Shown here piece by piece: positions 1 through 51,869 of a stretch of DNA of 51,869 nucleotides (position 1 is the stretch's first letter; the number at the start of each line of letters is the position of its first letter). A program made the translations under genes and the position numbers. The stretch is from Candidatus Sabulitectum sp. (lineage in GTDB: Bacteria; Fermentibacterota; Fermentibacteria; Fermentibacterales; JCC-6). The notes under the pieces were generated by a model that was given only the letters and a program-made list of their open reading frames with translations, was not told where the DNA came from and did no database searches. The DNA is taken from positions 1 through 51,869 of the forward strand of contig JAGLOJ010000006.1 of assembly GCA_023139045.1 (NCBI GenBank). Direction: 5' to 3'.

Positions 1-11
1 CAGTGAGTTAT

Positions 12-2324
12 TCATTTCCGATTCCCAAGACAGTAAATGGTGCCGTAACTGTCGGCAGGATAGGACGCGTAGTCTGAGACAGCTATTACTTCAAGGTTGC
101 CATCTGCATCTGCATCGCAGAGGGACGGGGTTGATGAAACAGATTCATCTGAGCCCCATTCTTTCAACCAGAAACCACTGCCGTCATTCTCTCTTGCCAG
201 CATACTGATGTCATTGATGACACCCTGAGCACGCTGACGCCCAAGTACATATTCATTATCACCCGCACCGTTGAAGTTGCCAGCTACTGGAGAGCAGAGA
301 GCATTCCATCTGAATGTACTGGCAAGGGTACCATACCATGGGCTGATGGCGGAGCCAGTTGCTGTAAACCCGTTACAGCCCCATGGATGAACTGCAAGTA
401 TCTCAGGAGCAGATGATGAAACTCCGGTAAGGTTGACTACAGCGGGAGAAGCCCAGACATCCGGGTTGCCTGAACTCCAGTTACCGGATACGGGCCATCC
501 TGACATTGAGCTGCCGTCATCATCCAGTACATCAACCCATCCGTCTGCACTTTGAATGATAACATCAAGATCACCATCGAGATCAATATCTGCCAGTTTG
601 GGTGAGCCCTTAACTTCGTCATGGACTGACTCTGGCCAGCCTGGTTCAATGCCGAAGGCAAGATCAAAGCCATGATAGATATCCATGCAAGGCTCTCCCG
701 GGTCAGCAGGATCCATAAGCCATTCCTCCGAGAGATCCTGACAGGAAACGAGTAGTGTTACTCTGCCTGGTACAACTGTTTCCGATAGCGGTATCGTTCC
801 TGTCCAGGTGTCATTATCCACAGTGGTGCCAGACCAATTGCCTGACATGGGCATGGGATATCCTTTTTCATGCTGTAGTGCAATGGTTGGCCCTGTTGGG
901 CTTGAATTAGGATTCATGCTCTCAGAGAAGTGAATTTCAATATCGAGCGGTTGACCTGTTGAGAATGTTGCTTCAACGGTGTTAATAACGAACTGAAGCT
1001 CATATCCGTCCATGGTCTCCACAGTCTCCCAGTATGCATCCCAGTAGGTCTGGTCAGTGACTGCATCAACAATGGTAACTGATTCCACATAACCCTGGAA
1101 GTTGGCAACAACAACATCCTCCGAAATCACATGATCTGAGGCATCGTGAGCGTAGCTGGTAATCTCAATCCTGTATTCTCCATCGGGATACAAGGCTCTT
1201 GATGGGACAGTGGCAGTACCGGTGCCCGAAAGATCTGAATCGGTCTGCCAGCAGTTTTCATCAATGTTATTGATGCCATCATAGGAAGGTGTGTCGTCAA
1301 TGACATTGGTGAGGCAGACTATTTTTGATTTATATCCTGTTCCAAAGAATCCAAGCTGATTAGGGAAGAAAGGAAAATAGAAGCGTCTGAATTCCTGCCA
1401 GTCTCCTGGTGCAGCTCCTATTGATCCATCGAAATCAACATTATACTTGGTGAAAAGGGTATCCTCTTCGGATTTAAGAGTTCTGTACAATGTCCATTCA
1501 ATTTGCTCAGGGATTCCTGAAGATTCAACAGATGAGCCTTGTGGATACCCCTTAACAAGAACGCAGTACATAACATCTATGGCACCAGATAGGTTATTCG
1601 CATCAATCATGTCGTTGATAACGTTTGCTGTATTAACAGGATCTCCCTGTTGTTCCGGTGGATCATAGTATATCGTCCAAGAACCAGCTCCCGTAATAGC
1701 ATCCCGCTGGGGTAAAAAGAATACAGCGGTAGTTGCATTCTCAAACTCCCAAGTGTACCCATTAGCGGGTACTGAAGCGTATGCTGGATCAATGTAATCA
1801 AGGGGATCATCCACTCCTGGATTCCCATCAGAGTAAGTAAGCTGATCTGTTCTGAAGAAATGGAGGTGTTTCCCTGAACCTATCTCTGCCATTGTGCAGA
1901 GAAAATCCCCGTATGATACTGGGGTTGTTCCAGTTTGTACTGAATCAAAAGGAATACTTCCATCATTCTGCAAATGTCCGTAATGCCAACCATAGGAAGA
2001 TCCGCTAGGAAAGATTTGAGCACACCATTGACCGGATCCTGGAGGAGCTTCAGAAACAAAAGTAAACAAACCATCTTCAACAACTCTGACATTTTCTGTT
2101 AGAGCTTGAGCCTGTGATATGTCTATGGCGTTGTGGAAAGTATGACCTGTGAAGTATTGATCTACGGCAGCCCAGTATGCGTTCTCGTCGTAATTACCGT
2201 AAGTTCTCATGACAGGGAAGATGCTTTCCCAGCCCGTGGTACCATCTCCAAGAGGCCAGGGAATTGCTGTTGCCTCTAACGCGAAAAGGAGAATGAGCAA
2301 AAATGCTGTGGTGTTGCGCATCAT
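12..2324 (-). CDS. secreted M23-like (LytM-fold) protein with FG-GAP/VCBS-type tail
   Basis: A signal peptide (hydrophobic residues about 5-20, then AIPWP) suggests export. Residues about 50-165 carry the M23 metallopeptidase layout: HNAID (H64, D68), GWHYGHL (H114, H117) and HLHF (H153, H155), so the zinc ligands HxxxD and HxH are all visible. A middle region reads like Ig-type beta domains. The last 170 residues contain Asp-rich calcium-loop repeats of FG-GAP type (DIDLDGDLD, DADADGNLE). Peptidoglycan hydrolysis or a structural LytM role are both possible. I chose the ATG at 2324 because GGAGGTGAG lies just upstream; an in-frame ATG at 2354 overlaps the preceding gene. It begins two bases after the stop of the upstream propeller gene, so the two are probably co-transcribed. 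The chain ends abruptly after one clear calcium repeat and has no sorting domain, which may mean loss of the C-terminus. Confidence 0.8.
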   Translation of the reverse strand: MMRNTTAFLLILLFALEATAIPWPLGDGTTGWESIFPVMRTYGNYDENAYWAAVDQYFTGHTFHNAIDISQAQALTENVRVVEDGLFTFVSEAPPGSGQWCAQIFPSGSSYGWHYGHLQNDGSIPFDSVQTGTTPVSYGDFLCTMAEIGSGKHLHFFRTDQLTYSDGNPGVDDPLDYIDPAYASVPANGYTWEFENATTAVFFLPQRDAITGAGSWTIYYDPPEQQGDPVNTANVINDMIDANNLSGAIDVMYCVLVKGYPQGSSVESSGIPEQIEWTLYRTLKSEEDTLFTKYNVDFDGSIGAAPGDWQEFRRFYFPFFPNQLGFFGTGYKSKIVCLTNVIDDTPSYDGINNIDENCWQTDSDLSGTGTATVPSRALYPDGEYRIEITSYAHDASDHVISEDVVVANFQGYVESVTIVDAVTDQTYWDAYWETVETMDGYELQFVINTVEATFSTGQPLDIEIHFSESMNPNSSPTGPTIALQHEKGYPMPMSGNWSGTTVDNDTWTGTIPLSETVVPGRVTLLVSCQDLSEEWLMDPADPGEPCMDIYHGFDLAFGIEPGWPESVHDEVKGSPKLADIDLDGDLDVIIQSADGWVDVLDDDGSSMSGWPVSGNWSSGNPDVWASPAVVNLTGVSSSAPEILAVHPWGCNGFTATGSAISPWYGTLASTFRWNALCSPVAGNFNGAGDNEYVLGRQRAQGVINDISMLARENDGSGFWLKEWGSDESVSSTPSLCDADADGNLEVIAVSDYASYPADSYGTIYCLGNRK

Positions 2325-2325
2325 C

Positions 2326-3618
2326 TTACTCACCTCCAGAGGGTATTCTGGCAATAGAAAACGGAAGAGTGGTTACTGCTTCACTTCGAGGATTGTAGTT
2401 ATCTGTTATTACCACTGATCCGTTTGGTGAGATGTTCATGTTTCTGTTGTTACTGTTCAAGTAAAGAGTTTGACCGTTACTATTGAATAAAGCAAGATAC
2501 CACTCTGTATATCTTGAGTCAGGAGGCATTATGACTGCTGAAATCACTCTCGCGCGATTTGAGCCAGTCAAATACCTGATACCTTCATTTACCAATGCAG
2601 TAAAAGGGTGCTTACTATCTGACCAGATTTCTTCTCCAGTGGAAGTTATTACAGCAGATGATTCATAATCTTCTCTGGGTATGAATGCGAGTTGACCATC
2701 AGGAGAGAAAGAAACACTAAGACCTGAAGGGTTATCAACTCTCCAGAGCTCCGCCCCTGTATTCATATCGAATGCCTGCAGAGAGAGTTTGATTATGCCA
2801 TTTTCATCAAAGCTTTCCGCCTGAGTGGGAATAACACATACCTCATCGTTTGGAGAAATTACTGGCGAGATATTCCCTACGGGGGTCATTTCAAGCTCAG
2901 TTTCCCAAAGAATCTCACCGTTCCTGTTGAGAAGTATTGCCTGTGGTGGAGTTTCCTCACCTGTTTGCCAGTCTGTTTTACCTGCGGAGGATACTATCAC
3001 ATAGTTTCCTGAGTTGCTGATTCCGCACATACCGAAGCCCATCGATATTGGAGAAATGAAGTATGTTGCATCAGAGTAAAGAAGAACCGGTTGGTAGCCA
3101 TTTCCAGTTGGGAATGCTCCGGCAGAGATTGTTCCATCTCTTGAAGTATTTAGCCTTGATGCAACTCCAGAATGAACAAATTCTCCGATGTGTTCACCAT
3201 AACTATTGACTGTTATACCAGGATCAACCCTCCAGTCGCTACGAGTATTGAACGGTAATGTTCCGTATTCGCAGCCGGGTAGGTTTACGGTAAATGATTC
3301 CCTCCAGTAGTTTTCTCCAGGCATGATCCATTCGGCATCATAAGCTACAGAATTTCCATTCCTGTCGAAGAAAGTGTGGAATTCAATTGCTATTGCAGCC
3401 CTCACCCTGCAGTCCAGCCAGTATCTGTCTTCCTCGGGAATGGTTTTGTCTTCAAGGATTTCAGCCAGCCACGGCATGGGGTAGCCGCCTGTAAGAGAGG
3501 CTTCAAGTTCTTCCGATGTTTCAACTGAAAAGACTTCCTCAACTCTAAGTGAAGAAGTCTCCGTCTGTGCGGTTGCTGCAATTGATAATACTGCAGCGAT
3601 GATGATTGCGTGCTTCAT
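2326..3618 (-). CDS. secreted beta-propeller protein (PQQ/WD40-like)
   Basis: The N-terminus MKHAIIIAAVLSIAATAQT is a signal peptide. An N-terminal region of about 100 residues rich in Glu and Trp precedes repeats that read as beta-propeller blades, with phrases such as NRNGEILWETELEM, DMNTGAELWRVD and TSTGEEIWSD, typical of PQQ-like or outer-membrane assembly BamB-like repeats. No catalytic motif is visible. The start at 3618 is preferred because GGAAGGAAG precedes it at normal spacing; an ATG 21 bases upstream lacks a ribosome site. The stop TAA at 2326 abuts the start of the M23-like gene, which argues for one operon. Function unknown, probably periplasmic or surface-exposed. Confidence 0.75.
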   Translation of the reverse strand: MKHAIIIAAVLSIAATAQTETSSLRVEEVFSVETSEELEASLTGGYPMPWLAEILEDKTIPEEDRYWLDCRVRAAIAIEFHTFFDRNGNSVAYDAEWIMPGENYWRESFTVNLPGCEYGTLPFNTRSDWRVDPGITVNSYGEHIGEFVHSGVASRLNTSRDGTISAGAFPTGNGYQPVLLYSDATYFISPISMGFGMCGISNSGNYVIVSSAGKTDWQTGEETPPQAILLNRNGEILWETELEMTPVGNISPVISPNDEVCVIPTQAESFDENGIIKLSLQAFDMNTGAELWRVDNPSGLSVSFSPDGQLAFIPREDYESSAVITSTGEEIWSDSKHPFTALVNEGIRYLTGSNRARVISAVIMPPDSRYTEWYLALFNSNGQTLYLNSNNRNMNISPNGSVVITDNYNPRSEAVTTLPFSIARIPSGGE

Positions 3619-3782
3619 GTACTTCCTTCCAATGTTCATGATAATCAGACTGATATCACACCACTTTCAGTCACAGAATATCTTTCAATTTACTCCTTTC
3701 AGGTAGTATTGCCCTTTGACTGGGATAAGACCAGTGCAGTTGAGAATAGCAGAATAATTACAATCGTATGAATTTAGTAAAC

Positions 3783-3794
3783 GGGGGGGGGGGG
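3783..3794. repeat. homopolymeric G12 tract
   Basis: Twelve consecutive G residues stand in the non-coding interval upstream of the propeller gene's start (about 165 bases from it). No reading frame crosses it. A tract of this length is prone to slippage and could alter spacing in a promoter region, but no promoter elements are clear beside it. Confidence 0.9.
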
Positions 3795-3893
3795 CATTGT
3801 CAATGCGCTGTGTGAACGAGATTCACTTGAAGATATTCATACACATTCAGTCAATATTGAAGTATAGAACGGTATAGCAATAATGCTATCACA

Positions 3894-3923
3894 GCCAGCC
3901 CCCGCCTTTCGGCAGGGGCTGGC
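3894..3923. terminator. strong GC-rich hairpin, probable terminator or processing hairpin
   Basis: Arms 3894-3906 and 3911-3923 pair over 12 of 13 positions around a TTTC loop. There is no long T run on either side, so rho-independent termination is only probable. It lies just beyond the stop of the sorting-domain remnant on the minus strand, which fits a gene end there. Confidence 0.5.
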
Positions 3924-3949
3924 ATGTTATTCCTGTGATTATCAGGTGG

Positions 3950-4054
3950 TTACTGTTTTTGCAGCTGCCTTATAATCACCTTTGATGTAAAGGTTTCCAT
4001 GTCATCGGACTCAACCATTATCAGGTAGATACCTGCAGAAAGCAGGGAGGTATT
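3950..4054 (-). pseudogene. remnant of a C-terminal type IX-like sorting domain
   Basis: On the minus strand the last 30 codons before a stop at 3950 read as the end of a FlgD-Ig/Por-type sorting domain: an AGIYLIMVES strand, then a SKVIIRQ strand and a basic tail. The tail of the secreted protein at 41496 has the same pattern (EGVYRVVLRN, then KAVTVIR). The frame continues upstream through a 51-bp repeat and a poorly protein-like region, so the cargo part of the gene seems lost. I read this as a decayed end of a secreted protein. Confidence 0.4.
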
Positions 4055-4068
4055 ACAAATACCGTAGA

Positions 4069-4197
4069 GCGTCTCATGCGTTAGTATGGAAAGCTTGGTG
4101 GAAGTACAGATTCTGTGGCGCGTCCCATGCGTTAGCATGGAAAGCTCAGAAGACATTGCGACACCGCTGCGCGTTCCGCTGTTAGTACGAAACAGTG
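4069..4197. repeat. three 51-bp-spaced repeats with internal hairpin
   Basis: A core of about 27 bp occurs at 4069, 4120 and 4171, exactly 51 bp apart. The middle copy holds the perfect hairpin CCATGC-GTTA-GCATGG. The first copy keeps it with one G-T pair, and the third is degenerate. Read as protein on the minus strand this would be a 17-residue repeat. The palindromic core suggests a REP-like element instead. Confidence 0.6.
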
Positions 4198-4388
4198 TTC
4201 CTGCTGGAATTGCATCTGCTCTACTCAATTGATTGATCGAATCCTGTTCCTGTAGAGGGAAGGCCCTTTCCGACCCCTCCCGGTTTGTAAGGATGCAGAG
4301 TTGGTTTTCGTCTGGACAAGCAACCTTGAATAGAAGATATTGGGACGATTGTTTATTGCTTGCGTCTATTGGGATTACCTTCAAATGA

Positions 4389-5981
4389 ATGAGTATTAAT
4401 TTGACAGCAAAAAAAATGTTCTCCTGGTTACGATCAGATGTATTGTTGTTTGCTTTAATTCTTACACCGTTTCTATACATCGCAGGAACTGTTCTGTGGC
4501 AAGGTGTTCCTGATACTATCAATTCGGGTGACGGTGCTCTGCTGGAAATGTCTACAAGGTCTTTGTTTTCCCGGGGGATTCTTCTTGGACCATATTCAAG
4601 GTTTCTATTCTTTCATCCAGGACCGCTCTATTTTGTTCTAAGGTATCCCTTTTATATGGCAATGGGGCAGAGGAACTCGAGTTTTCTTATTGTAACTGCT
4701 CTTATCTCCATGGCTAGCTTGTTCGGTGGCTGGTACATTGTAAGAAAGCTGACCAACAGGCTTACTTCCATCCTGTTCTCTGCGGTGTTTGCATTGTTCC
4801 TCCTGAATACGGACAAAATGCTGTGGCTTTCCGAGTGGAATCCACACATAATCATGTTCCCTCTAATGCTTTTTACTGTTGCAATGGCAGCTGTAGGTTT
4901 CCGAAAGGTTAGATACTTGTATCTTGCTGTTTTTACCGGATCTTTCGTTGCTCAGACTCATATCGGTGGAATCCCGACTCTGGCTGTTTCAGCAATTGCA
5001 GCGCTGTTGTGTGCAGTGTATCCCCGGGTGATCACTTCTGGTGGAAATGCAGCAAGGCAAGGTTATTTCAAGTACTTGTTGATCAGTTCGGCTTTGCTTC
5101 TGTTTTTGTGGGCACCACCGATATATGAAGAGTTCACTGCCGGGAATCAGGGCAACATGACCCGAATCCGTGAGTTTTTTGAAGACTCAGATTCAGATCA
5201 GGATGTTGAGACCGCCTTTGGGCCATGGAGTAGTACATTGGCAGGTTTTGAATTGGATAGATTTGCTCGACCTCTTCGGGACAATGGACTTGCTGATACT
5301 GCCGCTACCATTATTGTTGCTCTCAGGATACTTTTCCTCGCAATGGGATATGCAATATTGAGGAGGAGGGGTAAGTATGGATTTCTCTGTTCCCTGAATC
5401 TGATTTGTCTTCTTATCCACGGGATGACATTCTACTCTGTATCGCAGATTCGCGGTGAGCTTCACCTTTATCTCATAGATTGGATGAGAATAATAGCACC
5501 TCTATCGGTATTCACTGTTCTTGCTTCTCTTTTTGCATTGATCGGGGGAGTTGGGAGAGCTGCTACTTTGCGGAAGTACCTCAAATGGTTTCTGGTGATT
5601 TTCATTGTGTACTCGTCTATTGCCCTCCCTGTTAATGCGCGTGGTTATTTCAGAACAGAACCGGATCGATCCTGGCATAGTGAGATCGCTGTTCAGGAAT
5701 TATCTGTACAACTAGCGGATTTTATGGATAGGCAACCTGATTGCTTTTATGTGTTGAAGCTTCAATCACAGGAGCGTTGGATGGTGATGTTTGGTTTAAT
5801 GAATCAACTGGAAAAACAGGGATACCCCATCTGCATGGAGGACAATGTATGGTTTGTATCTACTTTACCTCCAAGTGATGCTGCAACAAGGATTCTGCAC
5901 CTCGGGACCCTTACGGGAATGGGAGAAAGCAGCCCAAGTCTCATAGCTCGATACGATGACATCGGTATTATCCTTCAGTAG
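4389..5981 (+). CDS. polytopic membrane protein, GT-C glycosyltransferase-like (family 39 type)
   Basis: A 530-residue protein with about ten hydrophobic segments across residues 15-425 and a soluble C-terminal tail of about 110 residues. After the first membrane segment a long loop contains NSGDGALLEM and then FHPGPLYF, the place and style of the acidic active-site residue in GT-C enzymes that use polyprenyl-linked sugars. It probably transfers a sugar to lipid or protein on the outer face of the inner membrane, but the acceptor cannot be told. The ATG at 4389 has no good ribosome site; an ATG at residue 10 is no better. It stands alone, with about 220 bases before the regulator. Confidence 0.6.
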   Translation: MSINLTAKKMFSWLRSDVLLFALILTPFLYIAGTVLWQGVPDTINSGDGALLEMSTRSLFSRGILLGPYSRFLFFHPGPLYFVLRYPFYMAMGQRNSSFLIVTALISMASLFGGWYIVRKLTNRLTSILFSAVFALFLLNTDKMLWLSEWNPHIIMFPLMLFTVAMAAVGFRKVRYLYLAVFTGSFVAQTHIGGIPTLAVSAIAALLCAVYPRVITSGGNAARQGYFKYLLISSALLLFLWAPPIYEEFTAGNQGNMTRIREFFEDSDSDQDVETAFGPWSSTLAGFELDRFARPLRDNGLADTAATIIVALRILFLAMGYAILRRRGKYGFLCSLNLICLLIHGMTFYSVSQIRGELHLYLIDWMRIIAPLSVFTVLASLFALIGGVGRAATLRKYLKWFLVIFIVYSSIALPVNARGYFRTEPDRSWHSEIAVQELSVQLADFMDRQPDCFYVLKLQSQERWMVMFGLMNQLEKQGYPICMEDNVWFVSTLPPSDAATRILHLGTLTGMGESSPSLIARYDDIGIILQ

Positions 5982-6158
5982 TTCATTTTAGTCTTCCTCG
6001 TGCCAGCTGGGAATGCTGTTGTCGATGAAACCATGGTTGATCTGGGTGCATCTAGTGATATACATAGAATTCAGTTTCGGTGGCTATTGTGTCAGGCCGC
6101 AACTTGAGTTTATTGGGCCTGCCCAACCTGGTTTTTCCGGATTACCAGAATCTCTACC

Positions 6159-6174
6159 GTAGCATTTATGCTAT
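6159..6174. promoter_or_regulatory. near-copy of the ORP-cluster enhancer repeat in the regulator's own leader
   Basis: GTAGC-ATTTAT-GCTAT differs by one base from the inverted repeat GTAGC-N6-GCTAC found twice upstream of the ORP-like operon. It ends 28 bases before the regulator's start codon, a place that would suit autorepression. Confidence 0.45.
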
Positions 6175-6202
6175 ATTGCTAACTGGAGGCAGAGAGGAGA
6201 GT

Positions 6203-7549
6203 ATGGATTCTACCAAAGCCATTCTTGAAAGCATTTCTGACGGTGTTTTTACAGTTGATTCCAACTGGAAAATTACTTCTTTCAATCGGGCTGCTGAAGA
6301 GATAACAGGTATTTCCCGCAGAGAGGCTATCGGTCGGGAGTGCAGTGAGGTTTTCAGATCATCAATGTGCGAGGCTGCTTGTGCTCTTCGTGAATCAATG
6401 TCCACAGGGAAGCAGGTTCGATGTCGGGCCGGGTACATTGTTGATTCAGAAGGGGTAAGAATTCCAGTAAGTGTTTCCACTGCTGTTCTCCGTGACGAAA
6501 ACGGGAAAGTACTGGGCGGAGCCGAAACCTTCAGAGACCTGAGCGAGATTGAAAATCTTCAGAACCAGCTTCAGGGGCGGTATCGAGTTGGTGATCTTGT
6601 CAGTAGAAGCTCTGCAATGCAGAAGGTTTTTACACTGATTCCAGCTGTGGCATCGTCACCAACTACCGTACTGATTCAGGGGGAGACCGGAACCGGTAAA
6701 GAGGTGCTTGCCCGCGCTATCCACTCCTGTGGTTCACGGAAAGACGAACCTTTCATTGCCGTGAATTGTGGAGCTCTTCCTGATGCTCTTCTGGAGTCGG
6801 AGCTTTTCGGGTATCGCCGGGGTGCGTTTACTGGTGCTACTGGTAACAGGGAAGGCAAATTTCTCGCTGCCGGTGCTGGAACCATCTTCCTTGATGAGAT
6901 CGCTGATGTAAGCAGTGCCATGCAGGTTAAGCTGTTGCGGGTATTACAGGAGAAAATCGTAACTCCTCTTGGTTCCAATGAAACTATTCCCCTTAATGCC
7001 AGAATAATCTGCGCAACCAACAGGGATCTTGCTTCACTGGTACAGTCCGGTGAATTCAGGCAGGACCTGTTCTACAGGATCAATGTGGTAAGGCTTGAGA
7101 TACCACCTCTTCGGGAACGACCGGAGGATATTCCTCAACTGCTTGATGTTCTCCTTGAAAAGCACTCCTTTGCCCAGGGGGTTGATGTGAAGAAGTATGA
7201 TGCTCAGATACTGCCTTTGCTCATGGGCTACTCGTGGCCTGGTAATGTTCGGGAGCTGGAAAACTTCGTAGAGAGGGCGATTGTTCTTTCAACCGGACAT
7301 AAGATATCGATCCGGGATCTGCCTGTGGAGATACTTCCCAGAAGAAACAAATCACTGTCTGTTTCAACCACAACTACCATGCGGGGAGCAAAGGCAGATA
7401 CTGAAAGGCAGATGATTTTTGCTGCTCTGGAGAACAACCGGTTCAACAGAACTGCTGCTGCTCTGGAACTGGGTATTCACAAGACTACTCTCTACAGAAG
7501 AATCAAAGCACTGGGCATACCTCTGCCTGAATCCGATGGTCGTAGCTGA
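6203..7549 (+). CDS. PAS-domain sigma54-dependent transcriptional regulator of the ORP-like cluster
   Basis: A 448-residue enhancer-binding protein. A PAS domain (about 5-115) is followed by a short linker and an AAA+ domain with Walker A GETGTGKE (about 160), the sigma54-contacting GAFTGA loop (about 209), a Walker B ending FLDE and a WPGNVREL segment. A Fis-type helix-turn-helix ends the chain (about 405-445). No receiver domain is present, so the PAS domain is probably the sensor. It holds three cysteines spaced C-x8-C-x3-C, which would suit a redox or Fe-S cofactor (inference). The start at 6203 has an AGAGGAGAG site; the frame is open further upstream but not protein-like. It stands directly before a -24/-12 promoter and the ORP-like genes, the same pairing as DVU2106 with the Desulfovibrio orp operons. 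Confidence 0.88.
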   Translation: MDSTKAILESISDGVFTVDSNWKITSFNRAAEEITGISRREAIGRECSEVFRSSMCEAACALRESMSTGKQVRCRAGYIVDSEGVRIPVSVSTAVLRDENGKVLGGAETFRDLSEIENLQNQLQGRYRVGDLVSRSSAMQKVFTLIPAVASSPTTVLIQGETGTGKEVLARAIHSCGSRKDEPFIAVNCGALPDALLESELFGYRRGAFTGATGNREGKFLAAGAGTIFLDEIADVSSAMQVKLLRVLQEKIVTPLGSNETIPLNARIICATNRDLASLVQSGEFRQDLFYRINVVRLEIPPLRERPEDIPQLLDVLLEKHSFAQGVDVKKYDAQILPLLMGYSWPGNVRELENFVERAIVLSTGHKISIRDLPVEILPRRNKSLSVSTTTTMRGAKADTERQMIFAALENNRFNRTAAALELGIHKTTLYRRIKALGIPLPESDGRS

Positions 7550-7557
7550 TAGGCTAC
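7542..7557. promoter_or_regulatory. candidate enhancer (UAS) copy 1
   Basis: A perfect inverted repeat GTAGC-TGATAG-GCTAC overlaps the end of the regulator gene. Its centre is 33 bp (about three helical turns) from copy 2 and about 118 bp upstream of the -24 element, a normal enhancer distance for a sigma54 activator. Confidence 0.6.
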
Positions 7558-7574
7558 CCAATTACTTCTATGCT

Positions 7575-7590
7575 GTAGCCATATCGCTAC
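7575..7590. promoter_or_regulatory. candidate enhancer (UAS) copy 2
   Basis: A second perfect inverted repeat with the same arms, GTAGC-CATATC-GCTAC, about 85 bp upstream of the -24 element. The shared arms, equal 6-bp spacers and helical phasing make a tandem regulator site likely. Confidence 0.6.
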
Positions 7591-7666
7591 TGTAGTTTCT
7601 TTTTCATGTTCTGTCAATTCTCTGCATTACTCTGCTGCTTAACCACATACAGGATAGTATCAACTC

Positions 7667-7681
7667 TGGCACTCAATATGC
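7667..7681 (+). promoter_or_regulatory. sigma54 (-24/-12) promoter of the ORP-like operon
   Basis: TGGCAC and then TGC are spaced so that the invariant GG (7668-7669) and GC (7680-7681) lie exactly 10 bases apart. Transcription would begin near 7693, just before the GGAGG site at 7695 of the first gene. This gives a very short leader. Confidence 0.75.
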
Positions 7682-7707
7682 ATCAGTAATTGGTGGAGGT
7701 GAACGAA

Positions 7708-8136
7708 GTGAGAATAGCTCTTACAGTCTGGAATGGAAGAATCGCTCCCGTCTTTGATGTTGCGGGTACTGTGCGACTTGTCGAACAGCACGGGGACAAC
7801 ATCACAGAGGATCAGCTGGTGAGTTTTTCGCATAACAACGGAATGATCAGCAGAGTAGCCGCTCTTCTGGAACAGAGAATTGATGTTCTGGTGTGCGGTG
7901 CTGTTTCAAGACCAGTTCACCGGATGCTTGCTGATTCCGGAATAAAGGTTCATTCCTTTGTTTCCGGAGACACAGAAGAAGTACTTGAAGCACTTTTAAC
8001 CGGCAGTCTTGAGGAAAAACCGTTCTGGATGCCCGGTTGCGGCATGGGAAGGAACAGACAAGGCTGCGGAAGAGGTGCAGGAAACAGCAGACGGGGAAGA
8101 AACCGTGGTTTCCGACCCGGAAAGAAAGAGGTGTAG
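7708..8136 (+). CDS. NifX/NafY-type (dinitrogenase Fe-Mo cofactor domain) protein with Gly/Arg/Cys tail
   Basis: The first 105 residues form the alpha/beta fold of the NifX/NifB-C/ORP family (MRIALTVWNGRIAPVFDVAGTV at the start), which binds Fe-Mo-type or Mo-Cu clusters. The last 40 residues are low in complexity and rich in Gly, Arg and Cys (CGMGRNRQGCGRGAG). The GTG at 7708 is chosen because GGAGGTG lies 8 bases upstream and the family begins at this M-R-I-A segment; in-frame TTG/GTG codons from 7690 would sit on the ribosome site. It is the first gene after the sigma54 promoter and ends one base before the next gene. It is probably a component of the ORP-like complex; the exact ligand is unknown. 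Confidence 0.8.
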   Translation: MRIALTVWNGRIAPVFDVAGTVRLVEQHGDNITEDQLVSFSHNNGMISRVAALLEQRIDVLVCGAVSRPVHRMLADSGIKVHSFVSGDTEEVLEALLTGSLEEKPFWMPGCGMGRNRQGCGRGAGNSRRGRNRGFRPGKKEV

Positions 8137-8137
8137 T

Positions 8138-8413
8138 ATGCCGCGTGGAGATGGATCAGGACCCAACGGCGCAGGACCCCTTGGAGGAGTTTGTGTTGGT
8201 GCAGGCCTTGGAATGGGTTTCGGCATGGGCAGAAGGCGTGGTTCAGGTGTTAGAGGAGGCGGTATGGGCTTCGGCAGAGGATTTGCCGGTGTGTATCCTG
8301 TGAATCAGTTGTCAGAGCGAGAGATGCTCGAGAACCGGGCACGGATGCTTGAGCAGGAGCTTGCAGCCCTGAAGGCCAGACTTGGCCAGAACTCCGAAAA
8401 CACGGAGAGTTGA
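8138..8413 (+). CDS. DUF5320-type small Gly-rich protein with C-terminal coiled coil
   Basis: A 91-residue protein. It begins MPRGDGSGPNGAGPLGG, the signature of small proteins usually found with NifX-like genes in anaerobes. A Gly/Arg/Met-rich middle is followed by a predicted coiled coil (LSEREMLENRARMLEQELAAL). The start at 8138 has an AAAGAGGTG site and follows the previous stop by one base, so translation is probably coupled. A likely role is that of a small partner or scaffold in the ORP-like complex, an inference from context only. Confidence 0.75.
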   Translation: MPRGDGSGPNGAGPLGGVCVGAGLGMGFGMGRRRGSGVRGGGMGFGRGFAGVYPVNQLSEREMLENRARMLEQELAALKARLGQNSENTES

Positions 8414-8418
8414 TTAGC

Positions 8419-8455
8419 CGGTGAGCCGGTATACTGTTAGGGTACCGACTCACCG
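8419..8455 (+). other. intercistronic hairpin inside the ORP-like operon
   Basis: Arms 8419-8434 and 8440-8455 pair over most of 16 positions (CGGTGAG with CTCACCG perfectly, then CGGTA with TACCG) around a 5-base loop. There is no T run after it, so it is more likely an mRNA processing or stability element than a terminator. Confidence 0.55.
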
Positions 8456-8481
8456 TCTGCATTATACTTGGAGGAAAGAAG

Positions 8482-8841
8482 ATGAAAATTGCAGTTGCCA
8501 GTTCAGGGAAAACGCTGGATGCGCTTGTAGACGGCAGATTTGGAAGAGCATCTGGCTTTATAGTGTACGACTTGGAAAATGATACTTTTACAGTTGCAGA
8601 TAACCTGCAGAACCTGAATGCCGCACAGGGTGCAGGAATTCAGGCGGCTCAGAATGTTGCAGAAACTGGAGCCGGGGCAGTTATAGCTCCTAGTTTCGGC
8701 CCGAAGGCTTTTTCGGTGTTGAAGGCTGCCGGGGTTAAAGCATTCATCAGCAGTGTGGTTACAGTTCAGGACGCAATCGAGGAATACAAATCCGGTAAAC
8801 TCACTGAATCTGTTGCTGCCAATGTAGAGGGTCACTGGTAA
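8482..8841 (+). CDS. NifX/ORP-like cofactor-binding protein
   Basis: A 119-residue single-domain member of the dinitrogenase iron-molybdenum cofactor family (MKIAVASSGKTLDALVDGRFGRA, then a GAGAVIAPSFGPKA segment). Orange protein (ORP) of Desulfovibrio belongs to this family and binds a Mo-Cu-S cluster. Of the three NifX-like proteins here, this compact one is the best candidate for the ORP equivalent. GGAGGAAAG precedes the ATG. Its stop overlaps the next start in TAATG, which implies translational coupling to the first ferredoxin-ATPase. Confidence 0.8.
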   Translation: MKIAVASSGKTLDALVDGRFGRASGFIVYDLENDTFTVADNLQNLNAAQGAGIQAAQNVAETGAGAVIAPSFGPKAFSVLKAAGVKAFISSVVTVQDAIEEYKSGKLTESVAANVEGHW

Positions 8842-9689
8842 TGATAATTGCTGTTGCATCCGGTAAGGGGGGAACAGGAAAGACTACCGTTGCAGTTGCT
8901 TTGAGCATGGCCAGTTCGGAACCTGTACTTTACGCCGACTGTGATGTGGAGGAGCCTAATGGCAGTATTTTTCTGAGACCGGAGGTTACTGAAACCGAGA
9001 AAGTACTCGTGGAAGTTCCAAGGATAGATGAGGGAAAATGCACCTCCTGCGGGAAGTGCGCGAGATTTTGTCAGTTCAATGCCCTTGTTTCCCTTGGCTC
9101 CCCGCCTCTTGTATTTCCTGAACTCTGCCACAGTTGTGGCGGTTGTGAGATTGTCTGCCCGACCGGTGCTGTTTCCTGGAAGAAAGTACCCATTGGTGAA
9201 ATATCGCTTGGTACGAGTGACGGTGGCAGAATCTCTGTTCTTGAGGGCAGGCTTGATGTGGGAAGCTCGCTTGCCCCGCCTGTTATCAGGCAGGTGAAGT
9301 CACATATTGCCGACGGTGTTCTCACAATAATTGATTGCCCTCCGGGAACATCATGCCCGGTCATTGAGTCTCTTGGAGGAGCTGACTATGTCTTGCTTGT
9401 TACAGAACCCACTCCGTTTGGACTGCATGATCTTAAACTTGCAGTGGAGACAGTTCGAGAACTGGGGATGCCCTTCTCCGTAGTGATCAACCGGTTCGAT
9501 GAAGGAGACAGTGGTGTAGAGGATTACTGCGGCGATGAGAAGATTCATATTATAGTCAGGATTCCTCACAAGCGGTTCATGGCTGAGGTCTACTCACGGG
9601 GGGGGAATTTATTCGATGCCATTCCTGAAATGCGTGAAATATTCAGTGAAATTCCACGGATCATCGAGAAGGGGGTGGAAGTAAAATGA
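8841..9689 (+). CDS. MinD-superfamily P-loop ATPase with inserted 2x[4Fe-4S] ferredoxin domain (ORP cluster)
   Basis: A 282-residue protein. The N-terminus has the deviant Walker A GKGGTGKTT, followed by DCDVEEPN. Residues about 60-110 hold two CxxCxxCxxxC sets (CTSCGKCARFC and CHSCGGCEIVC), a bacterial ferredoxin insertion. A further nucleotide-binding segment, DCPPGTSCP, lies near 165. This is the architecture of DVU2103/DVU2104 in the Desulfovibrio orp cluster. It probably couples ATP hydrolysis to electron or cluster delivery within the complex. It overlaps both neighbours by 1-4 bases and pairs with the similar ATPase that follows. Confidence 0.88.
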   Translation: MIIAVASGKGGTGKTTVAVALSMASSEPVLYADCDVEEPNGSIFLRPEVTETEKVLVEVPRIDEGKCTSCGKCARFCQFNALVSLGSPPLVFPELCHSCGGCEIVCPTGAVSWKKVPIGEISLGTSDGGRISVLEGRLDVGSSLAPPVIRQVKSHIADGVLTIIDCPPGTSCPVIESLGGADYVLLVTEPTPFGLHDLKLAVETVRELGMPFSVVINRFDEGDSGVEDYCGDEKIHIIVRIPHKRFMAEVYSRGGNLFDAIPEMREIFSEIPRIIEKGVEVK

Positions 9690-10558
9690 AGGAAATCGTT
9701 GTTATAAGCGGCAAGGGTGGAACCGGTAAGACCAGTATTACAGGGTGTTTTGCAGCTCTGGCTGAGAATGCCGTACTCGCCGACTGCGATGTTGATGCTG
9801 CGGATCTGCATATGCTTCTTGCTCCCGAAGTAATCAAAACAACTGATTTCATCAGCGGTAATGAGGCCATCATCAGGAAAGACGATTGCACTGGCTGCGG
9901 TATCTGCATGGCGAGGTGCAGGTTCAATGCTATAGAGACCACACCGGAAGGCAAGTACCGGGTGGATTTGTACGGTTGTGAGGGGTGCATGGTCTGTGTG
10001 GAGGTCTGCCCGGTGAAAGCTATTGACTTTTCTCCGAATCACTGTGGAGAATGGTACTACTCTCATACAAGATTCGGACCGATGGTTCATGCCAGGCTGG
10101 GGATTGCCCAGGAAAACTCAGGCAAGCTTGTGAGTACAGTAAGGCGGGAAGCTGCAGCGAAGGCAGAGGAGTTGAAAAAAGACCTGCTTATTGTGGACGG
10201 CCCTCCCGGGATCGGATGCCCGGTAATTGCTTCTATTACAGGAGCATCGTTACTGGTTGTTGTTACAGAACCCACCATCTCCGGGAAACACGATATGAAA
10301 AGGGTACTCGAACTTGCGAAGCACTTTTCAATACCTGCTCTTGTTGTCGTGAATAAATGGGATATCAATCCTGAAATGAGTACTGAAATAGAGGAAGAAG
10401 CAGTGCTGGGTGGTGCTGAACCCGCTGGACGAATCCCATACGACAGAGTCTTTACTGATGCACAGATAAATAGAAGAACACTGGTTGAAGAAACAACCGG
10501 TACAGTCGTTGAAAACGTAACTGCAATCTGGGAGAAAGTATGCCGGAAACTAAAGTAA
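9686..10558 (+). CDS. second MinD-superfamily ATPase with ferredoxin insertion (ORP cluster)
   Basis: A 290-residue paralogue of the preceding gene. It has Walker A GKGGTGKTS, then DCDVDAADLH, two iron-sulfur motifs (CTGCGICMARC and CEGCMVCVEVC) at about 72-115 and DGPPGIGCP near 172. Starts and stops overlap as ATGA, so the two are co-translated and may act as a heterodimer, as proposed for the Desulfovibrio pair. Its 3' end overlaps the Mrp gene by 19 bases. Confidence 0.88.
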   Translation: MKEIVVISGKGGTGKTSITGCFAALAENAVLADCDVDAADLHMLLAPEVIKTTDFISGNEAIIRKDDCTGCGICMARCRFNAIETTPEGKYRVDLYGCEGCMVCVEVCPVKAIDFSPNHCGEWYYSHTRFGPMVHARLGIAQENSGKLVSTVRREAAAKAEELKKDLLIVDGPPGIGCPVIASITGASLLVVVTEPTISGKHDMKRVLELAKHFSIPALVVVNKWDINPEMSTEIEEEAVLGGAEPAGRIPYDRVFTDAQINRRTLVEETTGTVVENVTAIWEKVCRKLK

Positions 10559-11436
10559 AGGAAGATCAGAGCTGCGGAGGAAACTGCGATTCATGTGCAG
10601 TCAGTTCCTGTGACGCCAGCGAACAGAGACCCGGTGAAAGCGCAAAAGATTTTGCGAACCGCCAGTTGCTTACAAAAAGAATGCTGGGTATAAAGCACAA
10701 AATTGTGGTGCTTTCCGGGAAGGGGGGTGTGGGCAAAAGCACCATTGCTGTGAATCTTGCTGTTTCCCTTTCTCTCACCGGTAAAAAAGTGGGTCTGTTG
10801 GATATTGACATACATGGTCCCTCAATTCCAACCATGCTCCATCTTGAAGGAGCAAGAGCACAATCCAGCGGCAGCAGTATTCTTCCCGTTGAAATGGGTG
10901 CTTTGAAGGTGATGTCACTGGGTTTTCTTCTTGAGAACAAAAACAGCGCCATAATCTGGCGCGGACCGATGAAGATGGGCGTTATTGAACAGCTGCTCAG
11001 AGATGTGGAATGGGGAGATCTTGATTACCTGATAATTGATTCACCTCCCGGAACGGGCGATGAACCGCTTTCGGTTATTCAACTGATCGGGAAGATGGAT
11101 GGAGCGGTAATGGTTACAACACCACAGGCAGTAGCCGCAGTCGATGTGCGGAAGTCGCTGGATTTCTGCCACCAGCTGAATCTGACTGTTCTTGGGATAG
11201 TTGAGAACATGAGCGGTTTCATCTGTCCGGATTGCGGGAAGGAAACTGCTATTTTTCAGGGTAACAATGGCAAAATCATGGCAGAAGAGGCAGGTGTTCC
11301 CTTTCTCGGAAAAATACCTATTGATCCCGCAGTCGGAGCATCCTGTGACTCGGGTTCTCCATTCATCTACCACTACAGTAAAACAGAAACAGCAAAGCGA
11401 TTTGAGGGTGTAATTGAACAAATTCTTGAAAGATAA
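10540..11436 (+). CDS. mrp: Mrp/NBP35-type P-loop ATPase, Fe-S cluster carrier
   Basis: A 298-residue protein. A Cys-rich N-terminal segment (SCGGNCDSCAVSSC) resembles the ferredoxin-like N-terminus of NBP35. It is followed by the deviant Walker A SGKGGVGKS (about 61), DIDIHGPSIPTML, DSPPGTGDEPL (about 168) and a C-terminal CPDCG (about 228), whose CxxC would bridge a [4Fe-4S] cluster in the dimer. In Desulfovibrio the matching protein (DVU2109) is an Mrp ATPase fused to a NifX domain. Here the NifX part is the separate next gene. It overlaps the preceding ATPase gene. Confidence 0.88.
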   Translation: MPETKVKEDQSCGGNCDSCAVSSCDASEQRPGESAKDFANRQLLTKRMLGIKHKIVVLSGKGGVGKSTIAVNLAVSLSLTGKKVGLLDIDIHGPSIPTMLHLEGARAQSSGSSILPVEMGALKVMSLGFLLENKNSAIIWRGPMKMGVIEQLLRDVEWGDLDYLIIDSPPGTGDEPLSVIQLIGKMDGAVMVTTPQAVAAVDVRKSLDFCHQLNLTVLGIVENMSGFICPDCGKETAIFQGNNGKIMAEEAGVPFLGKIPIDPAVGASCDSGSPFIYHYSKTETAKRFEGVIEQILER

Positions 11437-11458
11437 GAAACGGAACAAAGGAGAAAAT

Positions 11459-11791
11459 ATGCGTATTGCGATACCCATGGCTGACGGTGCCCTCTGCATG
11501 CATTTCGGGCACTGCAGCACATTTGCACTTGTAAATGTTGAAGAGAACAAAGTAACAGCAACCTCAGAGGTTGTTCCTCCACCGCATCAACCCGGTCTTC
11601 TTCCTCCATGGCTTGCAGAGCAGGGAGTAACAATGGTTATTGCAGGAGGCATGGGCTCACGTGCACAGACCCTCTTCACTCAAAGTGGTATAGAAGTTGT
11701 TACCGGAGCCAGTGGCAAGGGCGCCAGGGAGATTGTGGAAAACTATCTCGGCGGAACGTTAAAAACTGTTGAAAACACCTGCGACCATTAA
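11459..11791 (+). CDS. NifX-type protein, last gene of the ORP-like operon
   Basis: A 110-residue NifX-family domain (MRIAIPMADGALCMHFGHC at the start; a GGMGSRAQTLF segment in the middle; ends ENTCDH). His and Cys residues near the start (CMHFGHC) could be metal ligands. AAAGGAG lies before the ATG at 11459; an upstream in-frame ATG at 11414 would overlap the Mrp gene and lacks a site. Position directly after mrp matches the C-terminal half of DVU2109 as a split gene. No plus-strand terminator is visible after it: the hairpin at 11816 has its T tract on the other strand. Confidence 0.8.
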   Translation: MRIAIPMADGALCMHFGHCSTFALVNVEENKVTATSEVVPPPHQPGLLPPWLAEQGVTMVIAGGMGSRAQTLFTQSGIEVVTGASGKGAREIVENYLGGTLKTVENTCDH

Positions 11792-11808
11792 ACGGAAGGG
11801 TAGCACGT

Positions 11809-11839
11809 AAAAAAAGGGGCGACTCATTTGAGCCGCCCC
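11809..11839 (-). terminator. rho-independent terminator of RRM gene 1
   Basis: On the minus strand a stem of GGGGCG-type arms (11816-11839) is followed by seven T residues. It lies just after the stop of the first RRM gene. Confidence 0.85.
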
Positions 11840-11856
11840 CTGTATTATCAATAAGA

Positions 11857-12117
11857 TTAGTAACGCCTTGGTCTCTCTTCGCGAGGCTTGGCTTCGTTAA
11901 TCTTGAGAGGTCTTCCGTCGAGTTCAACACCGTCGCCCTGAGCGATAGCGTTTCTGGCTGCCTCTTCAGGCATTTCAACAAAACCGAATCCACGGCTGCG
12001 GCCAGTCTCTCTGTCGGTAATTACTCTTGCATCGGTTACATCGCCGTAGCTTTCAAAAAAGGTCCTGAGTGAGTCATCATCGACGCCCCAGGAAAGGTTT
12101 CCTACGTACAGATTCAT
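11857..12117 (-). CDS. small RRM-domain RNA-binding protein, paralogue 1
   Basis: An 86-residue single RNA-recognition motif. RNP2 is LYVGNL (residues 3-8) and RNP1 is RGFGFVEM (42-49), both with the aromatic residues that stack on RNA bases. A basic tail ends EERPRRY. Small bacterial RRM proteins of this kind occur in cyanobacteria and several Gram-negative phyla; in cyanobacteria they are often cold-induced. AAAGGGAT precedes the ATG. It has its own promoter, long leader and terminator, and is about 80 percent identical by eye to the next unit upstream. Confidence 0.92.
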   Translation of the reverse strand: MNLYVGNLSWGVDDDSLRTFFESYGDVTDARVITDRETGRSRGFGFVEMPEEAARNAIAQGDGVELDGRPLKINEAKPREERPRRY

Positions 12118-12243
12118 TAGTATCCCTTTCGTACTATGCCATCTTAAAATTAACCGAATCTTCGCGACGACACAAAAGAAGCCCGGCCGTACCCCACCCT
12201 TGGGATATTGTCAGTAATATGCATACTTATTTCGGAATGTAAA
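12118..12243 (-). promoter_or_regulatory. promoter and conserved leader of RRM gene 1
   Basis: On the minus strand TTTACA (12238-12243) and TATTAC (12214-12219) are 18 bases apart, with TGCA just before the -10. About 90 bases of leader follow. The stretch around 12125-12190 is nearly identical in the second unit, and includes CGAAGATTCG, which can fold on itself. Conservation of a non-coding leader between paralogues suggests regulation at the RNA level. Confidence 0.55.
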
Positions 12244-12276
12244 TAGCTACTAAAAAAGCTGATTGTATCGATGGAT

Positions 12277-12306
12277 AAAAAAGGGGCGACTCGATTGAGC
12301 CGCCCC
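12277..12306 (-). terminator. rho-independent terminator of RRM gene 2
   Basis: The same GGGGCG-type stem as after gene 1 (12283-12306) is followed on the minus strand by six T residues. Confidence 0.85.
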
Positions 12307-12319
12307 GGTTCTGGTAAGA

Positions 12320-12580
12320 TTAGTAGCGCCTGGGTTTTTCTTCACGAGGTTTGGCTTCGTTAATCTTGAGAGCTCTTCCGTCGAGCTCAATACTGTCTCC
12401 CTGAGCGATGGCATTTCTGGCTGCCTCATCAGGCATTTCAACAAAACCGAACCCACGGCTGCGGCCGGTCTCTCTGTCTGTGATCACTCTTGCTTCAGTA
12501 ACTTCACCGTAACTCTCGAAAAAGGCTTTGAGTGAGTCATCATCGACGCCCCAGGAGAGGTTTCCTACGTACAAGTTCAT
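12320..12580 (-). CDS. small RRM-domain RNA-binding protein, paralogue 2
   Basis: An 86-residue RRM protein with LYVGNL and RGFGFVEM intact and the tail EEKPRRY. It differs from paralogue 1 at only about ten positions, mostly on the helices (for example [15 protein letters not shown] against SLRTFFESYGDVTDA). Promoter, leader and terminator are duplicated with it, so the whole transcription unit was copied. Distinct RNA targets cannot be judged from sequence. Confidence 0.92.
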   Translation of the reverse strand: MNLYVGNLSWGVDDDSLKAFFESYGEVTEARVITDRETGRSRGFGFVEMPDEAARNAIAQGDSIELDGRALKINEAKPREEKPRRY

Positions 12581-12706
12581 TGGTATCCCTTTCGTACAAT
12601 GTCATCTCAAAAATTAACCGAATCTTCGCGACGACACAAAAGAAGCCCGGCTGCACCTCATCATTAAGATACGCCCGTAATATGCACGTTCATTTCTAAA
12701 AGTAAA
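12581..12706 (-). promoter_or_regulatory. promoter and conserved leader of RRM gene 2
   Basis: TTTACT (12701-12706) and TATTAC (12677-12682), 18 bases apart on the minus strand, again with TGCA before the -10. The leader segment about 12588-12650 is almost the same as in unit 1. Confidence 0.55.
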
Positions 12707-12730
12707 GCCCCTATGAACATGCCGCTTAAA

Positions 12731-12753
12731 TTATAAGCGATTCGTTGAGTCGC
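12731..12753 (-). terminator. weak terminator of RRM gene 3
   Basis: A 7-bp stem (GCGACTC with GAATCGC, one wobble) around a 3-base loop is followed on the minus strand by TTATAATTT. It looks like an eroded form of the two stronger terminators. Confidence 0.5.
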
Positions 12754-12772
12754 CAACGGTATTGTCTGATTG

Positions 12773-13015
12773 CTACTGCCTCGGCCTGGCTTCGCTGATT
12801 CTGATAGGTCTTCCGTCAAGCTCGGCACCCTCGCCCTGGGAGAGGGCGTTTCTTCCGGCTTCCTCGGGCATTTCAACAAAGCCGAATCCGCGACTGCGGC
12901 CACTTTCTCTGTCTGTAATTACTCTTGCTTCAGTAACTTCACCGTAGCTTTCGAAGAAGTTTCTGAGTGCATCATCATCGACGCCCCAGGAAAGATTGCC
13001 CACGTAAAGGTTCAT
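12773..13015 (-). CDS. small RRM-domain RNA-binding protein, paralogue 3
   Basis: An 80-residue RRM with LYVGNL and RGFGFVEM, ending ARPRQ, so the EE(R/K)PRRY tail of the other two is missing. It is the most diverged copy in protein, leader and terminator, and is probably the oldest duplicate. AAGGGGAT precedes the ATG. Confidence 0.9.
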
Positions 13016-13145
13016 GACTATCCCCTTCGCACTATGTCATCTCCAGAATATACCGTATCTTCACAATGGCACAAATTAAGCCCGGTCGCATCCCGCTTGA
13101 CGTGACGTCTGCCCGATAATATGCAGATTTATTTCAACAAGTAGA
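13016..13145 (-). promoter_or_regulatory. promoter and diverged leader of RRM gene 3
   Basis: TCTACT (13140-13145) and TATTAT (13116-13121) are 18 bases apart on the minus strand and share the TGCA before the -10 with the other two units. The leader keeps the GGGCTTAATTTGTG stretch (GGGCTTCTTTTGTG in the other two) and the order of elements but has more changes. Confidence 0.5.
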
Positions 13146-13224
13146 TACCCCTCCGGAAAGAGTTGTACCACAAATCAGTAACCTGCAATATTCCAACTTA
13201 AGAATCTGACTTCTGTTTCAGGCG

Positions 13225-13391
13225 CCAGGAGCGTGACTGACAATAGGCATTGTGCAGTAGTGCCTCACGGGCGAGATAGAATGCATGCTGATTTGAGAAG
13301 AATAGCAAAGCTGTTGGACGATAATTAGCGTGTATTATAGCCGTTCGTGTGGCAGCTAATGTCAATGTAGTATTCTCTGTCACGCTCCTGG
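13225..13391. repeat. 167-bp inverted-repeat element (MITE-like or structured RNA)
   Basis: CCAGGAGCGTGAC at 13225-13237 is matched perfectly by its inverse at 13379-13391. Pairing continues inward with few breaks (GA, AATA, CATTG), giving about 24 pairs of 29. A further pair ATTAGC/GCTAAT lies inside. No clear target-site duplication flanks it and no coding is evident. It occupies most of the 400-base gap between the RRM cluster and the next gene. Confidence 0.5.
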
Positions 13392-13418
13392 TCAAAAAGC
13401 ATTACACGATTGGCATAA

Positions 13419-14195
13419 ATGCTTACTTTTATTCTCATAGTTTCTCTACCTTTTCTTACCGGTCTGAACAGCCCCGACGGACTTTATGCAACAGAGAATG
13501 GCATTTACATTTGTGAGGAGACCGCCGGGAGAATTCTGCATGTAACTGCCAATGGAACTATCACTCCAGTGGTAGATGGACTTTCCTCCCCGGAGGGTAT
13601 TCATGTCACAGAGGACGGAAGAATTTTTGTGGTGGAGGACATTGTATCAGGTCGACTTCTGGATATAGATAATGGCAATATTACAACCCTTGCCGGTGAT
13701 CTTTGTTGTCCGGAGGGTGTAGCAGTTGATAACAAGGGTACGATCTGGTTCACCACAGGGGGAATTGAGGGCGGAAGTATGTTCACGACCCTGTGGAAGA
13801 TCACCGGAAGCAAGCCCACTATTGAATACTCCCTGCCATCAATATTCAGTTTTTCTGATCTGGTGGCTGCTGAGGACGGCATGATTTACATTTGCAGCGA
13901 GTCTTCAGGTATTTTCGGGAATGTTGCGGTATTCCGGTTCGATCCGATTACTTCGGCACTGACACCGTTTGTTACTGGAGTTACCGCCTGTGAAGGAATT
14001 GGAATGACTGATGGAGGTTTTCCGCTTTACATAACCGAAGAGAGCGGATCTGTTTTTCGGGTGGATTCAGCAGGGATTCCCACTCTTCTGGCGAGCAATC
14101 TCTCTTCAATTGAAGATGTAGTGATCTGGAATGATCAGATCTTTGTTTCAGAAGACGGAACCGGATCAATAATAATACTGGATATTGATGAGTAG
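13419..14195 (+). CDS. exported NHL/SMP-30-like beta-propeller protein
   Basis: A 258-residue protein with a short hydrophobic N-terminus (MLTFILIVSLPFLTG) that may be a signal peptide. About six repeats of roughly 40 residues follow, with the NHL/SGL pattern 'SPEGIHVTEDGRIFVVED', 'CCPEGVAVDNKGTIWFTT', 'ACEGIGMTDGGFPLYITE'. Such propellers include gluconolactonase-like enzymes and non-enzymatic sensors. The calcium ligands of a lactonase cannot be assigned with certainty. No good ribosome site precedes the ATG. The stop overlaps the MATE gene start, so the two are co-transcribed. Confidence 0.7.
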   Translation: MLTFILIVSLPFLTGLNSPDGLYATENGIYICEETAGRILHVTANGTITPVVDGLSSPEGIHVTEDGRIFVVEDIVSGRLLDIDNGNITTLAGDLCCPEGVAVDNKGTIWFTTGGIEGGSMFTTLWKITGSKPTIEYSLPSIFSFSDLVAAEDGMIYICSESSGIFGNVAVFRFDPITSALTPFVTGVTACEGIGMTDGGFPLYITEESGSVFRVDSAGIPTLLASNLSSIEDVVIWNDQIFVSEDGTGSIIILDIDE

Positions 14196-15597
14196 GCATG
14201 CACCTGATTCCTACAGAGGGATAATAGCTGTTTCCATGCCCATCATTGTCGGAATGGCTGGCAGAACCATTATGATGTTCTGTGACAGGCTTTTCCTGGC
14301 TCGGCACAGTCAGCTTGAGCTTCAGGCTTCACTTCCCGCAGGAATTCTCAGCTTTACTCTTCTCTGTATTCTCTTTGGTACAGTTAGCTACTCCAGTACT
14401 TTTATTTCCCAGTTCTTCGGAGCGGGAGACAGGCAGGGCTGTTCGAAATCACTTGCTCAAGGTCTCTACCTGGCCATGTTCTCTGCGCCGATCCTTGCTG
14501 CAATTACTATTCCCGGATCCTTACTTTTAAATCTTTCCGGCCATGCGCCTGAGGTTCTTGCCCTGGAGCAGACATATTTCCGGATAATGATGCTCTCTGC
14601 TTCAGGTCCCGTGTTTACCGCCGCTGCATCTTCTTTCTGGAACGGCAGGGGAAAGACCGTTCCCGCCATGGTGGCCGTGCTTATTGGTGCTGGAGTAAAC
14701 GTTTTTCTTGACTATGTGATGATCTTCGGGAAACTTGGTTTTCCAGAGATGGGAATCAAGGGTGCAGCAATTGCAACTGCGATATCATCCTTCATTCCCG
14801 GCACTATTCTTACTATAGCGGCTTATTCAGGTAAAACAGCACGCAGCTACAAAACAAGAGAGAACTTCAAGTTCTCCTGGCCATTAACCAGAAGAATTCT
14901 AAAATTCGGTTTTCCCGCTGGGTTGCACATTTTCATGGATGTAGCCAGTTTTACCATCTTCATCTTCATTGCGGGCAGGCTGGGAGTATTGGATTTTACC
15001 GCCAATAACATTGCCTTCAGTGTGAACAACCTTGCATTCAATCCACTTCTGGGTTTCGGTTTTGCTACGACTGTCATTGTTGGCAGATGTATCGGGATGG
15101 GTAGTACCGAGATGGCAATTCGAGCAACAAGACGCTCGCTTCTTCTCTCTCTGTGCTACTTTGTTCCATTGGCATCAACCTTTGTACTGTTTCCGGGATT
15201 TTATACAAATCTTTTCTTCAGCCCGGATTCAGCCTGCACAATTGAGGAGCTGTCTTCAACAGCCGCTAAACTCCTGGCTATAGTTGCAGCCTGGGGTGTT
15301 TTTGATGCTGTCAGTCTTATCTATGGCGGGGCACTTCGCGGGGCAGGAGACACAAAGTATGTTGTCTGGGTCTCCGGTCTTCTCGGGTGGCTTTTCTGGA
15401 TACCTGGTATACTCTATCTTTATGCTGTACGACACTCGGGTATTGTGCAACTCTGGCTTTTTACAAGCTTCTATGTTTCTGTATTCGCTCTGTTCTTTTA
15501 CTTCAGATTCAGAACCGGCAAATGGAAAAAGATCGATCTGCTTGGCATTGGCACACAACATGAAATTTCTTCTCAGGAAGAATTTGCAGCCAGGTGA
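14188..15597 (+). CDS. MATE-family multidrug/cation exporter
   Basis: A 469-residue integral membrane protein with about twelve hydrophobic segments in two halves of six. Family-typical signs are the N-terminal RGIIAVSMPIIVGMAG, a first-half segment with FFGAGDRQGCSKSLAQG, and second-half GFGFATTVIVGRCIGMG and GALRGAGDTKY. MATE proteins expel drugs or organic cations by sodium or proton antiport; the substrate is unknown. The ATG at 14188 lies inside the end of the propeller gene (ATGAGTAG). Confidence 0.9.
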   Translation: MSRHAPDSYRGIIAVSMPIIVGMAGRTIMMFCDRLFLARHSQLELQASLPAGILSFTLLCILFGTVSYSSTFISQFFGAGDRQGCSKSLAQGLYLAMFSAPILAAITIPGSLLLNLSGHAPEVLALEQTYFRIMMLSASGPVFTAAASSFWNGRGKTVPAMVAVLIGAGVNVFLDYVMIFGKLGFPEMGIKGAAIATAISSFIPGTILTIAAYSGKTARSYKTRENFKFSWPLTRRILKFGFPAGLHIFMDVASFTIFIFIAGRLGVLDFTANNIAFSVNNLAFNPLLGFGFATTVIVGRCIGMGSTEMAIRATRRSLLLSLCYFVPLASTFVLFPGFYTNLFFSPDSACTIEELSSTAAKLLAIVAAWGVFDAVSLIYGGALRGAGDTKYVVWVSGLLGWLFWIPGILYLYAVRHSGIVQLWLFTSFYVSVFALFFYFRFRTGKWKKIDLLGIGTQHEISSQEEFAAR

Positions 15598-15713
15598 TTC
15601 CTTCCCGGGCGTGGAACGGAAATGCCCCAGCTGGAGTATATTTCATCAGTACTGATGGAAACCGGGAATTTTCTCCTGCAGAATTGTTCTTTTAGTAACC
15701 GGAAAGGTATCTG

Positions 15714-16292
15714 ATGAAAAATTACATTATCGTTCTTCTGGCGGTATCGTCACTTTTGCTTGCTTCTGAAATTGTAATTGGAGAGCAGACACAGCCAATG
15801 TCTGACCCCTTCTGCGGCAGTTGAGGCCCTTCGGCAAAACACTACCAGGTGGTAGTACCGGAATCACAGATGGACGGATCCATGACCATCACAGAGATAG
15901 CTTTTGAGAAAGCTCCAATGGGGGCGCCATCTGTGCTGATGCATGGTTTTAAAATTGCTTTCACTGAGGCCGGAGGAGAAGAGCTTGGAAGAGATTTTGC
16001 AAACAATCTAGCTGAAGACTCTCACTTTCAGGTGGTTTACTCAGGATCAAGAGTGACTGCGTCCGGTGATGGAGAAGGCAGGATCAGCTTTGTTCTTGAT
16101 ACTCCCTACGAGTATACAGGGGGCAATCTTCTCGTGGATATGTCCTACACCGGCATTGAAGGCAGCATGTATGTATGGAGTTGGAATCCGAATTCTTACC
16201 GCTTCATGACTGCAAACGGGGTCAACTCTTCTGAAGGGATGGTTTCGCCTCTGGTTCCTGTGGTGGTTATAACCGGAGATAGCGTTCTCTAA
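15714..16292 (+). CDS. secreted beta-sandwich protein interrupted by an in-frame TGA (nonsense or selenocysteine)
   Basis: An ATG at 15714 opens a signal peptide (MKNYIIVLLAVSSLLLA) and a short mature part ending PFCGS, then TGA at 15822. The same frame stays open to 16292 and reads as a secreted beta-sandwich domain (KHYQVVVPESQM, GSMTITEIAFEKAP). So this is one gene broken by a single stop codon. Reading TGA as selenocysteine would create a CxxU redox motif (C-G-S-U), and a small hairpin follows at the distance expected of a bacterial SECIS. A nonsense mutation of a Cys or Trp codon is the simpler reading. A downstream GTG at 15849 would make a product without signal peptide. The 3' end overlaps the convergent methionine aminopeptidase gene by 4 bases. 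Confidence 0.6.
15831..15860 (+). other. small hairpin after the in-frame TGA (SECIS-like candidate)
   Basis: ACTACC (15841-15846) pairs with GGTAGT (15851-15856) around the loop AGGT, with an outer CGG/CCG pairing. The loop starts 23 bases after the TGA and has a G in its second place, both within published limits for bacterial SECIS elements as I recall them. The stem is short, so chance is possible. Confidence 0.3.
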
Positions 16293-17044
16293 ATTTTTGT
16301 CAGGATCTCTACGCCATCATCGGTAACAAGAATGGTGTGTTCAAACTGTGCGCTCAAACTTCCATCAGCGGTGGTAACCGTCCATCCATCGCTTCTGGAA
16401 GTTTTTACCCTGTATGAAGAGCCCATGTTGATCATAGGCTCAACGGTGAATATCATTCCCTTGCGAAGACGTATTTTATTCTCCCTTGTGAAATGATGAA
16501 AGACCTGGGGGTTCTCATGGAATTTCTGCCCTATGCCATGGCCTGTGTAGTCACGGACGATAGAATACCCGAATTTACCTATATATTTTTCAATCATTTT
16601 CCCAATTTCATAAAAATACTTCCCCGGTTTGACCGCTTCGATTCCCATGTACATGGCGCTCTCTGTTCGCCGAACAAAATCCCTTATTTTGCCGTCAACT
16701 TCACCGATGATGAATGTGCGTGAGGTGTCGCCGTGAAAGCCGTCAAGAATCACCGTTACATCGATGTTTACAATGTCTCCATTCTTCAAAATATCTTTTA
16801 CTGAAGGAATACCGTGACACACTACATTGTTGATGGAAGTACATATGCTTTTAGGGAAACCACCATAATTCAGTGGTGCTGAGATTGCACCGTGCATTCT
16901 TGTAAAAACAACACACAGATCATTCAGGCAGAGCGTTGTAACGCCCTCTTTAACGTATGGTTCGATGTGATTCAGCAATTGCGCGGCAAGTCTTCCCGCT
17001 TTACGCATTTTTTCAATATCCGCTGCATTTTTAATTATGATCAT
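16289..17044 (-). CDS. map: type I methionine aminopeptidase
   Basis: A 251-residue enzyme that removes the initiator methionine from new proteins. All expected metal and catalytic residues are visible: H78 in CHGIP, D95 and D106 in NIDVTVILDGFHGDTS, H169 in GHGIG, H176 in FHENP, E202 in TVEPM and E235 in QFEHT. Length is normal for a type I enzyme without an N-terminal zinc extension. It is the last gene of a minus-strand operon: its ATG overlaps the stop of the MBL gene (ATGA). Essential function is likely unless another copy exists elsewhere. Confidence 0.95.
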   Translation of the reverse strand: MIIIKNAADIEKMRKAGRLAAQLLNHIEPYVKEGVTTLCLNDLCVVFTRMHGAISAPLNYGGFPKSICTSINNVVCHGIPSVKDILKNGDIVNIDVTVILDGFHGDTSRTFIIGEVDGKIRDFVRRTESAMYMGIEAVKPGKYFYEIGKMIEKYIGKFGYSIVRDYTGHGIGQKFHENPQVFHHFTRENKIRLRKGMIFTVEPMINMGSSYRVKTSRSDGWTVTTADGSLSAQFEHTILVTDDGVEILTKI

Positions 17045-17691
17045 TTTCTGGTTCCATCAAATTCAATCACTCTGCCAACTCCTCCTTCAATGCACTTTTC
17101 AGGGTACATTTTTTTGATGTCATCTTTGTGTTTTGTACAGTGAGCGGGACAGATAAGATGAACACCCTTAAAAACTTCAAAATTATCAAAGCCATGCAAT
17201 CCACCTATGACCGCATAGACTTTGCCGAATTGAGAGATGACGTCCATGATGTTTCCAACTCCTGGATGACCGCAGCCAATTATCAGTACCAGCCCATTGG
17301 CAGAGTTTACTGCCATGGATTGTTCTCTACCCATTTCACCGGTAAGAAAAACACCGGGATAGATCTGGACAGGTGTTTTGTAGTGGTGAACTTTGTTTGG
17401 ATACCGGATTCCACGAAAGGAGCGGGGAACATGCACAACCGCGTCCGGATTGGAATTCAGGAATGCAGAAAGCCCTCCGATATGATCAAAATCCGGGTGT
17501 GAGATAACAACATCATCAACAGACACAGGGTCAATGTTCAAAAATCTGAGATTTTCAAGAAGTATTTTCCCGTTTCCACCAGTATCAAAGAGAATGTTGC
17601 GTTGAGCAGTTTCAATAAAACAGGACCAGCCCCAGTCAGCTGTTAATCCTGCTTCAAGTGTATTGTTGTCGTAGACAATTGTTATTCTCAA
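17041..17691 (-). CDS. MBL-fold metallohydrolase (COG1237-like)
   Basis: A 216-residue metallo-beta-lactamase fold protein. ILFDTGG is followed by the metal motif SHPDFDHIGG (HxDxDH) and later IGCGHPGVGN, GGLHGF and CPAHCT. This order fits the subfamily annotated as dihydropteridine-type ribofuranosylaminobenzene phosphate synthases. The true substrate is unknown. I chose TTG at 17691, because AAAGGTAG precedes it and it falls 4 bases after the upstream stop; a longer in-frame start would lie within the methyltransferase gene. It sits between the methyltransferase and map genes in one operon. Confidence 0.8.
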   Translation of the reverse strand: MRITIVYDNNTLEAGLTADWGWSCFIETAQRNILFDTGGNGKILLENLRFLNIDPVSVDDVVISHPDFDHIGGLSAFLNSNPDAVVHVPRSFRGIRYPNKVHHYKTPVQIYPGVFLTGEMGREQSMAVNSANGLVLIIGCGHPGVGNIMDVISQFGKVYAVIGGLHGFDNFEVFKGVHLICPAHCTKHKDDIKKMYPEKCIEGGVGRVIEFDGTRK

Positions 17692-17695
17692 TGCA

Positions 17696-18343
17696 CTACC
17701 TTTTTGCTTTGAGCAGCCTAAGATGGTTATGGAAGAATAACTCTTCCTTGAAATCACTGAATCCAAATTCTGACATTATCTGTTTCCAGTCTCGTTCCAC
17801 ATATTCAAAAGCGTATTTGCATTCCACTATTTTGAAAGGAATTCTGAAGTAGAGGGGGGTCTTGTCTGTTACAAATTCATTGAAATCAAGTATGATGAAT
17901 TCGCCACCTTCTTTCAAGGCATCCCGGGCGTTACCAAGAATGTTCTTTTGAATCTCGAAGGGAAAGCCATGCAACACGAATGAGATAAGAACCTTATCAT
18001 ACTTTTTCTCCAGAGATAACGGTTGATCAATTCGACGATTTACAACATTGATGTGATCAAATTTTGCGGTTTTGTTTCTGAACTGAGCGATCATCTCCTC
18101 TGAAATTTCCAGCCCGAGAATTTCTCCATGCTTTCCCAGATATTTCTGCATTAAAAGGGCATTTCTTCCGGTTCCGGCACCGAAGTCAAGAATTGTGTCT
18201 TCGGAGCTGATGTTCATCAGGCGAATAGCCTTTTTGATAAACCTGCTGTAACCTCCAAGGGAAGCAACATTCAGCAGATTATCATAAAATTTTGCAGAGA
18301 GCCCTTGAATCTCAACTTTTGAATCTGGATAAAATCTACTCAT
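17696..18343 (-). CDS. class I SAM-dependent methyltransferase
   Basis: A 215-residue protein. Motif I is ILDFGAGTGRNALLM, followed by an acidic residue after strand 2 (LGLEIS), then KVLISFVLHGF and EGGEFIILDFNEF. These match the Rossmann-type methyltransferases of the UbiE/Methyltransf_25 kind. The substrate is unknown; small molecules are more likely than proteins or rRNA. The ATG at 18343 has AAGGAT at good spacing; an ATG 27 bases upstream lacks one. First gene of the operon with the MBL hydrolase and map. Confidence 0.85.
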   Translation of the reverse strand: MSRFYPDSKVEIQGLSAKFYDNLLNVASLGGYSRFIKKAIRLMNISSEDTILDFGAGTGRNALLMQKYLGKHGEILGLEISEEMIAQFRNKTAKFDHINVVNRRIDQPLSLEKKYDKVLISFVLHGFPFEIQKNILGNARDALKEGGEFIILDFNEFVTDKTPLYFRIPFKIVECKYAFEYVERDWKQIMSEFGFSDFKEELFFHNHLRLLKAKR

Positions 18344-18537
18344 ATTGTATCCTTTTCTGTGAATCTTCAAGTTTTTCTTATGAAGAAAAGACAGCCCTTA
18401 TGTCAAGCATTGTGAAAGAGCTTTTCTGAAGCAACAGGGAGAACTACTCTTGACGAAGGCGATGATACAATCCATGTTGATGCGGTGATAAAAATTGTTC
18501 AACAGATTGTGGAGAAACAAAGGATTTGGTATCAAGG

Positions 18538-19020
18538 ATGCAGAAGGATCTTCTTGTTGAAAGTGGCGCAGAATTTTCGTCTGACAGAGTTCACCGGTAT
18601 TCTCTGTGGAGAATCTGGGATAGGGACAAGGCTTATGCAGCATTTGTAGGGCTGAACCCATCCACTGCAGATGAGTACAAAAATGACCCTACTGTCAGGC
18701 GCTGTATAAATTATGCCAGGGACTGGGGATATGGTGGTCTGATCATGCTTAACATATTCGCTTATCGGTCAACAGACCCCAGGAATCTCTACACAGTTGC
18801 CGATCCAGTGGGGCCAGATAACGACTTTCACATACGCACTTTAAGTAGTAATGCCGGTGTTACGGTAGCAGCCTGGGGCAATCACGGGGAACTTCTCAAC
18901 CGTGGAGAGGAAGCGAAGAAATTGCTAACAAACCCCCAGTGTCTTAAACTGACAAAGGCTGGGTGTCCAGGACACCCACTGTATCTTCGGAAAGACCTGC
19001 ATCTGATGCCCTGCAAGTAG
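18538..19020 (+). CDS. DUF1643 domain protein
   Basis: About 160 residues with the family's conserved blocks: YSLWRIWD, FVGLNPSTADEYKNDPTVRRC, WGYGGLIMLNIFAYRSTDP and AAWGNHG. DUF1643 proteins are widespread and unexplained; they often lie in mobile or accessory regions. The ATG at 18538 is the simplest start; an in-frame TTG at 18526 with AAAGGA close by is an alternative. The 130 bases upstream contain a short protein-like open frame with no start, perhaps a remnant of a lost gene. Confidence 0.8.
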   Translation: MQKDLLVESGAEFSSDRVHRYSLWRIWDRDKAYAAFVGLNPSTADEYKNDPTVRRCINYARDWGYGGLIMLNIFAYRSTDPRNLYTVADPVGPDNDFHIRTLSSNAGVTVAAWGNHGELLNRGEEAKKLLTNPQCLKLTKAGCPGHPLYLRKDLHLMPCK

Positions 19021-19170
19021 ACAATTCCAGAACCCGTAATATCATTTTTCCCGGGGCTTCACGCTCAGATTTTGCACATGAACTCATTGTCACTCTGCGA
19101 TCCTGGTACTATTCTTTTTTTATGTAGGTTGACTAGAATCTAGGTATTTACTAAAGTAAAGGAGTAATAA

Positions 19171-19473
19171 ATGAATAATCAAGAGAGAAGAGAAGAGATA
19201 CTCAAGCAAATGGCACAGATAGATTCCATGGCAAAGGGATCTCTGAATACTGAATACCGTGAAACAAAAAAGAAGGGTGGAGAGAAAGTTCAACTTGGTC
19301 CCTACTACAAATATCAGCGCTGGGAGAACGGTCGGAATGTTACTCGTAGAGTGTCTGCCGAGGAAGCAGAACAGTTGAAAAAGGCCGTTGATGGGTATCA
19401 TCGTTTTCTGGAACTTGCAGATGAGTTTGTTGCAATTTCTGTTGAAATGACCGAAGAAGCAGGTAGAGCATGA
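19171..19473 (+). CDS. DUF6788-like small protein of the IS element
   Basis: A 100-residue, highly charged helical protein (MNNQERREEILKQMAQID, then a Lys-rich segment and GPYYKYQRWENGRN, then RRVSAEEAEQLKKAV). Proteins of this kind accompany ISKra4-like transposases. The GPYYKYQRWENG part resembles the small domain that in other elements is fused to the transposase N-terminus. AAAGGAG lies at ideal spacing before the ATG and the frame is unbroken, so it may still be made although the transposase is not. Function unknown. Confidence 0.65.
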   Translation: MNNQERREEILKQMAQIDSMAKGSLNTEYRETKKKGGEKVQLGPYYKYQRWENGRNVTRRVSAEEAEQLKKAVDGYHRFLELADEFVAISVEMTEEAGRA

Positions 19474-19599
19474 AAAAAACTAAAGTAGTGGAAGTATCTG
19501 CATTTATCTCACATTCATCACTTGTTTTGTATCTGATTTCATAATTACGAATTTGCCGCTTTTTTCCTCTTGATTCTTTCCCACTCACGAGTTTCCTAC

Positions 19600-19899
19600 A
19601 GCCAGATAGACCATGGACATCGCCGGAACATCAGCGAGCGAGAGATAAAATACCTTGAGAGAAACAGTAAGCGAATGATGTACGGCACCTTTAAAAAGGA
19701 AGGCTATTTCATCGGATCCGGTGTAATAGAAGCAGGATGTAAAACAGTAGTGGGAAAACGAACAAAACAATCAGGAATGTTTTGGCAGGTGAAGGGAGCT
19801 CAGAATATTCTAAACATCAGATGTGCTATACTTGGAAACACTTACGACAAGTTTTGGGAATACAGGAACCATTCCGAAACGGACAGGTTGGCGTCGTAG
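19600..19899 (+). pseudogene. C-terminal fragment of ISKra4-family transposase
   Basis: About 95 residues match the end of ISKra4-type DDE transposases: REIKYLERNSKRMMYGTF, GYFIGSGVIEAGCKTVVG, RTKQSGMFWQVKGAQNIL and a tail with FWEYRN. The conserved GSGVxEAGCK block carries the last acidic residue of the active site. Everything upstream is deleted, so this is inactive. Confidence 0.75.
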
Positions 19900-20097
19900 G
19901 ATGCACCCACATTTTTCAACTGCACCCGCCTGCTTACATCATTGGCAGTACATACTGCATACGATCCAACTGAAACGCGTTGGGAGACGGATTCGCAAAT
20001 GAATACTTGCTATTAAAAACTCAAGCGGATAGGATTGATTCCTGAGATGGAGAAATCAGGAAGAGGTAAAACTCGGCACTCTCAAGCATCAACAAGT

Positions 20098-20125
20098 TTG
20101 CATTAATAAGTGCTACTATTATATT
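20098..20125 (+). promoter_or_regulatory. possible sigma70-type promoter of the sensor kinase operon
   Basis: TTGCAT and TATATT, 16 bases apart, end about 45 bases before the sensor gene's start. The match is fair and no other promoter is obvious in the 270-base gap after the IS remnant. Confidence 0.35.
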
Positions 20126-20170
20126 GACGAAACGGTTTGTTGCAAAGTGAATAACCCAGGAGTATTCAGG

Positions 20171-22582
20171 ATGATAGATACCAGTAAGCTAATTGACTTG
20201 CTGACTAGCGAAAGTGCTGGAGTCTGGGAATGGGATCTGGAAACTGGTTATGTAGAATTCAATGATGCCTGGAAGAAAACTATGGGGTTCCGCTGCTCAA
20301 GAGCCGGGCATTTCACCATCGATTTCTGGCTTGATCTGCTGCATCCCGACGAATTTGTTTCAATAATGCATGAGATTTTCAGATGCAGAGATGGATTAAT
20401 TCCTGTGTTTTACTCCACACACCGCCTTATGAAACAAAGCAAAGACTGGATCACTGTACTTTCAATTGGCTCTCTCATTCACTCTGAAGAAGATCCGGGG
20501 TCGAATACCTTTCTCTGCACTCAATTTGTTGTTAGCGAAAAAGCCAGTGAGCTGGGCTATCTTCGTTTTCAGCGGGACATAGGCATAGTCCTCAGTGCAA
20601 CAACCGATCTGAATGTAGCGGTCAAGAAATCCCTGGAAGCGATTCTGAAATTTAATTCTAACATAGATGCCGGTGGTGTTTATTTGCTCAACCATGAGAC
20701 TGATACGTTTGAACTATTTGAATACAGCGGCCTGTCCGAACACTTCATTGAGGAGAACAGACTTGTTCCAGCAGACTCAACAATGGGTATTCTGATCAGA
20801 AGCGAAGGACCTGTATATTTCCAATACGATGATTATTCTCCCTTTCCCCAGGAACATGAAGAAGGCAGTCAACTCCTGATAAATGCTGTCTTCCCAATGA
20901 AACACCTTGGAATACTTGAAGCTGCGCTTTTCCTTGCTTCCGAAACACATACTGATTTCCCAGCCTCTGCTTTTGATGGAATTGAAGGAGTTGTACAGAA
21001 TATCAGTGGAACCATAGGTAGAATCAGGGCCGAAAACAGAATGAAAGCCAGCGAGGAAAAACACAGGATTCTGCTGGAGAGGATTGAAAGTCCTATTCTT
21101 GCGGTAAACGCAGATATGAAGATTCTTTTCCATAACAAAGCTCTGGAAACCATATTTGACTGTAGATTCATCGGAAATCATGATTTATTCTCTGTATTTG
21201 ACGCTGTTTTCGCACGTTTTTTAACCGTTAACTTTGCCAAAGTCCTCACTTCCGGCAATCATCAACGAATCTCTATCGATCACGGAACTAATATTTGGGA
21301 CATCGTGTTTTCTTCCGTCCCCAACGGAGCCATAGCGATAATGCGAGACATCACAACCTCAGCAAGAGCAAAAAAAGAGCTTGACTTTAAGATCAGGATC
21401 GAAAGCCTTCTGGTGGATATTTCTACAGGTTTTATAAAAAAACACGGAGCTGCACTTGATTCCGGTATTAACGATGCCCTTTTTGAGATAGGCTCTTTCC
21501 TCGATGTGGATAGATCATACTTGTTCCAGGTGGATAACAAAGCCAGGACAGTATCAAATACCCACGAATGGTGTGTATCCACAGTAAAACCCAAGATTGA
21601 TAAATTGCAAGACCTTGCATTCAGCCTTATCCCATGGTGGATGGAAGCGCTTGAGAGACATGAGACTTTGAATATTACGGCATTCAACGAGCTTCCAGAG
21701 CAAGCCCTGGTTGAAAAAGTAATCCTCGGACAGCAAGAAATTCTCTCAACTGTTGTAATCCCAATTGTACAGGGCAAGAATCTTATTGGTTTTCTTGGAT
21801 TTGATTCAATTCTCATTGCAAAAAAATGGAACAAAGATATTATTGACCTTTTGCGCATTGTTGGAGATGCTATAGGCAATGCACTGGAAAGAAACCGGAT
21901 GCAGCTAAAACTCCAGATGATGTATCAGAAAGCAGATAAAGAAGCTAAAACAAATGCAATCCTGCTTAAAGAAGTAAATCACAGAGTTAAGAATAATTTA
22001 TCTGAAATAATTGGTCTTTTTTACGCACAGATACGATTTATAAAACAGGTAAACAACTTGAATGATTTCCTCCCCGATATGATCAGCAGAGTGCAGGGAC
22101 TCGCTACAGTTCACAGTATGTTGTCTTATTCAAGTTGGGAACCATTGAAGATCAGTGAACTTGCAAGACAGATTTTAAGCAATACAACATCTGCGATATT
22201 TGGTACAAAAAGCATATCTTCAATAATTTCTGACACAAACATAAAAGTAGATTCCCGTCAAGCTCATTCACTTGCCCTGGTGTTCAATGAACTGGTAATA
22301 AATTCCACAAAACACGCATTGATCAACAGCGATAAACTGCTTATAGAAGTGGATTTTCATCATGACGGATCCGGTAATATTATTATAAAATACAGAGATA
22401 ACGGTCCTGGATTCAGTGAAAAAGTACTCCAAAAGGAGCAGTCTGGCCTGGGATTAAGCATAATCACCAATATGATTTCAAAAAATTTGCAGGGTCACCT
22501 GTCCATGTTTAACGATAACGGCGCTGTTACTGAAATAGTTTTCCAGGAAAGACAACGAAATGAAGGAAGTGAACTGAAATGA
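20171..22582 (+). CDS. PAS/GAF sensor histidine kinase (HisKA_2 type)
   Basis: An 803-residue cytosolic kinase with no membrane segment. Order: a PAS_3-like domain (about 5-125, ESAGVWEWDLETG), a GAF domain (about 135-290), a PAS domain (about 300-400), a second GAF (about 410-585), a coiled linker, then the HisKA_2 dimerisation segment with the phosphorylated histidine in KEVNHRVKNNL, and a HATPase_c domain (N box LVFNELVINSTKHA, G1 YRDNGPGF, G2 SGLGLSI). The start at 20171 has AGGAG at good spacing; a GTG 24 bases upstream is in frame. It overlaps the response regulator by ATGA, so the two form one two-component system. The signal is unknown. Confidence 0.9.
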   Translation: MIDTSKLIDLLTSESAGVWEWDLETGYVEFNDAWKKTMGFRCSRAGHFTIDFWLDLLHPDEFVSIMHEIFRCRDGLIPVFYSTHRLMKQSKDWITVLSIGSLIHSEEDPGSNTFLCTQFVVSEKASELGYLRFQRDIGIVLSATTDLNVAVKKSLEAILKFNSNIDAGGVYLLNHETDTFELFEYSGLSEHFIEENRLVPADSTMGILIRSEGPVYFQYDDYSPFPQEHEEGSQLLINAVFPMKHLGILEAALFLASETHTDFPASAFDGIEGVVQNISGTIGRIRAENRMKASEEKHRILLERIESPILAVNADMKILFHNKALETIFDCRFIGNHDLFSVFDAVFARFLTVNFAKVLTSGNHQRISIDHGTNIWDIVFSSVPNGAIAIMRDITTSARAKKELDFKIRIESLLVDISTGFIKKHGAALDSGINDALFEIGSFLDVDRSYLFQVDNKARTVSNTHEWCVSTVKPKIDKLQDLAFSLIPWWMEALERHETLNITAFNELPEQALVEKVILGQQEILSTVVIPIVQGKNLIGFLGFDSILIAKKWNKDIIDLLRIVGDAIGNALERNRMQLKLQMMYQKADKEAKTNAILLKEVNHRVKNNLSEIIGLFYAQIRFIKQVNNLNDFLPDMISRVQGLATVHSMLSYSSWEPLKISELARQILSNTTSAIFGTKSISSIISDTNIKVDSRQAHSLALVFNELVINSTKHALINSDKLLIEVDFHHDGSGNIIIKYRDNGPGFSEKVLQKEQSGLGLSIITNMISKNLQGHLSMFNDNGAVTEIVFQERQRNEGSELK

Positions 22583-23172
22583 CAAATAACAACAGCACAT
22601 CTGTTCTGGTTGTGGAAGATGACCACCTGGTGTGCGAGATGGTTATCGGAATTCTTGGCGAACTTGGATACGACATCGTTGGAGAGGCTGCTGATGGCCA
22701 CAATGCCGTAGAAATGGTCCGACTGTTAAAACCGGATGTGGTCGTTATGGACATTAAGATGCCGAGAATGACCGGCATCGAAGCTGCGATACTGATCCAA
22801 AGACACTTCCCAACCCCTGTTGTTATCCTGAGTGCTTATGAAACACAAGATCTGACTAAAAGAACTTCGGAAGCCGGGGTGGGGGCATATGTTGTGAAGC
22901 CTCCGAAGGCAAACGATCTGATGAGAGCAATTGAAATTTCCATTGCACGATTCGCTGACATGAGCAGACTCAGAAAACAGAATAAGGAACTTCAGGAAGC
23001 TCTTGAGACGGTAAAGCAACTTACCAGATTGCTGCCTATTTGTACTAACTGTAAAAAGATCAAAGGCAATGATGGGTGCTGGCATGTTCTGGAAACTTAT
23101 CTGCAGGATCGCTCAGAAACTACATTTACGCATGGATTGTGCCCGGAATGCATAGAAGGCGAAAATCAATAA
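22579..23172 (+). CDS. response regulator with C-terminal Cys-rich zinc-finger-like domain
   Basis: A 197-residue protein. The receiver domain (1-125) has VVEDDHLV, the phosphorylation site in VVVMDIKMPRMTG (about 61), SAYE and the VKPP lysine. A short coiled coil follows, then LLPICTNCKKIKGNDGCWHVLETYL and LCPECIE, a CxxC...CxxC module often found at the end of PAS or receiver proteins and presumed to bind zinc. No DNA-binding or output enzyme domain is seen. The output is probably by protein contact. It is coupled to the kinase by a 4-base overlap. Confidence 0.88.
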   Translation: MTNNNSTSVLVVEDDHLVCEMVIGILGELGYDIVGEAADGHNAVEMVRLLKPDVVVMDIKMPRMTGIEAAILIQRHFPTPVVILSAYETQDLTKRTSEAGVGAYVVKPPKANDLMRAIEISIARFADMSRLRKQNKELQEALETVKQLTRLLPICTNCKKIKGNDGCWHVLETYLQDRSETTFTHGLCPECIEGENQ

Positions 23173-23176
23173 CTCA

Positions 23177-23988
23177 CTGGAAGGGAAGCTTATCTTCGAA
23201 CATCCCGAGGTGGATGTCTGGCATTTGATGTACTCGCGGAAGCGAAACAATATCACAGGTGTTTCATTCAACGGAGAAGCGGCACTTTCATTACTTCGAT
23301 GAGTTCAGTGTAAAAATCCAGAAATTCATCGATGAAAAACTGTCAGGGTACCACAACAGTGTAACCTCGTTTGACAGGGCAGAGACAAAGTGTATCGTGC
23401 ATTCAGGCAATCAGTCCAGTTTCTTGCAAACAGGGGATTTGCTGTTCTAAAGATGAACTTCAGAGGTTCAACCGGCTACGGACGCAAGTTTCTGGAAAGC
23501 GGCTACGGACAATGGGGACTGTCTATGCAGGATGATATCACCGATGGTGTACACTGGGCAATCAATCGGGGAATCGCCGACCCCAACCGAATCGCAATCT
23601 ACGGAGTCAGCTACGGGGGATATGCCACCTTGATGGGTATTGTTAAAACGCCTGACCTTTATGCAGCAGCTGTAGATTATGTAGGTGTATCGAATCTGTT
23701 TACTATTTTAGAGAAAATGCCTCCGTACTGGGAGCATATGCGAGAGATGATGTATGCAAAAATAGGTCATCCGACAAAATAAAGACACCTCTGTTCATCG
23801 CCCAGGGAGCAAATGACCCTCGTGTAAATAAAAGTGAATCAGATCAAATGGTGAATGCTCTGAGAAAGCGGGGTGTTCATGTGGAATACATGGTAAAGGA
23901 GAATGAAGGCCATGGGTTCAGGAACGAGGAAAATCAGTTTGACTTTTTCCGTGCAATGGAGCAGTTCCTGAAGAAGCACATTACCTGA
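23177..23988 (+). pseudogene. decayed S9 prolyl oligopeptidase
   Basis: Pieces of an S9-family peptidase lie in order but in different frames. These are a propeller fragment (KLIFEHPEVDVWHLMYSR), another ([25 protein letters not shown]), then the catalytic part with NFRGSTGYG and the nucleophile in [10 protein letters not shown]. After a stop near 23782 a fragment follows with the catalytic Asp (GANDPRV) and His (NEGHGF). Most of the propeller and the first part of the hydrolase are missing. About 15-20 residues are lost between GHPT and KIKTPLF, which shifts the frame. The longest surviving reading is 23390-23782. It cannot make an active enzyme. Confidence 0.8.
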
Positions 23989-24445
23989 GTGGGGTTCCCG
24001 GTGTAACCTCCGTGTTGACTGACGCTCGGGACATATCTGTTTCAAGCGGCAATTCTGCTATCGGAAAGACGCAATGACTCCACATGAATAAAACAGATGC
24101 AGTACAAATCCGGCTCGGCCGCACCTCTGGTTTTCTGAAGCACTTTCCCGACTTCTTAAAGGGAGAGTACAATGGGTAACCATATGCTTTCTTGTTCTGA
24201 CTGCAATACTGAAGGTACATCGAACACCAGTGTAACAGGTGTTGTTTCATCGTGAAACCTGCAGTTGATGGATTCGCTTAAACAACTCCTCTTACTGCGC
24301 GGCGTATACCCCCCCCGACAATCTCAAACCTCTGTCCATTGACAACTATAGTATCCTTTTACATCATCAATCGGGAGCGAACTTGGAACGCGAGGTTGCT
24401 CGGAAACAAAACCGCTCGGATGGTGCAAATGTCTGCAATCACGGC
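23989..24445. other. gene-free interval with two adjacent hairpins
   Basis: No convincing gene lies here. Two perfect small hairpins abut at 24223-24243 (AACACC/GGTGTT) and 24244-24258 (GTTTCA-TCG-TGAAAC). A C-rich run lies near 24310. TTGACA at 24339 could be the -35 box of the next gene, with only a weak -10 match 17 bases on. Confidence 0.5.
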
Positions 24446-25213
24446 ATGAATACCGAATGGCACGCCTGCATAACGCAGACTGCTTTCTTCCGTTTTTACG
24501 AAGAGTTGAATGACTTCCTTCCAGAAAAACAGTGCAAAACAGCATTTCCTTATGAATTCATCGGACATCCATCCATTAAAGACACTATTGAAGCTATTGG
24601 GGTACCACACGCTGAGATAGATTTAATACTGGTCGATGGGGAATCTGTCGATTTCGTTTACCGGATGCATGGTGGCGAGCATGTTTCTGTATATCCTGTA
24701 TTTGAACTATTAGATATTACTAATCTCATCCACCTTCGTACGCAGCCACTACGGGTAACTAAATTTGTAGTGGATGTCAATCTGGGCAAATTAGCACATA
24801 AGCTTCGATTACTGGGATTTGATACCTTATACAGAAACGACTTCAAGGATAGCGAAATTGTCGAATGTTCTTTACAAGAGAAACGTATTATTCTAACTCG
24901 CGACAAAGGTGTCTTAAAATATCGCGTGGTAACTCATGGTTATTGGATCCGCAGCGATGCTCCTAAAGAACAAATAAAAGAGGTGGTTAGTCGTTTCCAA
25001 CTGGAACGCAATTTTAGACCATTTAGTCGTTGTTCATCTTGTAATGGACTGTTGCATCAAGTTGAGAAAACGCTTTTGCATGATCGCTTGCCTAACGATA
25101 CCAAACTATATTATGACGTGTTTATGGAGTGTAAATGTTGTAGAAAACTATATTGGCGAGGATCACATTATGACCACATCTGTGAATGGATTAAAGACTT
25201 GGAAAGAAAATAA
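24446..25213 (+). CDS. Mut7-C RNase domain protein with N-terminal ubiquitin-like domain
   Basis: About 255 residues. The N-terminal half (FFRFYEELNDFLP to about 100) has the form of the beta-grasp Mut7-C ubiquitin domain. The C-terminal half is the Mut7-C PIN-like RNase domain: FVVDVNLGKLAHKLRLLGFDTLY, DSEIVECSLQEKRIILTRDKGVL, ending in a zinc ribbon with CSSCNG and CKCC. The acidic residues after VVD and TRD would bind the catalytic metal. The start is uncertain: ATG 24446 lacks a ribosome site, and an in-frame TTG at 24383 follows GGGAG but adds residues that do not look like protein. Base use is more AT-rich than its neighbours, which suggests transfer. RNA target unknown. Confidence 0.75.
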   Translation: MNTEWHACITQTAFFRFYEELNDFLPEKQCKTAFPYEFIGHPSIKDTIEAIGVPHAEIDLILVDGESVDFVYRMHGGEHVSVYPVFELLDITNLIHLRTQPLRVTKFVVDVNLGKLAHKLRLLGFDTLYRNDFKDSEIVECSLQEKRIILTRDKGVLKYRVVTHGYWIRSDAPKEQIKEVVSRFQLERNFRPFSRCSSCNGLLHQVEKTLLHDRLPNDTKLYYDVFMECKCCRKLYWRGSHYDHICEWIKDLERK

Positions 25214-25609
25214 GTACACAAGATAGTGAAACTGCTTTCCAGGTGTATTGATTAGCCGGAAGCATACCAGAACAATCAATACATTGACAAGCGACAGTCG
25301 TTTGCCTGGTGGCCTGTCCTGGAGTATGAAGATAATTATCAGTAAGAGATCGAATACCGGGTATTCCAAAAAACGGGCCACTTCAGACAAACTCCTTGTG
25401 ATAGATGCAATGGCAGGCTATCATTATCATTGTAAGAAAAGGAACCAGTAACAAGAAATAATTACAGCAATGACATCAACCACCCACAGACGTTCAGGAA
25501 TCGACAGGTAAATATCATTCCCGTGCAGGTTAGGTTATGCTGTGCTGTGCAGTGCCGGACAGTACCTGGAATAATTAAGAACATGTGCTTATTTACAGGC
25601 CGGGGTTAA
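25214..25609. other. gene-free interval with a 10-bp inverted repeat
   Basis: Right after the Mut7-C stop, TGTATTGATT (25244-25253) is matched perfectly by its inverse at 25274-25283, with 20 bases between. No T run follows, so it may be a weak terminator or a binding site. I see nothing else in the remaining 320 bases. Confidence 0.45.
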
Positions 25610-26038
25610 ATGGGAAATATGAATGGGAAACTGAATCCAGCAATATGGGAGTATGCAACCTGGCGTAAATTATTCCTGATTTCGGCTATCTGGAATTTTG
25701 CGGGTGCAATTCCGGGGATTCTGTTTCCAGCGTTGAGTATGAGATTGTTTTATGGTATTCAAACAGATAATTATCATACACTTTTCCTGACGTCACTGTT
25801 CTGGGGTACCGTTTTTCTTTTTGGCATCGGCTACCTTATTGTTGCTAATGCTCCTGTGAAAAATTTGGGAATTATTGCTATGGGAGTTACAGGTAAGGTA
25901 ATATTGGCATCTGCCTGGTATTGCATCTATTTCCTTTGTAAGGGTCGTGCGACGATTGTTGTTGTTGGTGCTGCCACTGGTGATTTGATATTCGCCATAT
26001 ATTTTTGCTGCTATCTTTTTAAGAATCGCAGTATGTAA
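25610..26038 (+). CDS. small four-helix membrane protein, unknown
   Basis: A 142-residue protein with four hydrophobic segments (about 20-45, 55-80, 85-105 and 110-135) and a basic end (FKNRSM). It resembles small uncharacterised integral membrane proteins of the DoxX-like size class, but I recognise no signature. The ATG has GGGG upstream at short spacing. It stands alone between the Mut7-C gene and a shared terminator. Confidence 0.6.
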   Translation: MGNMNGKLNPAIWEYATWRKLFLISAIWNFAGAIPGILFPALSMRLFYGIQTDNYHTLFLTSLFWGTVFLFGIGYLIVANAPVKNLGIIAMGVTGKVILASAWYCIYFLCKGRATIVVVGAATGDLIFAIYFCCYLFKNRSM

Positions 26039-26255
26039 AAAAAATATCACTTACCACACTGATCACTAAGAGGGTATGGGTGGGTGTAAAAACCTCCCAG
26101 TAGCAATAAGAAAGATTCTTAAATTTCTTCAAATTACCGAACGATGAAAAGATTGCTGGTGGTTGAAAAGCGTAAAATTCAAGAATTTGCAGAACCGGGT
26201 ACTGCTTAAAACAATACTGATCTCAACTGTGTTTGGCGGGTTTTAGCAATTGCTG

Positions 26256-26291
26256 GAGAAAAGGGGAGGGCTTGTGCCCTCCCCTTTTCTC
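26256..26291. terminator. bidirectional terminator between the membrane protein and PFOR genes
   Basis: A perfect 16-bp stem (inner arms AAAAGGGGAGGGC and its inverse) closes on the loop TTGT, and TTTTCTCTTTT follows on the plus strand. It lies between convergent genes and 18 bases after the PFOR stop, so it probably serves both. Confidence 0.85.
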
Positions 26292-26308
26292 TTTTGGTCT
26301 TTTTCTGG

Positions 26309-29300
26309 TTATTCGCCGCCGGCCCAGTCCATCTTAGCCATCTGCTCGTAGAGGTGGAAGCGCCTGTCTATGTCTATCTGTGCAGCTGCGAGAAGCTTTT
26401 CAGCATGCTCAGGGTTGCTGCGCATGAGGGAGCTCCATCTGCCTTCAGCCTCGGCAAACTTGTGGAAGGGCAGAGACGGTTTTTTGCTGTCAAGCTGAAG
26501 CGGGGATTCTCCCTTTTCGGTCTTTCTGGGATCGAAGCGGAATAGAGGCCACATGCCGCTGTTGACTGCAAGCTTATGCTCGTCCATTCCCTTGGTCATG
26601 TTGATGCCATGGGCGATGCAGTGGCTGTATGCAATTATCAGTGAAGGTCCGTCGAAGCTCTCGGCTTCGTTGAATGCCTTAACAGTCTGATTCCAGTTGG
26701 CTCCCATGGCAATCTGCGCCACATAGATGTTGCCATAGGTCATACTGATCATGGCAAGATCCTTTTTGGGCATTGGTTTGCCTGCTGCGGCGAATTTCGC
26801 AACAGCGCCCATCGGGGTAGCCTTGGAACACTGGCCACCGGTATTTGAGTAAACACCGGTGTCCACCACCAGAACATTTACATTCCTGCCCTGGGCGAGA
26901 ACATGGTCGAGACCGCCGTAGCCGATATCATAGGCCCATCCGTCGCCACCGATGATCCATACGGAACGGGGTACGAAGTAATCGGCCAGCGACTCAAGCT
27001 GTCGAGCCTGTGGGGTGTCTATCTGAGCAAGAGCTTTTCTGAGGTACTCAATACGCTCACGCTGCTGGGCAATCTCCAGCTCTGTAGTACAGCTGGAGTT
27101 CAGAAGGCTGTCAATGAGGTTTTCATCAAGCTTGTCTGACATTCCTGTGATCAGTTCCGCCGCTGTTTCCGAGTGTTTATCTGTTGTAAGACGGAAACCG
27201 TAACCGAATTCAGCAGCATCTTCGAAGAGACTGTTGTTCCAGGCCGGTCCTCTGCCTGCGGGATCCTGTGCATAAGGTGTGGTGGGCAGGTTACCGCCAT
27301 AGATCGATGAACAGCCGGTTGCGTTTGCTATAACCGCTCTGTCGCCGTAGAGCTGACTGAGCAGTTTTACATAAGGAGTTTCACCGCATCCCGCACAGGC
27401 ACCGCTGTATTCGAACAGAGGTCTGAGAAGCTGACTTTCCTTCACTGTGGCAAGGTTAAGCTCTGTGCGGTCGAAGTCTGGAATCTCAAGGAAGAACTTG
27501 TAATTCTCGACCTCATCGTGTCTCAGAGGAGGCTGGGATTCCATGTTGATTGCCTTTTTATCTTCAATATTTTTGTTCCTGGCAGGGCAGGTGTGCACGC
27601 AGGCACCGCATCCAGTACAATCCTCAGGGGCAACCTGGTTGGTGTACTTGTAAGCCTTGAACTTGGTGTTGCCGTTTGTGGATTTGAAGGTCTCCGGGGC
27701 ATCCTTCAGCAACGCCTTGTCGTAGTACTTCATTCTGATGGCTGCGTGGGGGCATACAAGGTTGCAGAGACCGCACTGTATGCAGACCTCAGGATCCCAT
27801 ACCGGAATTTCAAGGGCGATGTTTCTCTTCTCCCACTGGGTGGTAGCTGTTGGCCATGTACCATCGTTGGGTATGGCGCTTACAGGAAGATCATTGCCTC
27901 TCTGAGCCATGATTGTTGCAGTAACATTCTGTACAAACTCGGGGGCTTCCACTGGAACCACCGGGGGAATAGTGATGTTACTGGTAATTTCTCCGGGGTA
28001 GTTCACCTGGTGAAGATTGGCAAGTGCCTGATCCACTGCGATGAAGTTCTTCTGAACAACATCCTGGCCCTTTTTGCCGTAACTCTTCTCAATGGCGCCC
28101 TTGATCTTTTCGATTGCCTCGTCTTTGTCAAGTACACCGCTGATAGCGAAGAAGCAGGTCTGCATGATGGTGTTGATCATAACACCCATGCCAGTGTCAC
28201 CGGCTACCTTGTAGGCGTCAATGACATAGAACTTAAGCTGCTTTTCCACCATATCCTTCTGAACCCTTCGGGGAAGGTTGTTCCAGATCTCGTCGCTGCT
28301 GAAAGGTGTATTAAGCAGGAATGTTGCACCTTTGGCTGCATACTTCAGTATGTCGTACTTTTCAACGAATACAGTCTGATGACAGGCAACAAAGTTGGCC
28401 TGGTCGATCAGGCATGTGCGTCTGATGGGGTCGGGTCCGAATCTGAGGTGACTGACTGTGAGTGCACCTGCTTTCTTGGAGTCATAAACGAAGAAACCCT
28501 GAGCATAGTTGTCAGTGGTTCCACCGATGATCTTGATGCTGTTTTTGTTGGCGCCTACTGTACCATCGGAACCGAGACCCAGGAATACCGCCTGGTGGAG
28601 CCCCTTGCTTTCAAGAACAAACTCGGGGATTTCAATGTTGCTGTTTGTCAGGTCATCATTGATGCCGACCGTGAAGTCGTTTTTCAGCTCACCTGTGGCA
28701 TTGTTGAAAACACCCAAAACCGATGCGGGTGTGAATTCCTTGCCTGAAAGACCGAAACGGCCACCGACCACTTTGATTGCAGATCTTCCTGCAACCCTGA
28801 GAGCGGTGCATACATCTTTGTAGAGAGGTTCACCATCGTTGCCGGGTTCTTTTGTGCGGTCAAGCACGCTGATGGTTTTTACGCTCTCCGGGATGGCTGA
28901 CAGGAATGATGATGCGTCGAAGGGACGGTAAAGGCGGACTTTGATAACGCCGACCTTTTTACCCCTTGCTGCCATGTACTCTACGGTCTCGTGGGCAACC
29001 TCACAACCTGATCCCATAAGAATAATGATGTGCTCTGCGTCAGGGGCGCCAACATAGTCGAACAGGTGATAGTGCCTGCCAGTGAGCTTACCGAAGAGAT
29101 CCATGTATTCCTGAACAATTGCCGGGGTGGCTTTGTAGTAAGGGTTTACACTCTCGCGGCCCTGGAAGTAAACATCGGGATTCTGGCTGGTTCCGCGAAC
29201 CACCGGGCGGTTGGGGTTGAGACCCCTTTTGCGGTGTGCGAAAACAAGCTCATCGTCAATCATTTCCTTAAGAACACTGTCCTCAAGTGGCTCAATCTTC

Positions 29301-29842
29301 TGAATCTCATGGCTGGTTCTGAAACCGTCAAAGAAGTGAACGAAGGGAATACGGCTTTTCAGAGTTGCGGCATGAGAGATTGCAGAGAGGTCTGTGACTT
29401 CCTGTACGCTGGCACTGGCAAGAAGACCGAAACCGGTGTTCCTTACGGCCATTACATCACTGTGGTCACCGAAAATGGAAAGGGCCTGTGCCGCAAGGCT
29501 TCTGGCTGCAACATGGAAAACCGCTGGAGTAAGCTCTCCGGCAATCTTGTACATGGTGGGGATCATCAGAAGAAGACCCTGACTTGCGGTGAATGTTGTT
29601 GTGAGAGCTCCTGTCTGAAGAGCTCCATGAACAGTAGCGGAGGCTCCGCCTTCGCTCTGCATTTCCTGCACCAGGGGTACTGTTCCCCAGATGTTTTTCT
29701 GACCTGCTGCGGACCATGTGTCACTGTGCTCGCCCATCGGGCTGGAAGGAGTGATGGGGTAAATCGCCACCACTTCACTAAGCTTGTGAGCGACACGCGC
29801 GGCAGCTTCGTTACCGTCAATCGTTATCATCTGTCTGCTCAT
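26309..29842 (-). CDS. nifJ: pyruvate:ferredoxin (flavodoxin) oxidoreductase, homodimeric
   Basis: An 1177-residue enzyme of the usual single-chain length. It oxidises pyruvate with CoA to acetyl-CoA and CO2, passing electrons to ferredoxin or flavodoxin. Signs are YPITPSSPM near the start (pyruvate/TPP domain I), SGKEF-type CoA-domain segments, two ferredoxin sets CIQCGLCNLVC (about 690) and CTGCGACVHTC (about 745), the proximal-cluster motif CAGCGE (about 825) and the TPP site GDGWAYDIGYGGLDH. The gene marks anaerobic fermentative metabolism. It follows asnS by 34 bases and probably shares its transcript. The ATG at 29842 has only a weak ribosome site (GCTGG). Long open frames on the opposite strand are shadows. 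Confidence 0.97.
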   Translation of the reverse strand: MSRQMITIDGNEAAARVAHKLSEVVAIYPITPSSPMGEHSDTWSAAGQKNIWGTVPLVQEMQSEGGASATVHGALQTGALTTTFTASQGLLLMIPTMYKIAGELTPAVFHVAARSLAAQALSIFGDHSDVMAVRNTGFGLLASASVQEVTDLSAISHAATLKSRIPFVHFFDGFRTSHEIQKIEPLEDSVLKEMIDDELVFAHRKRGLNPNRPVVRGTSQNPDVYFQGRESVNPYYKATPAIVQEYMDLFGKLTGRHYHLFDYVGAPDAEHIIILMGSGCEVAHETVEYMAARGKKVGVIKVRLYRPFDASSFLSAIPESVKTISVLDRTKEPGNDGEPLYKDVCTALRVAGRSAIKVVGGRFGLSGKEFTPASVLGVFNNATGELKNDFTVGINDDLTNSNIEIPEFVLESKGLHQAVFLGLGSDGTVGANKNSIKIIGGTTDNYAQGFFVYDSKKAGALTVSHLRFGPDPIRRTCLIDQANFVACHQTVFVEKYDILKYAAKGATFLLNTPFSSDEIWNNLPRRVQKDMVEKQLKFYVIDAYKVAGDTGMGVMINTIMQTCFFAISGVLDKDEAIEKIKGAIEKSYGKKGQDVVQKNFIAVDQALANLHQVNYPGEITSNITIPPVVPVEAPEFVQNVTATIMAQRGNDLPVSAIPNDGTWPTATTQWEKRNIALEIPVWDPEVCIQCGLCNLVCPHAAIRMKYYDKALLKDAPETFKSTNGNTKFKAYKYTNQVAPEDCTGCGACVHTCPARNKNIEDKKAINMESQPPLRHDEVENYKFFLEIPDFDRTELNLATVKESQLLRPLFEYSGACAGCGETPYVKLLSQLYGDRAVIANATGCSSIYGGNLPTTPYAQDPAGRGPAWNNSLFEDAAEFGYGFRLTTDKHSETAAELITGMSDKLDENLIDSLLNSSCTTELEIAQQRERIEYLRKALAQIDTPQARQLESLADYFVPRSVWIIGGDGWAYDIGYGGLDHVLAQGRNVNVLVVDTGVYSNTGGQCSKATPMGAVAKFAAAGKPMPKKDLAMISMTYGNIYVAQIAMGANWNQTVKAFNEAESFDGPSLIIAYSHCIAHGINMTKGMDEHKLAVNSGMWPLFRFDPRKTEKGESPLQLDSKKPSLPFHKFAEAEGRWSSLMRSNPEHAEKLLAAAQIDIDRRFHLYEQMAKMDWAGGE

Positions 29843-29876
29843 GATTACCAGCTTTCGCTAAGGTTACAAAACATTA

Positions 29877-31259
29877 CTAGTACATCTTACTGAATGTTCG
29901 TGGGAAAGGCACAACATCTCTGATGTTGTCCATGCCCGTGAGGTACATAAGAAGCCTTTCAAAACCAAGGCCGAAACCGGCGTGCGGTGCGGTACCCCAG
30001 CGTCTGAGTTCCATGTACCATCTATAGGTCTCCATATCAAGACCCTGTTCAATTGCTCTCTTTTCAAGTAGTGGAAGTCTGTGCTCCCTCTGGCTGCCGC
30101 CGACAAGCTCACCCACACCGGGGGCAAGCAGATCACAGGCACCCACAGTTTTTCCGTCATCGTTCATGTACATGTAGAAGGGTTTCATTGATGCCGGATA
30201 GTCAATAACAAAGACCGGTTTTCCGAAGTACTCTTCTGCAAGGAACCTTTCGTGTTCTGTTGCAAGATCATCTCCCCATTGCGGAATGGAATCAAACTTC
30301 TTCTCTGCTGATTGAATGATCTCTATTGCTTCGGTGTATGTAATTCTGCCGAAATCGCTTTCAAGAAGAGACTTGTACCTTTCAGGAAGACTTTTCTCAA
30401 AGAATTTTGAGAAGAAGGCAATGTCGTCACTGCATTTCTCCATGAGATAGGCTGCGGTGAACTTTACGAATTTCTCAATAAGATCAAGGTCATCCTCAAG
30501 GTCAAAGAAGGCCATTTCAGGTTCAAGCATCCAGAACTCGGCACCGTGTATCCGTGTATCGGAAGGGTCCGCACGGAAAGTGGGTCCGAAGGTGTAGACC
30601 TTTCCCAGTGACAGGGCGAAGGGCTCAGCCTCAAGCTGACCGCTGACCGTAAGGAATGTCTTTCTTCTGAAGTAGTCTTTATCGTAGTCTGCCTTGCCAT
30701 CCTTCATTGGAAGCATATCCAGAGGAAGTGTGGTTAACTGAAATGTTTCACCGGCACCCTCACAGTCGCTTTCTGTGATGAAAGGCGTGTGGATATTGAA
30801 GAAGCCGTTTTCGTCGAAGAACTTGTGAATAGCCATGGATATGTGATGACTTACACGGAAGACACTGCTGAATGTGTTTGTTCTGGACCTGAGATGAGGC
30901 ATTGTTCTGAGGAATTCCAGGGAATGCCTTTTCTTCTGAAGAGGGTATTCTTCATCCACAGGCCCCACTATTTCCAGCTTTTTTACTGAAATTTCAACCG
31001 ACTGTTCTTTTCCCTGACTTTCCACAACCACACCGGTTACACGGATGCAGGCTCCGGTGAGTAGACCGGAGAGCTGTTTATCTGTGAATACATCTCTGTC
31101 AAATACTGCCTGGAGATTATTGGTGGTTGATCCATCGTTCAGGGATGCAAAAGCAACACTTTTACCTGTTCGAGCAGTCTTCACCCAGCCGTAAACCGTT
31201 ACGGTGTCGCCGGTATGAGCTCCGCCCAATATCGAATCAATGGTGTTTCGACGGATCAT
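29877..31259 (-). CDS. asnS: asparaginyl-tRNA synthetase
   Basis: A 460-residue class IIb synthetase. It has an N-terminal OB-fold anticodon domain (VTVYGWVKTARTGKSVAFASLND), motif 1 and 2 regions (FRVSHHISMAIHKFF, TFGPTFRADPSDTRIHGAEFWMLEPEMAF) and motif 3 (GFGLGFERLLMYLTG). The ending DVVPFPRTFSKMY is typical of AsnRS, as opposed to the longer AspRS with its GAD insertion. It charges tRNA-Asn with asparagine. GGAGGT lies at ideal spacing before the ATG. First gene of an operon with PFOR. Confidence 0.96.
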   Translation of the reverse strand: MIRRNTIDSILGGAHTGDTVTVYGWVKTARTGKSVAFASLNDGSTTNNLQAVFDRDVFTDKQLSGLLTGACIRVTGVVVESQGKEQSVEISVKKLEIVGPVDEEYPLQKKRHSLEFLRTMPHLRSRTNTFSSVFRVSHHISMAIHKFFDENGFFNIHTPFITESDCEGAGETFQLTTLPLDMLPMKDGKADYDKDYFRRKTFLTVSGQLEAEPFALSLGKVYTFGPTFRADPSDTRIHGAEFWMLEPEMAFFDLEDDLDLIEKFVKFTAAYLMEKCSDDIAFFSKFFEKSLPERYKSLLESDFGRITYTEAIEIIQSAEKKFDSIPQWGDDLATEHERFLAEEYFGKPVFVIDYPASMKPFYMYMNDDGKTVGACDLLAPGVGELVGGSQREHRLPLLEKRAIEQGLDMETYRWYMELRRWGTAPHAGFGLGFERLLMYLTGMDNIRDVVPFPRTFSKMY

Positions 31260-31611
31260 TCTGGAACCTCCAAGTAGATAATTAAGCTAATAATGGGAGA
31301 ATCGCTAATCTACAAAGAAAGAGCAACAGAGTCCAATGATCAGATACAGGAAAATCAGGTGTTAACAAACGGAAACCCGCCGGTTGTGTCTACCGGCGGG
31401 CTCCCTGCGTGACACTTGACTCTTGAAAGGGGTGTCCATCTCAGGAGGAGGGGTCCTGATACGAACATCCACTTATATCCGGCTCTCCGAACAATGTTCC
31501 AACCTGGATGTTTTGCGCATACACAACGCGGCGGCGAAGCATGTGTTGCTCTCTTGATTGTCATTGAAGAAGATATTAGTTTACAGTAGTAACTTTAAGC
31601 AGGAGGCACAA
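31260..31611. other. gene-free interval with a 9-bp-stem hairpin
   Basis: CCCGCCGGT (31376-31384) pairs perfectly with ACCGGCGGG (31392-31400) around a 7-base loop. On the minus strand TTTCCGTTTGTT follows, which resembles a terminator, yet no recognised minus-strand gene ends here. The part near 31260-31300 probably holds the asnS promoter, but I cannot place it. Confidence 0.5.
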
Positions 31612-31746
31612 TTGGCAACTGGTGTGGAGGATAGAACAAAGATACTGAAAGGTACTTTCGCAGAGAAATTCAGGGCTGCACGAGTAGTTTCTGTGGTTCG
31701 GAAAATTGAGGAAGCACCTACTCAAATTCCTCAGTGCGATTGTTAA
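31612..31746 (+). CDS. short open frame, unknown (possible 5' part of the following broken gene)
   Basis: A TTG at 31612 with a strong AGGAGG 5 bases upstream opens 44 codons, ending IPQCDC. The sequence (TKILKGTFAEKFRAARVVSVVRKIEEAP) looks protein-like. The next open frame at 31753 is in the same phase, separated only by TAA and two codons. So this could be the front of a gene broken by a nonsense change, or a small gene of its own. I do not recognise it. Confidence 0.4.
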   Translation: MATGVEDRTKILKGTFAEKFRAARVVSVVRKIEEAPTQIPQCDC

Positions 31747-31752
31747 GAAATC

Positions 31753-32124
31753 ATGGGATCAATGAATGAATTGTCATATCAGGGCTGTATTCCCTTAATT
31801 GAAGTTCTTCAGAAGGGTGTAAGAACCAATGGTATTTTGAGGGCGGTAATTGCTTTTGGCGAAGCGGGTTGTGCTCCTGTCAATCTGAGCGCCAGGTCTA
31901 TTGGTGAAGGCATGACAAATGGAAAGGATATGCAGACTTCCTTTCGGGATGCGGTTCCACGGCTCCCAGACATGATTCTCAGGATTCTGGAAAGCGGTAT
32001 TTTGAACAGTGTTCTGGATTATGCTCTTGATGATATTCTCCTTCTGGACCGACGGTCAGGCGAAGAGCACCTTGAGGATTACTACCTGAGGGCGCACCGA
32101 GCGATAGCACGAAGAGCCATTTGA
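31753..32124 (+). CDS. unknown protein, probably the front part of a frameshifted gene
   Basis: 123 codons beginning MGSMNELSYQGCIPLIEVLQKGV, with helical segments and an end YLRAHRAIARRAI. No family recognised and no good ribosome site. If one base is removed near 32119 the frame runs on into the next open frame as ARRAFECLLSLARKYE, which reads more naturally than the present stop. I therefore suspect that this and the following open frame were one gene of about 430 residues. Confidence 0.45.
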   Translation: MGSMNELSYQGCIPLIEVLQKGVRTNGILRAVIAFGEAGCAPVNLSARSIGEGMTNGKDMQTSFRDAVPRLPDMILRILESGILNSVLDYALDDILLLDRRSGEEHLEDYYLRAHRAIARRAI

Positions 32125-32245
32125 ATGCCTTCTTTCACTGGCCCGGAAGTATGAAAGCATTTCCAGTTCACAGGTATGTACCGGATGTTTTGAACGGGAT
32201 TTCAATAAACTTCTGGCACGGGCTGAAACCGAAAATGCATTCGAG

Positions 32246-33055
32246 GTGATATTGGAGCAGGATGGAGAATCCTTTCTTCATCAAAGATTCATATCAAGCA
32301 GGCTGATTCATATCATCGAACCAACTCATTCACTGGTGTACAGAACATTCTGGGCGAGACTTAATTCAGCATGTGCAAATGGTGGCCGTTTGGAGACATC
32401 GGATCGGGCATTCAAGGTCACTCAAGAGAACCCGTTTTCCTTCCTGCTGACTGTGAATGGCGAGGATATTTTGAAAATTGTATTCAAAGAACAGGAAGTA
32501 CTCATGGAGTCGGATGAAGCTTGCTCTGGTAAAAAAATGATTGGAAGAGTTGTATCAGAGCAGACAGAGCGTTATCCCATGATGCAGATTCAGGATCTTT
32601 ACAAATTTGTGTATCAGGGAGTTATGGGCAGTGGACATGCTGTCAGTTCTGTCGCCGCTGCTGAAAAATGGCTGGGCGATGAGCTGCTTTCCATGGGTGA
32701 GTGTCAGGCTGGTGAAGAGGTTGTTGAAAGGCTGTCCTCTGACATTCTCAGAGTGAACCTGCGGCCCTTTGCTGCATCCGGTGGGGATACAGGTGTTCTG
32801 CTTGATGCATTCATTCGAACTGGAAGAGAATATTCTGGGAATGCCGATGACCTGATCAGGGTGTGGAAGATTGCTGCAGATGTTCAGAACCTGTTCAGTC
32901 TTTCAGAAATGGACTCATATTTTTCCAGACAGGAAGAAGCAGGTTTTCCGGCAGTTCATCACTCGCAGGTTTACCTGGAATTCTACAGACCTGCATACCG
33001 GGTGGTGGCAGAGAATATATTCCGAGTAACCGGATACACTTTTCAGTGTGATTAG
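32246..33055 (+). CDS. unknown conserved-looking protein, back part of the frameshifted gene
   Basis: The frame is open from 32108, but the first start codon is GTG 32246, without a ribosome site. The open part before it holds CTGCFERDFNKLLARAE. The C-terminal 180 residues (YPMMQIQDLYKFVYQGVMGSGHAV, AAAEKWLGDELLSM, HHSQVYLEFYRPAYRVV) look like a separate uncharacterised domain of bacteria; an ATG at 32537 would produce it alone. No catalytic motif known to me. It may survive as a shorter independent gene after the frameshift. Confidence 0.5.
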   Translation: MILEQDGESFLHQRFISSRLIHIIEPTHSLVYRTFWARLNSACANGGRLETSDRAFKVTQENPFSFLLTVNGEDILKIVFKEQEVLMESDEACSGKKMIGRVVSEQTERYPMMQIQDLYKFVYQGVMGSGHAVSSVAAAEKWLGDELLSMGECQAGEEVVERLSSDILRVNLRPFAASGGDTGVLLDAFIRTGREYSGNADDLIRVWKIAADVQNLFSLSEMDSYFSRQEEAGFPAVHHSQVYLEFYRPAYRVVAENIFRVTGYTFQCD

Positions 33056-33186
33056 ATTGAAACTGACAAAAGAGGAAAGACCTGCCCGGCTCTGCAGTGA
33101 AGGGAAAATGGAAACGAATTCCTGACTTATCCGGGAAGGCATTGCATCAGAAGACGGCTGGATCAACTATGAGAAGGGAATCTGAA

Positions 33187-33741
33187 ATGAAAGTAACAGC
33201 TTTTTGCGGAAGCCCCAGAAAGGGTGGAAACACGGAGGTACTTTCGAGGGCAATGCTTGAGGGCGCGGAATCCAGGGGGGCAGAGATTGTGTTTCGGAAT
33301 CTGAACAGCATGGGAATTCGCGGTTGTCAAGGTTGTGGCTGGTGCAATGATAAGGAAACCGAATTCTGCATACAACAGGACGGGATGCAGACAATTTACG
33401 AAGACATCAGAGATTCCGATGCTTTAATTATCGGATCACCGATATATATGTGGCAGATGACATCTCAATTGAAAGCTATGGTTGACCGTCTCTACGGAAC
33501 TCTGATGGGAAATTTTGACTCAAAGATTGGCCCGAGAAAAATGGCTCTTGTATTTACTCAGGGAGCTCCTGACGAAGTCTTCAAAACTTACACCGACAGC
33601 ACTGCTGCAATGTTCCGGTTCATGAAGTTTGATGTTGCTGATGTGTTTATGGCAACAGGCAAAGGTGCTGCCGGAAGTGCAGGCGAAGATACTGATCTGA
33701 TGAATAAAGCTTTTGATACAGGGGCTTCACTTCTGGACTGA
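33187..33741 (+). CDS. NADPH-dependent FMN reductase/iron-sulfur flavoprotein family
   Basis: A 184-residue flavodoxin-fold protein. FCGSPRKGGNTEVL is the FMN phosphate loop and GSPIYMWQMTSQLKAMVDR the second flavin segment. Between them CQGCGWCNDKETEFC provides a compact cysteine set as in iron-sulfur flavoproteins of anaerobes. It probably reduces quinones, metals or oxygen species with electrons from ferredoxin or NAD(P)H. AAGGGAA precedes the ATG at 33187; the frame continues upstream without protein character. Its end overlaps the convergent radical SAM gene by 15 bases. Confidence 0.85.
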   Translation: MKVTAFCGSPRKGGNTEVLSRAMLEGAESRGAEIVFRNLNSMGIRGCQGCGWCNDKETEFCIQQDGMQTIYEDIRDSDALIIGSPIYMWQMTSQLKAMVDRLYGTLMGNFDSKIGPRKMALVFTQGAPDEVFKTYTDSTAAMFRFMKFDVADVFMATGKGAAGSAGEDTDLMNKAFDTGASLLD

Positions 33742-34674
33742 GGGTATGTCATCCAGTACGTAGCCCAGCAGTTTGCCCTGCCATGAGTCTCTGTACATAA
33801 GCTCCCTCTTTACCCGGTTCATTACGGCAAGCTTGTTGATTGCCCACTCCGGGGCTACAAGCATTCTGGGTGGAGCCTCACCGGTTACCCTTTGAACAAC
33901 AATATCGGGCCTTGTGCGTTCGATAAAATCCGCAGCAAGCCCGGCATATTCGCTTCTGCGCATGAGGTTCAGTTCTCCTCTGTTGTACTGTTCTGCCAGT
34001 TGGGTGCCTTTGATTATGTGGAGGTTCTGGAGCTTAACACCTGCAGTGCCGGATTTGTTTACCAGTTCTGCCGTTGCCAGCGTTTCTTCTCTTGATTCCC
34101 CGGGGAAACCCAGAATCACATGAGCTGCGGTTCTGATTCCTCTGCTGTGGAGTTTTTCGAATGCTTTTTCCGAATCGTATACAGTGTGTCTACGGTTCAT
34201 ACGAAGAAGAGTGATGTCACATCCGCTCTGGATTCCCAGTTCTACCCAGACGAAGGTTTCCCCAGAGAGATCTTTCAGCAGATTCATTACATCTTCACTT
34301 ATGCAGTCGGGTCTTGTGCAGAGTGAAAGCCCCCTGATACCGGGATAATCAAGGGCCTCGCGGTACATTCTCTCCAGGCTTTTTACATCTTTGTATGTGG
34401 TGGTGTAATCCTGGAAGTAGGCAAGGAAGTGATCTGTCTCATGCCTCTCTCTCACATATTCAGTGGCCAGTTCAAGTTGCTCGGTAACGGTCATTCCCGG
34501 TTTGTAGTGTTTGGGTTCACTTCCGGTGGGATTACAGAAAACACAGCCATCTGTGCCCAGTAATCCGTCCCGTGTCGGGCAGGTGAAGCCACCTGCGATA
34601 CTGACCTTGTACACCTTATGCCCGAACGTTTTTCTAAAAAAAGCATTGAGAGAGTGGTATCTGTTTTTGTTCAA
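33727..34674 (-). CDS. radical SAM protein, TIGR01212/YhcC family
   Basis: A 315-residue protein. The near-start block VSIAGGFTCPTRDGLLGTDGC followed by VFCNP gives the family's cluster cysteines (C-x14-C-x2-C), which differ in spacing from CxxxCxxC. LAYFQDYTTTY, LSLCTRPDC, WVELGIQSGCDITL and HVILGFPGES are further family blocks. Members bind a [4Fe-4S] cluster and SAM; the reaction is not established for this group. The start is the ATG at 34674, and the gene is divergent from the NAT-like gene 40 bases away. Confidence 0.9.
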   Translation of the reverse strand: MNKNRYHSLNAFFRKTFGHKVYKVSIAGGFTCPTRDGLLGTDGCVFCNPTGSEPKHYKPGMTVTEQLELATEYVRERHETDHFLAYFQDYTTTYKDVKSLERMYREALDYPGIRGLSLCTRPDCISEDVMNLLKDLSGETFVWVELGIQSGCDITLLRMNRRHTVYDSEKAFEKLHSRGIRTAAHVILGFPGESREETLATAELVNKSGTAGVKLQNLHIIKGTQLAEQYNRGELNLMRRSEYAGLAADFIERTRPDIVVQRVTGEAPPRMLVAPEWAINKLAVMNRVKRELMYRDSWQGKLLGYVLDDIPSVQK

Positions 34675-34714
34675 TTTTCAACTCATTTCCCGTTGCGGGA
34701 ATTATAATAAACCC

Positions 34715-35515
34715 ATGGAAAAAGCAGCGGAGATATTCTTTGAGCATTTTGGCCTTACTCCTGGCAGAAGTGCCGCAGACATACACAGAACAGGCGAAGT
34801 TTTCGGGGAAATTCCCTGGAAGAACCTGACCAAGTTTCTTCTTCGATCATCCGGAGAGAGCCGACCCCGGCTGGCCGGGGAAGTAATGACGGATTATGTG
34901 AAGAGTGGAACCGGGGGTACATGCTATTCGCTAACCGAAACCCTGGGAAGCATTATTGCAGCATGCGGCCTTTCAGCAAGGCCCCTTACCGGGCACATGA
35001 AACATGGAGAGAATATTCACTGCGCTCTGCTTGTGGAAGGGAAGGATGGAAGATTCATACTTGACCCAGGTTATGTTGTACCGGATGCTGTGAAGCTTTC
35101 CGATTCCGGTGCCGGTGAGATGGTTACTGCAGGTAGAAAAATGAGCTGGTCTCCGGTTGCAGGCGGGTGGGAGCTGCATACAATTGAGAGCGGGAGAAAG
35201 CAGTTACGGTACAAGCTTGAATCACGCGTGATTTCCCGTGCCGAGTTTTTACAGTACTGGATCGCATCTTTTAAATCTGCGGGGCTTAACAGTTTGCACT
35301 TGAACCGGGTGGGTTCCCTTGGCGGTAGAGTCAGTGCCCACAACGGAAACCTGCGGATTGTGGGTGTTAGTGGAAAGAGGAATCTGAAGCTGCATGATGA
35401 CTACGCCCTGAAGCAGCGTGGATCGAGCTGCAGAAACAGAAGAAGGAGGGGAACTAATCTCACTCCCCGGATCATTTCCTCCTGTACTGCCTGTCGTAAG
35501 TGTTTTGTACAATGA
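34715..35515 (+). CDS. arylamine N-acetyltransferase-like protein, probably frameshifted at its end
   Basis: The catalytic triad of the NAT/transglutaminase-like fold is present: C70 in GGTCYS, H102 in ENIHCALLV and D117 in ILDPGY. The family moves acetyl groups from CoA to amines, though relatives act on other acyl groups. The ATG at 34715 is where homology-like sequence begins; the longer open frame upstream is the shadow of the radical SAM gene. Near 35410 the frame changes character. Adding one G (CTGGAA for CTGAA) would give ALEAAWIELQKQKKEGN and a stop at 35455, just at the ribosome site of the next gene. The present 35515 end is probably an artefact or mutation. Confidence 0.7.
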   Translation: MEKAAEIFFEHFGLTPGRSAADIHRTGEVFGEIPWKNLTKFLLRSSGESRPRLAGEVMTDYVKSGTGGTCYSLTETLGSIIAACGLSARPLTGHMKHGENIHCALLVEGKDGRFILDPGYVVPDAVKLSDSGAGEMVTAGRKMSWSPVAGGWELHTIESGRKQLRYKLESRVISRAEFLQYWIASFKSAGLNSLHLNRVGSLGGRVSAHNGNLRIVGVSGKRNLKLHDDYALKQRGSSCRNRRRRGTNLTPRIISSCTACRKCFVQ

Positions 35516-35976
35516 CTGTTCTCTTCTTAAGGAAACTTCAGCTTCTCTTCAACTGTTTTTCGGTGAGGTTGTACTTTTCAGCGAACCCTGTCCTTTCGAT
35601 ATGACAGATTACTACCGGGATGAGATGGGCTCCTCAATCCTCCGGGTATGGTTCTGTTTTTCTCCCCTCCGGGATCCTTCAGAACTGCCGCTCTGGAAAG
35701 AAAAGTGTATGGAGATAGAGGAGAAATTCGGAGAACGGGGGAAAAGACTGGTGAATATTGACCCCGGTTATCTGGATCACGGCAAGCTGCAAGGCGGCCC
35801 CAGACAAGATTTATATGGGCAGAGGAGTATTCGCCCATACCTGTCTTCACTACAAAAAAGGAAAATTTCACGGACCTGAACACAGCTTTGCCGATTTCAT
35901 AGACGGCAGGTTTGATGACTTCTTCTGTTCGGCAAAGCTCCTTTTGCGAAAACTTCTTAGAGAACTAAATCAGTAA
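35418..35976 (+). pseudogene. DUF4416 protein gene with frameshift
   Basis: The first part (to about 35790) has DUF4416 features: LPVVSVLYNDCSLLKE, EPCPFDMTDYYRDEMG and VNIDPGYLDHGKL. The rest of the family domain continues in another frame as ASCKAAPDKIYMGRGVFAH, LHYKKGKFHGPEHSFADF and a Leu-rich tail, ending at 35976. The junction reads GGCAAGCTG, as if about 14 bases between two copies of GCAAGCTG were lost. There is also no ATG near the AAGGAGGGG site; the first usable start is GTG 35418, and in its own frame the reading stops at 35879. Function of DUF4416 is unknown. Confidence 0.75.
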
Positions 35977-37132
35977 TATCTACGCTGGCCAGTGAGGACA
36001 TCGCCGGGATCAGCTCTTCATTTGCAAGGCACCCAAAGCTGAATCTGAGGTGATGTTTTCCGGTGTCACCGAATGCATCTCCCGGTATGGTGGCAATTGC
36101 ATATTTGTCGATGAGGTGGTCAGCAAGGGCATAAGTATCCATTCCGTCAGGTGTTTTAGCCAGTGTGAAGAATCCACCTCCTGCTTCCCTCCACGCCAGC
36201 CCCTTTGACTGTTTCATGGCATTTTTACATAGGTGCAGTCGGTGTTCGACTTCAGCAGAACGGTTTTCAACCCAGCCATCCAGGTTCAGGCATTGCTCCA
36301 GAAGGATCTGCCCCGGTGTTGAGGGGCAGATCACCACCGAATCCTGTACCTTCAGAGCCTGCTCCAGAATGTGACCTGCGCCGAACAGGTATCCAAGCCT
36401 CCAGCCGGAAAGGCTGAAACTTTTTGAAAAGCTGCCCAGTGTAAGAACGTGTTCCTGATTTGTTTCCATCCAGGGATGGTGTCTGCTGCCTGTAAAATTG
36501 AATCTTTCATAGGTTTCGTCTATTATCAGGGTGCAGCCATTCTCACCTGTGAGTTTTACTATCCTGCGTACTTCCTCTTCAGTCAGTGATGCTCCGGTGG
36601 GATTACCCGGGTTTACCAGCACCATGACCCTTGCACCGGGAATTCTTTCCTCCAGTTTTTTCCAGGGTACGCCCCATTCAGAGTGTTCAACCATTGGTAT
36701 CGAATCCAGTTCCAGATTTGAGAATTGAATGGCAAAGACGTGGTCAAAGTAGTACGGCTCAAGAACTATTGCCCTGTCCCCGGGGTCGGTCACCGCCATG
36801 AGCGCACTGACAAAGGCCTGGCTGGCTCCGCAGGTGAGGTGGAGTTCTCTGGCAGGGTCAAGATTTATTCCCCTTCTTTTACTGATTTCCCTTGATAGAG
36901 CCACTCTTGTTGACATGAGTCCCGGATCCGGACTGTAGAAATGAAAACCACTGCTGTCCATTTCCTGCTTCATGGCTTCAACCGCTTTCTGCGGGGGGCC
37001 ATACCATGGAACAGCTTGAGCCATGGAAAAAATCTCCTGGCCGCTTACACGCATCTTCCGTACTTTGTTCATGATTGAGTGGATTGGAGGCATGTGAATC
37101 TGTGCAGTTCTTTGCGATGTTTTCAGTGGCAT
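35957..37132 (-). CDS. PLP-dependent aminotransferase, class I/II
   Basis: A 391-residue fold-type I aminotransferase. LTCGASQAF is the cofactor phosphate region, NPGNPTGASLT and DETYERF hold the Asn and Asp/Tyr that bind the ring, the Schiff-base lysine is in SFSKSFSLSGWRLGY and the substrate arginine is in LRFSFGCL. This is the aspartate/aromatic aminotransferase layout; the amino donor cannot be told. AAAGGGG precedes the ATG. The 3' end overlaps the DUF4416 remnant tail to tail by 20 bases. Confidence 0.9.
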   Translation of the reverse strand: MPLKTSQRTAQIHMPPIHSIMNKVRKMRVSGQEIFSMAQAVPWYGPPQKAVEAMKQEMDSSGFHFYSPDPGLMSTRVALSREISKRRGINLDPARELHLTCGASQAFVSALMAVTDPGDRAIVLEPYYFDHVFAIQFSNLELDSIPMVEHSEWGVPWKKLEERIPGARVMVLVNPGNPTGASLTEEEVRRIVKLTGENGCTLIIDETYERFNFTGSRHHPWMETNQEHVLTLGSFSKSFSLSGWRLGYLFGAGHILEQALKVQDSVVICPSTPGQILLEQCLNLDGWVENRSAEVEHRLHLCKNAMKQSKGLAWREAGGGFFTLAKTPDGMDTYALADHLIDKYAIATIPGDAFGDTGKHHLRFSFGCLANEELIPAMSSLASVDITDLVL

Positions 37133-37207
37133 GTGAATCCCCTTTACGGTTACAGTGTCAGTTTCCTCATGAATGATTTATAAAAGGGGGAGCAAGGAAG
37201 GGAAAGA

Positions 37208-38095
37208 ATGAGAATTCTTGTTACGGCCAGCTGCGATTTTCAGGACGCTGATATTTTGACCCGCTGCCTGCTTATGAAGGGCCATAATGTACTTTTTCAG
37301 AACAGAGTAATCACCTCTGCAGTTGCAGAAGATTTTCAGCCTGACGTGACTGTGTGTTACGGATCTGTCGCTGCGACTGTTTCTGATTCTCCATTGGTAC
37401 AGGTAAGATCCGGGTCAGGAGGGATGCTTCACAGGCATGTCGACCTTTTCGTTTTTTCAGGTGAATCTGTAATTCCCGGTGGATTTGAGGGCAGAGCAGT
37501 TGCTATTTCACGGCCTGTGGATACTCACATGTTTCATCCTGTCGCCCAATCCGGTGAGAAGATCATTCTTGCTCTGGGCAGACTTGACCCTGAGAAGGGA
37601 CACAAAACATTTGTTCAGGCAATGACCATGGTGAATCCTGATTTTCGGGCAGTGATCGCCGGTAGAGAAGCCCGGTACACGGTGGGCCAGATGCGGAATT
37701 ATGCCGAAAGTCTGGGCGTTGGAAGTCGGGTGGAGTTTGTTGGAGAAGTTGAAGATGTGAGTCCATTCCTGAGTTGTGCTGCTGTGGGAGTTGTAGCCAG
37801 CCTTGCGAACCAGCCGGTGTTCCGTGCGGGAATGGAGTTTATGGCGTCCGGGGTTCCCCTTCTGGTTGCAGCTGCAGCCGGGCTGTGCGATTATGTAACC
37901 GACGGTGTTACCGGTCTTTTCCATTCGCCCGGTAACTGGAAACAGCTTGCCGGGCAGATCAACCACCTGATTGAGAACTGCGGACCTGCCGGGATGCTGG
38001 CGGGTAATGCCAGAGAGTACTGTGAAAAACATCTTTCTTTTGAGTCTGTTGGTGACAGGTGGACAGAGGTAATGGAACAACTTAGCTTCGAATGA
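37208..38095 (+). CDS. glycosyltransferase, GT4 (GT-B fold)
   Basis: A 295-residue protein, shorter than most GT4 enzymes because the N-terminal domain is reduced (about 105 residues). The C-terminal domain is typical: ILALGRLDPEKGHKTFVQAM, RVEFVGEVEDVSPFLSCA and GMEFMASGVPLLVAAAAG, the last giving the E-x7-like nucleotide-sugar site. It transfers a sugar from an NDP donor to an unknown acceptor, probably in envelope glycan synthesis. GGAAGGGAAAG precedes the ATG. Followed closely by the DUF3108 and RNase HIII genes. Confidence 0.85.
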   Translation: MRILVTASCDFQDADILTRCLLMKGHNVLFQNRVITSAVAEDFQPDVTVCYGSVAATVSDSPLVQVRSGSGGMLHRHVDLFVFSGESVIPGGFEGRAVAISRPVDTHMFHPVAQSGEKIILALGRLDPEKGHKTFVQAMTMVNPDFRAVIAGREARYTVGQMRNYAESLGVGSRVEFVGEVEDVSPFLSCAAVGVVASLANQPVFRAGMEFMASGVPLLVAAAAGLCDYVTDGVTGLFHSPGNWKQLAGQINHLIENCGPAGMLAGNAREYCEKHLSFESVGDRWTEVMEQLSFE

Positions 38096-38132
38096 TGTAC
38101 ATATTGCAAAGGTTTATTCGAAAGGATGATGT

Positions 38133-38939
38133 ATGAAATTGGCGACAATGCTTGTTCTTGGCATAGCAGTTTCATGTTTTGCCTACGGTTCAACATGGGA
38201 TTGGGGAGAGTACGAGAGACGCTATGAGGAAAACACCACATGGGGCCCGGGAGAAAGACTGGTTTTCAGCGTTGAGTACGGAATAATTAAGGCAGGTTCT
38301 GCCACTTTAAGTGTTACAGGACCTGTTGATCATGACGGATTACTTGCATACAGAATTACAGCAGAAGCTCGCTCAAATCCCGCATTCAGCAGCTTTTTTG
38401 AAGTGAGAGATGTGAATGAAGCACTTCTTGATATTGTTCAGCTTCATTCGCTGACTTTTATGAAAAATATTCAGGAGGGTGATTTTTCCAGTAGTGAAGA
38501 GATGTTCTTTGACCAGGAAGCAGGTTTCGCATACTACCCTGAAGAGGATGATCCTGAACTTGCAGAAATGGCGATTCCTCCCCATGCTCTGGATGTGCTT
38601 AGCGCTTTTTACTATGCAAGGACTCGGGAGCTTGAACCCGGGGGGAACTTCTACATAGATGTTCACGTGGACAACGACAATTACCCCCTTGAGGTAAGGG
38701 TTCTGGAGCGTGAGAGAATTCGAACAAGAGCCGGTTCCTTTGACTGCATTCAACTGCAGCCTGTTCTTCGCGGAGATGGTCTGTTCAAGCAGCAGGGTGA
38801 GATATTCATCTGGGTTACAGATGACGAAAGACACATGCCTGTTCTTATGAGTGCTTCAATTATTATTGGCTCGATAACATGCATGCTTGAAGAATACTCC
38901 GCAGGAACACCACTGGAAGTGGAGAACCCGTTTCAGTGA
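38133..38939 (+). CDS. secreted/periplasmic DUF3108 protein
   Basis: A 268-residue protein with a signal peptide (MKLATMLVLGIAVSCFAYGS) and the DUF3108 pattern: GERLVFSVEYGIIKAGSATL, YRITAEARSNPAFSSFFEVRD, a middle of paired strands and RAGSFDCIQLQP with FIWVTDDERHMPV. The fold resembles lipid- or glycan-binding beta barrels of the LolA/outer-membrane type; function unproven. AAAGGATG lies before the ATG. Its stop overlaps the RNase HIII start (GTGA). Confidence 0.85.
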   Translation: MKLATMLVLGIAVSCFAYGSTWDWGEYERRYEENTTWGPGERLVFSVEYGIIKAGSATLSVTGPVDHDGLLAYRITAEARSNPAFSSFFEVRDVNEALLDIVQLHSLTFMKNIQEGDFSSSEEMFFDQEAGFAYYPEEDDPELAEMAIPPHALDVLSAFYYARTRELEPGGNFYIDVHVDNDNYPLEVRVLERERIRTRAGSFDCIQLQPVLRGDGLFKQQGEIFIWVTDDERHMPVLMSASIIIGSITCMLEEYSAGTPLEVENPFQ

Positions 38940-39868
38940 TTTCAGCTGAATTGAACAAGCATCTTGAAACAACCATGAAGAAGCTGTCTTCCATGGGGGT
39001 TTCCATTGTTGAGCAAAAGGAATTGCCTTACGGTGTACAAGTTACACTGACCGGCTATGGATCTTCGTGCAAGATTAATCTTTATCACTCGAAGAAAAAG
39101 GGTAACTCAATTGTACAGGCAGGTGGAGACAAAAGCTTTCTGGAAATGGTGTTGCAGAAGCTGGATCGCGTAGTTGCATCTTCTGCTGCATCCAAAGCTG
39201 CTGTTCCTGTTCCTCCTGGTCTTCGCGCCGGCAGTGATGAAGCTGGCAAGGGAGACTATTTCGGTCCTCTTGTGGTTGCAGCGGTGGCTTGTCTGCAATC
39301 CACGGCAAATGCTCTTACAGCAATGGGAGTGGGAGATTCGAAGAAACTTTCCGCAGCAAAGGTTCGAGAGCTTTACGAAAAGATCACAGTGATGAGTGAT
39401 GTCAGGTATTCAGTCTGCTCAATATCCCCCCGAGAGTACAACAGGCTGTTTGATGCTTTCAAGCAGCAGGGGAAGAACAGTCTTGACACTCTGGCTATGG
39501 CGCACGGCAAAGTTTTTGAGGATCTCTCTGCAGAAGGAGAGGAGCCTGACAGGTTTGTGGTTGACAAATTTTGTGAGATGAAAAGATTGAGACCCTGGCT
39601 AACCATTCCTGTTTCGAAAGTTGAGCTCAGAGTAAGAGCGGAGGACAGCGAGCCTGCAGTAGCGGCTGCATCGATTATTGCAAGAAGTGTTTATCTGGGT
39701 GAACTGGCAAGGCTTTCCTCGCTGTATGGAACAGCACTTACTCCGGGGGCAGGAGCCCCTGTGGACAGGCTTGGTACAAAACTTGTGCAGTTGAGAGGAG
39801 ATGCAATTCTTCTTGAAACCGCCAAGGTTCACTTTGCGAATACATACAGGATTATAGACAAGGCTTGA
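38936..39868 (+). CDS. rnhC: ribonuclease HIII
   Basis: A 310-residue enzyme that cuts the RNA strand of RNA-DNA hybrids. An N-terminal TBP-like substrate domain (about 1-80, ending in an Ala/Val linker) precedes the type 2 RNase H core. Core signs are GSDEAGKGDYFGPLVVAA with the D-E catalytic pair, GVGDSKKLS, VVDKF and SEPAVAAASIIAR. The separate N-terminal domain distinguishes HIII from HII. The start is GTG at 38936, coupled to the upstream gene. Confidence 0.93.
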   Translation: MISAELNKHLETTMKKLSSMGVSIVEQKELPYGVQVTLTGYGSSCKINLYHSKKKGNSIVQAGGDKSFLEMVLQKLDRVVASSAASKAAVPVPPGLRAGSDEAGKGDYFGPLVVAAVACLQSTANALTAMGVGDSKKLSAAKVRELYEKITVMSDVRYSVCSISPREYNRLFDAFKQQGKNSLDTLAMAHGKVFEDLSAEGEEPDRFVVDKFCEMKRLRPWLTIPVSKVELRVRAEDSEPAVAAASIIARSVYLGELARLSSLYGTALTPGAGAPVDRLGTKLVQLRGDAILLETAKVHFANTYRIIDKA

Positions 39869-39985
39869 CCCGGAGGAATCTTCTTTAGATAATTGCGAAG
39901 CTTTGGGCCTGGCGGTCCGTGATTCAGGGGTGGATCAAAAAAACCAGTTTGTTATCGAATAACAGAAAATCCGGAGGGATTACAA

Positions 39986-40267
39986 ATGAGATTTTTCGCA
40001 ATCGCAATGCTGCTTCTTGCTATGGCAATTTTTGGTATGGGCTGTGGCGAGACCACAGAAGAAGTTGCTCCCGTTGAAGAAGTAGCCGAAGTCGAAGAAG
40101 CAGTTGAAGTCGAAGAAGCAGTTGAAGTTGAGGAAGTAGTCGAGGGCGAAGAACTGCTTGAAGAGGCAGCGGAAATGGTCGAAGAGGCAGCGGAAATGGT
40201 TGAAGAGGCCGGGGAACTGGTAGAAGAGGGCGTTGAAATGCTCGAAGAGGCCGGAGACATCCTCTAG
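39986..40267 (+). CDS. small acidic Glu/Val-repeat lipoprotein
   Basis: A 93-residue protein. The N-terminus (MRFFAIAMLLLAMAIFGMGC) is a lipoprotein signal with a Cys at 20. The mature part is made of short repeats of the type VEEAVEVEE, then EEAAEMVEEA, with about 40 percent Glu and almost no Lys or Arg. It should form an extended, strongly negative helix or coil on the membrane. GGAGGG precedes the ATG, and a good terminator follows at once. Function unknown; a charge spacer or cation-binding surface is possible. Confidence 0.75.
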   Translation: MRFFAIAMLLLAMAIFGMGCGETTEEVAPVEEVAEVEEAVEVEEAVEVEEVVEGEELLEEAAEMVEEAAEMVEEAGELVEEGVEMLEEAGDIL

Positions 40268-40290
40268 TTTTTTCAGTCATTGATTGTAAT

Positions 40291-40317
40291 GGGGCAGCCT
40301 TTTTGCTGCCCCTTTTT
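40291..40317 (+). terminator. rho-independent terminator after the acidic lipoprotein
   Basis: GGGGCAGC and GCTGCCCC form a perfect 8-bp stem, followed by TTTTT. Confidence 0.9.
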
Positions 40318-40677
40318 CTGTGTTCACCAGGCGTGGCGTAAAGCACCAAAACGGATGCTGTTAACCGGAAAGCAAAAGCTAACCAGGCGAAGAGTTCGGC
40401 AGGGCCGTCCATGAAAATGAAAATTCCTTTGTTACAGAGTAACCCGTCAACAGGAGAACCCGGTACAAAGCTGCAAAGAAATCGATACAAAGACGCTCAA
40501 TCAACTTTGCAGCTGAATGAATACACAGACATCCAGAACCTGCTGTGGCTGCAGTGGAAACGGACTTCATTCTCCTTGTGAATAATAGACTGATGCGAAT
40601 GGGGCAGAGCCTGGCGGAGCAAACATACCTGTTGATTTGCGCTGCTGGGCCCGCACAGTATTTTGTGCCCGGTCACC
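40318..40677. other. gene-free interval
   Basis: No open frame with protein character. A weak stem (GCACA/TGTGC with G/C flanks) near 40650-40675 follows the stop of the minus-strand gene and may end its transcript, but it lacks a T run. Nothing else seen. Confidence 0.5.
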
Positions 40678-41286
40678 TCACCTGATGCAGTCGAATGTTG
40701 CCTTCAGTGATGCCCAGGTTGTTCTTGAAAACTCCACTGGAGGAACGGGATAGCCGTTGACCCGGATGAGAAAATCATACTGCCAGAAATCAATGACTCC
40801 CGGAGTTGTCACGGTGAAGCTCCTGGGTTTTGCTGCAGGTGAAATATCACTTGCAATTGATGGTGCCCCGATACGACTGAATTGAGGGATTTCAGTGACC
40901 GTAAAATTCATACTGGTTGTGCAGGGAGCTATGGGATAGATGTAGGATGGTGAAAGGTGTGCTGCTGTACCCGTATCGTGCGCGAATATCGTTCCCGTGG
41001 AATACGGAGTTCCATCTGTTATTTCACCAATAAAATCTGAAGTATCCCATTCTTGATTGCTGTTCATAACATGGAAGAACCAGACCTCTGCATAGTTCAA
41101 AACAAATCCTGTGGCGTCCAGGCTGGGATAGAAGTCTTCCAGATTGAACCATGTCCCCCTGTATTCTCCTTCAAATGTGAACCAGTCAGCAATCCCGTCA
41201 TCATACTGCAGAAGATCATCAGTACCTGATGCCCAGGCTGATATGGTCAGCACAAAAATGCAAGCAATGAAACTAAAAGACTTCAT
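40678..41286 (-). CDS. secreted protein of unknown function
   Basis: A 202-residue protein with a clear signal peptide (MKSFSFIACIFVLTISAWASG). The mature chain is rich in aromatic residues and reads as beta-sandwich (LLQYDDGIADWFTFEG, FVLNYAEVWFFHVMN, SFTVTTPGVIDFW). It resembles the small secreted beta domains common in this lineage, without a recognisable sorting tail. GGAGGGCGACGA precedes the ATG. It lies downstream of the Asp-box protein on the same strand, with a hairpin in between, so it is probably transcribed separately. Confidence 0.65.
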   Translation of the reverse strand: MKSFSFIACIFVLTISAWASGTDDLLQYDDGIADWFTFEGEYRGTWFNLEDFYPSLDATGFVLNYAEVWFFHVMNSNQEWDTSDFIGEITDGTPYSTGTIFAHDTGTAAHLSPSYIYPIAPCTTSMNFTVTEIPQFSRIGAPSIASDISPAAKPRSFTVTTPGVIDFWQYDFLIRVNGYPVPPVEFSRTTWASLKATFDCIR

Positions 41287-41443
41287 TCGTCGCCCTCCTT
41301 TAACTCAGCTTCTTTTCTGCACTCTTCTGCAAGGCATCTTGCTATAGGGTGCACACCGTAAGATAAACAACAGTCTGCTTCTTCTGCAATCCAATCATTC
41401 TGTGCTTTATTTGAGGTGTCTGTCATTTTCTGTCTCCCTGTTG

Positions 41444-41483
41444 ATATCCGGAGAGAGCTGCTGCACTCCCCGGATATTTTTTT
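41444..41483. terminator. hairpin terminator after the Asp-box protein gene
   Basis: ATATCCGG and CCGGATAT, extended by GAG/CTC, form a stem about 20 bases beyond the minus-strand stop at 41496. Seven T residues follow on the plus strand, so it also has the form of a terminator in that direction. Confidence 0.65.
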
Positions 41484-41495
41484 CCGTGCTCGCCG

Positions 41496-43214
41496 CTATC
41501 TGATAACTGTAACTGCTTTACTCTGCATTTCCTGTTCATTCCGGAGAACAACTCTATATACACCTTCCGGTAATTTTTCTCCAACAGTCCAGAAGATGCC
41601 AGCGGACCCTGCCGGAACAGCTTCAGTGTGTACTGTTCTTCCACAGATATCAATTATCGAGATGACACCACCTTCGGAACCTGTGCTGATCCATGTGCCG
41701 GAGGATACTGGATTACTCATCAGGTCGAAGGCTGAAGCGGTAATTCCGATATGCTCCTCTTCAACACTCACACTGGAGTTCCACTGAGTATTACCGCTGA
41801 ACCATATCTCATGTGCAGGTGAGAGAGCTGCCGGCTGTCCGTGTCCGGTGGCTGAAAGATCGCTGTCGATCATTGTCCAGACAAAGTCATAACCGGGAGA
41901 ATACATGGCAGTTTTCTTGGTGGCCTCTGAAGGGAAGAGATCATCGTGGTCCAGGTGATAAAAGGTGGTTGCATTGCCCCAGCCTCCCCCGGCGACCATC
42001 CTTTCAGCCTGACGGATGTTGTAGTCAGTGGCTGGATAAGTATTTGCCTGCCAGGCAACATAAAGCATATCTGTGTTGTCAACTGCTATGGAAGGGAACT
42101 CGTTTTCCGCCATTGCTTCATCCACTATTTCAAAGGATCCCCAGTTTCCGGAATTTCTTCCACTGTAGTAGATGTTCTGAAGAATAGTTGAGTACATTCC
42201 CACCTCGGGTCCGGGGAAGCTGTTGGCATTCAGCGGATCAACACCGGGAGTGTAGGGTCCGGGATCAGTGGGATCATGAGGAATAACTCCATGCATCCAG
42301 GCAACATGAGGAATATCTTCTCTGCTTACAGTAAGAGATGGATAACCGTCGCTGTACATACTGCCTGAGGAGTGAGAGACATTCTCGTAGAGATCCCATG
42401 AGTTTCCGGCATCCGGGCTGCTTTTATACATGATGCAGGGACCTGATGTAGGGCCGTCATCACTCCATACAACATGAACCCTTTCAGAGTAGTAGGTGTA
42501 GTTGGATGGTGCTTCCTGGAAATCAATGACTGTAGCGACATCCGGTGTCTGAGAGTTGAATTCAGTCATGCTCAGGTTCTGGAAAGGCGTCCAGTTCATT
42601 CCATGATCAATGCTGTTGGAATAGAGAATATCGGATGTGAGACCCGAATTGAAATTCTCTTCCTGCCAGACTACATGAACAACATTGTTCAGAGAGCAGT
42701 CAACATCAGGAACAAGTGAGTGTTCTGCACTGACATGAACAGTGAACGGTGGTGTCCAGGTTCCCGGTGCGGGCATAGTACTGTTAATATTGGAGGAGTG
42801 CATGATCTGATATACTCCCGACATATCTTCTCTCTGCCATACAACATGCAGCATATCGTTGTCTGTTGGATTCCCGGGTGAGCCGTGCTCAATGGCAATG
42901 GAAGGATACCTGTCATCCAGTGACGTATCGAAGGTAATCTCTGTTGCTGGTGCCCAGTCTGCACTGCTGGTTGGCGGTGCAGGCAGCAGTGTGTGCGAGT
43001 ACATAATGTCACAGTTACCGCCCGGCGTACCGTTCGGGTTCGTCTGGGAGTGATAAACCATGTGGAAGTAACCACGGGAGTCTCTCACCATTCTTCTTCC
43101 GTTATTGAAACCTGTGGCTTCCCATTCACTGGAAAGATCATTGTCTACCTGATGATCGGCCATTGCCGGTGCTACCATCAGGAAAAGAGCTGCGAGAATT
43201 ATCATTGCTTTCAT
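41496..43214 (-). CDS. secreted Asp-box (BNR/sialidase-like) protein with type IX-like C-terminal sorting domain
   Basis: A 572-residue exported protein. A signal peptide (MKAMIILAALFLMVAPAMA) precedes a six-bladed-propeller-like body. Two exact Asp-box motifs S-x-D-x-G-x-x-W (SIDHGMNW, SPDAGNSW) and repeated 'HVVWQ/HVAWMH' strands are visible. The sialidase arginine triad is not evident, so it may bind glycans rather than cut them. The last 75 residues form a FlgD-Ig/Por-type sorting domain (GTWISTGSEGGVISIIDICG, then EGVYRVVLRN and KAVTVIR). The ATG at 43214 has AAAGGA at correct spacing. A sigma54 promoter stands 57-71 bases upstream, and the gene is divergent from the large sigma54 activator. 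Confidence 0.82.
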   Translation of the reverse strand: MKAMIILAALFLMVAPAMADHQVDNDLSSEWEATGFNNGRRMVRDSRGYFHMVYHSQTNPNGTPGGNCDIMYSHTLLPAPPTSSADWAPATEITFDTSLDDRYPSIAIEHGSPGNPTDNDMLHVVWQREDMSGVYQIMHSSNINSTMPAPGTWTPPFTVHVSAEHSLVPDVDCSLNNVVHVVWQEENFNSGLTSDILYSNSIDHGMNWTPFQNLSMTEFNSQTPDVATVIDFQEAPSNYTYYSERVHVVWSDDGPTSGPCIMYKSSPDAGNSWDLYENVSHSSGSMYSDGYPSLTVSREDIPHVAWMHGVIPHDPTDPGPYTPGVDPLNANSFPGPEVGMYSTILQNIYYSGRNSGNWGSFEIVDEAMAENEFPSIAVDNTDMLYVAWQANTYPATDYNIRQAERMVAGGGWGNATTFYHLDHDDLFPSEATKKTAMYSPGYDFVWTMIDSDLSATGHGQPAALSPAHEIWFSGNTQWNSSVSVEEEHIGITASAFDLMSNPVSSGTWISTGSEGGVISIIDICGRTVHTEAVPAGSAGIFWTVGEKLPEGVYRVVLRNEQEMQSKAVTVIR

Positions 43215-43270
43215 TTTCATTTCCTTTCGCTGGTTTTGTTTTTGGGGCTCCCTGCCCGACACTACCTGCA

Positions 43271-43285
43271 GCATGATCAGTGCCA
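43271..43285 (-). promoter_or_regulatory. sigma54 (-24/-12) promoter of the secreted Asp-box protein
   Basis: On the minus strand TGGCAC and TGC place GG (43284-43283) and GC (43272-43271) exactly 10 bases apart, as in the ORP promoter (both read TGGCACT, then ATGC). Transcription would begin near 43260, with a 46-base leader. Confidence 0.7.
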
Positions 43286-43359
43286 GAAGCATAAAATGTT
43301 GTAATGTAATAAAATAGAAGGAATAACCTGAAATTGGATAAGATGTTCGACTGAAAAAA

Positions 43360-43377
43360 CAGGGGAATATTCCCCTG
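43360..43377. promoter_or_regulatory. 18-bp perfect palindrome, candidate enhancer site
   Basis: CAGGGGAAT followed by its exact inverse. The centre is about 85 bp upstream of the -24 element of the divergent sigma54 promoter, a usual enhancer position. It lies about 150 bp before the start of the large activator gene. Confidence 0.6.
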
Positions 43378-43379
43378 GT

Positions 43380-43412
43380 GGGGATAATTTCTTTCATATC
43401 CCCTTGTTTTTT
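43380..43412 (+). promoter_or_regulatory. second dyad (GGGGATA-N10-TATCCCC) with following T run
   Basis: Perfect 7-bp arms at 43380-43386 and 43397-43403, then TTGTTTTTT. It may be another activator site, since GGGGATA recurs at 43494-43500 in the activator's leader, or a terminator-like attenuator read on the plus strand. Confidence 0.5.
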
Positions 43413-43524
43413 CCAGTTCTTGTTTCGTTTTGTAGAAAAAAGTCTGATTTCTGAATGAATCCTACTACTTCGCTATAGACATTGATTAGTTTTGGGGATA
43501 TTTTCCCTACCACAGGAGGTGGCT

Positions 43525-46500
43525 ATGGCTGGAACCAGCAGTATCATTTCAAGAAAGCACATATCCTCGGGGAGAATGGAAATCCTTTTCAAGGATAACA
43601 GCGACAGGCTCAGGCTTGGCAGGATATTCTCCTCCGGTGAGGAAACCGGTGTGGTCAAGAAGATGCTCCGAATGATTTCGGCAATTAAAGTCGATTCCAT
43701 TTTGGTGCCGGACAGGTGTGACACCGACATTGAAGAGGGGAAATTCTGTTTTTCAATGCCCTGGGACCCATTATGGGACTCCTCCGGTATCTGGAAGACT
43801 GAGGAATTGATCGCGCCTTTAAGGGCTCTTCATGAGGAAGGGTGGCTTCATCTTGATATCACTCCTGCTTCATACAGGAATGTCAATGGTAAGCTGAAAC
43901 TTCTCGTCTGGGGTGATGCTCTGATTGCAGGACTTGCCTGCGTTCCCCCCGAGCTGTCTGCGGGAGCGGCACCAACTCCCTTTTCTGATTACTACATGCT
44001 GGGAAGGGCTATGATGGCCAGCAGAGGATACCTCTGGGACGGTTCGAATCCTTCCACAGTGGAAGCCCTTGTGGCAGAGCAGATATCACACAGGGCAAAA
44101 GCTCTCAGGAAAGCGGGCCTGCCTGGTACAACTCTGCAATCCGGAAACTTCAAATGCAACAAGGTCAATATTCTCGCCGGCGGCAAGTGGCAGGAAAGAG
44201 ATCTAATTACCGGAAACTGGGTAACAAAGGCCGGATCAGACGGGTGGCTGGTAAGTGTCGTCAGATGCAACCCCATCGAAACGATGCGACCGCTTCCCGG
44301 CAGGGAAGCTCCCGTCGAGAAAATCAACTCCGGTGCGGCACTGGTAAACAATCTGTTTCCGTCAATGAGCGGTGTTGAAAGACTTCTTGTGATTGATCAG
44401 ATTGAATTTGCCTCCCCTGATCTTTTTGAGATCATCAGGGAATTTACCAATCTTCTGCCTCCTGGCCTGACTGTAATTGTTACCGCTGCGGAACTGCCGG
44501 ATCGACTTAAGGAATGTGATCTGTCAGTTGTTAATCTTGCGGGAGAGGTGTCCGTTGCCTGGGATATTCCATTACCCCTTCTTCCGTCAAAAGCGCTGGG
44601 CTCCGGTTATCCTTCATTCGGATTTCAGGGTGCAATGTACAGGTGCACTGCCGCAGGTGACCCCCCTGAGCCCTCTCAGATAAATCCTGAGACACTTTTC
44701 GCCGAAGGCGGGTATAGAGCTCTGGTTGCGGCAGCGTCAATTGATCAATCGGGGTTAGATACCGGGCTGATAGCCAAAGCCCATTTTGAACTGGGAAATT
44801 TTGATGAGGCTCTCCATTTCACCCCGGACAGCGACATCCTGCTTCGAGCGAGAATACTGCTTGCCATGGGTCGACCCGGGGAAGTTACTGAACTGCTTGC
44901 AGAAAAACAATCGAATGAGGAGAAGGTTCTTAAAGCTTCGGCTCTGATAGATCTGATGGATCTTGAGATGGCAGTTGACCTTCTAAAAGATGTTCCCGGA
45001 GCAGAATCTGCCCTTCTTCTGGCAAAAGCTCTTGACCTGCAGGGCAGAGTTGCCGAGGCTCTTCCTGAAATTGAGAAGGCTCTCGCTTTTGCAGGCGAAC
45101 CCAGCAGGGTAAAGCTTCTCTGCTCAAAAGCTGTCATCTTCATGCGGATCGGAGACTACCGACATGCTCTGGATGCGGCCGAGTGCTCTGTAATTACTGC
45201 CAAGAAACTTGCAGATGCTGCTCTTCTCGGTAAAAGCCTGACAGAGCGTGGTAGAGTGCGGGAGGTTATGGGGAACTGGAGTGGCGCAGTGGATGATTAC
45301 CGTCTTGCACTGCTCTACTATGCTGAAAATCCTGGGAAAACGGATCGTCCACCACTTATTGATCTCTTTGTTCTTGAACTGAGAACAGGAGAGCTTAAAT
45401 CTGCCGTGAGCACTTTCAAATCACTTGGTATTCGTCTTGAACAAAGCGGAAGCGGGATTCCGGCAGATCAGATGACGGAAATGCTCGCTGCCTACAGGGG
45501 TGTTCTTCTGGGTCTGGGTGCTATGCGGATTCCTTCTGCAAGACGCTCTGCTTCAATGGCTGCAGGGAAAAACCTGACTCTCGTCCATGCGCTTAGTCTT
45601 CTGTATCTCGGTCAGCTTCTTTTGCAGGAAGGTAAAAACGAGGAGGGTCTTGAAGCTCTCAAGTATGCCAGGGCGAAGGCGGGTTTCATGGGGGACAGGC
45701 ACCTTGCCCTGCTGGCAGATCTGGCCATGACCCGGGTTGGGGCAGAAATAGACACATCAAGACTGCTCTGGGAAGCGAGGGAACTGGGTTTGAGACCGGA
45801 GGAACTTGAAGCCGAGATCATCTCCTCTGATGACCCTGCTGTAAGAGACAGAGCCTTCCTGGACATCCTGAATATGCCCGCCCCGTTATTAGCCTGTGAA
45901 CTTGCATCCAGTTTCGGCTTGCCTGAAGAACCCGGCATCAGAAGAAGGATACTTGAGTCATTCAAGGACATTTCAGAGCTTCTTAATGATGTGGAGAGAA
46001 AACAGTTTGCCAGACTTAACAGCAGACTGGTCAGAATCCTGGAGAACTTATCAGGCTTTTCTGACATGTCTGTTCTCAGTAATTCGATTAAAAAAATATC
46101 CCAGTGGTATGGAAAAGCCACTGTGGGCCTCAAAGATTTGAATTCACTGGGAGAGGAACTGGGACTGCTTTACCTTGGCCCGGCCCCAAGTGGAAAAAGT
46201 GACGAGTTGCAGATATCAAGTTTGCCCGACCTTTTCGCAATCGGTCCGGATCTTTCCTCGGTGAAATTGCTGGCTCCACTCATTGCTGCTATTTCCGGTG
46301 CAAGTCCCATACTGGCAGTTGACGAACACATTCGAGGTTATAATCTTTTCCCAGAGATAATTGGTCAATCAGACATTGTTATGAAGTTGAAGTCAATCAT
46401 GAAACGGGTTGCACAAATGCCTGTTCCGGTGTTAATAACAGGAGATACAGGTACAGGAAAAGAACTGGTTGCAAGGGGATTGCATGATGAAGGTCCAAGA

Positions 46501-47244
46501 GCAAAGGGTCCCTTCATCGCAGTTGATTGTGGAGCAATTGCCGAGACATTGCTTGAATCAGAATTGTTTGGGGTAACACGGGGAGCTTTTACCGGTGCTT
46601 CGGAGAGCAGAATCGGTCTTATGGAGGCTGCAAATGGCGGTACATTATTTCTTGACGAGATAGGAAATATGTCTGCAGGGCTTCAGGTCAAGCTTCTTAG
46701 AGTCCTTGAAACAGGAAAACTCAGAAGACTTGGTGATACGTCTGAAAGAGAAACATCCTTCCGCTTGATAACTGCAACGAATGCTGATCTGCGCCAGAAC
46801 TCCGCGTCAGGCAAATTCAGGACAGATCTCTACTACAGAATTGCTGTTATAGATATCAAAGTGCCACCTCTTCGGGAAAGAATGGATGACATAGCGCTAC
46901 TGGTTGAGCATTTCACATCGGAGCTTCGCGGTGAGATTCAATTTTCCAGGGATGCCATAAATGCAATGATCAAGTACAACTGGCCCGGTAACATCAGAGA
47001 ACTGCGGAATGTTGTTCAGAGAACAGTCCTGATGTGTCAGGGCAAAATAGTCAGAGCAGATGATGTATCCATAGGAGAAGGGTTTCATAAAGATTCCACA
47101 TTCAGAATGGAGCCCCTTGAAATTGCAATTGTACGACACGTTTCCAGTGTTGTTGACTGTTGTGACGGCAACAGATTGAAAGCCTCAAGAATTCTTCAGT
47201 GCGATCCGAAAACAGTTAGAAAATATCTTGCCCTTAAAAAGTAA
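43525..47244 (+). CDS. giant sigma54 activator: pseudokinase, NTPase-like region, TPRs, AAA+ (GAFTGA), Fis-type HTH
   Basis: A 1239-residue protein. Residues about 10-200 follow a Ser/Thr kinase fold but lack key residues: HLDI stands for HRD, the metal-binding DFG is not evident (VWGDAL), and PPEL stands for APE. Residues about 205-400 resemble a STAND NTPase with a Walker-B-like RLLVIDQIEFASP but no P-loop. TPR-like helices fill about 415-760 and a poorly defined GAF-like part about 800-930. Then comes a complete sigma54 AAA+ domain (GDTGTGKE near 974, ESELFGVTRGAFTGAS, TLFLDEIG, WPGNIRELRN) and a C-terminal HTH. It should activate sigma54 promoters on a signal sensed by the N-terminal modules. 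The ATG at 43525 has AGGAGGTGG. It is divergent from a gene with a sigma54 promoter. Confidence 0.88.
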   Translation: MAGTSSIISRKHISSGRMEILFKDNSDRLRLGRIFSSGEETGVVKKMLRMISAIKVDSILVPDRCDTDIEEGKFCFSMPWDPLWDSSGIWKTEELIAPLRALHEEGWLHLDITPASYRNVNGKLKLLVWGDALIAGLACVPPELSAGAAPTPFSDYYMLGRAMMASRGYLWDGSNPSTVEALVAEQISHRAKALRKAGLPGTTLQSGNFKCNKVNILAGGKWQERDLITGNWVTKAGSDGWLVSVVRCNPIETMRPLPGREAPVEKINSGAALVNNLFPSMSGVERLLVIDQIEFASPDLFEIIREFTNLLPPGLTVIVTAAELPDRLKECDLSVVNLAGEVSVAWDIPLPLLPSKALGSGYPSFGFQGAMYRCTAAGDPPEPSQINPETLFAEGGYRALVAAASIDQSGLDTGLIAKAHFELGNFDEALHFTPDSDILLRARILLAMGRPGEVTELLAEKQSNEEKVLKASALIDLMDLEMAVDLLKDVPGAESALLLAKALDLQGRVAEALPEIEKALAFAGEPSRVKLLCSKAVIFMRIGDYRHALDAAECSVITAKKLADAALLGKSLTERGRVREVMGNWSGAVDDYRLALLYYAENPGKTDRPPLIDLFVLELRTGELKSAVSTFKSLGIRLEQSGSGIPADQMTEMLAAYRGVLLGLGAMRIPSARRSASMAAGKNLTLVHALSLLYLGQLLLQEGKNEEGLEALKYARAKAGFMGDRHLALLADLAMTRVGAEIDTSRLLWEARELGLRPEELEAEIISSDDPAVRDRAFLDILNMPAPLLACELASSFGLPEEPGIRRRILESFKDISELLNDVERKQFARLNSRLVRILENLSGFSDMSVLSNSIKKISQWYGKATVGLKDLNSLGEELGLLYLGPAPSGKSDELQISSLPDLFAIGPDLSSVKLLAPLIAAISGASPILAVDEHIRGYNLFPEIIGQSDIVMKLKSIMKRVAQMPVPVLITGDTGTGKELVARGLHDEGPRAKGPFIAVDCGAIAETLLESELFGVTRGAFTGASESRIGLMEAANGGTLFLDEIGNMSAGLQVKLLRVLETGKLRRLGDTSERETSFRLITATNADLRQNSASGKFRTDLYYRIAVIDIKVPPLRERMDDIALLVEHFTSELRGEIQFSRDAINAMIKYNWPGNIRELRNVVQRTVLMCQGKIVRADDVSIGEGFHKDSTFRMEPLEIAIVRHVSSVVDCCDGNRLKASRILQCDPKTVRKYLALKK

Positions 47245-47580
47245 GACAAGAACTTTGTCAATTGAGGAAGAATGAGATACTTTACTCCATTTCTGATGCT
47301 AACATCAATATCAGAGACTTCCCATGCAGATGCGGGTTATTTTGGCTCAACTATGTCTGAGGGTAGTTTTGCGAAGATATTGCTCGTTCTTGCCACTTCC
47401 TGAAACTGCGGTTGCTCCCGGGTATGTAATTACGGTTATATCTTTTCAACTCAATACCCATTCTGGAACAGGCACTTTGAGCAGACCAGCTACGGAGAAC
47501 AGGATGTATTGTGTATATACCTGGCAGAAGAAGAGAAGTATTATCCTCGTTATATGCAGAGCTTAATGGGAGAGTACTCT
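47245..47580. other. interval upstream of the cyclase, with a short open frame and one in-frame TGA
   Basis: GAGGAAGA followed by ATG (47272) opens 43 codons (begins MRYFTPFLMLTSISETSH) ending in TGA at 47401. After that stop the same frame is open without a break into the cyclase gene, and the last 45 codons read like protein (STQYPFWNRHFEQTSYG, EEEKYYPRYMQSLMGE). It could be an extended N-terminus broken by a stop, or chance. No promoter is clear. Confidence 0.4.
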
Positions 47581-50500
47581 ATGTACCGTTTGATTCCGTC
47601 CTTTATCTGCGAGCAATTCGAAAAGAAGCAATTCAAGGGTGAATTTCCGGCAACCACCATGTTCATCGATATTGCCGGATTTACAGCAATGACACAGACG
47701 TTGATGGATAATGGTAAAGAGGGCGCAGAGGTGCTGGCTGATGTTATCAACGCCGTGTTCAAACCTGCAATCGATGCAATCTTTGAATACAATGGATTTG
47801 TTTCTTCTTTTGCAGGTGATGCTTTTGCAGCAATTTTCCCCTCTGATTCGGTTAGCGTACCTCAAGCTCTTTCAGCAGCTGTTCGCCTTCGGGGGTTGTT
47901 TCTGGAGACGGGAGAACAGCAGACCAAGTTCGGTTTATTTAACTTATCTGTGAGAATCGGACTGTCCAATGGTCTCGTCTCGTGGGGAATCATCTCTCAA
48001 TACTTGCAGAACAGCTACCATTTCGGTGGCGAGGCAATCATGCATTCCGCTGAAAGTGAGCAGAATGCCGCAAGTGGTGAAGTTGTTGTGGATGACAGAA
48101 TATTATCTCAAATACAGGACATGCATGGAGTAATCTGTAAATACAAAAACGACCGCTTCCATACACTGTTGTCTGCTCAGGCAACAGCTGATGCTTCTTC
48201 AAAAACAGGTGTTTCTGAAACATTCTTTTCCTTGCAAAGCATGTTTGTTCCAGAGGATGTTCTTTCTTTGACCGGCAGGGGAGAGTTCCGGGATATTGTT
48301 TCCTGCTTTATATCCTTTGATGTGAAGAGTGATCTTGAAAGGGGAACTGCCAGGGTAATTACACTGGCACACAGCTTCGGAGGATATTTCAACAAGATTG
48401 ACATCAGCGGCAGGAAGGGGGCAATGCTTGTGCTGTTCGGAGCACCAGTCAATCCCGGAAATCTGTACAACCGTGCTCTGAACTTTGCTCTTGCTGTAAG
48501 AGAGATTCCAGAGCTTACGGTACGCATCGGGTTGACCTACGGCACAGCATTCACCGGATTTATCGGCAGTGAGCTTTGCAGTGAATACACAGCGCTTGGA
48601 TCCGTTGTGAATCTGTCGGCACGATTTACTGAGAAGAAAAAGCAAGCTGTTATTTACCTTGACAATGCGATTTACAAACAAACCCATTCTCAGTATGAGA
48701 TTCGTGAGCTGAAACCGGGAAAATTCAAGGGATTCGCCGGGAGGGTCCCCGTTTACCGTTTGATGGGGAAGAAAAAGGTTGTTCAATCTTCATTCTCTGA
48801 AGGAAGTATGGTTGGCCGTGATTCGGAGCTTGACCGGCTGACTGAGTTAATCCGGCCGCTCAACGAAGGTGAATTTGGTGGCATAGTTTATGTGTATGGT
48901 AACCCCGGCATCGGCAAGTCACGGTTGGTTCATGAACTGATTCAGCAGCAGGGGATCAGAACAGTTACTATGCAGACCGACAGCATTCTCAAAAAACCGC
49001 TGAATCCAATTACATATTTCTTTAATAATTACTTTGAGAGTGGCCATGGTTGTTCACTGGATGACAGAAGAGACTTGTTTAAAAAAGCATACCGGAAACT
49101 GATCAGGCGAATTGAGAGAATACCCGGTGAGGATCTCACTTCTGCGGAACGATTAAGAATCTCAATGGATCTGGATCGGGTGGAATCAATCATCGGTGCT
49201 CTTGTCGGACTGTTCTGGAATGGATCGATATATGACGTTATCGATCCTCAGGATCGGGCCATTGTAACAGAGCAGGCAATCAAGGAATTTTTCAAGGCAT
49301 TGAGCCTTGCTGAACCAATCATTCTGCTCATCGAGGATATCCAGTGGCTGGATAGTGCATCCCAGAATGTATTTAAGATACTGACCCGCAGGATTGAGAA
49401 CTATCCTTTGATTATTCTTGCCTGCAGCCGGTTCAATGATGATGGCTCAAGACCGGTGTTAAAGGTGGATGATGATGTGCTGTGTTATTCAATAACTCTG
49501 GAGGAACTGCCCGCCACGATCACAGGAAAATTGATTGAAGAGCGTCTGGGCGAGAAGGTTGATGGTGAACTGGCAGATTACATACAGACCCGTACAGAGG
49601 GCAACCCGTTCTATACCGAACAGTTCTGCCTGTACCTGCAGGAGAATTACATCATCAGGGTTCTTGAAGGACAATACCATCTTGTGAAGGAGCCTGCCGA
49701 AATTCCCACCGACATCAACATGATTCTGATTGCACGAATTGATCGATTGTCAGCAGAGTTGAAGGAGACTGTACAGATCGCATCTGTGCTGGGCCGCGAG
49801 TTTAAGGTTCAGGTACTTACTACGCTGATTGAACTGATGCAGGCTGCTGCTGATAGCGATAACGGAATTTTGCGCGGGTTAATACACACGGATGTTGCCC
49901 CTTTGATTACCGAATTGGAAAACGAGCGGATCTGGTCTGCACTTTCAGAGATCAGATACATTTTCAACCATGCCCTGCTCAGAGATGCGGTTTACGATAT
50001 GCAACTGAGAACTCGGCTCCGGGCTCTTCACAAGCTTGCGGGTGACGCAATTGTTAAGCTCAATCCCGACAGTGAAACGACATTTGCTGATTGTGCTTTT
50101 CATTATGAGCAGGCGGAGAACTGGGAGAGTGCACTGGAGTATTGCACAAGAGCCGGCGAGTATTTTAAGGTATCGGTCAGATACGATGAGGCCCTGATCT
50201 ATTGTCAGAAAGCCCTGTCAATCCGCCTGACCACCCTGGGAGAAAAACACCCGGATACTGCAGCTTCCTATAACAGCATCGGATGGGTTTATCATGAAAA
50301 AGCTGAGTATGACACAGCTCTTTCATATCACGAAAAAGCCCTTGCTATCAGAGAATGTTTACTGGGTAAGAAACATTCTGATACGGCAGAATCATACAAT
50401 CACATCGGAGAGGCTTATCTGAGAAAAGGCGAATACGATACTGCTCTGGCATACCATGTTAAAGCCCTTGATATCCGTAAAGAACTTTTTGGTGAAAAAA

Positions 50501-51612
50501 ATATCTTTACTGCAACTTCATACAGCAACATCGGAGAGGTTCACTGGAAGAAGGGCAACTTTGATAAAGCGTTGAAGTATCACGATATGGCCCTTGCTAT
50601 CAGAGAGGAACTGCTGGGTGAAAGGCATCCTTCCACTGCAACATCATACAACAACATTGGACTGGTTTATTCGGATAAAGGCGATTATGACACGGCTTTG
50701 GTATTCTATGAAAAAGCCCTTGCCATACAGAAAGAGCTGTTGGGAGAAAAACATCCCGATACTGCGGCATCTTACAGCAACATAGGGGTAATTCATTGGA
50801 GGAAGCGTGATTATGACACAGCCCTGTACCTTCTTGAAAGGGCTCTCTGCATACAGAAAGAATTGCTGGGCGAAAAACATTGGTGTACCGCGACTTCATA
50901 CAATAACATCGGATCGGTGCATTATGAAAGAAAAGACTATGACACTGCTCTGGTATTCTATGACAAAGCCCTTGCGATACAAAAAGAACTGCTGGGTGAG
51001 AAGCATTGGTATACCGCCATTTCATACGGCAACATAGGATCAGTTCATTACGGGAAAAGTGATTACAGCACGGCTTTGGCATTCTATGAGAAAGCTCTTG
51101 CGGTACAGAAAGAACAGCTGGGTGAGAAACATCCAGAAACAGCAATCTCATATTATTGTATTGGAATGGTCTATCGGGATAAAGGTGACAATGAGATGGC
51201 TTTGGGATACCTTTTGAAGGCCCTTTCTATTCAGAGAGAATTGCTGGGAGAGAAGCATCCTTATACAACTAACACACTGAATAACATCGGAGTTACCCGT
51301 TTTAACCAGGGAGATTATGGTGGTGCTCTGACAGTATTTGAAGAGGTTCTTGCCATCAGGAAAGGATCCCTGGAAAAAAAAGACCCTTCTACGGCGATGT
51401 CGTTGAGAGACATCTCATCAGTATACGTTGCTCAGGAGAAATACGAAGACGCAAAGCAGCTTCTCAAGCAGGCCTTGTCTATTTTAATAGACTCACTGGG
51501 AGAAGACCATTCACACACAATCAAGTGCCGGAAGAGCCTGGCTGAACTGTATGACAAGACAGGTAATAAGAGTGAAGCAAAGCGAATTCGCGAAGAGATG
51601 AATCAGCTTTAG
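47581..51612 (+). CDS. soluble adenylyl cyclase-like protein: two class III cyclase domains, AAA_16/STAND NTPase, TPR array
   Basis: A 1343-residue cytosolic protein with the order of mammalian soluble adenylyl cyclase. C1 (about 20-200) has the metal aspartates D30 in FIDIAGFT and D80 in FAGDAF. C2 (about 235-395) lacks them but has K279 in GRKGAMLVLFGAP and the transition-state pair N344/R348 in VVNLSAR. Together the halves complete one active site. The C1 residue matching the adenine-selecting lysine of the mammalian enzyme is S76, so the nucleotide used is uncertain. The NTPase has Walker A GNPGIGKS (K446) and Walker B LLIEDIQWLD (about 582-591). About ten 42-residue kinesin-light-chain-type TPRs fill about 880-1343. 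The ATG at 47581 follows GGGAG; the family starts at this MYRLIPSF. Confidence 0.9.
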   Translation: MYRLIPSFICEQFEKKQFKGEFPATTMFIDIAGFTAMTQTLMDNGKEGAEVLADVINAVFKPAIDAIFEYNGFVSSFAGDAFAAIFPSDSVSVPQALSAAVRLRGLFLETGEQQTKFGLFNLSVRIGLSNGLVSWGIISQYLQNSYHFGGEAIMHSAESEQNAASGEVVVDDRILSQIQDMHGVICKYKNDRFHTLLSAQATADASSKTGVSETFFSLQSMFVPEDVLSLTGRGEFRDIVSCFISFDVKSDLERGTARVITLAHSFGGYFNKIDISGRKGAMLVLFGAPVNPGNLYNRALNFALAVREIPELTVRIGLTYGTAFTGFIGSELCSEYTALGSVVNLSARFTEKKKQAVIYLDNAIYKQTHSQYEIRELKPGKFKGFAGRVPVYRLMGKKKVVQSSFSEGSMVGRDSELDRLTELIRPLNEGEFGGIVYVYGNPGIGKSRLVHELIQQQGIRTVTMQTDSILKKPLNPITYFFNNYFESGHGCSLDDRRDLFKKAYRKLIRRIERIPGEDLTSAERLRISMDLDRVESIIGALVGLFWNGSIYDVIDPQDRAIVTEQAIKEFFKALSLAEPIILLIEDIQWLDSASQNVFKILTRRIENYPLIILACSRFNDDGSRPVLKVDDDVLCYSITLEELPATITGKLIEERLGEKVDGELADYIQTRTEGNPFYTEQFCLYLQENYIIRVLEGQYHLVKEPAEIPTDINMILIARIDRLSAELKETVQIASVLGREFKVQVLTTLIELMQAAADSDNGILRGLIHTDVAPLITELENERIWSALSEIRYIFNHALLRDAVYDMQLRTRLRALHKLAGDAIVKLNPDSETTFADCAFHYEQAENWESALEYCTRAGEYFKVSVRYDEALIYCQKALSIRLTTLGEKHPDTAASYNSIGWVYHEKAEYDTALSYHEKALAIRECLLGKKHSDTAESYNHIGEAYLRKGEYDTALAYHVKALDIRKELFGEKNIFTATSYSNIGEVHWKKGNFDKALKYHDMALAIREELLGERHPSTATSYNNIGLVYSDKGDYDTALVFYEKALAIQKELLGEKHPDTAASYSNIGVIHWRKRDYDTALYLLERALCIQKELLGEKHWCTATSYNNIGSVHYERKDYDTALVFYDKALAIQKELLGEKHWYTAISYGNIGSVHYGKSDYSTALAFYEKALAVQKEQLGEKHPETAISYYCIGMVYRDKGDNEMALGYLLKALSIQRELLGEKHPYTTNTLNNIGVTRFNQGDYGGALTVFEEVLAIRKGSLEKKDPSTAMSLRDISSVYVAQEKYEDAKQLLKQALSILIDSLGEDHSHTIKCRKSLAELYDKTGNKSEAKRIREEMNQL
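50176..51540 (+). repeat. 126-bp tandem repeats encoding the TPR array
   Basis: Units of 42 codons recur in phase, each with a GEKHPxTAxSYxNIG segment and an ALAIQKELL segment. I count ten full units and a partial one. Units 4 to 7 are most alike at base level, so expansion or loss by recombination is plausible. Confidence 0.85.
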
Positions 51613-51617
51613 CCCTT

Positions 51618-51869
51618 TCAGTCTCCAAGAAGGATTGAAAAGTCAACCCAGGGCATCATTGGCCAGTTTCCTTCCTCCCACATTTCTGCAACAGAAATCA
51701 AAGCCAGGTCAACCGCCATCCTTTCCCCGAAAAATCGGATACCTGCAGAGAATACCTGCGGCTTATCCTCGTGGAGAAAAATCCAGTTTTCAGTGATCAG
51801 CTTGGTTCTGTTTGACAACTGAAGGTCTCCTCCGACGATAAGGATATGATTGACGCCTCCGACAAAAGT
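51618..51869 (-). CDS. C-terminal part of a beta-barrel-like outer-membrane protein (cut by window edge)
   Basis: The minus-strand frame is open from the right edge to a stop at 51618, giving 83 residues. Alternating hydrophobic strands (HILIVGGDLQL, LITENWIFLHE, VFSAGIRFFGERMAVDLAL, MPWVDFSILLGD) resemble the last strands of an outer-membrane barrel. The start is outside the window. It converges on the cyclase gene with only 5 bases between the stops. Confidence 0.55.
   Translation of the reverse strand, partial: TFVGGVNHILIVGGDLQLSNRTKLITENWIFLHEDKPQVFSAGIRFFGERMAVDLALISVAEMWEEGNWPMMPWVDFSILLGD

Follow-up and report, generated by a model that had tools for sequence, protein, structure and literature searches.

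The window, i.e., the whole stretch of 51,869 nucleotides of Candidatus Sabulitectum sp. that was analyzed, contains a large regulatory gene divergent to a presumed operon encoding secreted proteins. On the forward strand, positions 43525 - 47244 code for a sigma54 activator (bacterial enhancer-binding protein) of 1239 amino acids, as judged from domain search, alignment, and structure model. Mechanical ORF calling puts the activator start at a TTG codon (43492) that overlaps the candidate auto-operator described below; the ATG at 43525, preceded by AGGAGG, is the better start. On the reverse strand, the first gene of the presumed operon (41496 - 43214) codes for a secreted protein that resembles Asp-box beta-propellers and has a sorting-tail-like C-terminus, as judged from motifs and model; its start at 43214 was chosen over 43220 because AAGGA occurs 7 nt upstream. 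This protein possesses two exact SxDxGxxW motifs (SIDHGMNW and SPDAGNSW), and its structure model, which is of modest quality (pLDDT 58), gave a Foldseek match to GH33 sialidase propellers (E about 1e-8). The second gene is a small ORF of 47 amino acids (41283 - 41426, reverse strand), conserved in orthologs, in which substitutions fall mostly in the third codon position (core WIAEEADCCLSYxxHPIARYL); among the loci compared, no relative was found outside the close orthologs (group A, see below). Its stop codon overlaps the start codon (ATGA) of the third gene (40678 - 41286, reverse strand), which encodes a secreted YDDG-family protein of 202 amino acids, the commonest partner across other activator loci. 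In the orthologs, the stop codon of the Asp-box gene is followed by a stem-loop of the type CCGGAGAG...CTCTCCGG without a T-run (41427 - 41495), possibly with a role in processing or stability. At the very beginning of the expected target mRNA, the orthologs carry a short inverted repeat (GGGC...GCCC; 43244 - 43257) with a variable loop, possibly a 5' stabilizing hairpin. The gene behind the activator (47509 - 51612, forward strand) encodes a protein that combines a nucleotide cyclase, an AAA_16 domain whose P-loop looks intact by eye, and numerous TPRs, and that parallels the activator N-terminus in layout; it was not counted in the circuit, as it occurs behind the activator in only two orthologous loci.

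The C-terminal part of the activator comprises an intact sigma54-interaction AAA+ domain (residues 945 - 1111; 46357 - 46857, forward strand), recovered with PF00158 in both the protein-level Pfam search (E = 3e-64) and the genome search (E = 1.2e-65), a lid, and an HTH-like tail (approximately residues 1200 - 1239). The sequence-only reading of this DNA had thus recognized the divergent gene product correctly as a sigma54 AAA+ protein with GAFTGA. In the alignment of homologs, the nearest of which are encoded by Candidatus Fermentibacteria / Sabulitectum genomes, the Walker motifs GxTGTGKE and LFLDEIGN are strongly conserved, and the GAFTGA loop of group A activators reads GAYTG in most other homologs. 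No HTH family scored for the activator C-terminus in the Pfam search; the tail is conserved among homologs (KAS..L.CDPKT.RKYL). The rpoN gene, on which a sigma54 circuit depends, is present as a single copy in the same genome (PF04552; E = 8e-52). The N-terminal part consists of a kinase-like region (approximately residues 1 - 200), an NTPase-like region (approximately 205 - 375), and a TPR superhelix (approximately 388 - 880). Accordingly ordered is the AlphaFold2 model of residues 1 - 902 (pLDDT 86), with an N-lobe-like sheet, a helical lobe, an alpha/beta domain (approximately 205 - 375), and a long TPR superhelix. A Pfam search of the kinase-like N-terminus found nothing, and a profile of residues 1 - 215 searched against the PDB returned kinases for 60 of the 60 best matches, all of them weak (best E = 0.003); in the fold search with the activator model, TPR matches prevailed. 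The catalytic motifs HRD...N and DFG are not intact (group A has HLDITPxSY and WGD, group B HLSIDE), and the NTPase-like part carries LxGGxWQxRD at the place expected for the P-loop, which is not present, together with a Walker B-like LLVIDQIEFAS and a weak AAA_22 match (E = 0.012). Because of these degenerate catalytic motifs and the missing P-loop, the regions are called kinase-like and NTPase-like, both degenerate. Judging from architecture alone, this kinase-NTPase-TPR part would be an input module.

The sigma54 promoter of the target operon, TGGCACTGATCATGCT (43270 - 43285, reverse strand), is conserved in orthologs and displays the exact GG-N10-GC spacing claimed earlier for its -24/-12 element (GG at 43283 - 43284 and GC at 43271 - 43272); transcription is expected to start near 43260. 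The 18-bp perfect palindrome CAGGGGAATATTCCCCTG was likewise found where it had been described (43360 - 43377; center 85 bp from the -24 GG); no other perfect palindrome of the 51.9-kb window reaches this length, the runner-up measuring 14 bp. Its core, conserved in orthologs, is candidate operator 1 (GGGGAATATTCCCC; 43362 - 43375). In tandem at 18 bp lies candidate operator 2 (GGGGATAATTTCTTT; 43380 - 43394), which matches the family consensus at 13 of 15 positions, with a degenerate right half and with a spacing that is kept in orthologs. The second dyad of the sequence-only reading, GGGGATA-N10-TATCCCC, is present as a single occurrence in the window (43380 - 43403), but its closing half-site TATCCCC (43397 - 43403, reverse strand) is absent from relatives and occurs in this genome only, the conserved site being operator 2. 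Similarly, the GGGGATA half-site noted in the activator leader exists (43494 - 43500), but is in truth the left part of a full 15-bp site, GGGGATATTTTCCCT (43494 - 43508). This candidate auto-operator matches the family consensus at 15 of 15 positions and is flanked by a conserved TATAGACAT element on one side and the activator start codon on the other.

Homologs of the N-terminal 900 residues of the activator occur in 21 of the 42 genomes of the set for the phylum Fermentibacterota, spread over three families of the order. Six close orthologs, 74 - 84% identical to the window protein, form group A together with it, and all seven are divergent to the same Asp-box gene. In the aligned intergenic regions of these seven loci, invariance is found mainly in three blocks: the sigma54 element, operator 1, and the auto-operator, the latter with 14 - 15 of 15 positions matched in every one. 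Operator 1 measures 15 bp in all six relatives (e.g., GGGGAATATTTCCCC), as against 14 bp for the window copy, and this one-base shortening makes the affinity of the window site uncertain. Operator 2 of group A is GGGGATA-WTTTC-like and situated 18 bp from operator 1. The same 15-mer is carried by group B activators (33 - 36% identical) and by homologs in two other genera and two other families; outside group A, operators are often tandem at 18 - 20 bp. The consensus, RGGGAWWWWTTCCCY, was matched at 14 or more of 15 positions in 19 of the 23 activator leaders scored (each up to 300 bp) in three families, with 0.05 expected from dinucleotide shuffles; as it was learned from these same loci, the count describes conservation more than it constitutes an independent test, and the shuffle counts are somewhat favorable. 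About 1% of dinucleotide shuffles of the 300-bp leader of the window reach 14/15. The other four leaders fell below this threshold, with a best site of 11/15 for homolog L049. A changed recognition helix was considered as the cause of operator loss in L049 and dropped, as a homolog in genome G010 also differs there yet keeps its operators. In the usual layout, an operator pair is located approximately 65 - 95 bp from the sigma54 promoter of a secreted-protein gene, and close orthologs have one more copy ahead of the activator start codon. Conservation of the operators next to orthologous activators, on which the earlier proposal hinged, hence extends across three families.

Independent tests, unlike the shuffle count of leaders, were provided by whole-genome pattern searches. 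A strict pattern (operator, 58 - 119 bp, and sigma54 promoter) gave nine matches versus none for the control in 36 genomes, and a looser operator-plus-promoter pattern gave 25 versus four in 42 genomes. By reading, approximately 22 of these 25 probably belong to the regulon; two matches in G027 and one in G041 look like chance and were dismissed. In the own genome (3.7 Mb), exact GGGAWWWWTTCCC matches occurred at three places, two of them within this regulon; the third (C186:853) was set aside, being without obvious sigma54 promoter or target. The exact 27-base string of the window had no match in other genomes. With a single mismatch allowed, GGGAWATWTTCCC gave 41 matches versus 11 for the control in the own genome; most of the 30 loci inspected were intragenic, and only the window and contig C2 had an intergenic match beside a sigma54 promoter. 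The strict matches unlinked to an activator, at C2:10144-10267 of the own genome and on contig C47 of G028, both precede a gene for a secreted protein of 215 - 232 amino acids. Orthologs of the C2-type protein in G024 and G031 possess operator-like sites and a -24/-12 element, the latter one base off consensus in G031, so that this unlinked target is shared by four genomes, and the looser search revealed operator and promoter at unlinked YDDG-family genes in G022 and G040. The search of related genomes that had been proposed thus found the operators and the sigma54 promoter upstream of other secreted-protein genes as well.

In group B and in other families, the gene divergent to the activator encodes a YDDG protein, and in the window a YDDG gene belongs to the presumed operon as well, where it comes after the Asp-box gene; YDDG, not Asp-box, is therefore the deepest-shared target. 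A shared sorting tail, as suggested by the sequence-only reading, did not hold as the common feature of the targets. The own genome contains 82 Por_Secre_tail domains (E ≤ 0.01), and the target Asp-box protein falls outside that set, in which its paralog C143 (52% identical) is found; other regulon members show no sorting tail. Judged from these sequences, the tail seems incidental, and small exoproteins appear to be the common theme of the regulon. Independently of the circuit, so many Por_Secre_tail-like C-termini suggest a type IX-like sorting route in the phylum.

The elements, their conservation, and their co-distribution, as read from the sequences, argue for a one-component sigma54 circuit in which the activator has two enhancer sites at the exoprotein operon and an auto-operator apart from them, a reading to which a probability of roughly 0.85 can be given. 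As to binding, activation, autorepression, operon structure, and ligand, we infer the following. The activator would bind the two tandem 15-bp operators (43362 - 43375 and 43380 - 43394) as oligomerizing dimers, after which its GAFTGA AAA+ ring would open the promoter at 43270 - 43285 and thereby drive the presumed operon for the secreted Asp-box propeller protein, the 47-amino-acid protein, and the secreted YDDG protein. On the single operator at 43494 - 43508, it would repress its own gene in the style of PspF. The degenerate kinase-NTPase-TPR module would control the AAA+ ring, and the regulon of the same genome would include the further secreted-protein gene on contig C2. The comparative sequence tests thus favor the original proposal that the activator acts on the palindromes, the exoprotein gene, and itself, with binding and transcription starts deduced.

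Autorepression is proposed from the position of the auto-operator. The TATAGACAT element (43474 - 43482, forward strand), of which GACA is invariant in the seven orthologs, is the probable -10 of the activator's own promoter; the auto-operator sits just downstream of it and shortly before most start codons, a position typical of a steric block, which suggests that the activator limits its own level. The opposite sign, with the activator stimulating its own transcription through this site, is the alternative that survives best, as some activators raise their own synthesis and the site is strongly conserved among close orthologs. It is rather improbable, given that the aligned leaders display no conserved -24/-12 element pointing toward the activator gene.

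The role of the large N-terminal part can be approached through G010, where operator and promoter sites are present without a homolog of the activator N-terminus. Locus L254 of this genome (contig C21; 3109 - 4359 and 4904 - 6860) encodes a short activator of 416 amino acids, 43% identical to residues 835 - 1235, which has kept AAA+ and HTH without the kinase-NTPase-TPR part. Divergent to it are three paralogous genes in tandem for small secreted proteins, and every one has an operator and a sigma54 promoter of its own. The operator therefore goes with the AAA+/HTH part of the protein, and this co-distribution indicates that the 900-residue input module may be dispensable for site recognition. 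The short form is, as a natural homolog without input module, a ready comparison for what the module senses. It also fits a constitutive activator whose kinase-like and NTPase-like parts are relics and that controls by its level alone, as do the degenerate kinase and P-loop motifs. Such a loss of function is quite improbable, since some 900 residues highly conserved across the order are hardly to be expected without one. As an input module acting on the AAA+ ring, the N-terminal part is likely to have a protein partner, given its TPR superhelix. One speculative extension, of low probability, is that the dead kinase-NTPase-TPR scaffold responds to a signal of protein nature, such as how far the exoproteins have been secreted or the co-transcribed 47-amino-acid product, and tunes a dedicated regulon of small YDDG and propeller exoproteins; such activators would then form a class specific to the phylum.

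The operators might also serve another transcription factor, such as a repressor of the exoprotein genes, with the activator using other sites or none. The palindromes do resemble ordinary dyad operators, and homolog L049 lacks a good site. Nevertheless, all strict matches were confined to activator-bearing genomes, the apparent exception among the looser matches, G010, has its truncated AAA+/HTH homolog beside the sites, and paralogous targets away from the activator are devoid of sites: seven Asp-box paralogs (52 - 59% identical) not beside an activator, C143 of the same genome included, had neither an operator of at least 13/15 nor a TGG.A..TGC promoter. This explanation is thus very improbable. 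That the palindromes are structural, as terminators or hairpins, can be practically dismissed: the 18-bp element is perfectly palindromic and lies in a short intergenic region, but it has neither loop nor T-tract, the relatives show a 15-bp spacing with an odd center, and the motif recurs in tandem at 18 - 20 bp, distant from gene ends.

Among known systems, PspF/pspA and NorR/norVW are divergent one-component sigma54 activators with autorepression. Enhancer-binding proteins of Desulfovibrio are similarly divergent to their targets, and divergent one-component activators are common (PMC4641369). The window circuit resembles these types in the back-to-back arrangement of activator and sigma54 target, the dyads upstream of the promoter, and a site that overlaps the region from which the activator itself is transcribed; it differs by the very large N-terminal module and by an auto-operator that is apart from the enhancer pair. 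Exported PEP-CTERM proteins are likewise regulated through sigma54 with an enhancer-binding protein and a box upstream, which is located 32 - 92 bp from the -24/-12 promoter of targets that are mostly single-gene operons with long leaders (PMC1569441). The PEP-CTERM regulator PrsR (TIGR02915) shares with the window system the NtrC-like activator, the upstream box, the -24/-12 promoter, and the exported targets. However, PrsR belongs to a two-component system, as a response regulator with PrsK as its kinase, and acts on PEP-CTERM proteins, whereas the window activator works as a single component to which a kinase-like/NTPase-like/TPR module is fused, and its targets are not defined by a sorting tail. 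The window activator also scored below the TIGR02915 cut-off (270 versus 502.6 bits), matching over residues 942 - 1228 only, from AAA+ to HTH. The order of kinase-like, NTPase-like, and TPR parts recurs in a kinase-STAND-TPR signaling protein of M. tuberculosis, a kinase with a MalT-like part (PMC1262709), and the STAND-TPR structure 6mfv; in the window activator, by contrast, both enzymatic parts appear degenerate, and a sigma54 AAA+ ring with HTH forms the output.

In a literature search that covered few subscription journals, no such activator was found described in this phylum, nor any sigma54 activator with a kinase-like/NTPase-like/TPR input. The sequence-only reading had regarded control of a sorting-tail exoprotein by a pseudokinase-TPR activator as not known to be described; sigma54/box control of exported proteins is known (PMC1569441), and the input module remains the unusual part. 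The circuit type being already known, novelty hence appears to lie in the degenerate kinase-NTPase-TPR input and in a regulon that extends through the phylum. A phylum known almost solely from metagenomes gains a testable regulon with one operator and one activator family, listing a few secreted target genes of unassigned function that are very probably co-regulated. In addition, the circuit adds a case to sigma54 control of the cell exterior, an established theme (PMC3162934).

Outside the phylum, locus L143 (530 - 8156) contains two tandem TPR-sigma54 activators (ORFs of 948 and 835 amino acids) followed by secreted kelch-like repeat proteins. These activators resemble the window protein in the succession, by eye, of TPR, sigma54 AAA+, and Fis-like HTH, and in adjoining secreted propeller-like genes; no kinase-like/NTPase-like part was seen in them, and the likeness is one of domain layout. 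This locus hints at a wider association of TPR activators with exoproteins.

Follow-up and report, generated by a model that had tools for sequence, protein, structure and literature searches.

Does a bacterial protein with two cyclase domains in one chain build a single active site from the pair, as human soluble adenylyl cyclase (sAC, ADCY10) does, and if so, which nucleotide would it use and would bicarbonate control it? The question is raised by a gene for a sAC-like nucleotidyl cyclase (47581..51612, + strand, 1343 aa) in a window of 51,869 nucleotides, the whole stretch of DNA analysed here, whose source phylum is Candidatus Fermentibacterota. We place the start at ATG 47581, where the aligned orthologues also begin; the frame of the gene itself opens further upstream, at TTG 47509. 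Pfam finds class III cyclase homology in two stretches, an AAA_16 domain and a long TPR_12/TPR_10 array, in the order C1 cyclase, C2 cyclase, P-loop NTPase, TPR array:

47650..48114 (+): C1 cyclase homology domain, residues 24-178; Pfam PF00211 above cut-off, human sAC C1 at 46 bits
48262..48774 (+): C2 cyclase homology domain, about residues 228-398; second PF00211 stretch, human sAC C2 at 40 bits
48811..49416 (+): AAA_16 P-loop NTPase, residues 411-612; Pfam PF13191, E 4e-19
50242..51609 (+): TPR array (TPR_12/TPR_10), in-register units of 42 residues each that run from about residue 888 to the C-terminus; units are listed from residue 930, and the unit 888-929 was read off the translation

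The two cyclase stretches are homologous to each other (97.5%, E 5e-12, hhalign profile alignment), and the NTPase motifs are intact, with Walker A GNPGIGKSR at residue 440 and Walker B IILLIEDIQWLD at residue 580. Judged from sequence alone, transmembrane segments are absent. PMC6660944 defines a sAC by a pair of class III cyclase domains on a single chain, the lack of transmembrane segments in that chain and a P-loop NTPase, and all of these features are found in the 1343-residue protein. The first-pass annotation, which had described the domain order as that of sAC, is borne out by Pfam and by the human protein, whose C1 matched C1 and whose C2 matched C2. All three gene regions show a dN/dS of about 0.11-0.15 against two orthologues. 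In a single contig scan, named relatives at 61-76% identity were found at four loci (n=4) in Fermentibacteraceae, Sabulitectum and Aegiribacteria genomes; no relatives were found when viral contigs were scanned.

The roles of individual residues were taken from work on sAC (PMC12867704 Table 1 and PMC12250328). Conservation was counted over 52 homologues, all from Fermentibacterota, and 421 positions were ranked. The positions that bear on catalysis and base recognition are as follows:

47668..47670 (+): D30, metal aspartate 1 (sAC D47); invariant, 52/52 homologues
47818..47820 (+): D80, metal aspartate 2 (sAC D99); invariant, 52/52
47953..47955 (+): R125, at sAC K144 (pyrophosphate contact); R or K in 47/52
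48394..48396 (+): K272, adenine lysine (sAC K334); Lys in all of the 11 closest family members, the window protein among them; overall Lys in 15/52 and Gly in 30/52
48415..48417 (+): K279, variable loop residue; K, D, E or G among close orthologues
48589..48591 (+): T337, adenine threonine (sAC T405); T in 49/52, S in 3/52
48610..48612 (+): N344 (sAC N412); invariant, 52/52
48622..48624 (+): R348 (sAC R416); R in 50/52 (96%), Q in 2/52

D30, D80, N344 and R348, and likewise S76 (discussed below), stand in the translation exactly where they had been claimed to be. Among the 52 homologues, D30, D80, T337, N344 and R348 rank from 4th to 20th of the 421 positions, and their mirror positions in the opposite half vary, ranking between 225th and 401st. 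Both the profile alignment of C1 with C2 and a multiple alignment with single-domain cyclases place Ser and Gly in C2 at the metal positions, where C1 has its two Asp residues, and place Met and Glu in C1 at the positions where C2 has Asn and Arg. The metal pair is confined to C1 and the Asn/Arg pair to C2, as in sAC, and the adenine Lys/Thr pair is found in C2 as K272/T337. It had been stated beforehand that a metal Asp in C2 or an Asn/Arg pair in C1 would speak against this division; the domain-to-domain alignment contains neither.

Single-domain class III cyclases such as Arthrospira CyaC, or the C142 cyclase of the same genome, belong to the same domain family and use the same residues, but they carry the whole catalytic set in one domain. 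They act as homodimers. Seven of the eight single-domain cyclases of the phylum whose residues were compared have D, D, K, R, T, N and R all within one domain, and the exception (S104) deviates at two positions. An AlphaFold2 model of C1-C2, made from an alignment of only 5 sequences, reached a mean pLDDT of 46; Foldseek matches to this low-confidence model were sAC, but at a TM of about 0.35 and an rmsd of 20.

The similarity to human sAC extends to descent. The best PDB matches of the protein are human sAC structures, aligned C1 to C1 and C2 to C2 in order (phmmer, E 1.3e-20), and they outrank cyanobacterial CyaC. Human C1, at 46 bits against the C1 of the window protein, gives 3 bits against its C2, and human C2 gives 11 bits against C1 versus 40 bits against C2. 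A domain tree was built from 23 C1, 23 C2 and 30 single domains. In this tree, which has several long branches, includes human sAC as two PDB-match stretches only and is read here for its clades and not for finer placement within them, the C1s of human sAC, Leptospira, Ensifer and Fermentibacterota form one clade (support 100/98) and their C2s form a separate one (99/97). Both clades remain when the catalytic columns are removed (C1 99.1/99, C2 94.3/96). The C1/C2 division of labour looks to be common to the window protein and sAC by descent. The simplest reading is that it has a single origin, older than the divergence of these bacterial and eukaryotic proteins. Alternatively, gene transfer could have spread it. 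Human sAC and the window protein are alike in C1-C2 order, split catalytic residues, an adenine Lys/Thr pair in C2 and domain-by-domain shared descent; they differ in that K95 and R176, the bicarbonate residues, are absent from the window protein, whose C-terminal part is a regular 42-residue TPR array, known as such from its own sequence. The single composite active site proposed in the first-pass annotation is well supported, as a prediction, by alignment, conservation and trees.

Other parts of that annotation have to be revised. It had chosen K279 as the functional C2 lysine and assigned it to phosphate binding; the residue that aligns with sAC K334 is K272, and K279 is replaced by E, D or G in some close orthologues. 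Moreover, K334 of sAC C2 recognizes the base, and the residue that deals with pyrophosphate is K144 of C1 (PMC12867704 Table 1), the position occupied here by R125. The base is read by a C2 pair, K334 and T405 (PMC12867704, PMC12250328). Among cyclases, Lys plus Asp/Thr sets the choice of ATP, and Glu plus Cys/Ser the choice of GTP (PMC7384201), so K272 with T337 is the ATP pattern. Position 272 is Gly in 30 of the 52 homologues, including both paralogues in the same genome, L046 (G000 C185) and L059 (G000 C136), with Thr 337 and Asn 344 retained. These Gly-272 paralogues, rather than the window protein, are candidates for altered base recognition.

S76 had been taken as a replacement of an adenine-contact lysine in C1. 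It aligns instead with sAC K95, a residue of the bicarbonate site (PMC12867704), and the second residue of that site is replaced as well:

47806..47808 (+): S76, at sAC K95 (bicarbonate site); never Lys in homologues
48049..48051 (+): A157, at sAC R176 (bicarbonate switch); a column without Arg in the per-sequence table

Residue 76 is mostly Ser, Gly, Gln or Thr across the homologues. Column 158 is Arg in nine paralogues, in which a one-residue shift could matter; the window protein has A157-E158, so such a shift is irrelevant to it. The mammalian site, Lys95 plus Arg176, is therefore not found here, S76 and A157 standing in its place, and as judged from the alignment the effect of Ser at 76 is to remove half of it. 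Replacement of K95 or R176 has been tied to lost bicarbonate sensitivity in nonmammalian sACs (PMC12867704), and because of this link we predict that the window protein is insensitive to bicarbonate.

Taken as a whole, the explanation that we consider very probable is that the window protein belongs to the sAC lineage, as one of its bacterial members, and has one ATP-to-cAMP site built jointly by C1 and C2. The two domains would fold head to tail against each other to give one productive site, to which C1 would contribute the metal aspartates D30 and D80 and the phosphate-contacting basic residue R125, and C2 the adenine pair K272/T337 and the transition-state residues N344 and R348. ATP would be converted to cAMP at this composite site. 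A second, degenerate site would have neither bicarbonate residue of the mammalian enzyme (S76 stands for K95 and A157 for R176), and activity is probably not governed by bicarbonate as it is in mammals; the part that senses signals or switches the cyclase is likely to be the NTPase-TPR region. The enzyme is predicted to use ATP, to make cAMP and to do so without the mammalian bicarbonate switch. One observation against this explanation is that K272 is Gly in most paralogues, and the wider family may recognize the base independently of that residue.

The evidence bears unequally on other readings. The suggestion in the first-pass annotation of a changed nucleotide choice, derived from the Ser that replaces Lys in C1, has in its favor that S76 is genuinely present and that many paralogues have lost the lysine of C2, so that base recognition drifts in the family. 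Nevertheless, we regard it as extremely unlikely for the window protein: both base-reading residues of sAC, K334 and T405, are retained as K272 and T337, residue 76 is part of another, non-catalytic site, and neither of the residues usual in guanylyl cyclases at the two positions (Glu and Cys/Ser, PMC7384201) is seen. The idea fails because it took the lysine of C1 as the adenine contact, when the adenine pair lies in C2. Activation by bicarbonate as in mammalian sAC is also improbable. This regulation has been claimed to be conserved across sAC-like cyclases (PMC3085406), but K95 and R176 are kept neither in the window protein nor, at the aligned columns, in its homologues, and such replacements accompany lost sensitivity in nonmammalian sACs (PMC12867704).

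It is very unlikely that the two cyclase domains have lost catalysis and serve as a nucleotide-binding or structural module, even though there are bacterial precedents for inactive cyclase domains in fusions with signalling modules (PMC7159879). The full catalytic set is kept in 52 homologues under strong constraint, and conservation of D30, D80, N344 and R348 is not what one would expect of a dead module. The productive site might instead form between two chains, with C1 of one facing C2 of another, and the linker could permit either arrangement; we think this unlikely, as the C1 and C2 that pair in human sAC belong to the same chain, its crystallised catalytic chain contains both domains, and the protein described here has the same domain order and descent. 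The preferred reading, one composite site within one chain, also leaves room for a broader conjecture, which we consider doubtful: that a large bacterial sAC branch has abandoned the pocket that holds bicarbonate in mammals, or turned it over to a different ligand, that the NTPase-TPR region has taken over control, and that many Gly-272 paralogues are perhaps looser in nucleotide choice.

Bacterial sACs with the C1-C2-NTPase(-TPR) layout are already published, and the window protein adds another; sAC-like cyclases in bacteria are attributed to Roelofs and Van Haastert 2002 and to Kobayashi, Buck and Levin 2004 in PMC6660944, which cites them. An example is Leptospira borgpetersenii WP_002741124.1, encoded by a plasmid-borne gene annotated as a cyclase, which has this layout and the same split of D/D versus T/N/R but only about 26% identity to the window protein over C1-C2. 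An Ensifer frame has the same catalytic split. Unlike the window protein, neither the Leptospira nor the Ensifer protein has the adenine lysine. Our family counts cover one phylum and plasmid-borne relatives. The window protein is a well-supported bacterial sAC relative from an uncultured phylum, with the split site intact, the adenine pair kept and the bicarbonate switch missing. Work on nonmammalian sperm in 2026 (PMC12867704) has reopened the question of how old the bicarbonate control of sAC is, whether ancestral or acquired late, and the window protein is relevant to it.

Two further comparisons were made. The TIGR03903 TOMM kinase/cyclase fusion model matches the C2-NTPase region (residues 348-879), but at 145.7 bits versus a cut-off of 705.75, and there is no kinase among the Pfam matches of the window protein. 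Assignment as a Pycsar cyclase (PycC) was rejected, the similarity being only of the generic cyclase-domain kind (47.9 bits). Nor was a Pycsar effector identified: the upstream neighbor is a sigma-54 activator and the other upstream genes tested are unrelated in function, a check in which the downstream side was seen only in relatives, as the window ends 257 bases downstream of the gene. The two upstream neighbors are:

43492-47244 (+): sigma-54 activator, 1250 aa, AAA with lid
41496-43397 (-): 633-aa protein, no Pfam match

The same two genes precede the cyclase gene in two close relatives (L007 and L008); at L010 the gene directly follows RNase HII, and both neighbors are absent. By eye, the N-terminal part of the activator resembles a degenerate protein kinase (HLDITPASY) with TPR-like repeats after it, and Pfam gave no kinase match there.

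If cAMP is the product, possible targets are the four cNMP-binding domains that exceed the Pfam cut-off in the same genome (G000):

C190, 4769-5029: cNMP-binding domain
C137, 12512-12769: cNMP-binding domain
C151, 13918-14169: cNMP-binding domain
C62, 13574-13822: cNMP-binding domain

By eye, their carriers are apparently a MscS-like channel protein, two stand-alone proteins and a GGDEF-like protein; no CRP-type HTH receptor exceeds the cut-off in this genome. Class III cyclase domains occur in all 42 of the 42 Fermentibacterota genomes searched, with up to 17 matches each (loci L093-L122), and many of the matches lie in frames some 1000-1100 aa long. This makes for an unusually large cyclase repertoire.
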